Assembly (NCBI GenBank): GCA_026708185.1
Contig: JAPOVK010000017.1
Coordinates: 310,001-374,000 of the forward strand
DNA length: 64,000 nt
Origin: Gammaproteobacteria bacterium
GTDB lineage: Bacteria; Pseudomonadota; Gammaproteobacteria; Pseudomonadales; Azotimanducaceae
Reading direction: 5' to 3'
Each line of letters starts with the position of its first letter. The stretch's first letter is position 1. A model generated the notes under the pieces. The model was not told the origin of the DNA and searched no databases. It saw only the letters and a list, made by a program, of their open reading frames with translations. The position numbers and the translations under genes were made by a program. Below are positions 1 through 64,000 of the stretch, piece after piece.

Positions 1-1
1 C

Positions 2-1330
2 GGCGGTGCGCGTGTCGTGGCACCGGAGGTCACCATCGCGAAGTACAGGCACCTCGTGAGCCCGATCAGCGGTGTCGTGACGTGGCTTTCGCGCACCACC
101 GATGAGACCGATTCCTGGCTCCATGTCTACTGGGCGGGCAGCAATCTCGGCTTGAGAAGCCGCAGCCTGAGCTCGCTCAGGCGCAGTCTGCGCAGCAAGA
201 GTGCCGGGAAGGGCAGCACGCGGGAGCAATCCGAGGTCAGTGCCCTCTGCGAGGCAGTCGAGCGCTACTCGGGAGCGCTGCATGGCGACGAGATTCGTGT
301 GCGGAGGCGACTCGTCGACTTCGCGAGCGACGACGAGGCGATCCATCCCAACGCGGCCCAGCTTTTCAGCGACAGCCAACTCGACAACGCGCCGAGCATC
401 AACGCGAAAGGTCATCCATACAACGTGGTTCCGCCACGCCTCGCACCCGATGCCGAAGTCGACTGGACACCGGTGTGGTCGCTGACGCAGAAGCGGCATC
501 GCTATCTACCGACCTCCATGCTCTACAGCATGGCACCCGAACAGCGTGGACCGTCGGACCTTGTCGCGGACTCCAACGGCTGTGCCGCAGGCAACACGCT
601 CGAAGAGGCCATCCTGCAAGGCTTCTACGAGCTTGTCGAACGCGATGCTTTCGCCATTTGGTGGTACAACCGCCTGCGCGTCCCCCGGGTCGATCTCGGG
701 AGCTTCGACGACGAGTACCTCGCCTCGGCCCCCCGTCACTACGCTGACTACGAGCGCGACCTGTGGATGCTCGACATCACCTCCGACATCGGCGTTCCGA
801 CGTTCGTCGCACTCTCGCGCAGACCGGACGGGGAAACCGAGGACATCATCTACGGGGCCGGCTGCCATGCCGACCCGCGCCTTGCCGCGTTGCGTGCGCT
901 CTGCGAACTGAACCAGTGCCTCACGTGGCTGCCGCGGCCCGGCAAGCGTGACGGCCGGCCCATGATCGACGATCCACTGGCGCTCTGGTGGTGGAAGACC
1001 GCCCGGTTGGCTGACTGTCCCTGGCTGACGCCGGGCGCAGACAAGGCGCCCCGCGCGCGTCCGCAGGACAATGTGACCGAGTCCACGGACACGCGCGATG
1101 ACGTGGAGCTCTGTCGAGGGCTCGTCGAGGAGCGGGGCATGGAGTTCCTGGTGCTCGACCAGACACGACCGGACATCGGCATGCCCGTGGTGCGTGTCAT
1201 CGTGCCCGGCTTGCGACACTTCTGGCCAAGGTTCGCTCCCGGGCGTCTTTACGACGTACCGGTCGGCTTGGGCTACCGCGATCGTCCCCTCGCGGAGTCA
1301 GACTTGAACCCGGCACCCGTCATCGCGTGA
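2..1330 (+). CDS. YcaO-domain azoline-forming cyclodehydratase (5' end outside window)
   Basis: Catalytic YcaO component of a TOMM/RiPP cyclodehydratase. These enzymes use ATP to convert Cys, Ser or Thr of a precursor peptide into thiazolines or oxazolines. The frame is open from base 2 with no stop, so the N-terminus (in many relatives a leader-binding E1-like domain) lies off the window; the first in-frame start is a GTG at 17. Visible YcaO hallmarks are SEVSALCEAVERYSG (about residues 72-86 from that GTG) and NTLEEAI...ELVERDA (about 191-210), the two Glu-rich ATP/Mg-binding stretches. The segment VPGLRHFWPRFAPGRLYDVP precedes a C-terminus ending LNPAPVIA, the Pro-containing tail typical of azoline-forming YcaOs. 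It is followed 9 bp later by a second RiPP-type gene, and a precursor peptide lies 2.6 kb downstream on the other strand. Confidence 0.88.
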   Translation, partial: GGARVVAPEVTIAKYRHLVSPISGVVTWLSRTTDETDSWLHVYWAGSNLGLRSRSLSSLRRSLRSKSAGKGSTREQSEVSALCEAVERYSGALHGDEIRVRRRLVDFASDDEAIHPNAAQLFSDSQLDNAPSINAKGHPYNVVPPRLAPDAEVDWTPVWSLTQKRHRYLPTSMLYSMAPEQRGPSDLVADSNGCAAGNTLEEAILQGFYELVERDAFAIWWYNRLRVPRVDLGSFDDEYLASAPRHYADYERDLWMLDITSDIGVPTFVALSRRPDGETEDIIYGAGCHADPRLAALRALCELNQCLTWLPRPGKRDGRPMIDDPLALWWWKTARLADCPWLTPGADKAPRARPQDNVTESTDTRDDVELCRGLVEERGMEFLVLDQTRPDIGMPVVRVIVPGLRHFWPRFAPGRLYDVPVGLGYRDRPLAESDLNPAPVIA

Positions 1331-1339
1331 GGAGACAGC

Positions 1340-2458
1340 ATGGACATTGACGAGGCGGTCACCCTCACCCAGGACCGTCTTGCTGGCGAGGGCGCGACCA
1401 TGGCGGACCTGCTCGGGCACTTCCGCAACCGCGTATCGCCGATTCTCGTCGGCGATGCGTCATGGGCACGCATCCTCGAATGCGCAGGGCAACTTCCGAT
1501 CACCATGGGCGCCCTTCCTTTCGGCTTCGAACTCCCGCTGCACGACGTCCGGCCGCAGGCGGATTTCGGGGTGTCTCTCGCCAGCCGTACGAGGACGGCT
1601 GCGTTCTTCGCCGGGCGCGCGCGAACGGATCGGACGGATGAGACGGCCAGGGCGATCGGGCGGCTGTTCCAACAGATGGACACCCCAGACTCGCCGCTCG
1701 GCCAGATCGTCGGGCGTAAGCTGATGCTCGAGTACGACATCGGCTCTGCGAACGACGGCGACCGACCGCTTCCGGGACTGTTCCTGCGCCCCGGCGAACG
1801 TCCGGTCATCGGGGCCAGCGGGCAAGTCAAAGATGTCGCCACGGTGGTTGACGCACTCGTGTCCTGCGTTGGCTGGGAGAGCAGGAACGACGAACTCGCG
1901 TGTGCGGAGCGGGTCTACCGGGCACAGCCGGAAGATACGCGCCTCGATTCGTTCGGCGTGTTCCCGTCCCGGCCGCGGGCGGTCCGCCTGGCGGTCATGG
2001 GTTTCAAGACCCAGCAGGACCTCGGCTGCTACCTCGAAAGCACGGGATGGCCCGGCGACATTCCGACTGTGAACTCGGTGATCTCCCGGTTCAGTGAGCG
2101 CGCCGAGATCGTCAGGACGGGGATCAACGTGGACGTGCTCGAAGAGGGTTTGGGCCCGACGCTCGGCCTGACTCTCATCGTCAAGCAGCGCTACACCAAG
2201 GATTCACGGTATTGGCTGGACGGGCTCACCGACTGGGATCCCTTCCTAAAAGCTCTTGGCCAAGAGGAACTCGTGGTACCGGAGAAGCTCGCGGAGCTTG
2301 CCCATTGGGTGTCCAAGCCCATACCGCTCTTCGGCAAGTCCGGCCGCTTCGTCCTGCTGCGTGGCATTCACCACATCAAGCTCGTCGTGACCGGAAACGA
2401 GCTTCAGAAGGCCAAGGCCTACGTGTTCATGGTGCTATCGAGCGGCGTGTCGTTTTAG
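1340..2458 (+). CDS. Uncharacterised protein of the YcaO/RiPP locus
   Basis: A 372-residue soluble protein that I do not recognise by family. It starts 9 bp after the YcaO stop with a good ribosome site (AGGAGA six bases before ATG), so it is almost certainly co-transcribed and probably acts on or with the same peptide. No signal peptide or membrane segment is seen. The N-terminal half contains a run rich in acidic and Arg residues. The C-terminal end (RGIHHIKLVV followed by KAYVFMVL) looks like a conserved closing motif of a folded enzyme domain. It could be a scaffold, a further modifying enzyme such as a transferase, or a partner of the halogenase; nothing in the sequence decides between these. 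It converges on the halogenase gene with 39 bp between stops. Confidence 0.75.
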   Translation: MDIDEAVTLTQDRLAGEGATMADLLGHFRNRVSPILVGDASWARILECAGQLPITMGALPFGFELPLHDVRPQADFGVSLASRTRTAAFFAGRARTDRTDETARAIGRLFQQMDTPDSPLGQIVGRKLMLEYDIGSANDGDRPLPGLFLRPGERPVIGASGQVKDVATVVDALVSCVGWESRNDELACAERVYRAQPEDTRLDSFGVFPSRPRAVRLAVMGFKTQQDLGCYLESTGWPGDIPTVNSVISRFSERAEIVRTGINVDVLEEGLGPTLGLTLIVKQRYTKDSRYWLDGLTDWDPFLKALGQEELVVPEKLAELAHWVSKPIPLFGKSGRFVLLRGIHHIKLVVTGNELQKAKAYVFMVLSSGVSF

Positions 2459-2497
2459 CTTCGCCCGAGGTCGCAGCGCAGGCGTGGATGCCACGAC

Positions 2498-3772
2498 CTA
2501 CGACCAGCCAAGGCCCTGGGACACCTGCGCGTAACTGGTGAGCGGAACCGCGCACATGCGATCCCAATCCTCCCTGTCGATAACGGGCTGGCGCAGCAGC
2601 GCGAGCATGCCATCGAACTTGTCGAGGGCGGTGCAGTCAACCGCCTCCGGCGCCGCCGCCGCACGATGGCGGGGCCAAACGCCGTCCCGGGCAAGCCGCC
2701 AGAACGCGCTGTCGTACCGGGAGCCACGGGAGTAGTGCCACCCGACGAACAGTCCGTAGCAGAGCATGTTGCCGACGAGAAAGCGATTGACGGTCGGGGC
2801 ATCGCGCTCGAGATGCTCCACGGGCCGGTTGAGACGAATGTGGAGCACCATGCCGATCTGCAACTGGGCCGACACGATCGCGGTTGCCTCGAGGGGCTCC
2901 ATGAAGGCGGCCGCGTTCCCGATGCGTGCCACCACACCGTCGAATAGCTGACGCCGGACGAAGTTGGGGAATTGAAGGACAGCGCGTTGCGCAAACTCCC
3001 TCACCCCGTCGGATTCGAGGAACGCGTCGAAGTCGGCCTCGACTTCAGCCAGGTCCGTTACGTCGCGATTGAAGATGTAGCCGTAGGATGTGTGTACGGT
3101 AAGCGGAATGACGAATACCCAGCCGTGCGGACGCGCCACCGCCCGGGTATAGGTGTGCTGCAAGACGGGCCCGTTGCGTTCCTCGAGGATTGGGGGCGCA
3201 CGGCGGATAACGGCCGTGTTGGTCGGGATGAAGGAGATCTCGACGTGCTCGTCGGGATCGAGTGCCCGCGGGAAGCCTCGGGCATCGAAGACCAGGTCGT
3301 AGCGTTCCGGCGGCCGGCCGTCGAACGTGACCTCCGCGCCGTCCTTCACCCGGGTTATGCCCGCCACGTTGGCATCGATGTGGCGGGCACGGGTGCTTTC
3401 GTGCAGCAACTCGGCCATGAGATCGGCGGACAGGTGGTAGGCGTAGGACACCTGTTGTGGTGTGAAGTAGTGGGTGAAGTTCCGGTCGCGGCACCCCCAC
3501 CCTTCGAACGCGACGCCGTACTTGCGGGTTCCTTTCAAGCGTTGCTGGATTGTTTCGTGGGGGAGATTCGTCAGTCGCTGGAGTTCTTGGACCAGGCTAG
3601 GCCAACTGCCCTCCCCGACCCCGATGACCGGAATGCGCGAGTCGTAGATGTGGTGCAGTTCGTAGTCGCCGCCGGGGTGAAGACGGGTGACGCTGGCTGC
3701 CGCGAGGCAACCCGCCGTTCCTCGCCCGACCACCGCGATCTTGCGTAGCGACTTGGCGCCGGGCTGTATCAC
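2498..3772 (-). CDS. Flavin-dependent tryptophan-halogenase family protein
   Basis: Predicted FADH2-dependent halogenase, 424 residues. These enzymes make HOCl/HOBr at the flavin and deliver it to an aromatic ring through a conserved Lys. The N-terminal dinucleotide motif is VVGRGTAGCLAA (14-25), followed by the family block GVGEGSWPSL (51-60). K84 in RKYGVAFEGW has the spacing of the catalytic Lys of PrnA/RebH. PLEATA (293-298) holds E295, equivalent to the second catalytic residue. The usual WxWxIP signature is degenerate, reading WVFVIP (218-223), so activity needs proof. The start is a GTG without a clear Shine-Dalgarno. It lies downstream of the precursor peptide gene on the same strand, and that peptide ends in Trp, so peptidyl Trp is the obvious candidate substrate. 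A non-halogenating flavoprotein role remains possible. Confidence 0.82.
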   Translation of the reverse strand: MIQPGAKSLRKIAVVGRGTAGCLAAASVTRLHPGGDYELHHIYDSRIPVIGVGEGSWPSLVQELQRLTNLPHETIQQRLKGTRKYGVAFEGWGCRDRNFTHYFTPQQVSYAYHLSADLMAELLHESTRARHIDANVAGITRVKDGAEVTFDGRPPERYDLVFDARGFPRALDPDEHVEISFIPTNTAVIRRAPPILEERNGPVLQHTYTRAVARPHGWVFVIPLTVHTSYGYIFNRDVTDLAEVEADFDAFLESDGVREFAQRAVLQFPNFVRRQLFDGVVARIGNAAAFMEPLEATAIVSAQLQIGMVLHIRLNRPVEHLERDAPTVNRFLVGNMLCYGLFVGWHYSRGSRYDSAFWRLARDGVWPRHRAAAAPEAVDCTALDKFDGMLALLRQPVIDREDWDRMCAVPLTSYAQVSQGLGWS

Positions 3773-3950
3773 GGCACGCTATCCCAACGCCCCGTGGTCT
3801 CGTCCAGCGTCATCCGTTATGCCGCTGGATTGGAACGTCGCGTGGCCTGCTGGCGGACATCCGCCGAACTCACATCATCGCGGCCGCGCTTCGGCGGGAA
3901 TTGATGGATCGGCGACCGCCAGCCGGCGTGCCGATTGACGGGCTCGTGAT

Positions 3951-4202
3951 CTACCAGCAGCAGCAAAGACCGGCCGAGACCGCTTCGAGTTGCTCCTCGG
4001 TGATGTTCGGGTCCGGCGGCAATGCGATATGCACCGTCTGCATGTCGCTCTCGTGGACCTTGATGGTCATCGACTCCGGTATCGTGATGCCCAGTTCCGC
4101 GCTGATCGTGGCACTCGGATCGGCAAGAAGCTGTTGCCGGAAACCGCTGTCCAAGGCCGACTTCTCAACGATGTGCTGCAGCATTTCGTCGCCACTTCTC
4201 AT
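3951..4202 (-). CDS. NHLP-type RiPP precursor peptide with core LCCCW
   Basis: Precursor of a post-translationally modified peptide, 83 residues. The start at 4202 is set by a strong ribosome site, AAGGAGGA, seven bases upstream; longer reading frames into upstream DNA lack this. The leader resembles the nitrile-hydratase-like leader peptide family (NHLP, proteusin/TOMM type): FRQQLLADP (21-29), AELGITIPE (35-43), then an acidic segment TEEQLEAVSAG (68-78). The last part is a double-Gly-type cleavage site. What remains is a five-residue core, L79-C80-C81-C82-W83, then the stop. The Cys residues suit the nearby YcaO enzyme, and the C-terminal Trp suits the halogenase 180 bp downstream on the same strand. 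Leader assignment is by pattern; the chemistry is inference. Confidence 0.85.
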   Translation of the reverse strand: MRSGDEMLQHIVEKSALDSGFRQQLLADPSATISAELGITIPESMTIKVHESDMQTVHIALPPDPNITEEQLEAVSAGLCCCW

Positions 4203-4245
4203 CGCGCTCCTCCTTTTTCCACAGGAATCAACTGACGCTAAGGAC

Positions 4246-4274
4246 CAAATACCACGGCCCGATGCGCATGGCAA
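4246..4274 (-). promoter_or_regulatory. Candidate sigma-70 promoter of the RiPP precursor gene
   Basis: On the minus strand TTGCCA and TATTTG are separated by 17 bases and lie about 45 bases upstream of the precursor start. Both hexamers are imperfect matches, so this is only a candidate. It would drive the precursor and possibly the halogenase behind it. Confidence 0.3.
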
Positions 4275-4309
4275 CCGACTCTCGACACGTCGACTCGCTC
4301 CTGACCGCT

Positions 4310-5146
4310 TCAGCGCCCCCGGAAACGGGGCTCCCTCTTGTCTACAAAAGACTGCGCGGCGAGGCGATGATCCTCGGTATCGAACGTCCGCGTCATGTGC
4401 TCGGCCTCCAGATCGAGCACGTCCGCGAGCGAGCCGCGCTCGGCGGCGTTGAGGTTCTTCTTCATGTAGCCGAGCGCGATTGTCGGGAGCTGCGCGAGAC
4501 GGTGGGCCCAGGCGTCGACTTGCGCCGGAAACTCGGCCGCCGGGTACGTGTGGTTCACCAGGCCGATGCGTCTCGCCTCCTCGGCGTCGATGACATCCGC
4601 GGTGAAGTAGAGCTCGCGGGCCTTGGCCGCCCCGATCAGGTGCGGCAGGAAGTAGGAGCCGCCGTAGTCGCCGGCAAGTCCGATTCTCGCGAACGCGGTC
4701 GTGAACTTCGCATTCTCGGACGCGATGCGGATGTCGCAGGCCAAGGCGAAGGACAATCCACCGCCCGCCGCCGGTCCCGGGATGGCGGCCAGGGTCGGTT
4801 TCGGCATCTCGTGGAGCCAGCGACAGAGCTCCGTGCTGGCGCGCAGACCGGCGACGCGCCGCTCGAAGCCCGGCCCAGCCCGTCGATCCCCCGACCTTGG
4901 CGCTGTGCGCGCGAAACCCTTGACGTCGCCGCCCGCGCAGAACGCACCGCCCACACCCGTCAGCACGACGACGCGCACGGCGGGATCACGTGCGAGCCGC
5001 GGAATCGCCTCTTCCAAACCAGCCGACATCTCGGCCGACAACGCGTTGCGGGCCTCCGGTCGGTTCATGGTCAGGGTGGCAATCCCGTCGTCGAATGTCT
5101 CGATCAGATGGCCGGCGGGTTCGCTCATGGCCTGCGCCCCATTCAT
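4310..5146 (-). CDS. Enoyl-CoA hydratase/isomerase (crotonase) family protein
   Basis: Crotonase-fold enzyme acting on acyl-CoA thioesters, 278 residues. Oxyanion-hole loops are visible as FCAGGD (69-74) and GPAAGGG (124-130). Of the two catalytic Glu of true enoyl-CoA hydratases, the first position is Ser (GGGLS, 128-132) and the second is Asp (D160 in LAGDYGG). That pattern is closer to isomerase-type members such as PaaG than to a hydratase, so a double-bond or ring isomerase is as likely as hydration. An alternative ATG lies six codons downstream. It is divergent from an acyl-CoA dehydrogenase, which fits a joint role in fatty acid or aromatic acyl-CoA breakdown. Confidence 0.85.
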   Translation of the reverse strand: MNGAQAMSEPAGHLIETFDDGIATLTMNRPEARNALSAEMSAGLEEAIPRLARDPAVRVVVLTGVGGAFCAGGDVKGFARTAPRSGDRRAGPGFERRVAGLRASTELCRWLHEMPKPTLAAIPGPAAGGGLSFALACDIRIASENAKFTTAFARIGLAGDYGGSYFLPHLIGAAKARELYFTADVIDAEEARRIGLVNHTYPAAEFPAQVDAWAHRLAQLPTIALGYMKKNLNAAERGSLADVLDLEAEHMTRTFDTEDHRLAAQSFVDKREPRFRGR

Positions 5147-5170
5147 TCGAAGCGGCGTATGCTACACGGC

Positions 5171-5195
5171 GACGCGACCGCTTCGCGGTCGTGTC
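5171..5195. repeat. Inverted repeat between divergent acyl-CoA genes
   Basis: An 11-bp stem with one G-T pair closes on a TTC loop; its centre is GACCGC-TTC-GCGGTC. It sits between the start codons of the crotonase and the acyl-CoA dehydrogenase. It could be a regulator operator or a REP-like hairpin; position alone does not decide. Confidence 0.45.
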
Positions 5196-5229
5196 GTCGA
5201 CCGCTTAAGAACAGGGCGTGCGTTGTTTC

Positions 5230-6411
5230 ATGGAAGCGAACGATGCGTTGAGCGATTTCCGGGCGGAGACACGCGCGTGGTTGGCGGCGAATTGCCCGGC
5301 GGGCGCCCGTGGTCCCGGCCCCGTGCCGTGGGGCAGCCGCAAGGTTCCCGCCGACGGCGACTCGGCGCTGTGGCTTGCGCGCATGGCCGAGCGGGGCTGG
5401 ACCGTACCGACGTGGCCGCAACGCTATGGCGGCGCGGAACTCGACCGTGACCAGTACGCCGTCCTGATCGACGAACTGAAGCGGATCGGTGCGCGGTCGC
5501 CGCTGACGGGCCGCGGCGTGAACTACATCGGGCCGACGATCCTGGAGCTCGGCGACGACGATCAGAAGGCGCGCTGGCTGCCCGGAATCGCCCGTGGGGA
5601 CGGCGGTTGGGCCATGGGTTACTCGGAGCCGGGTGCGGGCTCCGACCTCGCCAGCCTGTCCTTGCGCGCCGAGCGCGACGGCGACCGCTACGTGCTCAAC
5701 GGCCGCAAGATCTGGACCTCGGACGCAATGGAGGCGGACTACATCTTCGTGCTGGCGCGTACCTCCCCCGACAGACCCAAGCATCTCGGCATCAGCCTCA
5801 TCCTCGTCGACATGGACCAGCCCGGCGTGCAGGTCCGACCGATCCGCCTGCTCTCGGGCGCATCGCCCTTCAACGAGACGTTGTTCGAGGACGCGTCCGC
5901 CAGCGCGGCCGACGTGGTCGGCGGCGTTGACAACGGCTGGACCGTGGGCAAGCGCCTGCTGCAGTTCGAGCGTTCGACGCATGCAGGGATCAACATCTCC
6001 GGCTCGCAAGGCGGTCGTACGGTGGAGAGCGTGCTACCGGACGCGATCAGCCGCTACGACGGCGCTGCCACCGATCCGGTTGTGCGCGCCAAACTGCTTC
6101 GCCACGAGATGAACGACCACGCCCAGCGCCTGACGCAAACGCGCGTCATCGAGGAGACCCGGGCCCGTGCCCCCGGCTTTGCATCCTCCGCGGTCAAGCT
6201 CACCGGCGCATTGAACGCGCAAGAAGGCCATGAACTCCTGATCGAGGCGATGGGGTTCCGTGGCCTCGGCGTCTCGGGTGAGAACTTCGATGCATCCGAA
6301 ATCGAGGCCACGCGCACCTGGCTTCGCCAGAAGGCGCTGACGATCGCGGGCGGCACCAAGGAGATCCAGCTCAACATCATCGCCAAGCGGGTTCTCGGCT
6401 TGCCGGATTAG
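5230..6411 (+). CDS. Acyl-CoA dehydrogenase
   Basis: FAD-dependent alpha,beta-dehydrogenation of an acyl-CoA, 393 residues from the ATG at 5230; a GTG four codons upstream is possible. The order is as in the family: N-terminal helical domain, then the flavin-binding strand motif YSEPGAGSD near residue 140, a middle beta domain with GRKIWTSDA, and a C-terminal helical domain ending in AGGTKEIQLNIIAKRVLGLP. The last block is the signature around the FAD/CoA site. The substrate cannot be told from sequence. It is divergent from the crotonase gene, so the two probably serve one catabolic route. Confidence 0.9.
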   Translation: MEANDALSDFRAETRAWLAANCPAGARGPGPVPWGSRKVPADGDSALWLARMAERGWTVPTWPQRYGGAELDRDQYAVLIDELKRIGARSPLTGRGVNYIGPTILELGDDDQKARWLPGIARGDGGWAMGYSEPGAGSDLASLSLRAERDGDRYVLNGRKIWTSDAMEADYIFVLARTSPDRPKHLGISLILVDMDQPGVQVRPIRLLSGASPFNETLFEDASASAADVVGGVDNGWTVGKRLLQFERSTHAGINISGSQGGRTVESVLPDAISRYDGAATDPVVRAKLLRHEMNDHAQRLTQTRVIEETRARAPGFASSAVKLTGALNAQEGHELLIEAMGFRGLGVSGENFDASEIEATRTWLRQKALTIAGGTKEIQLNIIAKRVLGLPD

Positions 6412-6453
6412 ATCCGTGGACTTCCCCGCGCCGGAACTGCTAGGTTAGTCGCC

Positions 6454-6690
6454 ATGACGACCCTGAACGACGCAATTGACCACCTGGATGCAGGCGACTG
6501 GGAGGCCGCGCACAAGATCGTGCAGAACGACTCGACGGCGAACGGCAGTTGGGCGCACGGCATCGTGCACATCATGGAGGGCGACCTCAGGAACGCCGGA
6601 TACTGGTACCGGCGTGCCGGACGCGCGTTGCCGGATGCTGACGTCGACGTGGCCGCGGAGATCGCCGCCCTGAAGGCTGCCTGCCGCTAG
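6454..6690 (+). CDS. Small conserved protein of unknown function
   Basis: A 78-residue soluble protein. The layout, an N-terminal helix with LDAGDWEAAH, then HGIVHIMEGDLRNAGYWYRRAGR, is familiar from short uncharacterised proteobacterial proteins. It suggests two short helical hairpins of TPR type, because the 'GD..NA.YWYRRAGR' block looks like one TPR helix pair. It lies between the acyl-CoA dehydrogenase and the enolase-superfamily gene, all in one direction, and may be co-transcribed with them. No function can be assigned. Confidence 0.7.
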   Translation: MTTLNDAIDHLDAGDWEAAHKIVQNDSTANGSWAHGIVHIMEGDLRNAGYWYRRAGRALPDADVDVAAEIAALKAACR

Positions 6691-6712
6691 CCCCGTCGGG
6701 CGCCACGCCCCG

Positions 6713-7846
6713 ATGAAGGTCACCAGCGTCCAGCACCACATCGTCCATCCGGACAGTGGCAAGAACCTCTGTTTCGTGCGCATCGACACGGACGAGGGTC
6801 TTCATGGCTGGGGCGAGTGCTATACGCAGGGCGACCGGGATCTGCAGATCACCGCGCACATCGATGCGCTTTCACGCTACCTCGTCGGCCGCGACCCGGG
6901 CCGGATTCGCCAACTGACCCAAGGCGCCTACGACGACTTCGCCGCGCGGCGGGGCGGGATGGACTACTACTGCGCGATCAGCGGCATCGAGCAGGCGCTT
7001 TGGGACATCGTCGGCAAGGCGGCCGGGATGCCCGTCCACCGCCTGCTGGGCGGAGCTTGCCGCGACGCGATCCGCGTCTATGCCAACGGCTGGTCGGGTG
7101 GTGCCCGGTCGCCGTCGGAACTCGGCGAGAAGGCCAAGGCGATGGTCGAGCGCGGCTTCACCGCGATGAAGTTCGACCCCGTGCCCGGCCCTTGGCGGAC
7201 CTTCGTCGACAAGACCGTGGAGCGCCGCGCCATCGACAACGTTTTCGCCGTGCGTGACGCCGTCGGCGACGAAGTGGACATACTCGTCGAGATGCATCGT
7301 CGCCTCGCGCCGATGCATGCCGTGCGGATCGCCCGGGCCATCGAGGATGCCGCGCCATTCTGGTTCGAAGAACCGGTGCTCGCCGAGAACGTGCCGGCCC
7401 TCGCCCGCGCCAAGCGCGACATCCGCATTCCCGTGGTCACCGGCGAGGCGCTGTACACCAAGTTCGACTTCCGCGAAGTGTTCGAAAGCGCGGCCGCGGA
7501 CATCATCAACCCGGACGTCTGCAACGTCGGCGGGATCCTCGAACTCAAGGAGATCGCCGCCATGGCCGAGGCGTACTTCGTCGCCGTCTCGCCGCACAAC
7601 TACAACAGCACCACCGTGGGCCTCGCCGCGACGCTACAGGCGTCCGCGGTGATGCCGAACTTCCTGATCACCGAGTACTTCGTCAACTTCGAGGCGCTCG
7701 GCGGGGCGATCGCACACGAGCCTTGGGAAGTGCGCGACGGGATGATCGAACTGACCGATACGCCGGGCCTCGGCATCGACCTCGACGAGGAGGCGCTGGC
7801 ACGCTATCCGTACGAGGCGTTCCCGCGGCGGCGGCTGGGGGACTGA
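6713..7846 (+). CDS. Mandelate racemase / muconate lactonizing enzyme family (sugar-acid dehydratase type)
   Basis: Enolase-superfamily enzyme, 377 residues, which abstracts a proton next to a carboxylate using Mg2+ and usually dehydrates an aldonic acid. The N-terminal capping domain includes HGWGECYTQGD. Barrel residues follow: K153 in AMKFDP, metal ligands E193 (VEMH), E219 (FEEP) and E245 (TGEAL), and a general-base His at 295 (SPHNYN). The E-x-H pattern at 193-195 and the His late in the barrel resemble the D-galactonate/gluconate dehydratase subgroup. The exact sugar acid is not predictable. There is no adjacent transporter or sugar kinase. Confidence 0.86.
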   Translation: MKVTSVQHHIVHPDSGKNLCFVRIDTDEGLHGWGECYTQGDRDLQITAHIDALSRYLVGRDPGRIRQLTQGAYDDFAARRGGMDYYCAISGIEQALWDIVGKAAGMPVHRLLGGACRDAIRVYANGWSGGARSPSELGEKAKAMVERGFTAMKFDPVPGPWRTFVDKTVERRAIDNVFAVRDAVGDEVDILVEMHRRLAPMHAVRIARAIEDAAPFWFEEPVLAENVPALARAKRDIRIPVVTGEALYTKFDFREVFESAAADIINPDVCNVGGILELKEIAAMAEAYFVAVSPHNYNSTTVGLAATLQASAVMPNFLITEYFVNFEALGGAIAHEPWEVRDGMIELTDTPGLGIDLDEEALARYPYEAFPRRRLGD

Positions 7847-7853
7847 CGGGAGT

Positions 7854-7929
<76 letters not shown>

Positions 7930-8055
7930 ACGGGTCTCCAGGAGAGACGGCCATACTAAGGTCGCTTCGCATGCACATCAAGTCGGCGCACGCATCGTTG
8001 CGGGCTTTGAGAACGGCGTAGTTAAATCGAACGGACTTGGCCGTTAAGGCAACGA

Positions 8056-8913
8056 GTGACCAATCCGATGGGCTGGCTCTTCCGAATCGTCCTGGCGCTT
8101 GTCGCGGCGGCGTCGCTCAGCGCCTGCGTGACCAGTCCCACCGGGCGGACACAACTGCTCATCGTGCCGCCCGATCTGGCCATCGTCGAGTCCGCCCGTG
8201 CGTACGCCGCCACGGTCCGGGAACTCACGAACGAAGACAAGCTGCTTGACGATCCCCGCCTTGCCGGCCGCGTCCGGGCGATCACCGGCCGGGTCGTCGC
8301 TGCGGCGGTGTCGAGATACCCGCACACCGCCAATTGGCGTTGGAGTGTCGCCTTGATTGACGAGCCGACTGTGGTCAACGCGTGGTGCATGGCCGGCGGG
8401 CGCATGGCGGTCTACAGCGGCTTAGTGGAGCGACTGGCACTTTCCGACGACGAGCTCGCCCACATCATGGGCCACGAAATCGCCCACGCAGTCGCCAACC
8501 ACACGGCGGAACGGATGTCGGTGGCGTTGTTGACCCAAGCCGGTTTGATCGCCGCCGCGCGGGCCGTGGACGAAGACGACGGCGAAATGCTCACGGCGGC
8601 GGCCGTGGCGGCGCGGCTTGCTCTGACGCTGCCGAACAGCCGCGTTTCGGAGGCGGAAGCGGACCAGATGGGCATCGAGTTCGCAATCCGGGCGGGATAC
8701 GAACCGTATGCAGCCGTGTCGCTTTGGCGCAAGATGGAAGCCGAGGGAGGCGCGCGGATGCCGCAGTTCCTGAGTTCGCACCCGTCGCCCGCCAACCGGC
8801 GCGAAGCGTTGGCGGCCTTAGCGAGCGACTTAGGTCACCTTCGCCCCGAGGCGCCACCGCCGACCCACGCCGTCGAGATCATTTCGGCTGCCAAGAGGGA
8901 GACTGGGTCGTAG
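8056..8913 (+). CDS. M48-family zinc metallopeptidase, lipoprotein
   Basis: Membrane-anchored zinc peptidase related to BepA/LoiP/YcaL, which handle misassembled outer-membrane proteins. An N-terminal hydrophobic segment ends in the lipobox LSAC (21-24), so the mature protein should be lipidated at C24. The zinc motif is HEIAH at 140-144, and the third ligand is a Glu in SEAEADQMG near 198. The GTG start at 8056 is preceded by AAGG at suitable spacing; an ATG four codons on is an alternative. It sits on the opposite strand between gltX and tRNA-Ala, so it interrupts that conserved linkage. Confidence 0.88.
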   Translation: MTNPMGWLFRIVLALVAAASLSACVTSPTGRTQLLIVPPDLAIVESARAYAATVRELTNEDKLLDDPRLAGRVRAITGRVVAAAVSRYPHTANWRWSVALIDEPTVVNAWCMAGGRMAVYSGLVERLALSDDELAHIMGHEIAHAVANHTAERMSVALLTQAGLIAAARAVDEDDGEMLTAAAVAARLALTLPNSRVSEAEADQMGIEFAIRAGYEPYAAVSLWRKMEAEGGARMPQFLSSHPSPANRREALAALASDLGHLRPEAPPPTHAVEIISAAKRETGS

Positions 8914-8917
8914 TCTG

Positions 8918-10396
8918 CTACACAAGCGCCCTGTAGCTCCGCTCCAAGCGCTTCCCTTCCTTCTTGCTGACGCCGCCGAGAGCTTCAATGGCGCTACGTA
9001 GCCGCGACCGGACGAGGTCGCGGCCGAGGTAGGCAAGCGAGTCGAACAACGGCAACGTCACCGCGCGCCCCGAAACCGCGATGAAGAGCGGGCTCAGGAA
9101 GTCGCGCATCTTGATGTCCATGGCATCCGCCAAAGACTTGATGGCCGTGTAGAGCGCATCACGTTGCCAGTCGTCCAGCGTCTCGAGTCGACGCACGGCA
9201 TGGTCGAGGATCCGCCGGCAATCCTCGACGGACAAGGTCTTGTGCTCGAAGTCGGCCGCTGTCAGCTTCGCTCGCTCACCGAGCAGATAGTCGACCTGCG
9301 GGAGGATGTCGATGAAGCGCTCGGTACGGGTCTGCACTAAGGGCGCAATCGGAGACAAGTTGTCGCGGTTCAGCGCCCAATCGGCGACGCGGTCCATGAA
9401 TTGCCCAGGCGTCAACGCACGGATGTAATGCCCGTTCATCCAGTCGAGCTTGGCGAGGTCAAACACCGGGCCGCCCGTCGACACCCGATTGAGGTCGAAG
9501 GCCGCCGTCATCTCGTCGACGGTAAACAGCTCGCGCTCGTCGGGCATGGAATAGCCCATCAGGCCGAGGTAGTTCAACAAGGCTTCCGGGAGATATCCGG
9601 AGCGCCGGTAGTAGTTGAGGCCGGTGGGGTTCTTGCGCTTGGACAGCTTGCTGGTGTCCGGGTTGCGCAACAGCGGCAGGTGGTAGTGCGCCGGCATCGG
9701 CCACCCGAACGCGTGGTAGAGCAATTGGTGCTTCGGGAACGAACTGATCCATTCCTCGCCACGCAGAACATGGCTGATCTGCATGAGGTGATCGTCGACG
9801 ACCACGGCCAAGTGGTACGTCGGGAACCCGTCCGACTTGACGAGCACCTGGCTGTCGACCTGTCGCCACGGGATCACGATCTCGCCGCGCAAACCGTCCT
9901 CGAAGCGGCAGTCGCCCTCCTCCGGAACGCGGAGCCGCACGACGTTCGGTTCGCCACGGTCGACGCGCGCCGCGACCTCATGGGGGTCGAGTGCTAGGCA
10001 GTGGCCGTCGTAGCGCGGCGTTTCGCGGCGCGACTGCTGGGCCCGACGCACCTCGTCGAGGCGTTCCTGGGTACAGAAGCAACGGAAGGCAGCCCCCGAC
10101 TCGAGAAGACGATCAGCGTGGCGGCGATAGATCTCGAGTCGCTCACTCTGTCGATAGGGTCCGAAATCGCCGCCGATGTCGGGGCCTTCGTCCCAATCGA
10201 GGCCTGCCCAGCGCAACGCGTCGTAGATGGCCTGCTCCGATGCGGCGGAACTCCGGGCCTGATCCGTGTCTTCGATGCGCAGGATGAAGCGGCCGCCCTG
10301 GCTCTTCGCGAAGACGCGGTTGAACAGGGCCATGTAGGCGGTGCCGACATGGGGGTCGCCGGTGGGGCTCGGAGCAACGCGGGTTCGCACGGTCAT
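8918..10396 (-). CDS. gltX: Glutamate-tRNA ligase
   Basis: Charges tRNA-Glu with glutamate in the cytoplasm; 492 residues, the normal bacterial size. Class I synthetase motifs are present: the HIGH equivalent in APSPTGDPHVGTA at the N-terminus and the KMSKS equivalent KLSKR near residue 249. The sequence between them carries the usual Rossmann and stem-contact regions (for example FILRIEDTDQ). The C-terminal anticodon-binding helical domain is complete. It is on the same strand as tRNA-Ala(GGC) downstream. Confidence 0.97.
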   Translation of the reverse strand: MTVRTRVAPSPTGDPHVGTAYMALFNRVFAKSQGGRFILRIEDTDQARSSAASEQAIYDALRWAGLDWDEGPDIGGDFGPYRQSERLEIYRRHADRLLESGAAFRCFCTQERLDEVRRAQQSRRETPRYDGHCLALDPHEVAARVDRGEPNVVRLRVPEEGDCRFEDGLRGEIVIPWRQVDSQVLVKSDGFPTYHLAVVVDDHLMQISHVLRGEEWISSFPKHQLLYHAFGWPMPAHYHLPLLRNPDTSKLSKRKNPTGLNYYRRSGYLPEALLNYLGLMGYSMPDERELFTVDEMTAAFDLNRVSTGGPVFDLAKLDWMNGHYIRALTPGQFMDRVADWALNRDNLSPIAPLVQTRTERFIDILPQVDYLLGERAKLTAADFEHKTLSVEDCRRILDHAVRRLETLDDWQRDALYTAIKSLADAMDIKMRDFLSPLFIAVSGRAVTLPLFDSLAYLGRDLVRSRLRSAIEALGGVSKKEGKRLERSYRALV

Positions 10397-10524
10397 CGAG
10401 CCAGCCGCTCCGAATCGAAGGGCCGCGTCGTTCGCGGTCGGGCGTTTCGCATCGGGGTTACGTTAGCACACCGGGCGCGATCTCCTGCTCTGCCCGGGGA
10501 TGCGGACGGATGTCCAGCACACCG

Positions 10525-13500
10525 TCAATGGAAGTTCCGAGCTTCGAACTTCAACGCCTCCGGCGCCTCGTCGTTGGCGAGTTCGCGGAGCTTGTGGCTC
10601 AAGTCCCGCGCGTGCCCCGCGATCACGTGGATCACTGCGCCCTCGCGTTCCACCACGCCCTTGATGGCGATGAGCTGACTTTGCAGCAGCACTGCGCGGA
10701 AGCGCTCGAGGATCGACTTCCAGATGATCACGTTGCTGTTGCCGGTCTCGTCCTCCAGGGTCATGAACACAACCCCCGACGGTCCGCTCGGGCGTTGACG
10801 GCAGGTGACGATGCCGGCGATCTGGATGAAGTTGCCCTGCACATAGCCTTCGAGATCCCGTGCCGTGCGGCAATTCCTGAACTCCGGTTCATTGCGCAGG
10901 AGGGCCAAGGGGTGGGGCCCGAGAGAGAGACCGAGATAGCGGTAATCGGCCAGCATCTCCTTGGCGGTACCCGGTCCGTCAAGGGCGACCGCGGTGCGAT
11001 AGGGCGCGATTTCGCTCTGGATCGGCAACGGGCGATCGACGCCGGCGGCATCCCAATGCGCCTGGTAGCGATGACCGGACAGCGTCTTTAGGGCACCAGC
11101 ACGCGCGAGGCAGGTCAACGCCCGGTCGTCGAGGGCGGCCCGTGCGGTCAGGTCGTCGATGTCGCGGTACGGCTGCGCCTCTTCGACCCGGCGTCCGGCC
11201 TCTTCGTGCAGACCCTTGACGCGCCGAAGTCCGATCCTGAGCGCCGGTTGAAGACGGCGATAGTCCGGAACCGGTTCCAGCGGCGTCTCCAGGCGGTGGT
11301 CCCAGCCGCTCACCTGGACGTCGGCGGGTCGCACGTCGATCCCGTGGGCGGTGGCGTCCTTGACCAACTGCGCGGGGCTGTAGAACCCCATCGGCAGGCT
11401 GTTCAGGATCCCGCAGTAGAAGGCCGCCGGTTCATGGCGCTTCAGCCACGCGGAGATGTAGACCAGGAGCGCGAAACTGGCGGAATGGGACTCCGGGAAG
11501 CCGTATTCGCCGAAGCCCTTGATCTGCTCGAACACCCGCTCGGCGAAGTCCCGGTCGTGGCCGCGTTCGAGCATGCCATCGATCAGCTTGCGCTCGAAGG
11601 GTTCGAGACCGCCGTGCCGCTTCCACGCCGCCATGGCGCGCCTGAGCGAATCCGCTTCTCCCGCCGTGAATCCCGCAGCCACCATGGCGAGTTCGATGAC
11701 CTGCTCCTGGAAGATCGGTATGCCGAGGGTGCGTTCGAGGACCTGGCGCACCGCATCGCTGGGATAGGTCACCGCCTCCTCGCCTTTGCGGCGGCGCAGG
11801 TAGGGATGCACCATGTTCCCCTGGATCGGGCCCGGACGGACGATCGCCACCTCGATCACCAGGTCGTAGTAGTTGGCTGGCTTGAGGCGCGGCAGCATGG
11901 ACATCTGCGCCCGGGACTCCACCTGGAAGACGCCGACGCTGTCGGCCTTCTGCAGCATGGCGTAGGTCTCCGGATCCTCCGGAGGAATCTCGCTCATCGT
12001 CGACGGGCCGTCGCGATGTTCCGCAACCAACTCCAGGGCCTTGCGGATCGCCGTCAGCATGCCGAGGCCGAGGACGTCCACCTTGAGAAGTCCAAGCGCC
12101 TCGAGATCGTCCTTGTCCCACTGGATGACGGTGCGTTCGTCCATCGCGGCGTTCTCGATCGGCACCAGTTCGGCAAGAGGGCCTGCCGAGATGACAAAGC
12201 CACCGACATGCTGCGAAAGATGACGAGGAAAACCCAGTATCTCGTTGACCAGAAAGATGAACTGACGGACAAGGTGGCCGCTGGGATCGATTCCCGCCGC
12301 ACGGAAACGCTTCTCGATCTCGGAACGGTTGTCCCACCAGGACATGGACTTGGCGAGGAGATCCACGAAGTCGACATCGAAGCCGAGCGCCTTGCCGACG
12401 TCGCGGATGGCGCTGCGCGGCCGATAGGTGATGAGCGTCGCGGCGAGCGCCGCCCGGTCCCTGCCATAGCGCTGGTAGATGTACTGGATCACCTCCTCGC
12501 GCCGCTCGTGCTCGAAGTCGACGTCGATGTCCGGCGGCTCGTTGCGCTCCTTCGACACGAAGCGCTCGAACAGGAGGTGCATCCGCGCGGGGTCCACTTC
12601 GGTGATGCCGAGGCAGTAGCACACCGCCGAATTGGCCGCGGATCCGCGTCCCTGGCAGAGAATCCCTTTCTCCCGCGCAAAACGGACGATGTCGTGGACG
12701 GTGAGGAAGAAGTACTCGTAGCGCAGATCCGCGATGAGCTTCAGTTCCCTCTCGACGAGTTCCGTCACGTCGTCGGGTGGCCCGGATGGCCAGCGGACAA
12801 GCGCTCCGGCCTCGGTGAGATGGCGCAAGTGGGCCGCTGGCGTCAGTCCCGGCGGCACCAGTTCTTTGGGGTACTCGTAGCGTAATTCGTCCAGGCGAAA
12901 CGTGCAGCGGTCGGCCAGTTCGCAGGTTTCAGCAAGCATCTCCCGGGGATAGATCGTCGTGAGCGCATCAAGCGGCTTCAGGCGGCGTTCACGGTTCTGG
13001 TCGATTCTTCGACCGAGGTCGTGCACGGGACACTTCAGACGGATGGCGGTCAACACGTCCTGCAGCGGTTTGCGCGCGGATGTGTGCATGACGGCGCCGT
13101 TGCTGGCGATCACGGGCAAGTCGAGGCGCATCGAAAGATCGAGGATCCGGGTGGACTTCAGGACATCGTCGCATTCCGAGAAGAGTTCAAGGCAAAGCCA
13201 AAGATCCGGTAGCAATGATTTGATTTCTTGACCTTTTCTTAGGTTCACAGCCATCGGTTCGCGATCGGGGATCCAGATGGCGAGGCAGTCTTGTACGCGA
13301 TTGAGATCGGAAAGCTTGAGCGCGTACTCGCCCTTGGGTGCCCGTCGGCGTCCCACCGTGATGAACGTCGATAGTTGGCCGTAGGCGGACCGGTCCGGGG
13401 CAAGCACGACCAGGTGGATCGGCTCGCCCTCCCCGCTCTCGACCCTGAATTCCGAGCCCACGATGAGCTCGATGTCGCGCTCGCGCGCCTCCTGGTGTGC

Positions 13501-13647
13501 TCGCACGACGCCGGCCACCGAGCATTCGTCGGTGATCGCGATGGAGCGGTAGCCGAGTGCCGCCGCTTCTCGCACCAGTTCCTCCGGATGCGACGCCCCG
13601 CGCAGGAAGGAGAAGTTGGAGACCGCGTGCAGTTCGGCAAAGTCCAT
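10525..13647 (-). CDS. dnaE2: Error-prone DNA polymerase III alpha subunit DnaE2
   Basis: Translesion C-family polymerase of the ImuABC mutasome, 1040 residues from the ATG at 13647. An in-frame ATG at 13680 exists but would place the LexA-like site inside the gene, so the shorter start (MDFAELHAVSNFSFLRG) is preferred. It matches usual family starts. The protein shows the PHP domain at the N-terminus, the DnaE palm with PDIDVDFEHERR near residue 380 and a C-terminal OB-fold segment (IAGIVTCRQRPS). It is transcribed away from imuA-imuB, whereas the three are most often one operon; a shared control region would still allow joint SOS induction. Confidence 0.95.
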   Translation of the reverse strand: MDFAELHAVSNFSFLRGASHPEELVREAAALGYRSIAITDECSVAGVVRAHQEARERDIELIVGSEFRVESGEGEPIHLVVLAPDRSAYGQLSTFITVGRRRAPKGEYALKLSDLNRVQDCLAIWIPDREPMAVNLRKGQEIKSLLPDLWLCLELFSECDDVLKSTRILDLSMRLDLPVIASNGAVMHTSARKPLQDVLTAIRLKCPVHDLGRRIDQNRERRLKPLDALTTIYPREMLAETCELADRCTFRLDELRYEYPKELVPPGLTPAAHLRHLTEAGALVRWPSGPPDDVTELVERELKLIADLRYEYFFLTVHDIVRFAREKGILCQGRGSAANSAVCYCLGITEVDPARMHLLFERFVSKERNEPPDIDVDFEHERREEVIQYIYQRYGRDRAALAATLITYRPRSAIRDVGKALGFDVDFVDLLAKSMSWWDNRSEIEKRFRAAGIDPSGHLVRQFIFLVNEILGFPRHLSQHVGGFVISAGPLAELVPIENAAMDERTVIQWDKDDLEALGLLKVDVLGLGMLTAIRKALELVAEHRDGPSTMSEIPPEDPETYAMLQKADSVGVFQVESRAQMSMLPRLKPANYYDLVIEVAIVRPGPIQGNMVHPYLRRRKGEEAVTYPSDAVRQVLERTLGIPIFQEQVIELAMVAAGFTAGEADSLRRAMAAWKRHGGLEPFERKLIDGMLERGHDRDFAERVFEQIKGFGEYGFPESHSASFALLVYISAWLKRHEPAAFYCGILNSLPMGFYSPAQLVKDATAHGIDVRPADVQVSGWDHRLETPLEPVPDYRRLQPALRIGLRRVKGLHEEAGRRVEEAQPYRDIDDLTARAALDDRALTCLARAGALKTLSGHRYQAHWDAAGVDRPLPIQSEIAPYRTAVALDGPGTAKEMLADYRYLGLSLGPHPLALLRNEPEFRNCRTARDLEGYVQGNFIQIAGIVTCRQRPSGPSGVVFMTLEDETGNSNVIIWKSILERFRAVLLQSQLIAIKGVVEREGAVIHVIAGHARDLSHKLRELANDEAPEALKFEARNFH

Positions 13648-13662
13648 GAAAAAACGCTTGAT

Positions 13663-13682
13663 TACTGTATATACATCCATGT
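13663..13682. promoter_or_regulatory. LexA-box-like site between dnaE2 and imuA
   Basis: On the minus strand the last ten bases, ATATACAGTA, equal one half of the gammaproteobacterial SOS consensus (TACTGTATATATATACAGTA); the other half is degenerate, 15 of 20 in total. The site ends 16 bases upstream of the dnaE2 start and 47 bases before imuA. Regulation of imuA/imuB/dnaE2 by LexA is well established in other Proteobacteria; its use here is inferred. Confidence 0.6.
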
Positions 13683-13728
13683 AATCTGCACTACCCCCGA
13701 TAGAAAAACAAGCGTCTTGCGTAGAGTT

Positions 13729-14454
13729 ATGTCCGTTAACACTGCACTCGAGGCGTCCTCGCAGACCGGTATCGAAGGGTTGTGGAGCGCCAAGAAACTT
13801 CCGCGACGCTACGTGGCCGACACAGGGATCGGTACCGGGTTCCAGGCATTGGATGACGTACTTGCCGATGGCGGCTGGCCTGCGGGTGGGCTCGTGGAAC
13901 TGCTCTCAGAAGATTGCGGCATAGGCGAACTACGCTTGCTGAGCCCTGCGCTGGCAACAATGGCCATCGACAAGCGCAGCATCGCGTGGATCAACCCGCC
14001 TCACCTCCCCTATGCGCCTGCCCTGCACGCGGCCGGCATCGATCCCTCCAGCGTCCTCCTGGTCCGTGCGAAGGACCATGCCGATGGGCTTTGGGCATTC
14101 GAGCAAGCCTGCAAGTCCGGTGCGTGCAGCGCCGTGCTCGGCTGGTTTCTCGAGCCCAAGCTGCGGTTCACCGAGATTCGCCGCCTACAGTTCGCCGCCA
14201 AGCAAGGCCGCACCTGGGCGAACCTGTTTCGACCAATCGGCGCATCCGGTGAGGCGTCCGCCGCGGAACTGCGGCTGCGGCTCGGCCCCTTGTCCGAAGA
14301 CCGGCTCAACGTCGACATCGTCAAGAGGCGCGGCGGCTGGCCCCTGCCGGGTATCGAATTGCCCCTAGAAAGCGGGCTGACACAGCGCCGCCGAAGCTTG
14401 AGCGAAACGCTCGGGCGATGGCGATGCAAGCGCTTCGCAGCGGCCCCCCGCTGA
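13729..14454 (+). CDS. imuA: ImuA, RecA-like translesion accessory protein
   Basis: SulA/RecA-like accessory factor of the ImuA-ImuB-DnaE2 mutasome, 241 residues. The ATG at 13729 (MSVNTAL) is chosen because upstream codons overlap the divergent dnaE2 control region. The segment GIGTGFQALDDVLADGGWPAGGLVELL is the characteristic RecA-like opening, here without a good Walker A Lys, as in many ImuA proteins. Later text PLPGIELPL and the basic tail match the family end. It is 10 bp upstream of imuB, so the two are one operon. Confidence 0.9.
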   Translation: MSVNTALEASSQTGIEGLWSAKKLPRRYVADTGIGTGFQALDDVLADGGWPAGGLVELLSEDCGIGELRLLSPALATMAIDKRSIAWINPPHLPYAPALHAAGIDPSSVLLVRAKDHADGLWAFEQACKSGACSAVLGWFLEPKLRFTEIRRLQFAAKQGRTWANLFRPIGASGEASAAELRLRLGPLSEDRLNVDIVKRRGGWPLPGIELPLESGLTQRRRSLSETLGRWRCKRFAAAPR

Positions 14455-14464
14455 CAGGTGCGCC

Positions 14465-15940
14465 TTGTTCTGGCTCGCCGCACATTTCCCGATGCTGGGC
14501 TTCGAGGTCGAGCGTGGTGATGACGACACGGATCGCCCCGGCGTCCTGGTGCACGACAATCGCGTCTTCCAGGCCGACGAACGTGCCCTGCAAGCGGGCG
14601 TTGCACTCGGCAGTACGTTGGCGACCGCGCACAGCATCGCGCCCGAACTCGTGCACTTCCCCTACGACACCGAACTGCAGACCAAGCAGCTTGAAATCCT
14701 TGCCCAGGCGACGTATCGCTTCAGCTCCGAGGTCAGCCTGGCACCCCCTGACGCCTTGCTGATCGAGAGCAGCAGAAGTCTGCGCCTATTCGGCGGCCGT
14801 TCATCCCTCAGGCGAGCGGTTTCGCAACTCTATGACCGACTTGGACACGCACACCGCTTGGCGACCGCGCCCACTCCGATGGCCGCGCTGATCCTGTCCC
14901 GGGCCGGCTTGGGCGACCGTCATGGCGATCCGATGGAGACCGTGCGCGCCGCTCCGCTCGCGGCCATGGATATCTCCGAGAAGGAACTCGAGCGGCTGGC
15001 CAACATGGGCATGACCCGCGTCGGGCAACTGCTGGATCTGCCAATGGACGAACTCGGCAAGCGCTTCAACGCCGAACTCGTCGACGAACTCGACCGCCTG
15101 ACCGGCCGCCGCGCCGACCCGCGAGAAACCATCCAGCCTGCGGAGCGCTTCCACTCGCGTCTGCACCTCTTGGAGCCCATTCGCGGCAAGGATCCCCTGC
15201 TCTTCCCGATGCGCCGTCTCGCCGACGAACTCTCGCACTGGCTGAAGGCCCGTTGCCTTGGCGCCCGGACCCTGACCTGGTCCTACGCACCGTTTGCCGA
15301 TCAGGCCGTCACCCTCGACGTGCGCTTCGCGCAACCACGTACGGATGCCAAGTCGTTTCTGAGCCTCACCCAGCTTCAACTCGAGGGCGCCGAACTGCCC
15401 GAAGAGGTCATGACCGTGTCGCTGCAGGCTGGGCAGATCACGCCACTCACGTCAGCTTCACAAGACCTGCTCGCGCGCGCCGACGACCGCGGCAACACCA
15501 CGCAATCCGAACTCGTCGACCGCCTGGCAGCGAAACTCGGCACCGACGCGATCGCGGGACTCGGCACGGCGGACGACCACCGGCCCGAGCTCGCCTGGCG
15601 TTGGCAGGCGCCCGGTGCGCGGGCCTCCCGGCCCGCAGGGAGTCCAGCACGGCACCGAATGCGGGCGGGGACGCCCGCGCACCATGGGCTCGCAAATGCT
15701 GCGCCTGAATCTGCCACCGAGGTCAACCGGCCGCTGTGGCTCCTCGATCCACCACGTCCGGTGATTGCCAAGCGCTTCAGGCTCCTCGACGGCCCGGAGC
15801 GGATCGACGTCGGCTGGTGGGAAGGCGACGCTCGCGCGCTTGAGCGGGACTACTTCGTGGCGATGGCCCAGTCCGGCGCGCGCTGCTGGCTGTACCGCGA
15901 CCGGGAGCAGCGATGGTATCTGCACGGGTACTTTGGGTAG
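14465..15940 (+). CDS. imuB: ImuB, catalytically inactive Y-family polymerase-like protein
   Basis: Hub of the mutasome that links DnaE2 to the sliding clamp; 491 residues, TTG start ten bases after imuA. The Y-family fold is recognisable, but the acidic metal ligands of active DinB enzymes are absent from the first strand (LAAHFPMLGFEV), as is usual for ImuB. The region DELGKRFNAELVDELDRLTG corresponds to the helix-hairpin-helix part, and GKDPLLFPMRRL to the conserved block of the little-finger region. Residues about 384-406 are a low-complexity linker encoded by an inverted-repeat element (see 15614-15683), apparently inserted in frame. The C-terminal domain (WWEGDARALERDYFVA) is intact. 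Confidence 0.93.
   Translation: MFWLAAHFPMLGFEVERGDDDTDRPGVLVHDNRVFQADERALQAGVALGSTLATAHSIAPELVHFPYDTELQTKQLEILAQATYRFSSEVSLAPPDALLIESSRSLRLFGGRSSLRRAVSQLYDRLGHAHRLATAPTPMAALILSRAGLGDRHGDPMETVRAAPLAAMDISEKELERLANMGMTRVGQLLDLPMDELGKRFNAELVDELDRLTGRRADPRETIQPAERFHSRLHLLEPIRGKDPLLFPMRRLADELSHWLKARCLGARTLTWSYAPFADQAVTLDVRFAQPRTDAKSFLSLTQLQLEGAELPEEVMTVSLQAGQITPLTSASQDLLARADDRGNTTQSELVDRLAAKLGTDAIAGLGTADDHRPELAWRWQAPGARASRPAGSPARHRMRAGTPAHHGLANAAPESATEVNRPLWLLDPPRPVIAKRFRLLDGPERIDVGWWEGDARALERDYFVAMAQSGARCWLYRDREQRWYLHGYFG
15614..15683. repeat. REPIN-like double hairpin inserted in imuB
   Basis: A 70-bp element bounded by a perfect 11-bp inverted repeat, GGTGCGCGGGC at the left and GCCCGCGCACC at the right. 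Inside are two hairpins: GCGGGCC-TCCC-GGCCCGC at 15619-15636 and GCGGGCG-GGGA-CGCCCGC at 15662-15679, with complementary loops. Two palindromes in opposite orientation are the layout of REPINs, short elements moved by RAYT transposases. The imuB frame stays open through it. Confidence 0.65.
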
Positions 15941-16009
15941 GGCCGACACTTGCTGTTGCCGATAGCCGCGAACTGGAGAATGCACCTGCCCAGCCAGAGC
16001 GCAACACCC

Positions 16010-16062
16010 TTGCCTGCCGCCGTCTTCAGCGTATGATTTCCTTGTTTCTGGGAAGCAAGGAA
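16010..16062 (+). promoter_or_regulatory. Promoter and palindromic operator of the AbrB/PIN toxin-antitoxin pair
   Basis: A -35-like TTGCCT (16010-16015) and a -10 TATGAT (16032-16037) are 16 bases apart. Directly after the -10 lies a perfect inverted repeat, TTCCTTG...CAAGGAA (16038-16044 and 16056-16062). The right arm also holds the ribosome site AAGGAA for the antitoxin. This is the expected layout for repression by the antitoxin itself. Confidence 0.55.
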
Positions 16063-16069
16063 TACCGTT

Positions 16070-16294
16070 ATGCTGGCGAAACTAACTACCAAGAATCAAC
16101 TCACCTTGCCGAAGGCCATCGTCTCGCATTTTCCCGGTGTCCTGTACTTCGACGTCTCCGCGGAATCTGGCCGCATCGTCCTCGCTCCGGTTCGAGTCAA
16201 CCAAGGCGACAGCGTGCGCGCCAAGCTCGCCGAACTAGGTATCGACGAATCCGACGTCAGGGATGCTGTCAACTGGGCTCGCGAGAGCCGGTGA
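16070..16294 (+). CDS. AbrB/MazE-type antitoxin
   Basis: DNA-binding antitoxin of a type II toxin-antitoxin pair, 74 residues. It has the swapped-hairpin AbrB opening (LAKLTTKNQLTLPKAIV), then VLYFDVSAESGRIVLAPV, the usual second strand pair. The C-terminal tail (KLAELGIDESDVRDAVNWAR) is the part that would wrap the toxin. Its stop overlaps the toxin start by four bases. A palindrome overlapping the promoter suggests autoregulation. Confidence 0.85.
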   Translation: MLAKLTTKNQLTLPKAIVSHFPGVLYFDVSAESGRIVLAPVRVNQGDSVRAKLAELGIDESDVRDAVNWARESR

Positions 16295-16710
16295 CAGCGT
16301 CACGCGTCGTTCTTGACACCAACGTCTTGGTCTCCGCCTTGGTGTTCAGGACCGGCAACCCGGCTGCACTGCGCACTGCATGGCTAGCCGAGCGCATCCG
16401 ACCGATGGCCGGCCATGAGACCGCATCTGAGTTGATTCGCGTCTTGACGTATCCGAAGTTCCAGCTAACGGACATCGAACGCGAAGAGCTGCTGGCTGAA
16501 TACCTGCCATGGTGCGAGACAATCACCGTTCCAGCCGACATCGTCGTACCCGAGGTTCGCGACCCCAACGACCTCATGTTCCTCCGCCTCGCGCTTGCCG
16601 GTGAGGCAGACGCGCTGGTCACCGGCGATCAGGACCTACTGTCGCTCATGGATTTCCCCGTTCCCATAGTGACGCCTGTAGGGCTCAGAGAGATGCAGGA
16701 CTCGGCCTGA
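16291..16710 (+). CDS. PIN-domain ribonuclease toxin
   Basis: VapC-like toxin of the pair, predicted Mg2+-dependent RNase, 139 residues. The GTG start overlaps the antitoxin stop (GTGA). Acidic active-site residues expected for PIN domains are visible: D in VVLDTNVLVSAL near residue 9, E in ASELIRVL near 50, and the DPNDLMFLRLAL and VTGDQDLL blocks in the C-terminal half. It resembles the COG1569 branch of PIN toxins rather than classic VapC. Translational coupling to the antitoxin is clear. Confidence 0.85.
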   Translation: MTASRVVLDTNVLVSALVFRTGNPAALRTAWLAERIRPMAGHETASELIRVLTYPKFQLTDIEREELLAEYLPWCETITVPADIVVPEVRDPNDLMFLRLALAGEADALVTGDQDLLSLMDFPVPIVTPVGLREMQDSA

Positions 16711-16868
16711 CTCTCTCAGGATCGTGCTTTCCGTTTGCCGCGTACCCCATTCAACCGACCCGGTCGGTCACACGCGGTGCTACGGCCACTGTCCGATGCG
16801 GGTCCAGATCCTGGCCGTCCCTTGGGGTTGGTCTAAACTCACGTACTCCGCAGTACGCACGATCTCGC

Positions 16869-17552
16869 TTGGCTGACGTCCTTCCGCGCCCGCTTGTCGT
16901 TCTGGGTGAAGCCCTTCGCCCGGTTTCCGACAACATTGCGCGCCGGATGGATGACGAGCCGCCCTCGGCTCAGCCGTGCTTGGACATAATAGGCTTCGCA
17001 TCGCGGCACTTGGGGATGATCGAAGACCGCGTGGCGCGACTCGTCGAGGCGATCGACCATGACCTTGCTGGCGTGACGGGCCCCGACGCTGCCGATTCGG
17101 CCGTTTGGCGAGCCACATCGCGAGTCGAGATCCACATCGAGGGCCTGTTGGACCAGTACGACGAGGTCCGCCGTGTGAAGCCCGAGAGTGGCGACTTCCA
17201 TGCCTACGCTCTGCTTGGCGGGATCTACCACAACCTTCTCGAGCAGGTACAGACATGGCTGAATGATGTCCTGGAGTCCGTCGATGACCCGGTCGGCGCC
17301 CTGCGAAAGCGCGGGCTACCAACCGAGGGGCATGTCGAGATCACCATCCCATTGACAGTGGAGCCGCCGCCGCAGGTCGACGAACTCGCACGGTGGGCCC
17401 AACAACGGACCACTGGGCGGGCAAGCTACACCCGGACATACAACGACGGGTTTGAGCGCAAAGTCACGGGCCATGAGCGCCGCAGTTGGTTTACTTGGGT
17501 GTTGATCGGCTTCGGCCTTGGCTGGCTTGCCGGAGACGATGGTGACGAATAG
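16869..17552 (+). CDS. Hypothetical protein with C-terminal membrane segment
   Basis: A 227-residue protein of unknown function. The middle is helical and acidic (IEDRVARLVEAIDHDLAGV, HNLLEQVQTWLNDVLE). A Pro-rich link (TVEPPPQVDELARW) leads to a basic stretch, and one C-terminal hydrophobic segment, WFTWVLIGFGLGWLAG, ends in acidic residues. That pattern suggests a tail-anchored protein with most of its mass in the cytoplasm. The start is uncertain: the TTG used here has no clear ribosome site, and an ATG at 16947 is possible. It lies alone between the PIN toxin and the glyoxalase gene. Confidence 0.55.
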   Translation: MADVLPRPLVVLGEALRPVSDNIARRMDDEPPSAQPCLDIIGFASRHLGMIEDRVARLVEAIDHDLAGVTGPDAADSAVWRATSRVEIHIEGLLDQYDEVRRVKPESGDFHAYALLGGIYHNLLEQVQTWLNDVLESVDDPVGALRKRGLPTEGHVEITIPLTVEPPPQVDELARWAQQRTTGRASYTRTYNDGFERKVTGHERRSWFTWVLIGFGLGWLAGDDGDE

Positions 17553-17763
17553 CCCATCGCGCTTCCACACCCGCATGTAGGCCAGGACCTCCTTGCTCAA
17601 CACAACTCGAGCCGACGAGCGCACGGCCGCAACCTCCAACGCGGGCATAGCGCGTCTCCACGCGGCCGCCTACCCGCCGCCCGAATGTTGGCACACGCCC
17701 GCTGACCTTGCGTAAACTGCCGTCGATCGCCGACTGATCCGACGGCGGTTTGGGGAGAGAATC

Positions 17764-18561
17764 ATGATGCTCGTCGAGCAAATCTGGACCGGCAACGCCT
17801 ACCGGAACTTCAACTACCTCATCGCCTGCTCGGAAACCGGGGAGGCGCTCGCCATCGACCCGCTGGACTACAGCAAGTGCCTCGCAAATGCCAAGGACCA
17901 CGGTTGGGAGATCACGCAAGTGCTCAACACCCACGAGCACGGCGATCACACGGGTGGCAACGGCCCGATGATCGAGGCGACCGGCGCCAAGCTGCTCGCC
18001 CACGCGGGGGCCGGCGCACGAATCAGCGGCATTGACATCGGTCTCAACGCCGGCGACACCGTTTCCGTCGGGCGCACCGTCGAGCTGCTCGCGATGGACA
18101 CGCCCGGCCACACGATGAGCCACGTCTGCCTGCTCTCCAAGACCGACCAGCCCGCGCTCTTCAGCGGCGATACGCTGTTCAACGCGGGGGCTGGCAACTG
18201 CCATGGCGGTGGCCATCCCGAGGAACTCTACGAGACCTTCGTCAAGCAGCTTGCCCAACTGCCGGACGATACCCAGATCTACCCCGGTCACGACTACATC
18301 ACCAACAACCTGGCCTTCACACTGGACCGTGAACCCGACAACGGGGCGGCGGCGGACCTCCTGGCCGAGCTTGAGACGGCCCACGATCCGGGCCGCGCGA
18401 TGGTGACGACGTTGGCGCAGGAGAAGGACTTCAACACGTTCTTCCGCCTGACTAGCGCCACGGTGATCCAGAAGCTGCGCGAGTCCTTCTCCGACCTCCC
18501 GGACGACCCTTCGCCGAAGGAGGTGTTCCTCAAGCTGCGGGAACTCCGCAATAGCTGGTGA
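17764..18561 (+). CDS. gloB: Hydroxyacylglutathione hydrolase-like metallo-beta-lactamase (glyoxalase II)
   Basis: Predicted second enzyme of the glyoxalase route, hydrolysing S-lactoylglutathione at a binuclear metal site; 265 residues. Metal motif THEHGDHTGG (about 59-68), then DTPGHTMSH, SGDTLFNAGAGNC and YPGHDY follow the glyoxalase II order. The C-terminal substrate domain ends in FLKLRELRNSW. GGAGA is placed well before the ATG. It lies 25 bp upstream of a TonB receptor in the same direction, but a shared function is not evident. Other thioesterase uses of the fold are possible. Confidence 0.87.
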   Translation: MMLVEQIWTGNAYRNFNYLIACSETGEALAIDPLDYSKCLANAKDHGWEITQVLNTHEHGDHTGGNGPMIEATGAKLLAHAGAGARISGIDIGLNAGDTVSVGRTVELLAMDTPGHTMSHVCLLSKTDQPALFSGDTLFNAGAGNCHGGGHPEELYETFVKQLAQLPDDTQIYPGHDYITNNLAFTLDREPDNGAAADLLAELETAHDPGRAMVTTLAQEKDFNTFFRLTSATVIQKLRESFSDLPDDPSPKEVFLKLRELRNSW

Positions 18562-18586
18562 CGGTTGCCGGGACCGAGGCCGCCCA

Positions 18587-21500
18587 ATGAACGTCCCCGC
18601 CACATTCCGCCTCGCCCTCTATGCTGCCGCAATTCTCGCCGGCGTCAGCGCAGCGGCCGCAACGACGTCTGCCACAATCAACGGCTACGTGCGTACGATC
18701 GGCGGCGATCCGGTCCCGTCGGCGCAAGTCGCGATCATCCATTCCCCCTCGGGTACCCATGCCACCGCCGTCACAGCGGCAAACGGCGCATTCCACCAGT
18801 CGGGCCTGCGTGTTGGCGGCCCCTACGAGATTCGGTTCTCGGCCGAGGGATTCCAGGACCAAACGCTCACCAACGTCACGCTGACGCCCGGCCCCCAGCC
18901 TCCCTTCGCCGCGGTGCTGCTTCCGCTGGGCGTCGAGGAGGTCCTGGCCACGGCGAGCGCGGTCGTGTCGGCGCGCGACCTCAACAACGGCGTCGGCTCG
19001 GCGTATACCGCGGCCGACATCGCCGGCCAGCCGTCCATCACGCGCGATGTCATCCGCACTTTGCTGCGCGACCCGCTCGCGCAATCGGCGGGCGAAGGGA
19101 ACCTCTCCGTCGGCGGGGTCAATCCGCGCTTCAACGGCCTCGCCATCGACGGGTCCCTGCAGCAGGACGACTTCGGCCTCAGCAGCGGCACGTATGCCAC
19201 CAGCCGCTCGCCGATCAACCTCGACGCCGTGGAGTCGGCATCGCTCGTGGCATCGGACTACTCCGTGAGCGCATCGGGCTTCACAGGGGGGCTGGTCAAC
19301 ATCACCACGAAGTCCGGGACCAACGAGTGGGACGGCGCCGCCTTTTACACCTTCCACGGCAACGACCAGGTGGGCGACACCTACGACGGCAGCCGCAGCT
19401 TCACACCGAGCGCATTCGAGGAGAAGGAGTACGGCCTCTCCGTCGGTGGGCCGCTCATCGCCAACAGGCTGTTCGTCTTTCTGTCGTACGACGAGTTCGA
19501 GGCCGTGCAGCCCGTGGACTTCGCGGCGTTCGACAGCGCGAGGGGCATCCAGCCGGGGTTCTTCGAGGCATTGCGCGGCGTGGTCAGGGACGTCTACGGC
19601 TACGATCCCGGTGGCCGGCCTGCATCCGCCTCCACGCCCGAGGGATCCGAACGGACGCTCGTCAAGTTGGACTGGAACGCCAGTGACGCCCACCGGGCGT
19701 CGTTCACCTACCAAGAGAGCCTCGAGACCGGGACATCCGTCGGCGCCGACCGGTTGGCGTCCGCGTGGATCGACATCCCGGTGGAACTGACGGCCTACAC
19801 CGCGCAGCTCTTCTCCGACTGGAGCGACCGCGTCTCGACGACAGTGCGCAGCAACCTCAAGACGTTCACCCGCGGTCAGAACTGCCGCGCGCCTGGCATC
19901 GGCGCGCTCGAGTTCGACAACCTCGAAGCGGCGGACGTGGCCGGGACGCCGCTCGCCGGGTTGCTCACGGGGAGCGTCGACCTCGTCGCCGGGTGCGACC
20001 GCTTCCGTCACGCGAACGCCTACGACGACGAGCGCCTGCAGCTCTTCGGGGCCCTCGACTACCTGGCCGGCGACCACATCCTGCGTATCGGCGGCGAGCG
20101 CGAGTCCTTCGACCTCTTCAACCTGTTCGTGCCCGGCTCCAACGGCCGCTTCGTGTTCGCGGACTTCGCCGCCATCGCGGACCGGCGGGCGCGGGTCGAC
20201 TACGTCAACGCGGCATCGAACAACGCCGCCGACGCGGCCGCGGCGTGGGGGTACGAGCGCACGACCGTGTTCGTGCAGGACACGTGGCAGGCGCGGCCCG
20301 ACCTCGAACTGACGGCCGGGCTGCGATACGAACGGTTCGCCCAGGACGAACGTCCGGACGCCAGCCCGGCCGTTGCCAGCGCCTACGGCATCCGCACGGA
20401 CAGGAACCTCGACGGGTTGGACCTCCTGTTGCCGCGCTTGAGTTTCCGTTGGACGGGCATGCCCCGTACTGCCGTGTCCGGCGGCGTGGGCCGCTTCTCC
20501 GGCGGCGACCCCAAGGTGTGGACTTCAAATGCGTTCCAGGTGCCGACGGTTTTCTCGCGCACTTTCGCGACCGGCGTCTCGCCGACATCGGTGCCCGCCG
20601 AGCTTCGGGCGATGGTTGCCGCGGGTCGTCCGGTGGCCATCGATGCCATCGCGCCCGGTTTCGAGATGCCGTCGGATTGGAAGGCGTCCCTGCGGCTCGA
20701 ACGCGATCTCGACCTGACCTTGGGCGCGCTCGATCTCGGCACGGGCTACACCTTGACCGCGCAAGCCTTGCTGACAGTGACCGCGGACGGCTTCCTGTGG
20801 ACCAACCTCGCGCAGACCCGATTGCCGGCCGCGCAACCGACCGGAGTCGCGCCGGATGGGCGCACAATCTACGCCGACCTCGACGACCTCGGCATCCTGA
20901 ACCTCGTCACCCTAGCCAACCACCGCGAGGGAAGCAGCCGGATCCTGACCGCGGCTCTCGCCAAGCGCTACGACATGGGTCTCGATTTCCAGGTGAGCTA
21001 CGCCTGGCAGGACGTCGAGACGGTGACCGAGGGGCTGTCGTCGCGCGGCATCTCCAATTGGCGCGGCATCGCGGATGCTGATCGGAACCGGCCGTCGCCT
21101 CGCACCTCGCCTCACCAGGTGACCCACGCGGTCAAGCTCAACGTCGGCTACGAGCGCGACTTCGGCGCATTCCGTGCCCACGCCGACCTTTTCGCCCGTG
21201 CCTGGTCAGGCGACCGCTTCACCTATACGTTCGACGTGGACCGCGGTAATGCGCTCTTCGGCCGTGCCGGCGCGGGCGAGAGCCCCTACGACAACAGCCC
21301 GCTCTACGTTCCCGCTCGGCCCAACGATGCCGCGGTCGTCTACGGCAGCGGGTTCGACCAGGCAGCCTTCTTCGCGTACCTCGATGACAATGATATCGAC
21401 GCCGGGATCCATCGGCCCTATTCGGCGGATGCGGGCATGAACCAGGTCTGGGATCTGCGGCTGCGCCTTGAACTCCCCCGCCTGGGCTTGGGTTCCCGGA

Positions 21501-21820
21501 TCGGCGACAGCCGGGCGAGCATCGTTCTCGACGTGGAGAACGTGCTGAACCTGCTGAACGACGAATGGGGCACCTATCACGCCGGGCCGCGCTTCGGCCA
21601 AGCCGCCGTCGTCCGTGCGGACCTCGTCTCGGCGGCCGATGTCGCGGCGTTGGGCGTCGATGGCGCGCCGGCACTCACGGGCAATGCACCACGCACGGCC
21701 TGCCGGCAGCCGCGGGACTGCGTCTTCCGCTACAACCGGTTTCGGGCGATCGCCGCCGAGTTCCCGTCAGCCGCCCGGTCGGTCTATCGAATCCGGCTCG
21801 GATTCCGCTTCGAGATCTAG
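18587..21820 (+). CDS. Oar-like TonB-dependent receptor with carboxypeptidase-regulatory domain
   Basis: Large outer-membrane protein, 1077 residues, with a signal peptide (about 1-25). A beta-sandwich CarboxypepD_reg-like domain follows (about 29-115; NGYVRTIGGDPVPSAQVAI, then GGPYEIRFSAEGFQDQ). A plug domain comes next (QPSITRDVIRTLLRDPL, then VGGVNPRFNGLAIDG), and then a long beta-barrel to the C-terminus (YRIRLGFRFEI). This architecture is that of the Oar family, common in Acidobacteria, Myxococcota and Xanthomonadales, linked to uptake of large substrates or to vesicle cargo. No TonB/ExbBD genes or degradative enzymes are adjacent, so the substrate is unknown. Confidence 0.9.
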   Translation: MNVPATFRLALYAAAILAGVSAAAATTSATINGYVRTIGGDPVPSAQVAIIHSPSGTHATAVTAANGAFHQSGLRVGGPYEIRFSAEGFQDQTLTNVTLTPGPQPPFAAVLLPLGVEEVLATASAVVSARDLNNGVGSAYTAADIAGQPSITRDVIRTLLRDPLAQSAGEGNLSVGGVNPRFNGLAIDGSLQQDDFGLSSGTYATSRSPINLDAVESASLVASDYSVSASGFTGGLVNITTKSGTNEWDGAAFYTFHGNDQVGDTYDGSRSFTPSAFEEKEYGLSVGGPLIANRLFVFLSYDEFEAVQPVDFAAFDSARGIQPGFFEALRGVVRDVYGYDPGGRPASASTPEGSERTLVKLDWNASDAHRASFTYQESLETGTSVGADRLASAWIDIPVELTAYTAQLFSDWSDRVSTTVRSNLKTFTRGQNCRAPGIGALEFDNLEAADVAGTPLAGLLTGSVDLVAGCDRFRHANAYDDERLQLFGALDYLAGDHILRIGGERESFDLFNLFVPGSNGRFVFADFAAIADRRARVDYVNAASNNAADAAAAWGYERTTVFVQDTWQARPDLELTAGLRYERFAQDERPDASPAVASAYGIRTDRNLDGLDLLLPRLSFRWTGMPRTAVSGGVGRFSGGDPKVWTSNAFQVPTVFSRTFATGVSPTSVPAELRAMVAAGRPVAIDAIAPGFEMPSDWKASLRLERDLDLTLGALDLGTGYTLTAQALLTVTADGFLWTNLAQTRLPAAQPTGVAPDGRTIYADLDDLGILNLVTLANHREGSSRILTAALAKRYDMGLDFQVSYAWQDVETVTEGLSSRGISNWRGIADADRNRPSPRTSPHQVTHAVKLNVGYERDFGAFRAHADLFARAWSGDRFTYTFDVDRGNALFGRAGAGESPYDNSPLYVPARPNDAAVVYGSGFDQAAFFAYLDDNDIDAGIHRPYSADAGMNQVWDLRLRLELPRLGLGSRIGDSRASIVLDVENVLNLLNDEWGTYHAGPRFGQAAVVRADLVSAADVAALGVDGAPALTGNAPRTACRQPRDCVFRYNRFRAIAAEFPSAARSVYRIRLGFRFEI

Positions 21821-21832
21821 GGACGCGTCGTC

Positions 21833-22400
21833 TTAAGCGAGCTGGTGGATCACCGCTTCCCGCGTTTCGGTATCGAAGGTGGCGTAGGTACCCGTGCGCG
21901 CCGGCGGACGCGGCTGCGCACAGGAGCCGGGATTGATGACGGTAACGCCACCTGCGCGATGCACCAAAGGCACGTGCGTATGACCGAAACAGACCATGTC
22001 GTACGGCATCCGGGCGAAAGCCGCCAGACGCGGGCTGCCCGGCTGGATGTACTCGTCCTCGCCGAGGCCCGTATGAGGTCATGAGCACGCGCACGCCGCC
22101 GAAGTCGAACTCGCGCATGGGCGGCGCATCGGCGAGGAACGCCAAGGACTCCGCCGGGAAGGAGCGACGGCACTTCTCCAGGTAGTCGGGATTCCGCCCC
22201 CCGAACAGTACCGCCTCGTGGTTGCCCTGGATGCAGCGGACGCCGTGGTCGGCCAGCAGCGCCACGGTATCGGCGCAGAACTCGTACTCGCTCACCGCGT
22301 CGCCCGCACAGAGGATTGCGTCGGCCGTCGACAACTCCGCCAACACGCGCGACAGCGCCTCGGCATCGGCGTGGATGTCGGAAACGATGCCGATGAGCAC
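21833..22400 (-). pseudogene. Metallophosphoesterase, split by a frameshift
   Basis: Calcineurin-like phosphoesterase of the YfcE/MJ0936 type, read in two frames. The first frame (GTG at 22400) gives GIVSDIHADAEAL, ILCAGDAVSEY and CIQGNHE, the first metal-binding motifs, down to VRVLMTS. The second frame starts at GEDEYIQPGSP and continues through DMVCFGHTHVPLVH and VINPGSCAQPR to a stop at 21833. Together they make a complete domain of about 188 residues. Adding one base near 22070-22080 would restore one frame. Either the gene is newly inactivated or the assembly lost a base. If read through, it would be a single cytoplasmic phosphodiesterase. Confidence 0.8.
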
Positions 22401-22629
22401 GGCCAAACGCCCTGAAAACCCGCGATAATCCAGCTTACCCGCCTTTGGGTCGCTACGCACACTTGGCCTGCGCCGAGTGGAGCATCCACGAGGCCGTCAC
22501 CCAATCAGCCGACTTCAGGCGTATCATGGTCGAATGACGCTGGGCGTTCGGTCGATTCCGCCACGCCAAGCTGGATTCACGGTACCTCGTACGGTGAAGG
22601 GCTACGCAGACGGGTCGGAGGTTTGACTC

Positions 22630-22938
22630 ATGAAACGCTCTTGGGAGGAGGTCGAGACCGAGCTGTGGAAGCTACACTCGGCGGGCGAGATCGATCTTGA
22701 CGCGCCCGCAGGCCGGGCTACTGATGGCGGCGAGAACGCCAACGATCGTGCGATCCGAGATGCAATCTGGCGCATCCAAGGGTTTGAAGGCAGGGGTCGC
22801 GACCGTATCTGCGCGGAGTGCGGCAAGCGCTTCTGGGGACCGTGGATTGCCTATGTCCTGTGTTCCGCCAAGTGCAACGACGTTCAGAACAAGCGCCGCT
22901 TCGAGATCATGCGTCGCTATCGGTGGTCTGCCTTCTAA
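22630..22938 (+). CDS. Small putative zinc-binding protein
   Basis: A 102-residue protein of unknown function with a good start (ATG, GGAGG seven bases into the gene is coding; the upstream ribosome site is weak, GGTCGGAGG). The C-terminal part has ICAECGKRF and VLCSAKCND, a CxxC...CxxxC set that would hold one zinc ion, followed by a basic end (NKRRFEIMRRYRW). The N-terminal half is acidic and helical. It could be a DNA- or RNA-binding accessory protein. Its stop falls at the point where homology to a vapC toxin begins in another frame, which suggests a recombination junction. Confidence 0.6.
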   Translation: MKRSWEEVETELWKLHSAGEIDLDAPAGRATDGGENANDRAIRDAIWRIQGFEGRGRDRICAECGKRFWGPWIAYVLCSAKCNDVQNKRRFEIMRRYRWSAF

Positions 22939-23173
22939 GCGAGCACTGGGCAAGCTGACTGCTCCGACCGACCTTGAGCCAGGTATCGCCCGCCAGGGCT
23001 TCTCGGCACTGCCCATCACCTTCCATCATGCGGAAGTGGCCGGTGCTCTGCCACGGCATCACGCGGACCCGTTTGACCGGATGCTGATTGCCCAAGCGCA
23101 GTCCGAGGCACTTACGCTCGTCACGCGGAACAACCGAATGGGGTTGTACGGTGTGACCATGATCGAAGCCTGA
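22933..23173 (+). pseudogene. C-terminal fragment of a VapC-type PIN toxin
   Basis: The frame reads KRALGKLTAP, then ALPITFHHAEVAGALPRHHA, DPFDRMLIAQAQ and LTLVTRNN to the stop, the C-terminal two-thirds of a VapC-like PIN domain. The N-terminal strand with the first catalytic Asp (normally MLLDTH) is missing, and there is no plausible start codon. Sequence resembling the family begins right at the end of the preceding small gene. This is therefore a remnant, probably of the same decayed toxin-antitoxin set as the frameshifted phd antitoxin 300 bp downstream. Confidence 0.75.
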
Positions 23174-23217
23174 TGGGTGTACTCAGGAGACCGTGCGGCT
23201 TGTCGAAACTACAGGAG

Positions 23218-23304
23218 TGGTGCTCAGGGAGGGAGTCGAACCCTCACGCCACTAAGGACACTGGAACCTAAATCCAGCCCGTCTACCGATTCCGGCACCT
23301 GAGC
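23218..23304 (-). tRNA. tRNA-Leu (anticodon TAG)
   Basis: An 87-base class II tRNA on the minus strand with encoded CCA. The acceptor GCTCAGG pairs with CCTGAGC, and the anticodon stem CTGGA/TCCAG encloses TTTAGGT. There is a long variable arm (TGTCCTTAGTGGCGTG) and a T arm GGTTCGACTCCC. It is flanked by remnants of toxin-antitoxin genes, as often near tRNA integration sites. Confidence 0.97.
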
Positions 23305-23462
23305 GAGGGTCCAAGAGCTTAACAGGACGTCGCTAGGCCCGTCGTGGTGGCGACGTGATCGAGAGCTCCGTGCTAGGCGTTCTCACCCGCCGAACCTCCG
23401 GAGACCCGGCCAAGTGCTAGGATTCCGACGCGCTCCTTACAACGTCAAGCAGAGGAGAGAGC

Positions 23463-23735
23463 CATGCCTCGAACTATCAAAGGCGCGCGTGTTTGGTCGG
23501 TTGCGGAAGCCAAGGCGCACCTCTCGACGATTCTCCGTCTGGCCGAGTCGGATGGGCCTCAGTGATTGGATTGCGCCGATCATGCGTGGTTTTGCCGTTG
23601 AGGGTCTGGCTTGCACAACGCCGCGACCGCAAGCCCCTGGGTCAGTGGCTAGTCCAAAACGCACCTAGCAGTGCGCCAATCCCGACGGCGGACCGCGAGG
23701 AGTCGAGCGCGGAGATTCCATTCGTCAACGGTTGA
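23463..23735 (+). pseudogene. Phd/YefM-type antitoxin, frameshifted
   Basis: Starts with a good ribosome site (GAGGAGAG) and reads VWSVAEAKAHLSTILRLAES, the DNA-binding opening of Phd antitoxins, but stops after 34 codons at 23565. The family sequence continues in the next frame as VIGLRRSCVVLPLRVWL, RKPLGQWLVQNAP and EESSAEIPFVNG to 23735. Restoring one base near 23560 gives a normal antitoxin of about 90 residues. There is no toxin directly downstream; a vapC fragment lies upstream across the tRNA. Assembly error is an alternative to true inactivation. Confidence 0.75.
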
Positions 23736-23825
23736 CGAAGGTTGGAGGTGCCGAGCCGACTGATGCCGCCAGCCACACCGTCCGCCGGAATCCGCAGGAC
23801 CGCGCGGCGTATACTCGCGCCGTCA

Positions 23826-23911
23826 GCCCGGGTGGTGAAACTGGTAGACACAGGGGACTTAAAATCCCCCGGGAGAACCCCGTGCCGGTTCAAATCCGGC
23901 CCCGGGCACCA
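23826..23911 (+). tRNA. tRNA-Leu (anticodon TAA)
   Basis: An 86-base class II tRNA on the plus strand with encoded CCA. The acceptor GCCCGGG pairs with CCCGGGC, the anticodon stem GGGGA/TCCCC encloses CTTAAAA, there is a long variable arm, and the T arm is CCGGTTCAAATCCGG. It points the opposite way to the tRNA-Leu(TAG) 520 bp upstream. Confidence 0.97.
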
Positions 23912-23954
23912 TACGCGGACGGATGCTGCGGCCAAGGCCCTCAACAGCCGTAAA

Positions 23955-25046
23955 TCAGCGCAACAGCCACGATCCGAACCGCTCGTTCATGTCCTCGCCG
24001 TTGTCGGCCCACCACGACCAGTCGCTGCGCAGCGCAAGCTTGGTGTTCTCGGGCGCGGTGGGCATATGGCCAGCCATGGCGATGCCGGTGGCAAGGTGGC
24101 TTGAGACTAGCGCTTCCGCGGAGCGGCGCGAGGGGCTGTAGGCGATGTAGCGGCTGACGGCGGCCATCGAAGCGGGCCGGGATGCGTACGCGAGGAGTCG
24201 ATGCGCCGCCGCCCCGTTGCCGGATCCGGACACGATGGCGAGGTTGCTGATCTCGAGCACCTGGCCGTGCCAGACGATCGTGAACGGCTGGTCCTCGAGG
24301 ACCTGGGCGTTGAATATCCTGCCGTTGTAGGCGGTGGTCATGGCCACTTCGCCGTCGGCGAGCATCTGTGGCGGCTGCGCGCCCGCATCCCACCACACGA
24401 CTTGGTCCTTGATGGTGTCGAGCTTGGCGAAGGCCCGGTCGACGCCTTCCGGCGTGTCGAGTGCCGCGTAGACCTCCGCGGCCGGGACGCCGTCGGCCAT
24501 GAGGGCGAACTCGAGATTCGCGAGTGGTGTGCGGCGCATGCCGCGCCGTCCGGGGAACCGCTCGAGGTCGAAAAAGTCCTGGATGGTGCGGGGGACGTCG
24601 CCCGTCGTCCGCTCGTGGTTGTAGGCGACGATGGTGGAGAAGAACAGCATCCCGATGCCGCATTCGCTGATCAAGCCGGAATGGAAGTCGTCCTCGGGCG
24701 CCGAACCGTCCGTGCCCGGCGCCAGCAGCGAGACGGTGAGCGGCTCGAAGAGACCTTCGTCGCAACCCCGGACCAGATCGGGAAACTGGATGTCGACGAC
24801 GTCCCAGTAGACGTTGCCCGCTTCCACTTGCGAGCGGATCTGCGACAGGCCGCCGCTGTAGTCGTCGAGGGTGACCTCGATACCGGTGTCGGTGGCAAAC
24901 GGCTTGAGATAGGCCTCCTCGCAGGCGTCAGCGTACGAGCCGCCCCACGAGACAACCGTCACGGACTCGGCCGAAGAGGTGGGTCCGATAGCAACCAGCG
25001 CGGTGAGCAGGCCGCTGGCGATCGCCTTGACCGAAGTGGCGCGCAT
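23955..25046 (-). CDS. ABC transporter substrate-binding protein, spermidine/putrescine (PotD-like) type
   Basis: Periplasmic ligand-binding protein, 363 residues. The ATG at 25046 is preceded by AGGGAG; the first 25 residues (MRATSVKAIASGLLTALVAI) form a Sec signal peptide. Mature text VTVVSWGGSYADACEEAYLKPF is the typical opening of the PotD/extracellular-binding family 1 fold, and LADGEVAMTTAYNGR is a later family block. A polyamine or a small organic ligand is likely. No permease or ATPase gene lies within this window, so it is orphaned or works with a distant transporter. It ends just beside tRNA-Leu(TAA). Confidence 0.85.
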   Translation of the reverse strand: MRATSVKAIASGLLTALVAIGPTSSAESVTVVSWGGSYADACEEAYLKPFATDTGIEVTLDDYSGGLSQIRSQVEAGNVYWDVVDIQFPDLVRGCDEGLFEPLTVSLLAPGTDGSAPEDDFHSGLISECGIGMLFFSTIVAYNHERTTGDVPRTIQDFFDLERFPGRRGMRRTPLANLEFALMADGVPAAEVYAALDTPEGVDRAFAKLDTIKDQVVWWDAGAQPPQMLADGEVAMTTAYNGRIFNAQVLEDQPFTIVWHGQVLEISNLAIVSGSGNGAAAHRLLAYASRPASMAAVSRYIAYSPSRRSAEALVSSHLATGIAMAGHMPTAPENTKLALRSDWSWWADNGEDMNERFGSWLLR

Positions 25047-25180
25047 GTTCGTTCTCCCTGTGCCGAATTGCCGTGGACTTGACGACAGCACGGCCGCCCG
25101 GCATTTTGCCAGCATGGCGAATGGTTTGGCTTGACGCCACTGCGGGATATCGCCGAGGAGGAGCGACGGCACCATCACCC

Positions 25181-26008
25181 ATGAGAGTTCTTGCGGCTAT
25201 CGCCTTTTCCGTGGCGCTCTATGTCCCGGCGTCGTCTCAAGAGCCGGGCATCTACCTGAGCATGGAAGGTCGCCTCATGGAGTCGGGCCTGCGGTTCAGT
25301 CCCGGCGGCGAGACCCGGTACCGGGTCAGCGACTACATGCAGCAGCTATGGATGGCCGCGACCGCTCAGACCTTGGCGGCCAGGGGCGAGGCAGCAGGTT
25401 GTTCCTCCCTGGGCTGGGGGGAGGAGGAGGCGCGTTTCGATTGCCCCTTGGGCCACGACGACTACATCTTCACGTTCACCTACGATCCTTGGGAAGGCGC
25501 CTCGGTTTTGAGGGTCTACGACGCAGGCACCGAAGCGTACATCGGACCCGATCAGGTCGAGGATTTGATCTGGGAACTGCCCGGTGCGGACGATCAGGAA
25601 GCCCTCGATCGCGCGGAGATCGACCACATCGCGGTCACGGTGGACATGAAAGCCGTGTTCAGAAGCGGCAGGTCCAGATCGCTCCAAGCCTTAGGTACGG
25701 CGGACTCGGTCAACGACACGATCGACTACGCCGGCCGGACACTGGGCGACCTGCTCAAACAGGTCGGCAGGGGCATCGGCTCCCGCCTTGACACGCTCGA
25801 AGTGCGACTGACCTGCCGGATCGAGCTCAAGGACGGGCAAGTCTTCGAACATCGCTACGCCATGCCGCCAGCCGACCCAGAAACCCTGTTCACCGACATA
25901 TGGCCAAGCCACGTATCCGAGGCTAGGTGGACACTTTCAAGCCAATACGAGGCAAGGCAGCTCAAGGCGCTGCAGATGTTCAGACGACAGGCCAGGCCAG
26001 GTGGCTAG
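25181..26008 (+). CDS. Predicted secreted protein of unknown function
   Basis: A 275-residue protein not recognised by family. The ATG at 25181 gives a clear signal peptide (MRVLAAIAFSVALYVPASSQ), so it should act in the periplasm or outside. The mature part has two Cys (in AAGCSSLGW and RFDCPLG) that could form a disulfide, mixed beta-type sequence, and several Trp. No repeats or catalytic motif were seen. The ribosome site GAGGAGGAG lies about 20 bases upstream, farther than usual, so the start is moderately certain. It converges on hyuB, overlapping by four bases, and is divergent from the binding-protein gene. Confidence 0.6.
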   Translation: MRVLAAIAFSVALYVPASSQEPGIYLSMEGRLMESGLRFSPGGETRYRVSDYMQQLWMAATAQTLAARGEAAGCSSLGWGEEEARFDCPLGHDDYIFTFTYDPWEGASVLRVYDAGTEAYIGPDQVEDLIWELPGADDQEALDRAEIDHIAVTVDMKAVFRSGRSRSLQALGTADSVNDTIDYAGRTLGDLLKQVGRGIGSRLDTLEVRLTCRIELKDGQVFEHRYAMPPADPETLFTDIWPSHVSEARWTLSSQYEARQLKALQMFRRQARPGG

Positions 26009-27609
26009 ACCAATCCGGCATCGGCGTCCTCGGCGCTCAACGCCGAGTCGCGCTCTCCCCGGGGGCCGATACCCCCGCCGCCCGGCGTCTCCATCACGAG
26101 CGTCGCCCCGGCCGGCACCACGTCCTGCCCTTTCCCGCGCAGTTCCGGTCCGTCCTTGATGTAGACCCGTCCGGCTGCTCCCGCACCGCCGTCGCGCCGT
26201 CCGCGTGCTGGGTGCTTGATCCGGTCGAACATCTTGGAAATCACGAACGGCGCGCCTTCGGCATGCTCGATCTCGATGACTTGGCCCAAGCCACCGCGAT
26301 ACTGCCCTGCCCCGCCCGACCCCGGCAGGTATTCGCGTCGGCGGATGACGAGCGGCGCGGTCACTTCGTTGACTTCCGTCGGCGTGGTCCGGACCCCGGA
26401 AGGAAACGCGGTGGTGGACAGGCCATCCTTGGTGGCACGCGCGCCGGTGCCGCCGTTGAAGATCGGGTTGATGACAAACGGCGCGCTCGAGAAGTTGCCC
26501 GTCGCCGCCGGCACGGAACGCAGCACGGGGTTCCAGATGCACGACGCGCCTTCGGCTGGCGCGACGCCTGGCACGACCTGGTCCAGGCAGCCGAGGACCA
26601 CGTCCGGGAGCATCTGGCCGAGGGCGTGGCGCGCGGAAACCGCAGCGGGCGGCTGTGCATTCAGGATGCAACCGACCGGCGCCCGCACCGTCACCGGGCC
26701 TAAGGACCCCGCATTGTTGGGAATATCGTTGCCCACGACGACGCGCACGCCGAACGACGCGTACGCCTCGGTGTAGTTCGACGGCACGTTGATGCCGAAG
26801 GCAGAGAGGCCCGACGTGCCCGCGAAGTCGACGTCGATCGTGTCGCCGGCAACCGTCAAGGCGCAGGCGATATGTACCGGCATGTCGTAGCCGTCCACAT
26901 CCATCGTGTAGCGGTAGACTCCGTCCGGCAGCGCACGGATCTCCTCCGCCATCGCCTGGCGCGACGTCTCGACGATCCACCGTCCGACCCGGTCGATGTC
27001 GGGAAGGTCGAACTCGCGCATCATCGCGAGCAGTTGCTCGCCGCCGCCACGGTTGCAGGCTGTGAGCGAGTAGAGATCGCCCTCGGCAACGACGGGGTCA
27101 CGGACGTTGTCCGCGATGATCCGCATCAGGCTCTCGTTACGCACGCCGCCGTCGAAGAGTTTCATGATCGGGATGCGTAGGCCCTCCTCGTAGAGGTCGC
27201 CCGCATCCGGGCCGAAACCGCGACCGCCGACGTCGGCGATGTGGCTGGTCGCAGCGAAGAGCCCCACCGGGTCGTCCCGCCTGAACACCGGCGTCACGGC
27301 GGTGAAATCGTTGAGGTGGCCGGTACCGTCCCACGGGTCGTTGGTGATCAGCACGTCGCCCGGTGCCAGGCTGGCGAGTGGATACGCGTTGAGGAACCTG
27401 CCGACGGCCGCCGCCATCGCATTGACATGGCCCGGCGTCCCCGTGACCGCCTGCGCCAGCATCTCACCGCGCGTGTCGAAGACGCCTGCGGACAGGTCGC
27501 CCGCTTCCCGGACCACGGTGGAGAACGCTGTTCGCATCAGCGTCTGCGCCTGCTCCTCGACGATGGCCAAGAGGCGGTTCCAGACCAATTGGTCGCGGAT
27601 GTCGCTCAC
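26005..27609 (-). CDS. hyuB: Hydantoinase B / N-methylhydantoinase (oxoprolinase) beta subunit
   Basis: Subunit of an ATP-dependent amidohydrolase acting on 5-oxoproline, N-methylhydantoin or a related cyclic imide, or a carboxylase of the same family; 534 residues, normal length. Family blocks seen include GVFDTRGEMLAQ, PGDVLITNDPWDGTGHLNDF, TSHIADVGGRG and the Gly-rich C-terminal part (SGGAGQYRGGLGQ, ETPGGGGIGP). The start overlaps the hyuA stop by four bases (ATGA), so the two are translated together. The substrate cannot be told from sequence, and no racemase or carbamoylase is nearby. Confidence 0.92.
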   Translation of the reverse strand: MSDIRDQLVWNRLLAIVEEQAQTLMRTAFSTVVREAGDLSAGVFDTRGEMLAQAVTGTPGHVNAMAAAVGRFLNAYPLASLAPGDVLITNDPWDGTGHLNDFTAVTPVFRRDDPVGLFAATSHIADVGGRGFGPDAGDLYEEGLRIPIMKLFDGGVRNESLMRIIADNVRDPVVAEGDLYSLTACNRGGGEQLLAMMREFDLPDIDRVGRWIVETSRQAMAEEIRALPDGVYRYTMDVDGYDMPVHIACALTVAGDTIDVDFAGTSGLSAFGINVPSNYTEAYASFGVRVVVGNDIPNNAGSLGPVTVRAPVGCILNAQPPAAVSARHALGQMLPDVVLGCLDQVVPGVAPAEGASCIWNPVLRSVPAATGNFSSAPFVINPIFNGGTGARATKDGLSTTAFPSGVRTTPTEVNEVTAPLVIRRREYLPGSGGAGQYRGGLGQVIEIEHAEGAPFVISKMFDRIKHPARGRRDGGAGAAGRVYIKDGPELRGKGQDVVPAGATLVMETPGGGGIGPRGERDSALSAEDADAGLV

Positions 27610-29621
27610 GTTGTCCTCCCGAGCCAGATGTTGCCAGCCTCGTCCAGGCGCGCGGAAAAACCTTGCGGAACAACCGTGGACGTCTGGTCCTCGATGATTG
27701 TCGACGGTCCGTCGATCCGGTCCCCCGCGCGCAACGCCGAACGGAGGATGCGCCCAGACATCGCGTCCTGGGCGACCGCCGCATCCAGCTTGATCGCCGG
27801 TACGTGCGGCTCCTCCCCGCGCAAGGTCAATGTCCAGCTCAGCACTTCGACGTCCAAGCGTGGAATCAGGCGCCCATAGAGTTGCTCGTAGGCAGCGTCG
27901 AAGGCATCGCGCATGTTCTCCGTGGTTGGATCGGCGGGGACGTCGACAGCGATTTCATAGCCTTGGCCGAGATAGCGCATGTAGGCGCGCCGCAGTTCCG
28001 TGAGCCGACCCGGGGCGATGGCATCGACGATTTCGTGCGCTTCCCGGCGCATGTCGGCCATCACCGCGTCGACCAAGCCCGGATCGAACTCGGACAGGCG
28101 AAGGTAGCGGCTCCGGACCACTTCGAACGCGACAGGCGCCGCCAAAAAGCCCATTGCAGATCCGACGCCGGCGGAAGGCGGTACGAGCACAGCGTCGAGC
28201 CCAAGCTTCTCAGCGATCCGTGCCGCGTGGATGGGTGCGGCACCGCCGAAGGCGATCAACGTTCTCCCGGCGGCGTCCTTGCCCCATTCGGCGGCGTGCG
28301 CACGAGTCGCCGAGGCCATGTTCTCGTCAACGACCTCGGCCACCGCCGCCGCCGCGTCGGCGATCGGGCAGTCGCGCCCGCGCCAGGGTTCCCCGACGCC
28401 GTGTTGCAGCGCCCGCGCGGCCGCTTGCGTATCGAGGGTCATCGTCCCGCCGGCGAAGCGGGCTGGATCAAGACGACCGAGGATGACATCGGCGTCCGTG
28501 ACCGTCGCGCCATCCCCGCCGCGTCCGTAGCACGCCGGTCCCGGTTCGGAGCCTGCGCTCTGCGGACCGACGGCGATGCGCCCGAGCTTGTCGACGCTGG
28601 CGATGGATCCCCCGCCGGCGCCGATCTCCACCATCTCGATCACGGGGATGCGCACCGGCAAGCCGCTGCCTTTCTTGAAACGATAGCTGCGATCCACCTC
28701 GAAGGCGCGAGAGTACTGCGGCGTGCCGTCGTCGATCAGGCAGATCTTCGCCGTCGTACCGCCCATGTCCAGCGAGACCACACGGTCCAGGCTCAATTCT
28801 GTCGCCATCTGCGCGGCGAGTATGGCGCCGCCAGCCGGACCCGACTCCACTAGGCGAATCGGAAACTCACGGGCCGCGTTCAGCGACGTCAGACCACCGC
28901 CGGAGGTCATCATCAGGAAAGGGCACTCGACCCCCATTCCCTCGAGGCGTTCATTGAGGTCCGCCAGGTAGCGGGACATCAGCGGTTTGACGTAGGCGTT
29001 GGCGCAAGCCGTCGAGAACCGCTCGAACTCGCGAATCTCGGGACACACCGCGCTTGCCAAGGTGACGGCAACATCCGGCAACTCGCGGCCAAGAACACTT
29101 GCCACCGTCTCCTCGTGGGCCGGGTTGGCGTAGCCGTGGAGGAAACCCACGGCGACGCTCTCGATGGCGTCGGCGGCGAGGCGAGGAACCAGGGCTTCGA
29201 CGTCCCCGGCCTCGAGCGGCGTCAACACGTCACCCGCCGCATTCATGCGCTCCGCTACTGTCAGCCGCCATCGGCGAGGCACCAACGGCCGAGGCCGGTC
29301 GATGTTCACATCGTACTGTTCGAAGCGGTTCTCGAAGGCCATCTCGATCACATCGCGGTGGCCTTCGGTGGTAACCAGGGCAGTCCGCGCACCGCGGCGC
29401 TCGATCAGGGCATTGGTGGCCAGGGTGGTACCGTGCAGGACGACGCCGACGTCCGTAGCCTTGGTCCCGGCGCGGGCAAGGACGTCCTGCAAGCCGTGCA
29501 CCACGCCGGCCGCCGGTTCGGCGTGTGTGGTGAGTACCTTGGTCGTGACCGTACGACCGCCGGTCTCGAGCACCACGTCGGTGAACGTGCCGCCGATGTC
29601 TACCGCGACGCGGTCAGCCAC
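27606..29621 (-). CDS. hyuA: Hydantoinase A / oxoprolinase alpha subunit
   Basis: ATP-binding partner of HyuB, 671 residues. The N-terminal actin-like nucleotide fold opens with VAVDIGGTFTDVVLE. Other family blocks are VLHGTTLATNALIERRGA, MMTSGGGLTSLNAA, RLVESGPAGGA and DMGGTTAKICLI. The C-terminal end runs into DQTSTVVPQGFSARLDEAGN. It is co-translated with hyuB, and its own start overlaps the end of the CHY zinc finger gene by eight bases. The three genes, and perhaps flotillin-NfeD upstream, may form one transcript. Confidence 0.92.
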   Translation of the reverse strand: MADRVAVDIGGTFTDVVLETGGRTVTTKVLTTHAEPAAGVVHGLQDVLARAGTKATDVGVVLHGTTLATNALIERRGARTALVTTEGHRDVIEMAFENRFEQYDVNIDRPRPLVPRRWRLTVAERMNAAGDVLTPLEAGDVEALVPRLAADAIESVAVGFLHGYANPAHEETVASVLGRELPDVAVTLASAVCPEIREFERFSTACANAYVKPLMSRYLADLNERLEGMGVECPFLMMTSGGGLTSLNAAREFPIRLVESGPAGGAILAAQMATELSLDRVVSLDMGGTTAKICLIDDGTPQYSRAFEVDRSYRFKKGSGLPVRIPVIEMVEIGAGGGSIASVDKLGRIAVGPQSAGSEPGPACYGRGGDGATVTDADVILGRLDPARFAGGTMTLDTQAAARALQHGVGEPWRGRDCPIADAAAAVAEVVDENMASATRAHAAEWGKDAAGRTLIAFGGAAPIHAARIAEKLGLDAVLVPPSAGVGSAMGFLAAPVAFEVVRSRYLRLSEFDPGLVDAVMADMRREAHEIVDAIAPGRLTELRRAYMRYLGQGYEIAVDVPADPTTENMRDAFDAAYEQLYGRLIPRLDVEVLSWTLTLRGEEPHVPAIKLDAAVAQDAMSGRILRSALRAGDRIDGPSTIIEDQTSTVVPQGFSARLDEAGNIWLGRTT

Positions 29622-29955
29622 TGGTCTCGAAATAGAGGTGATGGTGCAACGCGCAGCCGGGATTGAACCGGGCTCCGCAGTCCGGGCACGCGGATTCGCA
29701 CGCCAGGTAGGCCGCTATCGTCAACTGGTGGCCGCAAACGCCGCACAGGATCGCGCGCTCCTCTCGCTCGGACACGGGCCAGACATCCGGCGCATGATCC
29801 GCGACGGCGCGATGGCAATCAATGCACGGATACCACGCGTCGCAGCACTTGAACTTGAGCGCGATGACATCGGTGGGGCCCGCGTAGTGGCTGCAACGGG
29901 TCTCGGCGTCAATGTCTACGCCGAGGACATCGACGCCGTGAACGCGTCTGCGCAA
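29614..29955 (-). CDS. CHY-type zinc finger protein
   Basis: A 113-residue protein carrying a full CHY zinc finger (zf-CHY). Cys/His residues are in TRCSHYAG, KFKCCDAWYPCIDCH, LCGVCGHQLT, SACPDCGARFNPGC and a final HHH. Seven or more Cys plus conserved His would bind three zinc ions. In eukaryotes the domain occurs in RING ligases and in Hot13; stand-alone bacterial forms are uncharacterised. It overlaps hyuA and is followed closely upstream by flotillin on the same strand. Its link to hydantoin metabolism is unclear. Confidence 0.82.
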   Translation of the reverse strand: MRRRVHGVDVLGVDIDAETRCSHYAGPTDVIALKFKCCDAWYPCIDCHRAVADHAPDVWPVSEREERAILCGVCGHQLTIAAYLACESACPDCGARFNPGCALHHHLYFETSG

Positions 29956-29959
29956 CGTG

Positions 29960-31363
29960 CTATTCCGACTTTTCGGCGCCCGTCTGCGACTGCTCCTGGC
30001 TGGCCTCGTCGCTGCTCTTGAGCTTGCGTCCGTCGGCCATCTCGCCGAGGAACGCCGGCAATTCGATCCCCGCCATCTTGGCGACTTCGTGGAACGGCGG
30101 CAGGGCCTGGGTCAGGCCGCCGAGGAAGTTCCCCACCGCATCGCCCTTGCCGCCGTCGAAGACGACGACCTTCTCGAAATCGATGTTGCTGATGGCACTC
30201 GCCTGAACCTCGGCGATCTGCTCGAGCTTGTCGACGATCATCAGTTGCGCCGCCTTGTCGGGACTGCCCGCAGCGGCGAGGACGATGTCCCTGAACCCCT
30301 CGGCCATCTTGGTGAGGATCTCCATGCGGCCTTGGGCCTCGCCCGCGAGCTTGGCGCGCATCGCATCGCCTTCCGCTTCACCGGCGAGAACCTCGCGTTG
30401 CTTCTCGCCCTCCGCCTCCGTGCGAACGCGGTCGCGTTCGATCTCCGCGGGGACGACGATGTCGGCGTATTCGCGCGCCCGGTCGCGCTCGGCGCGGGCC
30501 ACCTCGGCCTCGCGCTCCGCCACATAGCCTTCCTGCTCCGCAGCCGCCTCCTTCACGGATTCGGCTGCGTCGCCGCGGCGTTTGGCTTCGGCCTGCGCTT
30601 CGCGAAGGTCCGCCTCGGATGACGCTTCGACCGCGCGTGCCTGGTTCTCGCCGGTCACCGCCTTGGCGTTGGCGTCCGCGACGCGGACGCGTTGGTCCTG
30701 TTCGGCTTCCGCGGAACCGACCGCACCGTCACGTTCCTGCTGCGCCACCTGCACCTTGGCCTGGTTGACGGCCTCCGCAGCGGCGCGCTGACCGAGCGCC
30801 TCGATGTACCCGGACTCGTCGGTGATGTCGGAGATGTTGACGTTGATGAGGTTGAGACCGACCTTGATGAGTTCCGACTCGATGTTCTCGAGCACTCGCG
30901 ACTCGAACTTCTCACGGTCGCTGTTGATCTCTTCGATGTCCATCATGGCGAGCGTGGCCCGCAACTGGCCGTAGATGATGTCCTTCGCCGTCTCCTCGAT
31001 CTGGCGCGTGTCGAGCGACAGCAGCCGCTCGGCAGCGTTGTTCATCAGTTCCTGTTGCGTGCCGATGCCAAACGTGAAACGCGACGGCACGTTGACCCGG
31101 ATGTTCTGTTTCGACAAGGCCCCGCGCAGGTCGATGTCCACCGTCATCGGGGTGAGATCGAGGTAGCGATAGCCCTGTATCACCGGCCATACGAACGTCG
31201 TCCCGCCGTGGATCGGCTTTGCCATGCGGTCGCCGCCGACCTGGCCGTACTTGACCAGGATCTTGTCCGACGGGCAGGTGCGAATGCGCCGGATGGCGGC
31301 GATCAGCGCCACCATGAAGATCACCGCCGCGATGACGATGACGATTATCGTGGGTGAGAACAT
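29960..31363 (-). CDS. Flotillin family membrane scaffold protein
   Basis: SPFH/flotillin protein thought to organise membrane microdomains; 467 residues. One N-terminal membrane segment (IIVIVIAAVIFMVALIAAI, about 5-23) is followed by the SPFH domain (about 30-200). A long Ala/Glu/Arg-rich coiled coil (about 205-360, for example EAEQDQRVRVADANAK) follows, then a short C-terminal domain ending in Ser/Glu-rich text. This matches bacterial FloT/FloA and YqiK-like proteins. It is 26 bp downstream of an NfeD-family gene, the usual partner. Confidence 0.9.
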   Translation of the reverse strand: MFSPTIIVIVIAAVIFMVALIAAIRRIRTCPSDKILVKYGQVGGDRMAKPIHGGTTFVWPVIQGYRYLDLTPMTVDIDLRGALSKQNIRVNVPSRFTFGIGTQQELMNNAAERLLSLDTRQIEETAKDIIYGQLRATLAMMDIEEINSDREKFESRVLENIESELIKVGLNLINVNISDITDESGYIEALGQRAAAEAVNQAKVQVAQQERDGAVGSAEAEQDQRVRVADANAKAVTGENQARAVEASSEADLREAQAEAKRRGDAAESVKEAAAEQEGYVAEREAEVARAERDRAREYADIVVPAEIERDRVRTEAEGEKQREVLAGEAEGDAMRAKLAGEAQGRMEILTKMAEGFRDIVLAAAGSPDKAAQLMIVDKLEQIAEVQASAISNIDFEKVVVFDGGKGDAVGNFLGGLTQALPPFHEVAKMAGIELPAFLGEMADGRKLKSSDEASQEQSQTGAEKSE

Positions 31364-31389
31364 TGTGGGACTCCTTGGGTTCTTCGACG

Positions 31390-32046
31390 TCAGGCGGGAC
31401 GCGGCTTGGTTTCGGCTTGGTTGGCGACTAGCTGTGAGTCGGTCGCGGTCGTCGCATTCCCGACGACGAGCTGGCTGCCGGAAAAGCCCAGCACGGTGAC
31501 CGCCGAATTGCGCTTCAAGCCCTCGCCGTCGGTGACGGCATGGTATTCCATGAGCCGCCCCTGGACCGATACGCTCACCTTGCCGACGCCGTGGCGGCCT
31601 TCCGGGACGGCCAATGTGACGGTGCCAGCCTGTCCGACGGTGTTCTCGATCCGGACGTTTCCTTCATGCTTCAGCATGGCCAGCAGGGCAAGCAGGCCGA
31701 TGTTGATGCCGGTGAAGAGAGCGCCCACCACGAGGCCGACCAGCACGACGAAGACGATGTGGGTCAGCCCCCAGTCGTAGGCCATCAGTCCGCCCCACGA
31801 CAGACCCATCAGGAACGACACGCCGTTGCGGATCGTGAAGATGTTGCCGAAGGCGCTGTCGCCACCGACGTCGTCGCCGATGGCACCTTCGTCGAGGTTC
31901 GGGACCTCGCCGGCGTCGGCCTCGTCTACCTCGCCGATGCCGAACAGGCTGAACACCACCTGGATGGCGAACACCGAGGTCGAGAACAGGGCGATGACGA
32001 ACAGCGCTTGCTGCAGCGCAGACAGGCCGTCGAACCACTCGCTCAT
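31390..32046 (-). CDS. NfeD/YuaF-like membrane protein, flotillin partner
   Basis: A 218-residue membrane protein. Three hydrophobic stretches are seen: ALFVIALFSTSVFAIQVVF near the N-terminus, then VSFLMGLSWGGLMAYDWG and HIVFVVLVGLVVGALFTG. A C-terminal beta-rich OB-fold segment (about 140-200; VGQAGTVTLAVPEGRHGVGKVSV) is typical of NfeD. In other bacteria such proteins (YuaF in Bacillus subtilis) form an operon with flotillin and affect membrane fluidity. An acidic loop rich in Asp/Glu lies between the first two membrane parts. No serine protease domain is present, so it belongs to the short NfeD form. Confidence 0.85.
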   Translation of the reverse strand: MSEWFDGLSALQQALFVIALFSTSVFAIQVVFSLFGIGEVDEADAGEVPNLDEGAIGDDVGGDSAFGNIFTIRNGVSFLMGLSWGGLMAYDWGLTHIVFVVLVGLVVGALFTGINIGLLALLAMLKHEGNVRIENTVGQAGTVTLAVPEGRHGVGKVSVSVQGRLMEYHAVTDGEGLKRNSAVTVLGFSGSQLVVGNATTATDSQLVANQAETKPRPA

Positions 32047-32185
32047 TCCGCAATCCCGCCGTCAGACACGCATTCAAGTATCAGCGAGACAACGGATCGC
32101 ACTCAAGTGAGGAAGCCGTGGAAGTTTCCCCGAGGGCGCCTCCACGGTTTCTGCACAGTGACGAGCCCTAGCGGGCTGTGCCCTT

Positions 32186-32219
32186 CGAGGTGCGCGGCCC
32201 GCCCGGGTCGCGCACCTCG
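32186..32219. terminator. 15-bp GC hairpin downstream of the molybdenum hydroxylase genes
   Basis: CGAGGTGCGCGGCCC and GGGTCGCGCACCTCG form a 15-bp stem with one G-T pair and a GCCC loop. It begins eight bases past the stop of the large hydroxylase subunit. There is no T-run on either side, so it may end or stabilise the 3' end of that transcript or be a repeat. Its flanks, GGTGCGCGG and CGCGCACC, resemble the ends of the element inside imuB. Confidence 0.5.
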
Positions 32220-32226
32220 CGGGAGC

Positions 32227-34470
32227 TCACACCGTGTAGCCTTCCTCGCTGATCGGCAGCGTGCGGATGCGGCGTCCTGTCGCGGAGTAGATCGCGTTGC
32301 ACACCGCCGGGGCCAGCGGCGGCAGCGCCGGCTCGCCCAAGCCCGTGGGTGAGAAGTCGCTGTCCACGAAGTGCACATCCACCTTCGGCGTCGCCCCCAT
32401 GCGCAGCAGCGGGTACTTGTCGAAGTTCGACTGCTGCACGCGACCGTTCTCGAAGGTGACCGACAGCCCCATCATCGTCGACAGGCCGTCGACGACCGAG
32501 CCCTGCATCTGGTTCTCGGCCCCACTCAAGTTCACGATCGGGCCGACGTCGGCCGCCACGGTCACCTTGTGGACCTTGATCTTCTTGTCCGTATCCACGC
32601 TGACGTCAGCGACTTCCGCAATGTGGCCCATGTGGCTGAAGTAGAACGCGAGCCCCAGGGCACGGCCGTCGGGCATATCGCGCCCCCACCCGGCCTTCTC
32701 GGCAGCGAGCTTCACGACGTTCGCCGCGCGCTCCGTATTGAGCGTCCCCGGATTGTCCGGCACTAGCCAGCGCGGTTCGCCGAACACTTCGAGCAGCACT
32801 TCGAGATGGTCGCGACCCGCAGCGGCGGCCAGCTCGTGCAGGAAGCTCTGCACGACGAAGCCGAACACGTTGGCCCCGGGTGCACGCCAGGCGGCGCAAC
32901 GGTTCTTCCAGTCGAGAGCTGTCTGCTCGAAACGCACGTTCGGAACCAGTCCGTTCGGGAACACGCCTTGCCCCAGGGCGCCACCGCTCACCGGTCGCCC
33001 GTCGTTGGCGAAGGTGATGAAGTGGTCCCGCCAGCCGGTGACCTTGCCCTCGGCATCCACCGAGCCTTCGAGCTGGTGGAAGCCGCCGGCCCGGTACAGG
33101 TCGTAGGCCATGTCGTCTTCGCGCGTCCACTGCAGCTTCACGGGAACGCCCGCGCGCTGCGTAATCGCCGCCGCCTCGCACATGAAGTCGTTGTACAGCC
33201 GGCGCCCGAAGCCGCCGCCGCAACGCATCTGGTGGAGCGTGATCTTGGACTTGTCGATGCCAGTGGCCCGTGCCACCGCGTCCATGCCCCAGTCGGGCGT
33301 CTGCGTCGGCGACCAGATCTCGAGCGCACCGTCCGCGAACGAGGCCGTGGTGTTCTGCGGTTCGAGCTGGGCGTGGCTGACGAAGTGGTAGGTGTAGTAG
33401 CCCGAGACGCGCTCGGCTGCCGACTCGAAAGCCGCGTCCACGTCGCCCTCGTCGACGACGCGTTCGCCGGCCTCGCCCCGCAAGCTCTCGGCTTCAGCCA
33501 CGGCGGCGCTCCAACTGTCCTTGGAAGCCTCGGTCTCGTCCCACTCGACGGCGAGCGCGCGCTTGGCGCGGATCGCCGCCCAGGTCGACTCCGCAATGAT
33601 CGCGACGCCCGGCAAGAGGTCCATGGCGTTGTCGTTGCCGTCCAGGATGAACGCGTCGTGCACGCCGGGCATGGCCTTGATCTCGGCGAGGTTCGCCGAC
33701 TTGGCCTTGCCGCCGATGGCGGGGCACTTCTGATAGACCGCGTACTTCATGCCCGGGACCGACACGTCGATGCCGAAGAGCGCTTCGCCGCGGACCAGCG
33801 CCTCGTTGTCCACGCCCGTGATGCGCTTGCCGAGCAGCCGGAAGTCGCCGGTGCTCTTGAGCGTGAGCGATGCCGCGTCGGGTACGGGCATCTCCGCGGC
33901 ATCGGCCGCCAAGGCCGTGTACTTGAGCTTTCGCCCGCTTGCCTCGTGGATGACGTGGCTGTCCCTGGTGGAGAGTTCTTCAGCGGGCACGCCAAGCTGC
34001 TTGGCGGCGGCGCCGACGAGCATCGCCCGGGCCGTCGCGCCTGCCTGGCGCAAGGGAGTCCAGTTCATGGGTATCGACATCGAGCCACCGGCGAATTGCA
34101 TGCCGTAGGTCGCCGCGTCGATGGGGGACTGCACGACCGTCACGTCGTCCCAAGCGGCGTCGAGTTCCTCGGCCACGATCATCGGCAGCGATGTCTTCAC
34201 ACCTTGGCCGACCTCGGGGTTCTTGGCCAGCAGCGTGATGCCGTCGGCGTCGATGCGCACGTAGCCATTCGGCTTAAGCGGCCCACCCGCGGCCGCGGCT
34301 CGTGGCAGCGTGAACGAAAGCATCAGGCCGCCGCCGACGAGGCCGGTGAGTTTAATGAATTGGCGGCGGTCGAGCTTGGCGATTCCGAGTAGCCCGTCCG
34401 CGATCTGCTCCCGCTCGCCGGTGACGGCCGCGACGGTCTCGTTGATCCCTTGATAGTTGAGCGCGCTCAT
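32227..34470 (-). CDS. Xanthine dehydrogenase family molybdopterin-binding subunit (IorB-like)
   Basis: Large subunit of a molybdenum hydroxylase exported by the Tat route, 747 residues. The ATG at 34470 follows GGAGGG and overlaps the small-subunit stop (ATGA). A twin-arginine signal, [14 protein letters not shown], lies at about 35-48. Cofactor blocks include [32 protein letters not shown] and the C-terminal [18 protein letters not shown] with the catalytic Glu. The fold and two-gene layout match isoquinoline 1-oxidoreductase and periplasmic aldehyde oxidoreductases. An electron-accepting cytochrome is expected but not found next door. Substrate is unknown, probably an aldehyde or N-heterocycle. 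Confidence 0.9.
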
Positions 34471-34949
34471 GTCCGGCCCTCCTTCATGCTCGCCGCCGCC
34501 GTCTTCACACCCTCCCGGATGCGCACGTACGTGCCGCAGCGACACAGGTTGCCCGCCATCGCCGCATCGATCGCGGCGTCGTCCGGATCCGGGTTGGAGC
34601 GCAGTAGCGCTTCCGCCGCCATGATCTGACCTGATTGGCAGTAGCCGCACTGGGCCACGTCGAGGTCAACCCAGGCCTGCTGCACCGGGTTCAACTCGCC
34701 GGCCGACCCCGCGAGGCCCTCGATCGTCGTCACGGTGCTGTCGCCCACCCCGGAAACCGGGAACGAGCACGACTTCACCGGATTCCCGTCGAGAAGCACC
34801 GTGCAGGCGCCGCATTGGCTGATTCCGCACCCGAACTTCGTGCCGACCAGCCCCAACTCGTCGCGCAACACCCACAGAAGCGGCGTTGCCGGATCGGACG
34901 CGTCGACTTCGCGCACCTCCCCGTTGACGTTCACGCGTAAACTCGCCAT
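34467..34949 (-). CDS. (2Fe-2S) subunit of the molybdenum hydroxylase (IorA-like)
   Basis: Small iron-sulfur subunit, 160 residues, that passes electrons from the molybdenum site. The first plant-ferredoxin-type cluster is bound by CGISQCGAC...C (about residues 40-62), and the second by CGYCQSGQ and CRCGTY in the helical C-terminal domain. It lacks its own signal peptide; as in relatives, it would be carried out bound to the Tat-tagged large subunit. ATGA overlap with the large-subunit gene shows coupled translation. Confidence 0.92.
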
Positions 34950-35066
34950 CCCTCGTTCTCCCCAAGTTGCGAATGCGCCGATTGTAGCGCGCATCGGGGG
35001 GCGTTTTTGACACCGACGAGCGCGTCGGGTTAGGTTGATCCGTTTCAGCCAATTGACGAGGACGGC

Positions 35067-36158
35067 ATGGCGGCACCGGCCATGATCACCACGATCGACG
35101 ACTTCGAGGCGGAGTACCGCAAAGGCATCGGCTACGTCATGCCGGCGCGGGGAAGCCGGGAAGCGAGCCTGGACAACATCCAGCGCTTCGGGGACGGCGT
35201 CGGAGACTACAACCCGTTGTACCGGGATCCGGCTTACGGGGCCCAGAGCCCTTACGGATCGGTCATCGCGCCGCCGATCTTCATCTACGGGGCGAGCTTG
35301 GGCATTGCGCTCGCGATCAACGGCAACATCGACGGCCGACGTCTGTCGTCGAGCTACTTTCCGATGAACTACGCGGGCGGCACGATCGAGTTCAAGAGGA
35401 CCATCTGGCCGGGCGATCGCATCTCCGCCTCCGAGGAGATCATCGACATCCATCGCAAGCACAGCGACCGGATCGGCGACTTCGTGCTCTGCGAAGCGGG
35501 GATCAACTACCACAACCAGCGCAAGGAACTGGTCGCCACCAAGACGACGCTCATGGCGCGCTACCAGAACCTCGGCGGCGGCCGAACCATCCAGTACGAC
35601 CGCGAGAAGAAGACCCAGGTGATCGAGGAGTCGCCGGACCCCTTGGTCTACGAACGCGAACGCTGCGGCGCAGACACGCGCTACTTCGAAGACGTAACCG
35701 TCGGCGACGAGATGCCACCCTTGCACAAGGGCACCTACACCGTCACGGAGCTCTTCCTGTTCACGCACGGCGTGGTCGGGACCCGCCGCAGCCCACGCGC
35801 CGCCCTCGAAGCCGAGGAGTCCAAGGACTTGGGCGGGGGCGGTCGTTACGACGCCGAGCATGCGCGCAACCGCCGCAACATGCCAGGGCAGTTCGACTGG
35901 GGGCCGCAAAGAGTCTGCTGGGTCGCCCAGATGGCGACCGACTGGATGGGCGACGACGGGCGACTCCTGAAGATGGAAACGCGCGTCCGCCATCCCAACG
36001 TGGTCGGCGACACCAATACGCTGTTCGGCAAGGTGGCCGCCAAGACCGCAGTTGGCGACGAACACCTGGTCGAGCTGGACGTCTACAACGAGAACCAGGC
36101 GGGGCTTGCCACCGTGGAAGCGCGCATCACGGTCGCCCTGCCGTCGCGGGCCGCCTGA
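35067..36158 (+). CDS. FAS1-like/MaoC hotdog-fold dehydratase
   Basis: Double hotdog-fold protein, 363 residues, probably hydrating or dehydrating an acyl-CoA. The first domain has [23 protein letters not shown], the Asp/His-type hydratase-2 region, and [10 protein letters not shown]. The second domain (about 200-360) carries [34 protein letters not shown] and [16 protein letters not shown]. Each half resembles MaoC-like dehydratases; the pair would make one pseudo-dimer. It stands alone, divergent from the molybdenum hydroxylase genes, with a weak ribosome site (GAGGA). Substrate is unknown. Confidence 0.82.
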
Positions 36159-36189
36159 CCGCATCGAGCCGTTGCAGCAGGTCAAGCCG

Positions 36190-36462
36190 TTGCCGCGCCC
36201 TCTGTCTTTGAAGGTCGCCTTCGCGGCGTGCGTACTGCTGGTCGTTGCCCATGCGGCGGCGAGCAGTCATGCGCATGAAGGTGACCACGCCGACGAGATG
36301 TGCCTGGTCTGTGTTGCCAGCGCCGAACTCGCCCCGGACACATCGGTTCCGGTGCAGGCCGCTGGACTCGCGACTGCGGGGGGCGAGCCCGATGGACAGG
36401 CCGCTGCGCCCTTCCCCGTGCGCCATGGCGACTATTCGGCGAGAGCACCTCCATCCTCTTGA
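36190..36462 (+). CDS. Small periplasmic His/Cys protein, DUF2946-like
   Basis: Short predicted secreted protein of about 90 residues. A hydrophobic signal ([17 protein letters not shown]) is followed by [17 protein letters not shown], a His-rich stretch and a CxxC, then a low-complexity Ala/Pro-rich tail. Proteins of this type often sit just before metal-related TonB receptors, as here (57 bp before a ZnuD-like gene), and are presumed to bind metal. The start is uncertain: TTG at 36190 has an upstream AGG, with TTG at 36172 or 36208 as alternatives. There is no ATG. Confidence 0.6.
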
Positions 36463-36475
36463 GTGACGACGCAAC

Positions 36476-36510
36476 GCGCCCTCAAGGGCGCCCAGGTTTG
36501 TTGTTTTCTT
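36476..36510 (+). terminator. Possible terminator/attenuator before the ZnuD-like gene
   Basis: GCGCCC-TCAA-GGGCGC forms a six-bp GC stem, followed five bases later by a T-rich run (TTTGTTGTTTTCTT). It ends eight bases before the receptor start and directly after the small periplasmic gene. It would terminate that gene's transcript or limit read-through into the receptor. The gap before the T-run makes it a weak example. Confidence 0.4.
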
Positions 36511-36518
36511 AAGGAGAG

Positions 36519-38726
36519 ATGTCCTTGCGCAGCTTGATCCAATTTGCCCCTTTTGTCGTACTCGCCGTCCTTCTCGCACCGACCGTAGCGGCCGAAGAGG
36601 ACGGGGCCACGGAGTCAGCCACCGCTGACGATCCGTCTATCGAAATCCTGGAAGTCCAGGCCCACCCGTTGTCCGGCGAAGGGCTGTCCCAAGCCGCTAT
36701 CGCCTTGCACGGCGCAGACCTTGAACGTGAAGTCGCAGGGAGCATCGGAGAGACGGTGGCCCGTCAGCCGGGCGTCCACTCCGCGGCTTTCGGCGAGGCC
36801 GTCGGCCGACCCGTGATCCATGGCATGAGCGGCGCGCGCGTGCGCATCATGGAGGATCGCATCGACACCATGGATGCATCGGTCACCAGTGCCGACCACG
36901 CGACAACGGTAGATCCGTTCATCGCCGACCGGGTTGAGGTCTTGAAAGGTTCCAGCACGCTGCTCTACGGGCCCGGCGCCATCGGCGGCGTCGTGGACGT
37001 GCACACCGGCCGAGTACCGCATGAGCCGCGCGAGAGCATCACCGGGAAGCTCGAAGTGCGCGGCGCCGACAACGGCGGCCGGCGCAACGCCACGTTCCGC
37101 CTCGACGGCGGTGGCGAGACGGTGGCCTGGCACCTGGACGGCTTCACGCGCTCCGCCGACGAGTACGACATACCCGGATTCGCGGAGTCCGCGCGATTCC
37201 ACGCCACCGAGGAGCATGAGGAGGAACACGACCACGAAGGCGAGGGCCACGACGAGGACGAAGAGGAGCACCACGACGAGGAAGACGAACACCACGACGA
37301 GGAGGAAGAGGCCTACGGCACGCTGCCCGGCAGCCAGGTCGATGGTCGGGGGGGTGCATTCGGCATCTCCGTGGTCGGCGACTGGGGCTTTGCCGGGGTC
37401 GCGGTGAGTACCTTGCGCTACGACTACGGTCTGCCCGGTGGCCACGGCCATCACGGCGAAGAGGAACACCACGACGAGGAAGAACACCACGACGAAGAGG
37501 GCCACGACGAGGAGGCCCATGAAGAGGAGGAAGAGCACGATCACGGACATGCCGACGAGGAAGGCAACGTCACCTTGGAACTGGAGCAGACCCGTGTGGA
37601 CTTCGAAGCGGGCATCGCCGAACCGTTCGCCGGCATCTCCAGCCTGAACATCCGCATCGGCATGAACGACTACGAGCACGTCGAGATCGAGCCCAGCGGT
37701 GAGATTGGCACGCTGTTCGAGAACAACGCCTACGAGGCCCGGATCGAACTCGCGAATCAGGACCATGCCGGCCTCGATGGCGCAGTCGGCGTCCAGTTCG
37801 GCAATCGCGAGTTCTCCGCCGTCGGCCACGAAGCCTTCGTGCCCCCGGTGGACACGGGGTCTTTCGGCGTTTTCTGGGTCGGCGAGCGCTCAATGGAGGG
37901 ATTCGACTTGGAAACTGGTGTCCGCCTCGACCGGGTAAGCCATGACCCAACGGCGTCGTCGAGCACCGATTTCACGACCTTCTCGGCATCGCTCGGGTTC
38001 GTGATTCCCCGCGACGACACCGTTTTCGGGTTGCACGCCGACTTTTCGTCGCGAGCGCCCATCGCCGAGGAGTTGTACTCCCACGGTCCGCACCCAGCCA
38101 CCCAGAGTTTCGAGATCGGCGATCCCGGCCTCGATGCCGAGACGGCCCTCAATGCCGCCGCTACAGTGAACTTTGCGACCGGTCGCGTGGAATGGACGGC
38201 AACAGCCTACGCCACGACCTTCCGCGACCACATCTACCAGTTCGTGACGGGCGAGGTGGAGGACGGCTTCCTGGTAGCCCAGTACGGCCAGGCGGATGCA
38301 ACGTATCGCGGCTTGGACGTATCTGCGGGCCTACGGCTGGCGACGTTCGACGGCGGCGACCTCTCGGGGCGCTTCCTGTTCGACACGGTCGCGGCGGAAC
38401 TCGACATCGCGGGCAATGACCGCGTGCCACGCCTGCCGGCATCTCGTGCCGGATTCGGTCTCGACCTCGAGCGCGGGCCGCTGTCGGCATCGGTGGACTT
38501 CCTGCGCGTCTTCGAACAGGACGAACCGGCTGCCATGGAACTCGGGACCGATGCCTACGATGACGTAAGGGTCTTCCTTGCCCTCGACCTCGGAGAGAAT
38601 GCGCGGCTCTTCTTCCAGGGGCGCAACCTGACTGACGACGAACAGCGTCAGCACACGTCCTACATCAAGGAGTTCGCGCCGCAACCCGGACGAACCCTAG
38701 AGGCGGGTTTCCGGTTGGCTTTCTGA
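36519..38726 (+). CDS. ZnuD-like TonB-dependent zinc receptor with His/acidic-rich loops
   Basis: Outer-membrane receptor, 735 residues, with signal peptide (about 1-25), plug domain (IGETVARQPGVHSAAFGEAV; GMSGARVRIMEDRID; LKGSSTLLYGPGAIGGVVDV) and a 22-strand-type barrel ending in LEAGFRLAF. Two segments, about residues 231-263 and 307-348, are almost purely His, Asp, Glu and Gly; these would be extracellular loops that capture zinc, as in Neisseria ZnuD. AAGGAG lies two bases before the ATG, tighter than usual. Neighbours (a small metal-type periplasmic protein before, a ZIP transporter after) support zinc uptake. Nickel or copper cannot be excluded. Confidence 0.87.
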   Translation: MSLRSLIQFAPFVVLAVLLAPTVAAEEDGATESATADDPSIEILEVQAHPLSGEGLSQAAIALHGADLEREVAGSIGETVARQPGVHSAAFGEAVGRPVIHGMSGARVRIMEDRIDTMDASVTSADHATTVDPFIADRVEVLKGSSTLLYGPGAIGGVVDVHTGRVPHEPRESITGKLEVRGADNGGRRNATFRLDGGGETVAWHLDGFTRSADEYDIPGFAESARFHATEEHEEEHDHEGEGHDEDEEEHHDEEDEHHDEEEEAYGTLPGSQVDGRGGAFGISVVGDWGFAGVAVSTLRYDYGLPGGHGHHGEEEHHDEEEHHDEEGHDEEAHEEEEEHDHGHADEEGNVTLELEQTRVDFEAGIAEPFAGISSLNIRIGMNDYEHVEIEPSGEIGTLFENNAYEARIELANQDHAGLDGAVGVQFGNREFSAVGHEAFVPPVDTGSFGVFWVGERSMEGFDLETGVRLDRVSHDPTASSSTDFTTFSASLGFVIPRDDTVFGLHADFSSRAPIAEELYSHGPHPATQSFEIGDPGLDAETALNAAATVNFATGRVEWTATAYATTFRDHIYQFVTGEVEDGFLVAQYGQADATYRGLDVSAGLRLATFDGGDLSGRFLFDTVAAELDIAGNDRVPRLPASRAGFGLDLERGPLSASVDFLRVFEQDEPAAMELGTDAYDDVRVFLALDLGENARLFFQGRNLTDDEQRQHTSYIKEFAPQPGRTLEAGFRLAF

Positions 38727-38741
38727 GCGCGCATTGGCGAA

Positions 38742-38777
38742 CATCGTCGGGATCCCGCACCGAGGGTCCCGACGATG
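38742..38777 (+). promoter_or_regulatory. Hairpin enclosing the start region of the ankyrin gene
   Basis: CATCGTCGGGA and TCCCGACGATG, plus CCC/GGG beyond a one-base bulge, give a 14-bp stem around a short loop. It lies between the receptor stop and the ankyrin gene, and its 3' arm contains both the ribosome site GAGGG and the start ATG of the latter. It may block translation until melted, or be the receptor's terminator; no T-run follows. Confidence 0.5.
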
Positions 38778-40967
38778 CCAGCCTCCGCTTCACTGGAACA
38801 ACTCGAAGCGCAAGCCGAGGCGCTTGCTCAAGATCTGAAGACCGGCGTTTTGCGTGCACGCTTGCGCGCCCGACGTGCCTTGCCCGATGCCGGCCATGAG
38901 TCTGCCAGCATCACGCCAGAAGAGGCTCGGCAAGTGGTGGCCCGGGAAGCGGGTTTCGCGGATTGGTTCGCCGTACAACGTGCCCTCAATGCCGAGGCTT
39001 TGAGTGGCGCGGAGGCGGAAGGCGCGCTGATCGATGCCGTGCTCGCCGACGCCGACGCGCGCGTCCAGGCCCTGCTTAGCCGCTGGCCGGACCTCGCCGC
39101 CACCTCGGTGTCGTGCGCCTTGGCCCTTGGCATGCCCGAAGCGGTCGACAGACTGGACCGGGACACGGTGAACACCGTCGTCGGGCCGCGCGGCTGGCCG
39201 CCGTTGCTCTACCTGTGCCACTCGCGCTACGGCCACCGCGACCCTGAACGCCGGGCCGCGTGCATCAAGCTGCTCCAGGCGTTGCTCGACCGCGGCGCGG
39301 ATCCGAACGCGGGAATCCGTGAAACCGCGTCGCTACGCGGCTTTCGCACGGCCTTGGGTGCGGCCATCGGCTGGGCTCGAAACTCCGCCTTCGTAGACGC
39401 GCTACTCGAAGCAGGCGCCGACATTGCCGACGGTCCAACGCTCTACGAAGGGTCGGCCATGTGGGAGGCCGTGCGGCACAAGGACATCGCGAGCCTGAAG
39501 GCTCTCCTCGCGCGGGATCCCCCGCAGTGGCACGTCTGTCACGCCCTGCCCCAAGCGCTTCAATACGACGATGTGGCCTTGGCCCGCATGCTGCTGGAAC
39601 GAGGCGGCGACCCGAACTGGACCATGGGCTGCTGGGGGTTCGACGGCAACTGCCTGCACGAAGCCGTGGTCCTCGGCAACTCGCCACCTGTACTCGCCGC
39701 TTTGCTGGAACACGGCGCGCAGCCGGATTTCGCCGACCGCGACGGACGCACGCCGCTGGCCTTGGCGACCTGCCTGAACCGGGATGCGCTTGCCGCAGTG
39801 CTCCGCGAGCACGGCGCCCGCGACGACGCGGTCCGCGAGGTCGATCACTGGGTCGGCGCCTGCTTTGCCGGCGACCTCGACGCAGCCACCCGGCAGGACC
39901 CCGGTGACCGGCCTTTCCGGCCTGCGGACCATCTCTGGCTGTGCCGTGGCGTTCGCATGGGGAGTGACACCACTGTGCGACTGCTGCTTGCCGGCGGCAT
40001 CGATCCGAACGCCATGGACGACGACGGCGAGCGGCCACTGCACCTTGCCGCCCGCCTGGACAATGGCGCCGTGACCCACCGCCTCATCGTCAGCGGCGCG
40101 GATCTCGGGCAGGTGAACTTCGCCGGGCAAACGCCACTCGATGTCGCGTTGGAGCACAGCGACCACGCAACCGAACTCTTGGCGGGCGCGGACGCGCCGC
40201 TCAGCCCGTCGCGCGACTTCGACTTCCAGGCACGGTTCGAAGCCGCGGCCGACGCCGTGGTCCGAGGCGACCTTGCGACGCTGAAGGCCTTGTTCACCGC
40301 GCATCCGGAGCTTGCCAGGGCCCGTTCGACGAGGCCGCATCGGTGCACCTTGCTGCACTATCTGGGTGCCAACGGGTTCGAGGGCGAGCGTCAGCAAACC
40401 CCGCCCAACGCCGTTGCCGTAATCGACTGTCTGATCGATGCGGGGAGCGATCCGAATGCGGTCTGCTACACGTACCGTGGCGGGCCCGCGCAAACGACCC
40501 TCGGCCTGTTGACCAGCAGCAGTCACCCCAAGGCCGCCGGGCTGACCTTGGCCATGGTCACCGCGCTCGCCCGCGGGGGCGCCGAACTCGATGCCGTCTA
40601 CCGCGTGCTCACGGCGATCCACCGCGATGGCTCGCTTCCTGACGGATTCGATCCGACGGCCGAGTCTTCAGGCCATGCCGTTATCGAGGCGGCGACCCTC
40701 GCCGAGCGGGACATCCTCTTGCGGCTCCTCGATGCGGGTGTCGACGTCAATGCCGAGCGAGGGGATGCCACCACGGCTCTGCATCACGCGGCGTTCGACG
40801 GCAACGCGACCCTGGTGGACGAGCTGCTTTCACGCGGTGCCGACCTTGCGCGCCGCGACAAGGTGTTCAACGGTACCGCAGCAGGATGGGCTCACGCGGG
40901 CGGACACGCCGGGCTCGGCGAACATCTTGCCGAGCGCGTGAGCGCCATGGACATGGACCAACCCTAA
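38775..40967 (+). CDS. Ankyrin-repeat protein
   Basis: A 730-residue protein with many ankyrin repeats and no signal peptide or membrane segment. The first about 75 residues (EEARQVVAREAGFADWFAVQRAL) form the helical N-terminal region often attached to bacterial ankyrin proteins. Repeats are visible from about 130 to the end as ALLDRGADPNAG, LLEHGAQPDFADRDGRTPLALA, GERPLHLAARLDNGAVTH and GDATTALHHAAFDGNATL. Ankyrin arrays bind proteins; in host-associated bacteria some are effectors, but this one shows no export signal and could equally be a housekeeping scaffold. Its ribosome site and ATG are part of a strong hairpin. Confidence 0.88.
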   Translation: MPASASLEQLEAQAEALAQDLKTGVLRARLRARRALPDAGHESASITPEEARQVVAREAGFADWFAVQRALNAEALSGAEAEGALIDAVLADADARVQALLSRWPDLAATSVSCALALGMPEAVDRLDRDTVNTVVGPRGWPPLLYLCHSRYGHRDPERRAACIKLLQALLDRGADPNAGIRETASLRGFRTALGAAIGWARNSAFVDALLEAGADIADGPTLYEGSAMWEAVRHKDIASLKALLARDPPQWHVCHALPQALQYDDVALARMLLERGGDPNWTMGCWGFDGNCLHEAVVLGNSPPVLAALLEHGAQPDFADRDGRTPLALATCLNRDALAAVLREHGARDDAVREVDHWVGACFAGDLDAATRQDPGDRPFRPADHLWLCRGVRMGSDTTVRLLLAGGIDPNAMDDDGERPLHLAARLDNGAVTHRLIVSGADLGQVNFAGQTPLDVALEHSDHATELLAGADAPLSPSRDFDFQARFEAAADAVVRGDLATLKALFTAHPELARARSTRPHRCTLLHYLGANGFEGERQQTPPNAVAVIDCLIDAGSDPNAVCYTYRGGPAQTTLGLLTSSSHPKAAGLTLAMVTALARGGAELDAVYRVLTAIHRDGSLPDGFDPTAESSGHAVIEAATLAERDILLRLLDAGVDVNAERGDATTALHHAAFDGNATLVDELLSRGADLARRDKVFNGTAAGWAHAGGHAGLGEHLAERVSAMDMDQP

Positions 40968-41026
40968 GCAGCTAGCGAGGTGGCCGACGGCACCGCGCGA
41001 GCCCCGGGCGAGGCCGCCTCCGATCT

Positions 41027-41863
41027 TCAGTGATGCGATTGCCCCGCGTGGACCGTAGTCGTCTCAACGAAGTACAGCGCGTAGGCGAGCGAGACGCCCG
41101 ACAGCAGCGCGAGCAGAAGCTTGCCGCGGTCGTGGCGATGGAAGTGCACCTCGGGCAGCAGATCGCCGAGCGCAATGCACAGGAACGCGCCCACCGCGAA
41201 GGCGAGCGCATAGCCGAGCCACGGGCCCTCCGCAACGGCCCCGAGCATGCCTGCGCCGAAGTAGCTCAATGCTGCAGCCACGGGGCAGATCAAGGCATAG
41301 CCGACGTTGGCCGCAAGCCGGGCACGGCGGCCGTTGCCGTTGTGCTTCATCATCCCCGTGATGGAAAACGCGTCCAGCGGCTTGTGCAGCAGGATTGCGA
41401 GGCACACGCCGAGCCCGGGCAGCACTCCCTCTTCCATGAGCCCGATGCGCACGCTCGCCCCCAGAGCGACGCCTTCCGTCGCAGCATGCAGGCCCAGGCC
41501 CAATCCGATCCCAACCAGCCCGCCCGCCTTTCTCCGATCGCCCGCGTGGCGAACACCAGCTTCCGCGCTGAAATCGTGCTGGTGGAACGGAAATGCCCGC
41601 AACAGGATGATCATGGCGACCATGCCCAACACCACGCAAAGCACGGCCGCCTCCACGGCTTCGGGCCCCCGGATCCGCTCGATGCTATGCGGCAGGAGAT
41701 GGAACAGGGCAACACCCGCGAGGAAGCCGGCCACGAAGCTCATCACCACCTGCGTGCGCATGTGGGTCATCGCGCCGTATTCGGACAGCCGCCCGCCGAT
41801 CACAGACGCCGCGAACACGGCGACGGAATAGCCGGCCAGCAGCAACGGCGGGGAGGCACTCAT
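41027..41863 (-). CDS. ZIP-family metal transporter
   Basis: Inner-membrane divalent cation importer, 278 residues with about eight hydrophobic segments. Binding-site motifs are present: LGLGLHAATEGVALGA (HxxxEG, about 122-137) and LLHKPLDAFSIT (HKxxD, about 157-168). These two helices form the metal site of ZIP proteins. A His-containing loop (FPFHQHDFSAEAGVRHAGDRR) may sense or ferry the metal. Zinc is the likely substrate, given the ZnuD-like receptor 2.3 kb away on the other strand. Confidence 0.88.
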   Translation of the reverse strand: MSASPPLLLAGYSVAVFAASVIGGRLSEYGAMTHMRTQVVMSFVAGFLAGVALFHLLPHSIERIRGPEAVEAAVLCVVLGMVAMIILLRAFPFHQHDFSAEAGVRHAGDRRKAGGLVGIGLGLGLHAATEGVALGASVRIGLMEEGVLPGLGVCLAILLHKPLDAFSITGMMKHNGNGRRARLAANVGYALICPVAAALSYFGAGMLGAVAEGPWLGYALAFAVGAFLCIALGDLLPEVHFHRHDRGKLLLALLSGVSLAYALYFVETTTVHAGQSHH

Positions 41864-42003
41864 CCGCGTTGCCGCCGGGCTGGCGTTTCACAACCGCACC
41901 GTCCTCGCGCCCGAATGTGCGCACGGGTAGGCGGGGTGTGTCGCGGACCTCCGCGCACCTTCATGCGCTGTTGCCGGGCGGCATCGGCAGGTTTCGCGGA
42001 GGT

Positions 42004-42077
42004 TGGAGGCTGGAGTCGGAATCGAACCGGCGTACACGGAGTTGCAGTCCGCTGCATAACCACTCTGCCATCCAGCC
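42004..42077 (-). tRNA. tRNA-Cys (anticodon GCA)
   Basis: A 74-base tRNA on the minus strand with encoded CCA. The acceptor GGCTGGA pairs with TCCAGCC, the anticodon stem CGGA/TCCG encloses CTGCAAC, and the T arm is GCCGGTTCGATTCCGAC. It follows uvrC-pgsA on the same strand, as in E. coli, with a desaturase gene inserted on the other strand. Confidence 0.97.
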
Positions 42078-42243
42078 GATGGGCCCGTCCGCAGTGCGGC
42101 AGGTGCCAAAAAGGCGGCGCAATATAGCACATCGACTGCCGCCCGAAGGGGTGGGCATCCCCGATCCCCTCATCCCCGCTTGGCATTCTGGACCGACAGC
42201 GGCAATATCGGATCGCTCGCTTCTGCCAGACCCGAGATCGTCG

Positions 42244-43293
42244 ATGCCCGCCTTCGCCACCGACTACAAGATCAACTGGTACCGTTGCCCAATCGACAGG
42301 GCGTTGCTCGCCGAACTGATGCAGCGCAACGACTCCCGGGGCTGGTTCCAGACCCTGGCCCACCTCGGCCTGTTCTTCGCAACCGGCGCGCTCGCCTACC
42401 TGGCCTTCCTCAACATCGACGCCAGCAACTGGCCGTGGTCTGTCCCGCTGCTCCTCGTGGCGCTCTTCGTTCACGGCACGATCGGGCCGTTCATGGGCCT
42501 GATCGCCATTCACGAACTGCAACACCGCACGGTCTTCAAGAGCCGCGCCCTGAACGCGTTCTTCGAGAAGCTCTACGCGTTCATAAGCTGGTCGGACTAC
42601 ATCTGGTACCAGGAGAGTCACACGATCCACCACCAGGCCACGTGCCACGCCGACTTCGACGGCGAGGTGCCGCTGCCGATCCGCTTCAGCCTGCGCCGGT
42701 GGCGCGTCTGGCTTGGGCTCCTCGCCTGGGATCCGGCGAACACGTGGCAGCGGTTGAAGTCGGTGTGGCGCCACGCCAACGGGCGCCTCGTCGGCGACTG
42801 GTACAACCACGTGCTGCCGGAATCGGACACCGCGCTACGCCGCCGGCACCGCAACTGGGCTCGGACGCTGTTGCTCGGCCACGGTCTACTGGCGCTCGTG
42901 TTCATTGCTACCGGTCACTGGTTCCTCGTCGTGATCTTCACGATTGGCACGCAATACTGCGGCTGGCTCGGGATGCTCTGCGGCCGGCCACAGCACTACG
43001 GACTGAATAGCGACATCCCCGACTTCCGGATGAACACGCGGACGTTCACCTGCTCCTGGTTGCCGGCGTTCTACTACTGGAACATGCAGTACCACCTCGA
43101 GCATCACATGTTCCCGGCCGTGCCGTTCTACAACCTGCCGAAGCTGCGCAAGGCGATCGAACACGATCTGCCACCCGCGACCCACGGCCTGGTGGCCACC
43201 TGGAAGGAGATGCTCGAACTGCGGCGGCGCGCCATAGCGGACCCGGCGTACCGCTACCTGCCCCCTCTACCTGGAGCCGTCAGGACGACCTAG
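42244..43293 (+). CDS. Membrane fatty acid desaturase family protein
   Basis: Di-iron membrane oxygenase, 349 residues. The three His boxes are HELQH (about 95-99), HTIHH (about 126-130) and HLEHH (about 281-285). Hydrophobic stretches such as LGLFFATGALAYLAFL and LLLVALFVHGTIGPFMGLIAI flank them. The family introduces double bonds or hydroxyl groups in lipids. The third box HxxHH with a long preceding loop suits acyl-lipid desaturases, but carotenoid hydroxylases or ketolases look similar. The ATG at 42244 is the first good start. It lies between pgsA and tRNA-Cys on the opposite strand, breaking a conserved linkage. Confidence 0.85.
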   Translation: MPAFATDYKINWYRCPIDRALLAELMQRNDSRGWFQTLAHLGLFFATGALAYLAFLNIDASNWPWSVPLLLVALFVHGTIGPFMGLIAIHELQHRTVFKSRALNAFFEKLYAFISWSDYIWYQESHTIHHQATCHADFDGEVPLPIRFSLRRWRVWLGLLAWDPANTWQRLKSVWRHANGRLVGDWYNHVLPESDTALRRRHRNWARTLLLGHGLLALVFIATGHWFLVVIFTIGTQYCGWLGMLCGRPQHYGLNSDIPDFRMNTRTFTCSWLPAFYYWNMQYHLEHHMFPAVPFYNLPKLRKAIEHDLPPATHGLVATWKEMLELRRRAIADPAYRYLPPLPGAVRTT

Positions 43294-43321
43294 GGACCGA
43301 TCCTGCCGTCGCAAGGCGGCG

Positions 43322-43891
43322 TCATGAGGTTGTGCTGGCGTGGAAACCGTCCTTCAACGTGGGCCAGGCCGCACGCAGGTAGATGACCATCGACCAGATG
43401 GTGATGACGGCCGCCGCGTAGAGCAGAACGAGGCCCACGATCACCCACGGCCTGCCCATTTCCGGCGCATTGGCGAAAAGGATCACGATCGCCACCATCT
43501 GCAGCGTCGTCTTCACGCGGGCGATCCACGACACCGTGACCACTCCACGCCGGTTCATCTCGGCCATCCACTCGCGCAGTGCCGAGATCACGATCTCCCG
43601 GCCGATGATCACCAGCCCCGGGATCGTCATCCACAAGCTCGCATGGCCGCCGATCAAGAGGACCAACGCGGTCAGCACGATGAGCTTGTCGGCCACCGGA
43701 TCCAGGAACGCGCCGAACAGCGTCGTCTGATCCAGCCGGCGCGCGAGGTAGCCGTCCAACCAGTCCGTGAACGCGGCTGCGGCGAACAAGAGCGCCGCGA
43801 TCCAGTGATAGTTCTCCGTGCTGAGGTATGCCAGCGCGAAGACCGGTACCAGGCCGATCCGCGCAATCGTCAGCACGTTAGGAAGGTTCAT
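43322..43891 (-). CDS. pgsA: CDP-diacylglycerol-glycerol-3-phosphate 3-phosphatidyltransferase
   Basis: Makes phosphatidylglycerol phosphate for anionic phospholipid synthesis in the inner membrane, 189 residues from the ATG at 43891. The CDP-alcohol phosphotransferase motif is intact: TDWLDGYLARR followed by GAFLDPVADK. Hydrophobic helices before and after it match the six-helix fold. A GTG at 43918, overlapping the uvrC stop, would add nine residues and is an alternative for coupled translation. It lies directly after uvrC, a linkage shared with E. coli. Confidence 0.95.
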   Translation of the reverse strand: MNLPNVLTIARIGLVPVFALAYLSTENYHWIAALLFAAAAFTDWLDGYLARRLDQTTLFGAFLDPVADKLIVLTALVLLIGGHASLWMTIPGLVIIGREIVISALREWMAEMNRRGVVTVSWIARVKTTLQMVAIVILFANAPEMGRPWVIVGLVLLYAAAVITIWSMVIYLRAAWPTLKDGFHASTTS

Positions 43892-43910
43892 CTTCTGCGC
43901 GTCGAGGAGG

Positions 43911-45722
43911 TCAAGCACCGTGCAACGATCCGTGGATGTCGGCCGCTAGTTTACGGCTCACGCCGGGAACTTTGGCGATTTCCTCGACACTGGCACCCTG
44001 GATCGACGAAACCGAGCCGAAGTGCGCGAGCAGTTCCCGCTTGCGGCGCGGTCCGACGCCGACGATGTCGTCGAGCACCGATCGTCGGCGCTTCTTCTGG
44101 CGCCGGCCCCGGTGGCCGGAGATGGCGAACCTGTGCGCTTCGTCGCGGATGTGCTGGAGCAGGTGCATGGCACCACCGTTCGCGGGAAGCACGAGTTCGC
44201 CTTGACCAGCGAGCAGAATGGTCTCGAAGCCGGGTTTGCGGGTCGGGCCCTTGGCGATCCCGAGCAACGCGATGTCCTTCACCTGCAGTTGGTCCAGCAC
44301 TTCGGCAGCCCGGCCGACCTGGCCGGCGCCGCCATCGATGATCACCGCGTCCGGCAACGCCGCCTCGCCTTCCACGAGGCGCGTATAGCGGCGCCGCATG
44401 ACCTGTTCGATGGCGCCGTAGTCGTCGCCCCGCGGCACACCTTCGATGTTGTAGCGCCGATAGTCCGACTTCACCGGCCCCTCGGTGTCGAACACCACGC
44501 AGGACGCGACCGTTGCCTCGCCCGCCGAGTGACTGATGTCAAAGCACTCCAGGCGCGACGGGATGTCTTCCCAGCCGAGAGCGGCTTGCAGGTCGACGAA
44601 GCGCCCCAGGACGTTTTGCCGGTCCGCGACCAGGGCCGACAGCGACATCTTGGCGTTCTCCGTCGCCATCTCCGCCCAACGCGCGCGCTGCCCGCGGACG
44701 TGGCACGCTACTTCCACGCGCCGCCCCGCCCGTTCCGTCAAGGCCCCGGCTAGCAGATCGGCATCGCCTTGCGGTACGGCGACCACCAACGTCTTCGGCA
44801 TCTCGCGTTCACGACCACCGAGGTAGTACTGCGACACGAAGGCGAACAGCAACTCGTCCTCCGGCACACCGAGCTCGTTTTTCGGGAACCAGGTCCGGTT
44901 GCCCAGCAGGCGACCGTCGCGCACGAACAGGCCTTGTACGCAGGCCTGGCCGGCGTCGATGGCCACGCCGAAGATGTCCACGTTGCCGCCGGCGCCGTGC
45001 ACATACTGGTTCTCCTGGACGCGGCGCAGGTGACCGATCTGGTCCCGATAGCGCGCGGCGCGTTCGAACTCAAGGGCTGACGCGGCGGCCTCCATCTTGT
45101 CCTTGAAGGCCGACAGCACGTCGCTGCTCTTGCCTTCGAGGAACATGACCGCCAGACGCACGTCCTCGGCGTACTGTTCGCGGCCGATCAGGCCGACGCA
45201 AGGCGCGCTGCAGCGGTCGATCTGGTGCTGCAAGCACGGTCGCGAGCGATTCTTGAAGAAGCCGTCCTCGCAGGGGCGAATGCCGAAGAGTCTCTGCAGG
45301 ATGTTCAGGCTGTCGCGCACTGCCGCCGCGCTCGGAAACGGGCCGAAGTACCGACCGCCCTTCTTGGCACCGCGATGGAAGGCGAGCCGCGGAAAGGGAT
45401 GATCCGTCAACTCGATGAACGGGTAGGACTTGTCGTCGCGTAGAACAACGTTGAAGCGCGGCTGCTCGGCCTTGATCAGGCTCTGTTCGAGCAGCAAGGC
45501 CTCCGTCTCGCTCGTGGTGACGGTGATCCGGATGTCCTGGACCTTGGCCATCAGGGCCATGGTCTTGGTGGTCAGTCCGGAGGCGCGGAAATACGCCGTG
45601 ACCCGGGGTTTGAGGCTGCGCGCCTTGCCGACGTAGAGCACTTCATCCGCCTCGCCGACCATCTGGTAGACGCCCGGCCGCTTCGGCAGCGTGGTCAGGA
45701 AGCGCTCGGCATCGAATGCCAC
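43911..45722 (-). CDS. uvrC: UvrABC excinuclease subunit C
   Basis: Dual-incision nuclease of nucleotide excision repair, 603 residues, a normal length. The N-terminal GIY-YIG nuclease is recognisable (KRPGVYQMVGEADEVLYVGKA). Then come the UVR region (FKDKMEAAASALEFERAARYRDQI), the RNase H-like C-terminal nuclease (RLECFDISHSAGEATVAS, VIIDGGAGQVGRA) and the helix-hairpin-helix pair at the end (VGPRRKRELLAHFGS, VPGVSRKLAADIH). It is upstream of pgsA on the same strand. Confidence 0.97.
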   Translation of the reverse strand: MAFDAERFLTTLPKRPGVYQMVGEADEVLYVGKARSLKPRVTAYFRASGLTTKTMALMAKVQDIRITVTTSETEALLLEQSLIKAEQPRFNVVLRDDKSYPFIELTDHPFPRLAFHRGAKKGGRYFGPFPSAAAVRDSLNILQRLFGIRPCEDGFFKNRSRPCLQHQIDRCSAPCVGLIGREQYAEDVRLAVMFLEGKSSDVLSAFKDKMEAAASALEFERAARYRDQIGHLRRVQENQYVHGAGGNVDIFGVAIDAGQACVQGLFVRDGRLLGNRTWFPKNELGVPEDELLFAFVSQYYLGGREREMPKTLVVAVPQGDADLLAGALTERAGRRVEVACHVRGQRARWAEMATENAKMSLSALVADRQNVLGRFVDLQAALGWEDIPSRLECFDISHSAGEATVASCVVFDTEGPVKSDYRRYNIEGVPRGDDYGAIEQVMRRRYTRLVEGEAALPDAVIIDGGAGQVGRAAEVLDQLQVKDIALLGIAKGPTRKPGFETILLAGQGELVLPANGGAMHLLQHIRDEAHRFAISGHRGRRQKKRRRSVLDDIVGVGPRRKRELLAHFGSVSSIQGASVEEIAKVPGVSRKLAADIHGSLHGA

Positions 45723-45737
45723 GGGTTCAAGGCTCGC

Positions 45738-46157
45738 CTATTTGCGCACCCGGAGGGGGATGACGTTGCTCTCGCGCTTGACGTACACCTCACGCTTGCG
45801 GCCGGGTCCGTCCAAGCCGATTTTGCCTTTGTCGAACAGCCGCAGCTCGTAGCTGGCCGGAGAGGTCACGGCGCCGTCCCCTTCCGTCGGCTCAAGGTAG
45901 AGCGTGTGGCCCCTGAGCCGCCAGTTTCCGCGCTGGATGACATCCCCGTCGCGTGCGACGTAGGTTCCGCCCGCCAATTCGCCGCTCAGGGTGAGCCCCC
46001 GGCGTGGCGACGGGCTGCCGTTGGTCGGGGCGGCGTCCAGTTCCCACTTGCCGAGAAGATTCAAGGAGCGCAGCCACTCGTGCCGCCTGCGCCGTGCTCC
46101 ACGCATCCAGAACGCCGTCACGGCGGCGACGGTGATGACGAACAGCCAGAGGGTCAT
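45738..46157 (-). CDS. Membrane-anchored protein of unknown function
   Basis: A 139-residue protein. One N-terminal membrane segment (MTLWLFVITVAAVTAFWM) is followed by a basic stretch (RGARRRRHEW). A beta-type domain follows (LLGKWELDAAPTNG, GNWRLRGHTLYLEPTEG, REVYVKRESNVIPLRVRK), with a lipocalin-like feel but no firm match. The start overlaps the stop of the DUF503 gene (ATGA), so the two are co-translated. It lies 15 bp upstream of uvrC in the same direction. Function is unknown. Confidence 0.65.
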   Translation of the reverse strand: MTLWLFVITVAAVTAFWMRGARRRRHEWLRSLNLLGKWELDAAPTNGSPSPRRGLTLSGELAGGTYVARDGDVIQRGNWRLRGHTLYLEPTEGDGAVTSPASYELRLFDKGKIGLDGPGRKREVYVKRESNVIPLRVRK

Positions 46158-46441
46158 GCGGCCAGAAGTTCGCGGTCGACGCCGACAATGGTCGCATCCA
46201 CCGACTCCGCCGCCCATCGCTCGACGTTCGCGAGCGATTGCTCGACCACCACGGCATCCGCCGCCACCGCGACCACCGACCAGCGCGCGCGCTGGCGCGA
46301 GTCCTGGTGGTCACTCTCACAGATTGCCAGGTTGGGGACGCGGCCGAACTTGTCGCGCAGGCGAGCAAGGCGCCGACGCTTCTCCTTGAGCGACGCGCAG
46401 CCGGGCAAGTGAAAGTCGAGGTCCAGAACTCCGATATGCAT
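46154..46441 (-). CDS. DUF503 family protein (YlxP-like)
   Basis: A 95-residue protein of the DUF503 family. Diagnostic text is HLPGCASLKEKRRRLARLRD, then ICESDHQDSRQRARWSVVAV and a C-terminal VDATIVGVDRELLA. The family has a ferredoxin-like fold and, in Firmicutes, sits in the nusA-infB region. A role in ribosome assembly has been suggested but is not established. Here it is coupled to the membrane-anchored hypothetical gene. Confidence 0.85.
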   Translation of the reverse strand: MHIGVLDLDFHLPGCASLKEKRRRLARLRDKFGRVPNLAICESDHQDSRQRARWSVVAVAADAVVVEQSLANVERWAAESVDATIVGVDRELLAA

Positions 46442-46468
46442 GGGTCGGTCCGCGGCGAGAGCCTAAGG

Positions 46469-47971
46469 TCAGCCTGCGGCCGCGGCGGGCGGACGCAGTT
46501 CGTCGAAGCCGGTCCGGGCGACGTCCGGCACGAGCGGGTAGCGGATGCCGGCCCATTTCTGCGTCACGCGGATCACCTGGCAGGCATAGCCGAATTCATT
46601 GTCGTACCACGCGTAAAGCACGATGCGATTACCGTCGACGATCGTCGCGCCGCCGTCGATGCCGCAGGCGTGGCGATTGCCGATGAAGTCGCTCGACACG
46701 CGCTCGTTGGACGACGTGTAGTCGATCTGGCGTTGCAACGACGAATTGAGCGCCGTGTCGCGCAGGAAGGCATTCACCTCGTCACGATCCACGTCGCGAT
46801 GCAGCGTGAGCTTGAGGATCGCCAGCGAGACATTCGGTGTCGGCACCCGGATTGCGTTGGCCGTGAGCTTCCCTTCGAGTTCGGGGAGCAGCTTGGCAAC
46901 AGCCCTGGACGCCCCGGTCTCGGTGATCACCATGTTCAACGGCGCCGACCGGCCGCGCCGGTTCTTCGCATGGTAGTTGTCGTGGAGGTTCTGGTCCGGC
47001 GTGTAGGCGTGCACCGTCTCGATGTGCCCGTGGACGATGCCCCACTGGTCGCTGACGGCCTTCAGGACCGGCACGATCGCATTGGTGGTGCAGGATGCGC
47101 ACGACAGGATCTTGTCGTCATCGGCGATGAGATGCGAGTTGACGCCGGAGACGATGTTCTTGACGTCGCCCTTGCCAGGGGCCGTGACCATCACGCGCGA
47201 TACGCCCTTGGACTTCAGATGTTCCGAGAGGCCTTCCTCATCCCGCCAGATGCCGCTGTTGTCGATCAGCAAGGCATCGTCGATGCCGTACTGGGTGTAG
47301 TCGATGGCGCTGCGATCATCGGCGTAGATCATGCGGATGACGTTGCCGTTGGCGATCAGGCACTGGTTCTCTTCATCGACGCGAATCGTGCCCTGGAACG
47401 CCCCGTGCACGGAGTCGCGGCGCAGCAGGGCAGCGCGCTTGACGATGTCGTCCGGTCGCCCGGGTCGCAACACCACCGCGCGCAACACGAGCTGGTCGCC
47501 GCCGCCGGTCTTCTCAATCAAGAGACGTGCCAGCAGCCGGCCGATGCGGCCGAAGCCGAACAACACGACGTCGACGGGCTTCTCAAGCGGCTGCACGTGG
47601 CGCCCGATGATCTTGGCGCACGCCTCGCGCGTGAAAACGCCCACGCTCAGCCGCTCGCCGCTGCTCGTGCGTTGCATGTACTCCACGGCCAGCTTCCCCA
47701 CATCGACGTGGGAGGGACCGAGGTCGAGTCGTGACATCGCCTCGAGGATCGGGTAGCTCTCGAACTCCGACAGTTCGTTCTCGGCCACCTGGCGCACGAA
47801 GCGGTGGGTCTTCATGATGTCGGTGACGCTTTGGTTGTGGAGCGCGCGACCGTAGCAGTAGACGACCACGTTCTTGCGGTACAACCGGCCGATGATGGGA
47901 ATCATGGCCTCGGCAAGCGCCTCGCGTTCCTTCCAGTCCGGGAAGTAGTCCTCAAGGCTGTCCAGTGCCAT
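46469..47971 (-). CDS. Glyceraldehyde-3-phosphate dehydrogenase, N-terminally extended type
   Basis: NAD(P)-dependent oxidation of glyceraldehyde 3-phosphate; 500 residues because about 130 residues precede the Rossmann fold. The catalytic core is complete: VDVVLFGFGRIGRLLARLL near 133-151, active-site Cys in SCASCTTNAIVP (about 293), HAYTPDQN, and WYDNEFGYACQV near the C-terminus. The extension (PDWKEREALAEAMIPIIGRL and following helical text) is known from gammaproteobacterial homologues such as the second Gap of pseudomonads. The ATG at 47971 has GAGGG upstream. Confidence 0.92.
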   Translation of the reverse strand: MALDSLEDYFPDWKEREALAEAMIPIIGRLYRKNVVVYCYGRALHNQSVTDIMKTHRFVRQVAENELSEFESYPILEAMSRLDLGPSHVDVGKLAVEYMQRTSSGERLSVGVFTREACAKIIGRHVQPLEKPVDVVLFGFGRIGRLLARLLIEKTGGGDQLVLRAVVLRPGRPDDIVKRAALLRRDSVHGAFQGTIRVDEENQCLIANGNVIRMIYADDRSAIDYTQYGIDDALLIDNSGIWRDEEGLSEHLKSKGVSRVMVTAPGKGDVKNIVSGVNSHLIADDDKILSCASCTTNAIVPVLKAVSDQWGIVHGHIETVHAYTPDQNLHDNYHAKNRRGRSAPLNMVITETGASRAVAKLLPELEGKLTANAIRVPTPNVSLAILKLTLHRDVDRDEVNAFLRDTALNSSLQRQIDYTSSNERVSSDFIGNRHACGIDGGATIVDGNRIVLYAWYDNEFGYACQVIRVTQKWAGIRYPLVPDVARTGFDELRPPAAAAG

Positions 47972-48131
47972 CAGCGGACCCTCGGCGCGGGGAAGATGGC
48001 GGGTATTATCGGCAAACGCCCAAGAATGTAAACCTGATTGTCCTGGTCCCGGCGTGCTGGGATACCGTTCGCGCCCTCCGCTGCGCGTCAAACCACGCGC
48101 CGAAACATCACGACCTTGTGGACCGGCCGAA

Positions 48132-48609
48132 TCAAGCCTGCGGGTCGTCCAGCTCGTCAACAGGCGCGCTCACCAACTGCCAAATGAGCCCCAGATTCAA
48201 TAGATATATCAATGATCTAACGGTAGCTTCGGATTCTCTTGCGTCCGTTGGGTGCGCGAACCAGTTCCGATGATCGTTCATCGCAAACAACGCTTGCGGC
48301 ACGTTGAACGGGCGTCTCGGCAGGAGCTCCCTCTCCCGGAGGTCGGACACGACCTTCCCGAAAGGGATCCTGGAATCGGCTTTGTCGCCGCCGTATTCCC
48401 ACGGGATCGCGCTCGTCGGTTCGTGCGCGGTTGACGATCACTCCTCTGGCACCGGGTTCCCTCGTGATCTCCCCGCCTTCAGCGAGCGCCCTGCATACCT
48501 GGTTTACCTGCTGATGCGAGCGGATCCCGGTTCGCTTTCGGATCTCCGATTCGGTCAGCCCCTCCGGGACGGATCGGATCATCCGCATAACAATGTCCCG
48601 ATTGGTCAT
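48132..48609 (-). pseudogene. Winged-helix/HEPN-like protein, probably frameshifted
   Basis: Two overlapping frames look like one gene. The first (ATG 48609) gives a winged-helix domain: TESEIRKRTGIRSHQQVNQV, then EITREPGARGVIVNRA. The second gives TSAIPWEYGGDKADSRIPFG, SDLRERELLPRRPFNVPQAL, MNDHRNWFAHPTD and SLIYLLNLGLIWQL. The last has the 'RNxxxH' feel of HEPN RNases. The shift must lie between about 48370 and 48437. The winged-helix start followed by a HEPN-like end suggests an unusual toxin- or regulator-like protein. A separate start (GTG 48350) for the second part is possible. Confidence 0.55.
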
Positions 48610-48731
48610 CCGTCGTGAGAGCCCGTGTACCTCGATCCGAGTGGGCTGTCCGGGTTCTTGAGGGAGCGCCACCACGCAAGGAACAAACGCGCTCCTAGCT
48701 CCATCACCAGGTCAACGACCCGGCGCGGACG

Positions 48732-49787
48732 TCACCTCAGCGACGCGTTAACCCGTTCCAATGCGTCCGAGCCCGGGCACAGCACCGATTCGTCCAGCGC
48801 GTTGAGCGGCGTTGCCGGGGTACCCAGGATCTCGTGGCAGTCACTGGCGTCCGGGTCCACGTAGAGGAGGCCCGTCACCACCTCGCCATCTTCCGCAGCC
48901 CGCTGCACGTGAGACAGCGCCTGCACCCGGTCGCGCGGATCGTACTGCTCGTCGAGCTTGCGCAACCGCAAGGTCGAGCCGTCGGGCATCGCCACGTCCT
49001 CGACGGTGCCGGGCTCGTAGTCGGCGGTGATCTCGACGCCGGGTGTTACGAAATCGGCTTCGATGACGTTGCCGGTATGGCCGCGCACGTAGTCGTAGCT
49101 CTTCGTGGAGCCGTTGTGGTTGTTGAACGCGACGCACGGCGAGATGACGTCGATGAAGGCGAAGCCTTCGTGCTTGAGGCCAGCCTGGATCAGCGGCACG
49201 AGCTGTCGCTTGTCGCCCGAGAAGCTGCGGGCGACGAACGTGGCGCCGATCTGCAGCGCCATCGACACCAGGTCGATGGGCGCATAGAGATTGGGCACGC
49301 CCTTCTTGCTGGTCGATCCCTTGTCGTTGGTCGCCGAGAACTGGCCCTTGGTCAGCCCGTAGGTGCCGTTGTTGTCGACGATGTAGAGCATGTTGATGCG
49401 CCGACGCACGATGTGCGCGAACTGCCCGATGCCGATCGACGCGCTGTCGCCGTCGCCGCTGACGCCGATGCAATAGAGTTCCCTGTTCGCGAGATTGGCA
49501 CCCGTCGCGACCGAAGGCATGCGCCCGTGCACGGAGTTGAAGCCGTGCGAGTGGCTCAGGAAATAGCTCGGCGTCTTCGACGAACAGCCGATCCCGGACA
49601 CCTTCGCGAACCGATGCGGCGGCAAAGACAGTTGGGCGCAGGCTTGCACGATCGCGGCCGACACGGAGTCGTGGCCGCAACCGGCGCACAAGGTCGACAC
49701 CGAGCCCTCGTAGTCGCGGCGCGTCAAGCCGAGGTCGTTCAGCGGCAATTGCGGGTGATGGACCCTGGGTTTGGCAACGAATGTCAT
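48732..49787 (-). CDS. korB: 2-oxoacid:acceptor oxidoreductase beta subunit (KorB-like)
   Basis: Thiamine diphosphate-binding subunit, 351 residues, of a 2-oxoacid:ferredoxin/NAD(P) oxidoreductase, most likely using 2-oxoglutarate. The TPP motif runs from GCGHDSVSAAIV and GIGCSSKTP to GDGDSASIGIGQFAHIVRR and NNGTYGLTKGQ. Later FIDVISPCVAFNNH is shared with KorB. The start overlaps the korA stop by four bases. It is the last gene of a three-gene operon that also supplies a GltD-like flavoprotein subunit. Confidence 0.9.
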   Translation of the reverse strand: MTFVAKPRVHHPQLPLNDLGLTRRDYEGSVSTLCAGCGHDSVSAAIVQACAQLSLPPHRFAKVSGIGCSSKTPSYFLSHSHGFNSVHGRMPSVATGANLANRELYCIGVSGDGDSASIGIGQFAHIVRRRINMLYIVDNNGTYGLTKGQFSATNDKGSTSKKGVPNLYAPIDLVSMALQIGATFVARSFSGDKRQLVPLIQAGLKHEGFAFIDVISPCVAFNNHNGSTKSYDYVRGHTGNVIEADFVTPGVEITADYEPGTVEDVAMPDGSTLRLRKLDEQYDPRDRVQALSHVQRAAEDGEVVTGLLYVDPDASDCHEILGTPATPLNALDESVLCPGSDALERVNASLR

Positions 49788-51649
49788 GAGCCGACCTCCC
49801 CGGCGGATGCGGCACCGTCACGGCGACCACTGACGGCGCGTAGCCGTGGCAGCTTGCGGGCTTCGAAATAGTCGCTCACCTGTTCGTAGATCGTATCCGC
49901 GGAGATGGAGAAGCCGCCGTAGTAGAGCACGGAGTCGATACGCGCCGGATCTAGCCCTAAGTCGTTCACCAGGAGCGTCTTCATCTGCGCGTCGCGGTTC
50001 TGCTCGGCGAGGAATACGATCTCGTGCCGCTCGATGAAGGCGCGCACTTCCTCGTCGAACGGGAAGCCGCGGATCCGCATGGTGTCGAGCTCCACGCCGT
50101 CCTCGCGCAACCGATCCAGGGCCTCCGGAATCGGCAGCGCGGTAGTGCCGTAGTAGACGATCGCCGCGCGCCGACCTTCATCGTGCACCTCCGGTGCGGG
50201 GACGAGGGTGCGTGCGGTCTCCCACTTGACGAGCAGGCGATCCATGTTGCGCGTATACGCCTCAGGCGCCTCGGTGTAGGCCGCGTATTCGTCCCGCGAC
50301 GTGCCGCGCGTGAAGAATGCGCCCTTCTCCGGGTGGGTCCCCGGCAGTGTCCGATAGCCGATCCCGTCGCCGTCGACGTCCACGTACCGGCCGAAGGCCT
50401 CGATGTCCTCCAACGCGTCGCGGTCGAGGACCTTGCCGCGGTCGTAGCGCCGGGCGTCGTCCCAGTCGAAGGGCTCGGACAGGTTGTCGTTCATGCCGAG
50501 TTCGAGATCCGACAGCACGATCACGGGCGTCTGCAGCCGGTCGGCCAGATCCAGGGCGTCAGCCGCGAACTCGAAGCACTCCTTCGGCGTCGACGGAAAC
50601 ATCAGCGGGTGGCGGGTGTCGCCGTGGGATGCGTAGGCCGCCGACAGCAGATCGCCCTGCTGCGTGCGGGTCGGCATGCCGGTGGACGGGCCGGCGCGCT
50701 GGATGTCCCACAACACCGCCGGAATCTCGGCGAAGTACGCGAGCCCGAGGAACTCCGTCATCAGGGACACGCCGGGGCCGCTCGTGGCCGTGAACGCGCG
50801 GGCACCGTTCCAGCCGGCACCGATGACGATTCCCATGGCGGCGAGTTCGTCCTCGGCCTGGATGATGGCGAAGTTGCGTTCGCCGTCCTTGCCCGTGCGT
50901 AGCTGATTGCAATACTTCTCGAATGCTTCGGCGAGCGAGGTGGACGGCGTGATCGGGTACCAGGCGCAAACGGTCGCGCCGCCGAAGATCGCGCCCAGGC
51001 CCGCAGCGGCATTGCCGTCCACCATGATCCGATCGCCGACCGCATCGGAGTAGCGGACCTGGATCGGCAGCGGGCAGTCGAGATAGTTGAGCGCGTAGTT
51101 GCGCCCGATTTCCAAGGCGTGGATGTTCGGCGCGATCAGGTCGTCCTTGCCTTTGTACTGGGCGGAGACCATGCCGGTGATCACCTCGAAGTCGATGCTG
51201 ATCAGCGCCGACAGGGCGCCGAGGTAGACGATGTTCTTGAACAGCGCCCGATGCTTCGGGTTCGGGAACTCCGGCAGCACGAGCTGGGAGATCGGCACGC
51301 CGACGCGGTTGATGTCCGCACGGCGCAGGCGTACGTCGAGTTCCTTGGAGTTGTCGTAGACCAGGAAGCCGCCCGGCACCAGGGACTCGATGTCCTCGGC
51401 GAAGGTCTCCGCGTTCATCGCCACCATGATGTCGATGCCTTCGCGCCGGCCCGCGTAGCCCTTCTCGGACACGCGAACCTCGAACCAGGTCGGCAGGCCC
51501 TCGATGTTCGACGGGAAGATGTTCCGGGTCGCCACGGGTATTCCCATCCGGAACAGGGCCTTCGCGAACATGCCGTTCGCGGATGCGGATCCGGATCCGT
51601 TGACGTTCGCGAAACGGATGACGAAGTCGTTGTAGGTGGTCTCGGCCAA
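49784..51649 (-). CDS. korA: 2-oxoacid:acceptor oxidoreductase alpha (gamma-alpha fused) subunit (KorA-like)
   Basis: A 621-residue subunit in which the gamma domain (about 1-190; VNGSGSASANGMFAKALFR, VSEKGYAGRREGID) is fused to the alpha domain (from about 210; GGATVCAWYPITPSTSLAEAF). It carries the pyrimidine-side residues, for example FAIIQAEDELAAMGIVIGAG and TSGPGVSLM. The C-terminal domain (PEALDRLREDGVELDTMRI, FLAEQNRDAQMKTLLVND) is complete. No ATG fits the start; TTG at 51649, eight bases after GAGG, is chosen. The gene follows the electron-transfer subunit by 23 bp and is coupled to korB. Confidence 0.9.
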   Translation of the reverse strand: MAETTYNDFVIRFANVNGSGSASANGMFAKALFRMGIPVATRNIFPSNIEGLPTWFEVRVSEKGYAGRREGIDIMVAMNAETFAEDIESLVPGGFLVYDNSKELDVRLRRADINRVGVPISQLVLPEFPNPKHRALFKNIVYLGALSALISIDFEVITGMVSAQYKGKDDLIAPNIHALEIGRNYALNYLDCPLPIQVRYSDAVGDRIMVDGNAAAGLGAIFGGATVCAWYPITPSTSLAEAFEKYCNQLRTGKDGERNFAIIQAEDELAAMGIVIGAGWNGARAFTATSGPGVSLMTEFLGLAYFAEIPAVLWDIQRAGPSTGMPTRTQQGDLLSAAYASHGDTRHPLMFPSTPKECFEFAADALDLADRLQTPVIVLSDLELGMNDNLSEPFDWDDARRYDRGKVLDRDALEDIEAFGRYVDVDGDGIGYRTLPGTHPEKGAFFTRGTSRDEYAAYTEAPEAYTRNMDRLLVKWETARTLVPAPEVHDEGRRAAIVYYGTTALPIPEALDRLREDGVELDTMRIRGFPFDEEVRAFIERHEIVFLAEQNRDAQMKTLLVNDLGLDPARIDSVLYYGGFSISADTIYEQVSDYFEARKLPRLRAVSGRRDGAASAGEVGS

Positions 51650-51672
51650 CTCGGTGTCCTCGGCGGGCGCCC

Positions 51673-53463
51673 TTAGCCTTGCTCGGCGTAGGAGCCGAGC
51701 TGTGGCGTGTGGATCACGGACTTCTGCATATCCCAGGCGTTCGTGGGGCAGCGCTCGGCGCACAGGCCGCAATGCAGGCAGACGTCCTCGTCCTTCACCA
51801 TGACGCGACCCGTTGGCAGGTCCTCGGAGACGTACAGGTCCTGCTCCGCGTTGTCGGCCGGCGCCATCAGCATGGCCCTCAGGTCCGGCTCCTCGGCGTT
51901 CTCCGTGAAGGTGATGCAGTCCATGGGACAGATGTCGACGCAGGCGTCGCACTCGATGCACAGGTTCTCGGTGAACACCGTCTGCACGTCGCAGTTGAGG
52001 CAGCGCTGCGCCTCCTTGAGGCCGAGTCGCGCATCGAAGCCGAGTTCCACCTCGATCTTGATGTTGTCGAGCGCCTTGCGCTTGTTGGCGTGCGGCACGA
52101 TGAAGCGCTTGGACGCGTCGTGCTCGGCGTCGTAGCTCCACTGGTGGACGCCCATCTTCTGGCTGATGAGATTGACGCCGGCCGGCGGTCTGTCCTTCTT
52201 GAGGTCCTTGCCTTGGCAAAGCAGGTGGATGGAGATTGCCGCCTGGTGGGCATGCGCGGACGCCCAGATGATGTTCTCAGGGCCGAAAGCGGAGTCGCCG
52301 CCGAAGAAGACCTTGGGATGGGTCGATTGGAAGGTCACCTCGTCGAGCACGGGGCAGTCCCACTTGTCGAACTCGAGGCCGATATCGCGCTCGATCCACG
52401 GGCAGTGGTTCTCCTGGCCGATCGCCATCAGCACGTGATCGCACTCCATGTACACGTCGGGGTCACCCGTCGGCACATAGCGCAGCCGGCCCGAGCCGTC
52501 GTCCACGGGCTTGACGCACTCGAAGACGATGCCCTTCAACTTGCCGTTTTCGTGGATGAACTCCTTGGGCGGCCGGTTGTTGACGATGGGGATGCCCTCC
52601 GACATGGCATCCTCCTTCTCCCAATCCGATGCCTTCATCACCTCGAAGGCCGAGCGCACGACCACCGTGACGGACTCCGCACCGAGCCGCTTCGACGTCC
52701 GGCAGCAGTCCATGGCCGTATTGCCGCCGCCCATGACGATGACCTTGCCGGAAATCGAGTGCGTATGGCCGAAGGCGACGCTGCCGAGCCAGTCGATGCC
52801 GATGGAGATGTGCTCGTCCACCTCTTGGCGCCCGGGAAGATCGAGGTCGCGACCGCGCGGTGCGCCGGTGCCGACGAAGTAAGCGTCGTAGTCCATGGCG
52901 AGCATGTCCTTCATGCTCGTGATCTCGTAGCCGTACGTGGCGTTGACGCCCATGTCGACGATGAGGTCGACCTCTTCCTCCAGGACGTCGGCGGGTAGCC
53001 GGAACGCCGGAATCTGGCTGCGCATCATGCCGCCGCCCGCCGGATCCCGGTCGTACATGTCGATCTCGTACCCGAAAGGCAGCAAGTCCCGGGCCACGGC
53101 CAGCGACGCGGGGCCCGCGCCCATGAGGCAGATCCGCTTGCCGTTCTTCTTCGTCGGCACGCGCGGCATGAAGGGCGAGATATCACCTTTGTGGTCCGCG
53201 GCAACGCGCTTCAGGCGGCAGATGGCCACCGGCTTTTCTTCCGTGCGGACCCGGCGGCAGGCCGGTTCGCAAGGCCGGTCGCAAGTCCGCCCTAGAATCC
53301 CCGGGAACACGTTCGAGTCCCAGTTCAGCATGTACGCTTCGGTATAGCGCTCCTCCGCGATCAGGCGGATGTAGTCGGGTACCGGCGTGTGGGCCGGACA
53401 GGCCCATTGGCAGTCGACCACCTTGTGGAAGTAGTTCGGGTCGGCAATGTTTGTGGCTTTCAT
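51673..53463 (-). CDS. GltD-like FAD/NAD(P) iron-sulfur oxidoreductase subunit (KorC-like)
   Basis: A 596-residue electron-transfer protein that would link the 2-oxoacid oxidoreductase to NAD(P). The N-terminal GltD-type Cys region has VDCQWACPAHTPVP and GRTCDRPCEPACRR. The FAD motif LMGAGPASLAVA is at about 114 and the NAD(P) motif VIVMGGGNTAMDCCR at about 243. A C-terminal pair of 4Fe-4S motifs, CIECDACVDICPMDC and CLHCGLCAERCPTNA, follows. Similar proteins with KorAB occur in Azoarcus/Thauera-type 2-oxoglutarate:NADP systems. The start ATG at 53463 is clear. The three genes together let an aerobe run a CoA-dependent oxidative step without a lipoyl complex. Confidence 0.88.
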   Translation of the reverse strand: MKATNIADPNYFHKVVDCQWACPAHTPVPDYIRLIAEERYTEAYMLNWDSNVFPGILGRTCDRPCEPACRRVRTEEKPVAICRLKRVAADHKGDISPFMPRVPTKKNGKRICLMGAGPASLAVARDLLPFGYEIDMYDRDPAGGGMMRSQIPAFRLPADVLEEEVDLIVDMGVNATYGYEITSMKDMLAMDYDAYFVGTGAPRGRDLDLPGRQEVDEHISIGIDWLGSVAFGHTHSISGKVIVMGGGNTAMDCCRTSKRLGAESVTVVVRSAFEVMKASDWEKEDAMSEGIPIVNNRPPKEFIHENGKLKGIVFECVKPVDDGSGRLRYVPTGDPDVYMECDHVLMAIGQENHCPWIERDIGLEFDKWDCPVLDEVTFQSTHPKVFFGGDSAFGPENIIWASAHAHQAAISIHLLCQGKDLKKDRPPAGVNLISQKMGVHQWSYDAEHDASKRFIVPHANKRKALDNIKIEVELGFDARLGLKEAQRCLNCDVQTVFTENLCIECDACVDICPMDCITFTENAEEPDLRAMLMAPADNAEQDLYVSEDLPTGRVMVKDEDVCLHCGLCAERCPTNAWDMQKSVIHTPQLGSYAEQG

Positions 53464-53720
53464 ACGAGAACGCGCCGCCGCGTATGGGGAACGCCGCGGC
53501 AGCTAGGCCCTTCTCCTCTCACTTCGACTCTCGTCGCACCCCCGGTTCGCCTCAAGAATCCGTGGCTTGCGTTGGGGGACTTACAGCTCGCTTGCCAGCA
53601 AAGATGTGATTCTAGGGTTCGACCGTTGGCGAAGCAAGCCGCGCATCCCCGTGACCCACCTGCCGGGCAAGCTCAGCCGGCCTGGACGGTCGCCCGGAGG
53701 AGGCGAACCGCGCTGATGCG

Positions 53721-53909
53721 CTACTCTCTATGCGAATCCTTGGCCTTGGCGCGTTCTCGAAGACGATCCAAGTCCTCGGCCGGTTGGCCCTCTTCGGCAA
53801 GCCAGCGGGACACGACATCCCAATCGACTTCCTGATGCCGGGCGACCATGGCAGCCTGATCCCAGCATTGGTTGTCCTTGAAGTAGTAGTAGGCGGCTAG
53901 GCGATCCAA
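53721..53909 (-). CDS. Small hypothetical protein after the winged-helix gene
   Basis: About 62 residues if started at TTG 53909 (DRLAAYYYFKDNQCWDQAAM, DVVSRWLAEEGQPAEDLDRL). The open frame and protein-like composition extend further upstream, into the winged-helix gene, without a start codon. It may therefore be the shifted second half of that gene, or it may use a rare start by coupling. The segment is helical and resembles short domains fused to winged-helix antitoxin-type regulators. Function is unknown. Confidence 0.4.
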   Translation of the reverse strand: MDRLAAYYYFKDNQCWDQAAMVARHQEVDWDVVSRWLAEEGQPAEDLDRLRERAKAKDSHRE

Positions 53910-53916
53910 GACGAAG

Positions 53917-54255
53917 TCACAGACGCTTGCCCGTGCGGCGTGGTCGCTGGCGCTGTCGGAAATAGCGTTGAAGATCGTCCTCTGTGAGGAGGTCGAGCTC
54001 TGCGCGAAGGAAGCCGCGGAGGTTCCTCGCCGTTGGATTGCGTTCGTTGAACTCGAACACGCGGGAACGGCCAACGTGACGGCTTACCAAGGCACCCTCG
54101 CCTTCCAGACGAAGTAACTGGTCGCGCACCACGCTTACGGCAATGCCGAAGGTTCGGGCAATCCGATTGGCATGCCCCTCGCCGTAGGCCGCGAGGAACA
54201 GCAACGTCCAAGCTGCGGTGCGGTTCCCCAGCGCGGCTTCAAGGACAGGATTCAT
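53917..54255 (-). CDS. Winged-helix transcriptional regulator, antitoxin-like
   Basis: A 112-residue protein with a clear helix-turn-helix: LLFLAAYGEGHANRIARTFG, then SVVRDQLLRLEGEGALVSRH and RVFEFNERNPTARNL. It resembles ArsR/AbiEi-like winged helices that control nearby toxin or transferase genes. The C-terminal tail turns very basic (RQRQRPRRTGKR) just where another frame takes over (53721-53909), so the native product may be longer. No target gene is evident beyond that downstream frame. Confidence 0.65.
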   Translation of the reverse strand: MNPVLEAALGNRTAAWTLLFLAAYGEGHANRIARTFGIAVSVVRDQLLRLEGEGALVSRHVGRSRVFEFNERNPTARNLRGFLRAELDLLTEDDLQRYFRQRQRPRRTGKRL

Positions 54256-54393
54256 CGCAAAGTGCCCGCGTTATTACCTGAAAAACCGATGATATTAACT
54301 GGTATTCAGACAACTAGGGAGATTGGGATTGCAGGTCAGGCCCCCGCAGCGTTCACTGTGGGCGATGAGAGTGAGCCTACCTTAGATGGGCGG

Positions 54394-55317
54394 TCAGGTA
54401 TTGGAGGCTGCCGCGATGCTGGCGATGGATTCGTCGAGCAGGCCACCGAACGCGGCGGCGTCGAGGTCCACGCGCAGTCCCTCGGTCAGCGCCCGCGAGA
54501 AGCTTGCGATCATGCCGTTGTTGGCCGCGAGCCTTTCGTTGGCGACCTCTCTCGAGTAGCCGCCGGAGAGCGCCACGACCCGTAGCACTTTGGTATGGGC
54601 GCAGAGATCCGAATAGAAGTTCGCCTGCTCGGGTAGCGTCAGCTTGAACATCACCACGCCGTCGTCGAGTGCATCGGCTCCAGCTTGCAGCCGGTCGCGC
54701 AGGATCTCCTCGCACGCGGCCTTGTCCGGGGCATGGATGTCGACTTCCGGCTCGATGATCGGCACTAGGCCGTGCCCGATCACTTCGCGCGCAATCTCGA
54801 ACTGCTGATCCACGACCCGGGCGATCCCCGCCGCATTCGCGCCCTGGATGACCGAACGCATCTTGGTGCCGAACACGTCCTTGGCCCGCGCCGCCGGCAG
54901 CCGGTCGCCGAGATCCGGGATCGCCTTCATGGTCTGCGCACCGTCCTCGACGTCGTCCATGCCGTAGTCGATCTTGAGAATCGGCAGGATGCGCTTCTCG
55001 CGCCACAGGTACTGGCTGGTCGGGACCCCGTTGACCGCCCGATCCAGGGTGTTCTGGAACAGGATCGTGCCGAGAATGCGCTCGCCGTCAAAAGCCGGGT
55101 CGGTCATGATCCGCGTGCGCATGGCGTGCACGACGTCGAACATCTCGTCGTCGTTGGCATAGCCCGACTCGTCGATCCCGTAGAGGGCCAAGGCCTTCGG
55201 CGTACTGCCGCCGCTCTGGTCGAGCGCGGCAATGAACCCCGGATCGGAACCCATGCGATTCGCCTGGTCCGCCGCTAGGCCCGCAGCTCCCGCCGTGAGT
55301 TGAAATCGATCCGGCAT
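54394..55317 (-). CDS. Class I fructose-bisphosphate aldolase
   Basis: Schiff-base aldolase splitting fructose 1,6-bisphosphate, 307 residues; the ATG at 55317 follows AGGGTGG. A much longer open frame upstream runs antisense to the sulfatase and is not coding. Active-site residues seen: K115 in LKIDYGMDD, E189 in IEPEVD, K225 in VVMFKLTLPE (the Schiff-base Lys), and the phosphate loop ALSGGYSREVA. Class I enzymes are less common in bacteria than class II. It stands beside a sulfatase gene, divergently. Confidence 0.9.
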   Translation of the reverse strand: MPDRFQLTAGAAGLAADQANRMGSDPGFIAALDQSGGSTPKALALYGIDESGYANDDEMFDVVHAMRTRIMTDPAFDGERILGTILFQNTLDRAVNGVPTSQYLWREKRILPILKIDYGMDDVEDGAQTMKAIPDLGDRLPAARAKDVFGTKMRSVIQGANAAGIARVVDQQFEIAREVIGHGLVPIIEPEVDIHAPDKAACEEILRDRLQAGADALDDGVVMFKLTLPEQANFYSDLCAHTKVLRVVALSGGYSREVANERLAANNGMIASFSRALTEGLRVDLDAAAFGGLLDESIASIAAASNT

Positions 55318-55362
55318 CCGGGCCACCCTGTGGTCAAGAGCCTTTAAGCGTAGCCCACGAGC

Positions 55363-56742
55363 ATGACCAAACCCAACATCCTTTTCCTGATGACCGACCA
55401 GCAACGCTGGGATGCGATGGGCTGCAGCGGCGGGTGGGTGCAGACGCCTGCGCTTGACCGGATCGCCCGTGAGGGCGTTCGCTTCACGCAGTGCGTGACC
55501 ACGACGCCCATCTGCATTCCCGCCCGTGTCACCTTGGCCACGGGGCGCTATCCGCACAACAACGCCGTGTGGAACAACATGGATTACGTGATGCCGCCCG
55601 AGGCGCCGACCTGGATGCGCGCGCTGCGCGACCTCGGCTACCGCACGAGCCTCTTCGGCAAGACCCACCTGCACCCCCACCGTGGCGATCTGCGCGAGCG
55701 CGAACACCTGCTCGACGCCTACGGGCTCGACGACGTGGACGAGATCGGCGGTCCGCGGGCCAGCGCGCGCGTGATGAGCCATATGACGGCGATGTGGGAA
55801 GACAAGGGCCTGCTCGATGCCTACCGGGCCGACTTCGACGACCGATTCGCGAACAAGCCCCACGTCGTGCGCCCCTCGGTCCTGCCATTCGAAGACTACG
55901 CGGATGTCTACGTGGGCCAGCAGGCCAAAGGCTACCTGGCCGGTTACACCCGCGACGAACCCTGGTTCTGCTGGGTCAGCTTCGGCGGTCCGCACGAGCC
56001 CTGGGACGCCCCCGAACCGTTCGCCAGCATGTACGAACCCGACGCCATGCCGCCGCCCCTGCCCCGCAGCGTCGACGACCAGCCCCGCCCACAGGGCCTG
56101 CTCGACAACCGACTGGAACACGCGCCCGTGTTCGACGCTGGCGACGAGGCCGCCATGCGCGCGAACTACGCCGGCAACGTCTCCCTCATCGACGACCAGA
56201 TCGGCCAGATCATCGACGTCATCGAAGAGCGTGGCGAACTCGACAACACCGTGATCGGTTTCACCTCGGACCACGGGGAGATGAACGGCGACTGGGGGTT
56301 GATCTACAAGACCGTCTTCCTCGACGGCTCGGTGCGCGTGCCGATGCTCGTGCGCACGCCTGAAACGGCGCGCACCGACGCCGGCCGCGTCAGCGAGACG
56401 CTGGTCGAGAACTGCGACCTCGGGCCGACTCTGGTCGAACTGGCGGGCGGAGAACTCGACCATCGGCAGTTCGCACGCTCCCTGGTTCCGGTACTGACCG
56501 GCACCGAGGCCGTGCATCGCGACCAGGCAATCTCCGAGATCCGTGGCGAATTCATGCTGATGACGCGGGACTGGAAGATGGCCCTCAACAGGGAGGGCCG
56601 CAGCTACCTGCTCTTCGATCGCAACGCGGATCCCGCCGAGAGCCGCAACCTGGCCGGGCTCCCGGAGTACCGCGCCGTCGAGAACGACCTGCGCCTTCGG
56701 ACCCTGGAGCACATCGCCACCAGTCAGCTCAAGGAGCCCTGA
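55363..56742 (+). CDS. Sulfatase, Cys-type
   Basis: Sulfatase-fold hydrolase, 459 residues. The metal site begins with MTDQQRWD (10-17). The activation motif is CIPAR at 51-55, the CxPxR core on which formylglycine-generating enzyme acts; TLATGRYP follows at the usual spacing. The second metal motif is TSDHGEMNGDW in the C-terminal half. There is no signal peptide, so a cytoplasmic site is likely, acting on imported sulfated sugars or on choline-sulfate-like compounds. No FGE gene is in the window. A second, unlike sulfatase-fold protein lies 3 kb away. Confidence 0.88.
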   Translation: MTKPNILFLMTDQQRWDAMGCSGGWVQTPALDRIAREGVRFTQCVTTTPICIPARVTLATGRYPHNNAVWNNMDYVMPPEAPTWMRALRDLGYRTSLFGKTHLHPHRGDLREREHLLDAYGLDDVDEIGGPRASARVMSHMTAMWEDKGLLDAYRADFDDRFANKPHVVRPSVLPFEDYADVYVGQQAKGYLAGYTRDEPWFCWVSFGGPHEPWDAPEPFASMYEPDAMPPPLPRSVDDQPRPQGLLDNRLEHAPVFDAGDEAAMRANYAGNVSLIDDQIGQIIDVIEERGELDNTVIGFTSDHGEMNGDWGLIYKTVFLDGSVRVPMLVRTPETARTDAGRVSETLVENCDLGPTLVELAGGELDHRQFARSLVPVLTGTEAVHRDQAISEIRGEFMLMTRDWKMALNREGRSYLLFDRNADPAESRNLAGLPEYRAVENDLRLRTLEHIATSQLKEP

Positions 56743-56773
56743 CCGGGAGACCGCAGAAGCGAAAACTGGAGGG

Positions 56774-56801
56774 TTGCGCTCAGGAGCGCGATGCGTATAG
56801 T
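56774..56801 (+). promoter_or_regulatory. Candidate promoter of a short leader transcript
   Basis: TTGCGC and TATAGT, 16 bases apart, precede a unit of an extended ribosome site, an 11-codon frame and a strong terminator. The -10 is good, the -35 fair. Confidence 0.4.
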
Positions 56802-56838
56802 CGCACACCGTGTTGGGCGGATATTAAGGAGGTGATCG

Positions 56839-56874
56839 GTGCAATCTTTCGTTGGGGGACACACACCCCATTAG
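56839..56874 (+). CDS. Candidate 11-residue peptide (MQSFVGGHTPH) with extended Shine-Dalgarno
   Basis: AAGGAGGTGATC at 56826-56837 matches twelve bases of the complement of the 16S rRNA 3' end. A GTG follows at 56839, six bases after the GGAGG core, and the frame ends at TAG 56872-56874. An imperfect stem (GACTCTCACC with GGTGTGAGTC, 56874-56907) and then a strong terminator come next. The peptide itself may be unimportant and serve as a leader, or the RNA may be the product. An in-frame GTG at 56832 in another frame gives a longer, less convincing reading. Confidence 0.4.
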   Translation: MQSFVGGHTPH

Positions 56875-56918
56875 ACTCTCACCTGAGACTTGACGAGGGT
56901 GTGAGTCCCTCACAAACA

Positions 56919-56961
56919 CCGGGGCGGTCGTTGGTTAGCAACGCCGCCCCGGTTTCGTTTC
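56919..56961 (+). terminator. Strong rho-independent terminator
   Basis: CCGGGGCGG pairs with CCGCCCCGG, and inside it CGTTG pairs with CAACG around a GTTAG loop, with one bulged T, for 14 bp in all. It is followed by TTTCGTTTC. It ends the short transcript at 56.8 kb, or attenuates the oxidoreductase gene that starts 80 bp later. Confidence 0.8.
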
Positions 56962-57040
56962 GGCTCCGCACGACGAGCCCGCAAAACAGCACAACCCGCC
57001 CGCTAACATGCCCACATCTCCGTACGCCAAGGGGGAACCG

Positions 57041-57961
57041 ATGAAGCTTGCCGTTGAATTCCCGAGCGTGAGCTACCGCGAAGGGGGCGAAGCCGTCGTC
57101 CGCCTCGCGAAGGCGATCGAGGACATCGGCTTCGACCAGCTCGACGTTTTCGACCACGTCATCATGGGTTTCCCCACCCCGACCCGCGAGGCGCCCATGT
57201 ATCCGCCGAAGATGCCGATCATGGAAGCTCTCATGGCGCTGTCCTACGTGGCCGCGGTCACCAAACGCATTGGCCTCGGCACCGAAGTGCTGGTGCTGCC
57301 CCAGCGCCAGCCGGTGCTGGTCGCCAAGCAGGTCAGCACCCTGGACACGCTCTCGGGCGGCCGTGTGCGCCTTGGCGTGGGCGTCGGCTGGCAGGAGTCG
57401 GAATACCACGCCCTGGCAGAGAGCTTCCAGACCCGTGGCCGGCGCATGGACGAGGCGATCGCCCTGATCCGCGCCTACTGGGCGGACGAGCAGGTGGACT
57501 TCCAGGGAAGGTTCTACACCTCCACCGCCATGGCCATGGAGCCCAAGCCCCCGCAAGGCGGCAGACTACCGGTCTGGATCGGCGGCGGCTCGGACCGAGC
57601 GCTGCGACGGGTGGCGGAAATCGGCGACGGCTGGCTGGCGACGGCGATCACGGACCCGGCCGTTGCCACCCGCTGCAAGGCCAAGATAGCCGACTACGCC
57701 GACCGGGCCGGGCGGGACCCCGCCGAGATCGGCTACCAGATGATGCTCGACGTGCCGCCGCGGGACGACGCCGGCAAGCGCTTCTACGCCGAGGTGGACC
57801 GCGTCGCCGCGCGCGCCGCCGCGGTCAAGGCGATGGGATTCGAATGGGGCGCACTCAATGCAACCGCGATCTTCCAGGCCGGCGCGCGCAGCGTCGACGC
57901 GATCATCGAGGTGCTAGGCCGCGCACACGACGCGATCCGGGCCGAGGTGGGTCCGGCCTGA
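57041..57961 (+). CDS. LLM-class (luciferase-like) flavin/F420-dependent oxidoreductase
   Basis: TIM-barrel flavin oxidoreductase, 306 residues; the ATG at 57041 follows AAGGGGG. Family text: FDQLDVFDHVIMGF, IGLGTEVLVLPQRQPVLVAKQ, DTLSGGRVRLGVGVGWQESE and LPVWIGGGSDRALRRVAEI. The GVGWQESEY block is typical of the F420/FMN-dependent subgroup with 'TIGR03619'-like layout. Substrate is unknown. A leader with a strong terminator lies just upstream, and an acyl-CoA-dehydrogenase-like gene follows. Confidence 0.85.
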   Translation: MKLAVEFPSVSYREGGEAVVRLAKAIEDIGFDQLDVFDHVIMGFPTPTREAPMYPPKMPIMEALMALSYVAAVTKRIGLGTEVLVLPQRQPVLVAKQVSTLDTLSGGRVRLGVGVGWQESEYHALAESFQTRGRRMDEAIALIRAYWADEQVDFQGRFYTSTAMAMEPKPPQGGRLPVWIGGGSDRALRRVAEIGDGWLATAITDPAVATRCKAKIADYADRAGRDPAEIGYQMMLDVPPRDDAGKRFYAEVDRVAARAAAVKAMGFEWGALNATAIFQAGARSVDAIIEVLGRAHDAIRAEVGPA

Positions 57962-58019
57962 AACGCTGTATTTGGTGCGCGGACGTTCGCGTTCCGGCGT
58001 TCGCGATACACTCGCGCCG

Positions 58020-59171
58020 GTGACCAAGACCAACTCCCACATCGCCAAGGCCGAGGCATTGGCGCCGTTGATTCGACAGCACGCCGACGAGGCCGAGCGC
58101 CAGCGCCACTTGCCCCGTGCGGTCGCCGAAGCGTTTGCCAGGAACGGGCTCTACCGCCTCGCCGGCACGCCGGACATTCACGGCGCGGATGCCGACGCCA
58201 TGACCCAGATCGGGGTCATCGAGGCCGCCTCCCGAGCGGACGGCAGCGCCGGGTGGAACCTCATGATCGGCATCGAGACCTTTGGCCTGATCGGCCCCGG
58301 ATTCAAGGACCGCTGCCCGGAACTCATCGCCGATCCGCTGACCATCATGGCGAGTTCGACCGCGGCGGTGGGTCGCGCCCAGCGCGACGGCGACGGCTGG
58401 CGGGTCTCCGGGCAGTGGCAGTTCGTAAGCGGCATCCACAACGCCCAGATCTTCGGCGCCACCGTGCACCTCTACGACGGCGACGAGCAGGTCGTCGAAG
58501 GCAACCGCTACGCCGTCGTGCCCGAAGGCGAATACGAGATCGTCGACACCTGGCACGTCGGCGGGCTGCGCGGATCCGGCTCCCACGACGTGCGCCTCGA
58601 CGACGTCTTCGTGCCCGGCAACCGCATCATTGCGCCGATCGGCGGCAACGCGGCGACGTCGCCGCAACTGCGCCTGCCGCTCGGCAACCGCCTGGCCTAC
58701 AACAAGGCCGCCGTCGCTATTGGCATCGCGCAAGCGGGGCTCGACGCGTTCGTGGACCTGGCAACGCGCAAGCAGCCGCGTTTCACGACCCGGACGCTGC
58801 GCGACCGGCCGTTCGCGCAGCGTGCGGTGGCAAACGCCGAAGCGCGCTTGATCGGCGCGCGAGCCGCGCTCATGGACCGCACGGCGGCAAGCTGGGAGAC
58901 GGTTGTCGCCGGCGGCGAGGTCGCGGCCCGGGATCGCGCTGTGTTCCACATCATTGCCTCGGATGCCGCGCGCGCGGCCGTCGAGGTCGTCGAGATGCTA
59001 TGCGAAGCGGCTGGTACCACCGCCAACCGCATCGGCGAACCCCTGGAACGGATCGCCCGGGACGTTCGCGTCGTGCGCCAGCATGCCACCGTCGCGCCGC
59101 ACCTTATCGAGGACGCCGGGCGCACCTTGCTCGGGCTGGAGTCCGAGTCTTTCGTCGTCCGTTCCCGCTGA
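58020..59171 (+). CDS. Acyl-CoA dehydrogenase-like flavoprotein (HsaA/HpaB-type monooxygenase fold)
   Basis: A 383-residue flavoprotein with a GTG start. Its acyl-CoA-dehydrogenase fold lacks the catalytic Glu block of true dehydrogenases. Key text is IGVIEAASRADGSAGWNLMI, DGDGWRVSGQWQFVSGIHNA and GGLRGSGSHDVRLDDVFVPG, shared with flavin-dependent monooxygenases such as HsaA and DszC-type. Such enzymes take reduced flavin from a separate reductase. It lies 58 bp after the LLM-class gene, which uses similar flavins, so the two may act together on one substrate; this is inference. Confidence 0.82.
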   Translation: MTKTNSHIAKAEALAPLIRQHADEAERQRHLPRAVAEAFARNGLYRLAGTPDIHGADADAMTQIGVIEAASRADGSAGWNLMIGIETFGLIGPGFKDRCPELIADPLTIMASSTAAVGRAQRDGDGWRVSGQWQFVSGIHNAQIFGATVHLYDGDEQVVEGNRYAVVPEGEYEIVDTWHVGGLRGSGSHDVRLDDVFVPGNRIIAPIGGNAATSPQLRLPLGNRLAYNKAAVAIGIAQAGLDAFVDLATRKQPRFTTRTLRDRPFAQRAVANAEARLIGARAALMDRTAASWETVVAGGEVAARDRAVFHIIASDAARAAVEVVEMLCEAAGTTANRIGEPLERIARDVRVVRQHATVAPHLIEDAGRTLLGLESESFVVRSR

Positions 59172-59174
59172 GGT

Positions 59175-59843
59175 TCAGCCGCCGACGAACGTGATCAGCG
59201 GCAGCAACGACGCCCCGATCGCCATCAACTGCTGGAACACGGGAACGCCAAGCAGGCTGACCACGATCAGCGCCAGCAGTGCCCACACCCCGAAACGCGC
59301 GTTGTAGTAGCGATACGCCTGCGCCGCCCGCTCGGGCAGGAGGTGCGGAAGGATGTAGTGGCCGTCGAGCGGGCCGAGCGGGAGCAGGTTGAACAGCATG
59401 AGCAGCAGGTTCACCTGCACCAGCAGCACGAAGAACGTCTGCGGGCCCGCCTGGTAGAAGAAATCGTTGCCGGCCAGGCGCATGGAAAGGAAGAAGTTCC
59501 AGGCCACGGCGGCGAGGACGAGATTCATCGCGGGCCCGGCCGCCGCCACCCATAGATCGGCGCGTCTGAACCGGAAGTTGCGTGGATCCGTCGGCACCGG
59601 CCGCGCGTAGCCGAACCCGATGAGGACGACCATCGCCAGGCCCATCGGGTCGATGTGGCGCACGGGATTGAGCGTCAGCCGGCCGGCACGTTCGGCCGTG
59701 TCGTCGCCGCACAGCTTCGCGACCCAGGCGTGGCCGAACTCGTGGCACGACAGCGACAACACCAAGGCCGTGATTACGAGCCCGAAGAGCAGGTACTGGC
59801 CCTGCAAGACGAGGTAGATCACGCTTGCTCGCCAGCCCAGCAC
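59175..59843 (-). CDS. Site-2 protease family (M50) membrane metalloprotease
   Basis: Intramembrane zinc protease, 222 residues, with about five hydrophobic segments. The zinc motif HEFGH (34-38) sits in the second segment, and the third ligand Asp is in LLPLGPLDGHYIL (about 156-168). The order and size match the small 'YwhC/S2P-M50B' type with no PDZ domain. The first 25 bases overlap the end of the upstream sulfatase-fold gene on the same strand, so both are probably co-transcribed. Substrate is unknown, often an anti-sigma factor or signal-peptide remnant. Confidence 0.87.
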   Translation of the reverse strand: MLGWRASVIYLVLQGQYLLFGLVITALVLSLSCHEFGHAWVAKLCGDDTAERAGRLTLNPVRHIDPMGLAMVVLIGFGYARPVPTDPRNFRFRRADLWVAAAGPAMNLVLAAVAWNFFLSMRLAGNDFFYQAGPQTFFVLLVQVNLLLMLFNLLPLGPLDGHYILPHLLPERAAQAYRYYNARFGVWALLALIVVSLLGVPVFQQLMAIGASLLPLITFVGG

Positions 59844-61219
59844 GCCACAAGGGCAGCGTCCGCGCCGTGCTCACGCAGGTGACCGCGCAGATGTCCGCGA
59901 AAGTCCGCGACGACGTCCCCGTTTGCCGTCGCGACGTCGACCTCGGCGAACGGGTCGGCGTGGAGGTCGTAGAGTTCGGCGTCGCCCGAAGCTCCCACCG
60001 GGGCGAAGCCCCAGCGTCCGTCCGTCACCCACGGCGTGACGCATTCCGCAGGACAACGGCCGTCCGCGTCGGGATTGACGAAGCCACCGGTCACGCTCAG
60101 CGTGCGGTGGTGTGGCCGGCTGTCACGCACGGCGGCCGCAAAGGACTGGCCTTGAAAGGCATCCACGGGCGCCACGTCCGCACCCGCCAACTCGGCGACG
60201 CTCGGCAGGATGTCCACCGGCTGGGCCAGCATGTCGAGGCACTTGCCGGCAGGCACGTCGCCGCCTGCGACGAGGAACGGCACGTGGCTCACCTCGGGAT
60301 AGATCGGCCAGTAGCGGTCGTCGTGGTCGCTGATGTTGCTCTTGCCCGTGCGGTTGTGCTCGCCGAGGCTGGTGCCGTGGTCGCTGGTGATCACGACGAT
60401 GGTGTCGTCCCACAGATTGAGGTCATCGAGCTTCTGCAGCACGCGGCCTAGGTGCCGGTCCACGATCTCGGACTCGGCGGCGTAGTGGGCCCACAGGTTG
60501 TTGAGTTCGCTGTCCGAGTAGTCCGTCGCCGGGCCGTAGTTGCAGTGCAGCATCGGTTCGCCGTCGTAGTCCGGGTCGTACTTGGCCACCATGTACTCCG
60601 GCGGATCCCACGGTTCGTGCGGGTCGAAGAAGTCCACCCACAGGAAGAACGGCGCGGCCCGGTGGTTCTCCTCGAGCCAACGGACGGTCGTGGCGGCCGT
60701 GCGGGCGCAGAACGTCTCGTCTTCGCGCGTCGCGTAGCGGTTGATCCAGCGATGCATGTCGGCCAGCGTCTTGCCTTGGAAACTGGGCATCTGTCGGGTC
60801 TTCTCCTGGGGCATCACGCGCAGGATGTCGTCATTGAGGTGCAGAAGATGCCGGTCGCCCTCCTGGCCGCGGTGCTGGTAGGCGGCTTGGAAGCCGTGCT
60901 GGAACCGTGCGTTGAAGAGGTGCGGACAATCGCAGATGAGCTGGGTGGCATAGCCCTTGTCCGAGAGCATCGTCGCGACGTGGTTTCGCCCGCTGCGCGA
61001 GATCGGCTGCCAGGGGAAGTGCGGCCAGCCGAGGCGGCCGGTGGCGACGTCGGTACGGTGCGGAATGGTGGGAAAGCTGCCCGCGTGGAAGCCTTCGATC
61101 GCGGTCGCACGGCTCGCGGCAAACGCGTCGAGTTCCGGGGTGTGCACCGGGCGTTTGGCCTTCTGCGCCAGGTTGTCGTAGCGGAACGTGTCGGTGATCA
61201 GCAGGACGATGTTCTTCAC
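59819..61219 (-). CDS. Sulfatase-fold hydrolase with Thr in place of the nucleophile Cys
   Basis: Alkaline-phosphatase-superfamily enzyme, 466 residues, with LLITDTFRYDN at the N-terminus (metal Asp at 10) and TSDHGTSLGEHN later. At the position of the sulfatase activation motif it reads TIPHR (51-55) in GSFPTIPHRTDVATGR, so Thr replaces the Cys/Ser that becomes formylglycine. Thr is used as nucleophile in some phosphatase relatives, so phosphomonoester, phosphodiester or phosphonate hydrolysis is as likely as sulfate ester hydrolysis. There is no signal peptide. The Cys-type homologue at 55.4 kb has CIPAR at exactly the same residue numbers. Confidence 0.84.
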   Translation of the reverse strand: MKNIVLLITDTFRYDNLAQKAKRPVHTPELDAFAASRATAIEGFHAGSFPTIPHRTDVATGRLGWPHFPWQPISRSGRNHVATMLSDKGYATQLICDCPHLFNARFQHGFQAAYQHRGQEGDRHLLHLNDDILRVMPQEKTRQMPSFQGKTLADMHRWINRYATREDETFCARTAATTVRWLEENHRAAPFFLWVDFFDPHEPWDPPEYMVAKYDPDYDGEPMLHCNYGPATDYSDSELNNLWAHYAAESEIVDRHLGRVLQKLDDLNLWDDTIVVITSDHGTSLGEHNRTGKSNISDHDDRYWPIYPEVSHVPFLVAGGDVPAGKCLDMLAQPVDILPSVAELAGADVAPVDAFQGQSFAAAVRDSRPHHRTLSVTGGFVNPDADGRCPAECVTPWVTDGRWGFAPVGASGDAELYDLHADPFAEVDVATANGDVVADFRGHLRGHLREHGADAALVACWAGEQA

Positions 61220-61410
61220 GGTCGATCAGGCCCCCCGGTGTGGTGTGATTATGCGGCAACGCCATGTCGTCCGTTGGCAACCGCTCGTTAGCTCAGGCGG
61301 CGCCTGCGGACGAGACGACAAGCACACCGTGACCAACAACCACTCCTGATCGGTGAACTCGCAATTGGCGGCCCGCCGGTCGCTGTGAGATAGGGTTGAC
61401 CCGGCACCCC

Positions 61411-61470
61411 CTTTGTAAGAATTTCTTTAACCCTCGTGTGTTACCTAGTTTAACTATCCTTCGGAGGTAA
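61411..61470 (+). promoter_or_regulatory. AT-rich promoter/operator region of the second toxin-antitoxin pair
   Basis: An unusually AT-rich stretch in GC-rich surroundings. It holds a near-palindrome (TAAGAATTTCTTTA), an inverted pair (GTTA...TTAAC) and the ribosome site GGAGG before the ATG. It is the likely site of autoregulation, though exact hexamers are uncertain. Confidence 0.4.
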
Positions 61471-61473
61471 ACC

Positions 61474-61956
61474 ATGTCAAACCAAGTCAAGGTCGCAGAT
61501 GAAGTCTGGCTCGCAGCCGCAATCCTCCATCGCAGGCATCCGGATCGAACCGACTTCGCGATCGCGGAGATCCTGGCTGAGGCCGAGTCGGCGGACGTAA
61601 CCGGCATGACGCTCCGACCGGGCGTCAAGGTCCACGTTTACCAGCACTGTGTTGCCAACAAGGCACCCAATCCGGGCCGTTATCGCATGCTCTACGAGAC
61701 GTCCTCAGGCCGGCGGCGCCTCTTTCGGCCGGGGGACCCGTGCCATCCGAGCCGGGTAAACGGCAAGGACGTACCTGCCCGTGACGCGGTACCGATGGAA
61801 CACCGTGAGCTCATCGATTGGTATCACGCCGAGTTTTCGGGGGGGAACGGCCGAACAGAGGATCCCGTTTTGGCCCTACGCGGTCTGGGCAAAGAGCTCT
61901 GGGAGAACGAAGACGCGGACGACTACGTTCGAAGTCAACGAGCCGACTGGCGATGA
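61474..61956 (+). CDS. Putative antitoxin of a PIN toxin pair
   Basis: A 160-residue protein of a widespread but unnamed type, starting after GGAGG. It begins with a helical domain (KVADEVWLAAAILHRRHPDR), then LRPGVKVHVYQHCVANKAPN, RRLFRPGDPCHPS and LIDWYHAEFSG, and ends with LRGLGKELWENEDADDYVRS. The last block resembles the VapB end that binds a PIN toxin. Its stop overlaps the toxin start (ATGA). Antitoxin function is inferred from position and coupling. Confidence 0.72.
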   Translation: MSNQVKVADEVWLAAAILHRRHPDRTDFAIAEILAEAESADVTGMTLRPGVKVHVYQHCVANKAPNPGRYRMLYETSSGRRRLFRPGDPCHPSRVNGKDVPARDAVPMEHRELIDWYHAEFSGGNGRTEDPVLALRGLGKELWENEDADDYVRSQRADWR

Positions 61957-62375
61957 GCCGGATATTCTGGGACACGAACCTGTTCGTGCACCTACTCGAG
62001 GACAAGGGTGAACTCACCGAACGAGTCGTCGCGTTGCGCGAGCGCATGGTCGAGCGAAGCGACGAACTCTTTACGTCAACGCTGACCCTTGGCGAGATCC
62101 TCGTGCGGCCCGTCGAGGCGGGAGATGAAGAACTCGCCCGGCGTTACGAACACGCGATCACGGCCGCCGCGACCGTGCTGCAATTCGACCGCAGCGCAGC
62201 AGTTGCGTTTGCCGGGATCCGTCGGGATCGGTCCATAGCCCCACCTGACGCAATCCAACTGGCGTGCGCATCGGTGGCGGGAGTGGACATGTTCATCACC
62301 AGCGACCAGCGGCTCAGTCGGAAGGTGGTGCCCGGAATCCACTTCATCCAATCGCTCGCAAACGCCGCGCTGTGA
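61953..62375 (+). CDS. PIN-domain toxin (VapC-like)
   Basis: Predicted RNase toxin, 140 residues. Acidic residues in the PIN order are present: D in RIFWDTNLFVHLLED (about 7), E in LTLGEILVRPVE (about 50), D in APPDAIQLACASVAG (about 98) and D in FITSDQRLSRK (about 116). Translation is coupled to the preceding gene by ATGA. It is a different subgroup from the PIN toxin at 16.3 kb and from the vapC fragment at 23 kb. Confidence 0.88.
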   Translation: MSRIFWDTNLFVHLLEDKGELTERVVALRERMVERSDELFTSTLTLGEILVRPVEAGDEELARRYEHAITAAATVLQFDRSAAVAFAGIRRDRSIAPPDAIQLACASVAGVDMFITSDQRLSRKVVPGIHFIQSLANAAL

Positions 62376-62597
62376 CGAACTGACTAGGGCAACAGAATGA
62401 CAAGGCACTCAGTCTCAACGGCATCCGATTCACCGCTTCCGTGGAGATCGCACCCCGAGAGACGGCCAATGGTTCCGTTCGGGCATACATGCCCCAATCC
62501 GCTATCAGAAAGCCGGCGCCAAACCACTCAACCGACACGGAGCCGGCCCTTCCTGCCACTTTGCTGGGCCAGCTACTCGAAACCTTGGCCGCCTTGA

Positions 62598-63176
62598 TCA
62601 GCCCACGTTGCTGCGACGCCGAGGCTCCCAAGGCCAGCCGCCCGCCGGTGGACGAACCACGGCGGCGGGCAGATGCAGATACGCACCGATGCGGAACGAC
62701 CCGTGGGCGACGCGCCCCTCGATTCCGGCCGCTGCCGCCCAACGCTTCACGATCAAGCTCAAGGCCCGCGTGCTCAGCCTTGCGTCAAGCACCCGGCCGC
62801 TCTTGCTCACCCCGCGAAACAGAGCGCCCTGGTCGATGTCGGCCACCTCGAGCCAGGCGCGCACCAACTCTGCCGTAACGCGGCTGGCATCGGGCACATC
62901 CGGATCGCCCTCAGGGTCCCGCCTCGTTCGGACAACCAGCCGCACCCGCTTCTTCTTGACCTTCAGGTCTGCAACGTCGAGTGCCACCAACTCCTTTGGG
63001 CGCAGCATGCACTCCCACGAGAGGCAGATCACCAAGGCGTCGCGCAGACCGAGCAGCGTTTCGGATGACAATGCCTCGTCCACCATGCTGTGTACCTGGT
63101 CGGGCGTGAGCGCAACGGCGAGTTCGGGTCCGGGGCGAGCCGGACCGGGCTGCTCGGTAGCCTCACGCGTGGTCAT
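62598..63176 (-). pseudogene. Tyrosine recombinase (integrase) domain, frameshifted
   Basis: Catalytic part of a phage-type integrase. The first Arg is in LRPKELVALDVADL, preceded by LRDALVICLSWECM. The His/Arg pair is in HGSFRIG. After that the frame runs into unlike text (RPPAGGWPWEPRRR) and stops. Family-like sequence continues in another frame as LALGASASQQRG and MYARTEPLAVSRGAI, which holds the candidate catalytic Tyr (codon 62485-62487). A frameshift near 62640-62680 thus separates Tyr from the rest. Its end overlaps the NUDIX gene by 14 bases. Likely a dead integrase from a former mobile element. Confidence 0.7.
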
Positions 63177-63702
63177 GGCTTTCTCCCAAGTGGTTGCCGT
63201 CCAGCAGGCGGTGGAGAGCTTCCAGGCTGTCGGGCGTGTAGCGCGAGGCGTCGTCGGCCAGGATTTCGGCGATGCCAACGAACCCGCCGCCTGCGACCTC
63301 CTCGGGTTGCAGCGTGAAGGGTCCGTCGTGCCGACAGATGAAGACTCGGCACCAGTTTCGGACGGCTTGGCCCCCGCCCTCCCCCGGATCGCAGAAGTAG
63401 CTGTCGAAGGCGGTCTCCATAGGCGTGTCGACGATGCCGAGTTCCTCCGCCGCTTCGCGCACCGCGCACTCTTCGTACGACTCGCCAGCGACCACTACGC
63501 CGCCGGCGCAAAGGTCAAGCATCCCCGGATAGACGTCCTTCGTTTCCGTCCGCCGCTGCACGAAAAGACGACCGTCCCGGTCGACGACGAAAATCCCCGT
63601 CACGCGGTGGCGCAGTCCCTTGGCGCGCATCACGCTGCGCGGCACGACGTCGACCGGCCGGTTGTCCGCGTCGACGACCACCACTCGCTCGTCGAGCGTC
63701 AC
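63163..63702 (-). CDS. NUDIX hydrolase
   Basis: Nucleoside-diphosphate-linked hydrolase, 179 residues. The Nudix box is complete: GGVVVAGESYEECAVREAAEELGI, with all Glu and Arg ligands (about 87-110). The N-terminus (VVVVDADNRPVDVVPRSVMR) and GIFVVDRDGRLFVQRRTETK resemble the YfcD/isopentenyl-diphosphate-isomerase-like branch. Substrate is unknown. The start overlaps the rhomboid stop by four bases (ATGA), so the two are co-translated. Confidence 0.9.
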   Translation of the reverse strand: MTLDERVVVVDADNRPVDVVPRSVMRAKGLRHRVTGIFVVDRDGRLFVQRRTETKDVYPGMLDLCAGGVVVAGESYEECAVREAAEELGIVDTPMETAFDSYFCDPGEGGGQAVRNWCRVFICRHDGPFTLQPEEVAGGGFVGIAEILADDASRYTPDSLEALHRLLDGNHLGESHDHA

Positions 63703-64000
63703 TCGCTGCCGCGCACCGGGACCGGCGCTTCACGCGCACGCCGCTGATCGATGGCGAACAAGCCCCGGGCCACCACGGCGCCCGCGATCAAGCCGAAGAG
63801 GTGGCCTTCCCAGGAGACGTGGCCGCTCTGCGGCAGGACACCGAAGACCATGGTGCCGTAGGTCAGGAATACCACCAGCGCCACAAGCGCCGAGCGAACG
63901 CTGCGCTCGGAGATCCCACGCACGATCAGGAAGCCGAAGATGCCGAAGACGAGGCCGCTCGCACCGATATGCGCCGCTTCGCGGCCGAGCAGCCACAGCG
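63699..64000 (-). CDS. Rhomboid-family intramembrane serine protease (5' end outside window)
   Basis: C-terminal about 100 residues of a rhomboid protease; the gene continues beyond base 64000. The catalytic Ser is in HIGASGLVFGIFGFL (GxSG) and the catalytic His in SWEGHLFGLIAG. Hydrophobic segments ALVALVVFLTYGTMVFGVL and LIAGAVVARGLFAI match the last helices. It is coupled to the NUDIX gene behind it. Rhomboids cleave membrane proteins inside the bilayer; the target is unknown. Confidence 0.9.
   Translation of the reverse strand, partial: LWLLGREAAHIGASGLVFGIFGFLIVRGISERSVRSALVALVVFLTYGTMVFGVLPQSGHVSWEGHLFGLIAGAVVARGLFAIDQRRAREAPVPVRGSE

Follow-up and report, generated by a model that had tools for sequence, protein, structure and literature searches.

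An srpE-type proteusin precursor with the core LCCCW and neighbouring genes for a predicted prenyltransferase-fold protein and a predicted class II terpene cyclase

The window analysed here is a stretch of 64,000 nucleotides from a Gammaproteobacteria bacterium (contig JAPOVK010000017.1, positions 310,001 to 374,000). It opens inside a gene cluster whose upstream part was read from the same contig, a window coordinate being the contig coordinate minus 310000. Genes for an HlyD-like protein, two ABC transporters, an NHLP fusion protein, an AlkB-like protein, a YcaO protein and a protein of 372 residues (X372) follow one another in this order, with a flavoprotein gene and the precursor gene on the other strand. 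The features are as follows.

Contig 299234: weakly HlyD-like protein (20.8 bits against a cut-off of 156).
Contig 299917: NHLM ABC1, a C39-peptidase ABC transporter (822 bits, slightly below the NCBIfam cut-off of 853).
Contig 302271: NHLM ABC2, a second ABC transporter (689 bits, slightly below the NCBIfam cut-off of 709).
Contig 305238-306539: NHLP-fusion protein of 433 aa, a predicted class II terpene cyclase.
Contig 306623-309004 (L024:8123-10504), upstream of the window: AlkB/fatty-acid-desaturase-like protein with an odd GlnE-like match.
Window 1..1330, plus strand: srpC orthologue, C-terminal part of a leader-binding/YcaO protein (PF02624, E 1.9e-96).
Window 1340..2458 (contig 311340-312458), plus strand: X372, 372 aa, with a predicted ABBA/PT-barrel aromatic prenyltransferase fold.
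Window 2498..3772, minus strand: srpI orthologue, a flavin-dependent peptidyl Trp brominase of 424 aa (PF04820, E 2.3e-42).
Window 3951..4202, minus strand: srpE orthologue, an NHLP/proteusin precursor of 83 aa starting with ATG at 4202.

Profile matches place the YcaO protein and the halogenase-like flavoprotein where the initial annotation of the precursor had put them. The YcaO reading frame extends upstream beyond the window, running from contig ~308940 to 311330, for a fused protein of up to 796 aa that carries a TIGR03882 leader-binding domain when taken at full length (E 1.5e-39). Three His boxes are found in 50/52 long matches of the AlkB-like protein, a count in which loci of one genome may appear twice, and this protein is a candidate oxygenase acting on the product.

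The C-terminal end of the precursor is EEQLEAVSAGLCCCW (EEQLEAVSAG-LCCCW), with residues 1-78 forming the leader and residues 79-83 the core. The NCBIfam model leader_NHLP (TIGR03793) matches residues 6-78 (E 2.5e-18; 65.7 bits against a cut-off of 50.9) and the Pfam model NHase_alpha (PF02979) scores 31.0 bits, above its gathering score of 27.2. The leader includes an LxxxxL-type motif, NITEEQL at 66-72, and the residues SAG directly before the core form a small-residue cleavage site of the double-Gly type. A nitrile-hydratase-like leader followed by such a site places the peptide among the NHLP/proteusin precursors. The description from which the analysis started, an NHLP leader covering all but the last five residues, was thus borne out; the leader search, which might have exposed an unrelated small protein, returned a genuine NHLP leader.

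The precursor is, with high confidence, SrpE of the srp proteusin cluster known from marine sponge microbiomes. This assignment follows from the match of the core, the numbering of the leader motif and the brominase residues to published SrpE and SrpI. Two srp papers give LCCCW exactly as the SrpE core; they describe the conversion of its three Cys to thiazolines by the YcaO protein SrpC, and the leader-dependent bromination of its C-terminal Trp at indole C6 by SrpI, with no chlorination observed (PMC10286304, PMC10858898). In SrpI, Lys84 is reported to be the catalytic residue, and Tyr102 and Tyr110 to undergo self-bromination (PMC10286304); the leader motif is numbered NLTEEQL, 66-72 (PMC10858898). 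The flavoprotein encoded in the window has GRGTAG, K84, Y102 and Y110, the last three at the published SrpI numbers. The joint presence in one cluster of an NHLP precursor, a leader-binding YcaO, NHLM ABC1 with its C39 peptidase and NHLM ABC2 was also counted towards srp identity, and srp is listed among the sponge clusters conserved across species (PMC9426513). Consequences for the starting description are twofold. Its leader, core, three consecutive YcaO-made thiazolines and halogenated C-terminal Trp agree with what is published for the orthologues, the halogen being specifically bromine; its statement that no exact match was known falls, LCCCW being the published SrpE core. Precursor, core, azoline formation and bromination are already published, and the finding as first given is a rediscovery. 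The earlier picture is probably also incomplete, as it left two terpenoid-type proteins and an AlkB-like oxygenase unaccounted for.

Relatives of the precursor were examined in a set of 58 genomes, its own genome counted in. Some match was found in 15/58; matches of 84-100% identity were found in 11/58, each of them with LCCCW at its end. When 84,980 species genomes were scanned by pattern, 136 relatives emerged; the counts use the best 80 of these, which come from 79 genomes overlapping partly with the set of 58. The LCCCW end is present in all 80 of these best 80 of 136, which comprise 69 distinct peptides encoded by 80 distinct DNA sequences. By a Nei-Gojobori-type estimate, dN/dS falls from 0.061 over the whole peptide to 0.025 over residues 66-78 and to 0.0097 over the core. 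The motif NLTEEQL itself occurs exactly in 4/80 of the best 80 of 136. The relatives come from metagenome-assembled genomes labelled Gamma- and Alphaproteobacteria, Acidobacteria, Gemmatimonadetes, Binatia, Deltaproteobacteria, Rhodothermales and others. Judging by isolate names and literature, with one record title naming Spongia, most of them appear to be sponge symbionts. One genome carries, besides an LCCCW copy, a second, partial and divergent copy ending in LCSCW (L188:3747-3920, plus strand).

Neighbouring genes were counted at the 45 loci, among the best 80 of 136, with full flanks (about 10 kb on each side). Within these flanks lay X372 at 40 loci, the cyclase at 42, the YcaO gene at 40 and the AlkB-like gene at 33. 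The AlkB-like gene stands between cyclase and YcaO in 33 of the 47 loci, among the best 80 of 136, that hold both; a further locus (L108) has a shorter AlkB-like match at this position. An SrpI match longer than 90 residues was found within the flanks of 33/45 full-flank loci, reaching at least 380 residues in 32/45. When the remaining 12 genomes were searched whole, a full-length SrpI was found elsewhere in 10 of them, one with an internal TAG, bringing the genomes with SrpI to 43/45 (33 near srpE and 10 elsewhere). Whole-genome searches for two further loci revealed SrpI in one and none in the other, whose completeness was not given. The flavoprotein gene lies on the strand of the precursor in the window, but the two genes have opposite orientations at 44 of the 47 loci of the best 80 of 136 that have a match above 90 residues. 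A halogenase search of 369 genomes drawn from the class found the source genome alone, a result that says little on distribution because the sample lists four genomes from its order and, besides itself, none from its family.

Two chromosome-level genomes bear on whether bromination is a constant part of the pathway. The first (L065/G428), searched whole, has no SrpI; a search of four stretches found at this locus a 14-residue C-terminal SrpI trace (E 0.005). In the second (L120/G438), decayed SrpI pieces remain; those at L125 align with residues 1-26 and 211-422. Both genomes have an intact LCCCW. Bromination is thus not universal, since both genomes keep the core without an intact SrpI, and it appears to have been lost occasionally with the Trp retained.

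The two terpenoid-type proteins were examined by predicted fold. X372 is predicted to form five alpha-alpha-beta-beta repeats that close into a PT barrel, the ABBA fold. Residues R211, R216, K316, R341, K347 and Y361 are invariant in 71/71 distinct proteins and are candidates for the diphosphate-binding Arg/Lys/Tyr set of such enzymes. The window protein has no sequence match in Pfam, NCBIfam or PDB. Among 27 relatives, weak matches were seen to DUF7639 (9/27, best E 0.058), to RecX_HTH1 (1/27) and to five NCBIfam models (best E 0.057); they were taken as chance, and membership of X372 in a known sequence family was set aside. The NHLP-fusion protein joins an NHLP leader-type domain to a predicted alpha-alpha barrel of the class II cyclase type. 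Its acid motif, DLDS, is found in 56/56 distinct proteins and aligns with DLDTT of drimenol synthase; it is a variant of DxDD/DxDTT in which Ser replaces the first Thr.

Both genes co-occur with the LCCCW precursor. X372 and the cyclase are both present in 45/45 full-flank genomes, the 5 that lack X372 and the 3 that lack the cyclase nearby having them elsewhere. In the set of 58 genomes, X372 reaches 67% identity or more in all 11 LCCCW srpE relatives and in 0/47 others; one of the 47, G001, has a 41% relative beside a precursor with another core, MCCCL. The cyclase occurs in 10/11 LCCCW relatives and in 1/47 others (G011), and is missing in G014, where the srpE contig is cut short. Fisher p values for co-occurrence with LCCCW, in which kinship of the genomes is ignored, are 4e-12 for X372 and 2e-9 for the cyclase. 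On an X372 tree of 68 rows, with a bootstrap that had not settled and bins that may hold foreign contigs, phylum labels cluster, with 6 changes where shuffling gives 15.7 on average, and well-supported branches force at least 2 changes for Acidobacteriota. Because the labels cluster and yet these changes are forced, the sequences suggest that X372 was inherited mostly vertically, with transfer possible.

Sister NHLP precursors with other cores were also seen. Precursors ending in LCCCL (L033:9054-9302, minus strand) and MCCCL (L035:9907-10155, minus strand) are about 51% identical to SrpE. Searched against the genomes of 79 of the 80 loci, the LCCCL precursor found no match above 62% identity outside its own genome. 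A FAD_binding_4 oxidase gene adjoins both precursors, its copy at L035 reading in two pieces, and the flanking DNA contains no SrpI and no cyclase. Relatives of X372 lie beside the CCCL and MCCCL precursors (38-41% identity, with 38-40% at L033 and L035) and in the VCQC group of L036 (34-36%). The cyclase was not found in the flanking DNA of the CCCL, MCCCL and VCQC loci, and the only cyclase copies of those genomes sit in LCCCW clusters; G001, the MCCCL genome lacking LCCCW, gave no cyclase match when searched whole. This pattern hints, though weakly, that the cyclase accompanies the Trp core. The initial annotation had matched this Trp to the neighbouring halogenase. The Leu-ending sisters, with no SrpI nearby, agree with that pairing; the persistence of LCCCW in genomes without an intact SrpI does not.

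Further sister cores (WCCCGN, WCCCGQ, MCCCGI, RCCCCA, GSAGCM, VCQC, GECIC and LCACM) were seen at L192, L193, L194, L120, L189, L191 and L036, and several of them have an X372-type gene close by. The same genus has a further NHLP precursor family, whose ends resemble DTDWQNHPIFHD and which lies beside NHLM-type transporters at L037, L038, L039 and L040; the flanking DNA of these four loci contains no YcaO or X372 match.

A pathway can be proposed from these genes. The long NHLP leader would recruit the tailoring enzymes. By analogy with the published orthologues, the SrpC orthologue would convert the three core Cys to consecutive thiazolines, and the SrpI orthologue would brominate C6 of the Trp with the leader still attached. 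X372 would transfer an isoprenoid to the tris-thiazoline peptide, most simply to its C-terminal Trp, and the NHLP-fused class II enzyme would cyclise the chain, either before transfer, as the free diphosphate, or once it is attached to the peptide. The C39-peptidase ABC exporter, to go by its gene family, would cleave after SAG and export the product. Judging by the predicted folds, a single motif and the co-occurrence, bromo-tris-thiazoline LCCCW may carry a terpenoid in its mature form. We regard it as somewhat probable that the srp peptide is such a hybrid of a RiPP and a terpenoid, in which an ABBA prenyltransferase and a class II cyclase yield a brominated, drimane-like or similar ribosomal meroterpenoid. 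If so, the retention of LCCCW in lineages without the brominase would be explained. A hybrid with a C15 chain and 79Br would show an [M+H]+ of 855.275 before any oxidation by the AlkB-like enzyme.

The same genes could be read differently: X372 may be catalytically inactive, serving as a scaffold or as a partner that binds the leader, and the cyclase may use free farnesyl diphosphate for an unrelated product, leaving the peptide as bromo-tris-thiazoline LCCCW only. A shared fold is not a shared function, and this reading would also accommodate the X372 relatives beside the CCCL and MCCCL precursors, which lack a Trp and whose loci are without a cyclase, the lack of a cyclase match in the whole of G001, and the published bromination in vitro of azoline peptides without prenylation. 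It accounts less readily for the presence of X372 and the cyclase in every full-flank srpE genome, for the restriction of close X372 homologues to the 11 LCCCW relatives, and for a cyclase that combines an NHLP leader-type domain with an invariant DLDS acid motif. We consider it a serious but rather doubtful alternative to the terpenoid hybrid.

The bromination step has a competitor of its own. Canonical flavin-dependent halogenases have the motif WxWxIP; 44/44 long relatives of the flavoprotein have W(V/I)FVIP instead, that is WxFxIP, and because of this difference the protein was filed as an SrpI orthologue within PF04820 and not as a canonical halogenase. QhpG hydroxylates Trp in quinohemoprotein maturation, and the NCBIfam QhpG model matches the flavoprotein, at E 1.5e-4 and 20.8 bits against a cut-off of 240. 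Together with the deviating motif, this match could suggest Trp hydroxylation and a redox-active Cys/Trp product. Such an activity is nevertheless very improbable in view of the far stronger PF04820 profile match, with its GxGxxG and catalytic Lys, and of the closest PDB sequence matches, which are Trp halogenases; moreover, KxGxxFxxW surrounds the catalytic Lys in 42/44 long relatives, and the published orthologue brominates. That the precursor is an unrelated small protein with a CCCW end arising by chance is practically ruled out by the leader profile match and by the same core in the best 80 of 136 relatives, over 80 distinct DNA sequences.

The value of the finding lies in the surrounding genes, and the terpenoid layer is the part worth testing. 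For the LCCCW core, the srp literature consulted describes thiazolines and bromination only (PMC10286304, PMC10858898). No prenyltransferase or terpene cyclase is described for srp in the literature searched, a scope to which the discovery paper (JACS 2021, PMC8780398) does not belong; the string 'prenyl' is absent from the main text of PMC10858898 and occurs once in PMC10286304, within a reference. Should both terpenoid-type proteins modify the peptide, the natural compound would escape a search for the simpler mass. With its core prenylated and cyclised it would be an unusual RiPP, and the identity of the srp natural product would become directly testable.

The cluster agrees with the srp cluster (Nguyen et al. 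2021; Nguyen & Agarwal 2023; Nguyen et al. 2024) in the LCCCW core, the NHLP leader with an LxxxxL-type motif at 67-72, the YcaO and the leader-dependent Trp brominase with K84, Y102 and Y110; it differs at leader residue 67, which is Ile here and Leu in the published substrate. The predicted fold of the C-terminal domain of the cyclase, and its acid motif aligned to DxDTT, recall the drimenol synthases and MstE, which are class II terpene or meroterpenoid cyclases, but the protein has no HAD domain, is fused to an NHLP domain and has the motif DLDS(T/S). Two systems provide precedents for terpenoid chemistry on a ribosomal peptide. The mpp cluster of Moorena producens encodes the brominase MppI, the prenyltransferase MppC, which geranylates a core Trp in a leader-dependent manner, and the terpene synthase MppD (PMC11791876, PMC12715784). 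As is predicted for the cluster analysed here, it combines a long-leader RiPP and a Trp brominase with a prenyltransferase of the alpha-beta-beta-alpha type, a terpene synthase and an oxygenase, but it is a lanthipeptide system with a Nif11-like leader and the core ACWRWSG, and no YcaO is named in the text consulted. In Paenibacillus alvei, PalQ prenylates the C-terminal Trp of the NHLP precursor PalX and accepts farnesyl (PMC10853753). PalX thus resembles SrpE in being an NHLP precursor with a C-terminal Trp, in its case a prenylated one; PalQ, however, belongs to the isoprene synthase superfamily and not to the ABBA type, and its three-gene cluster has no brominase or YcaO. Because mpp and PalX/PalQ exist, a terpenoid step in the srp pathway is plausible.
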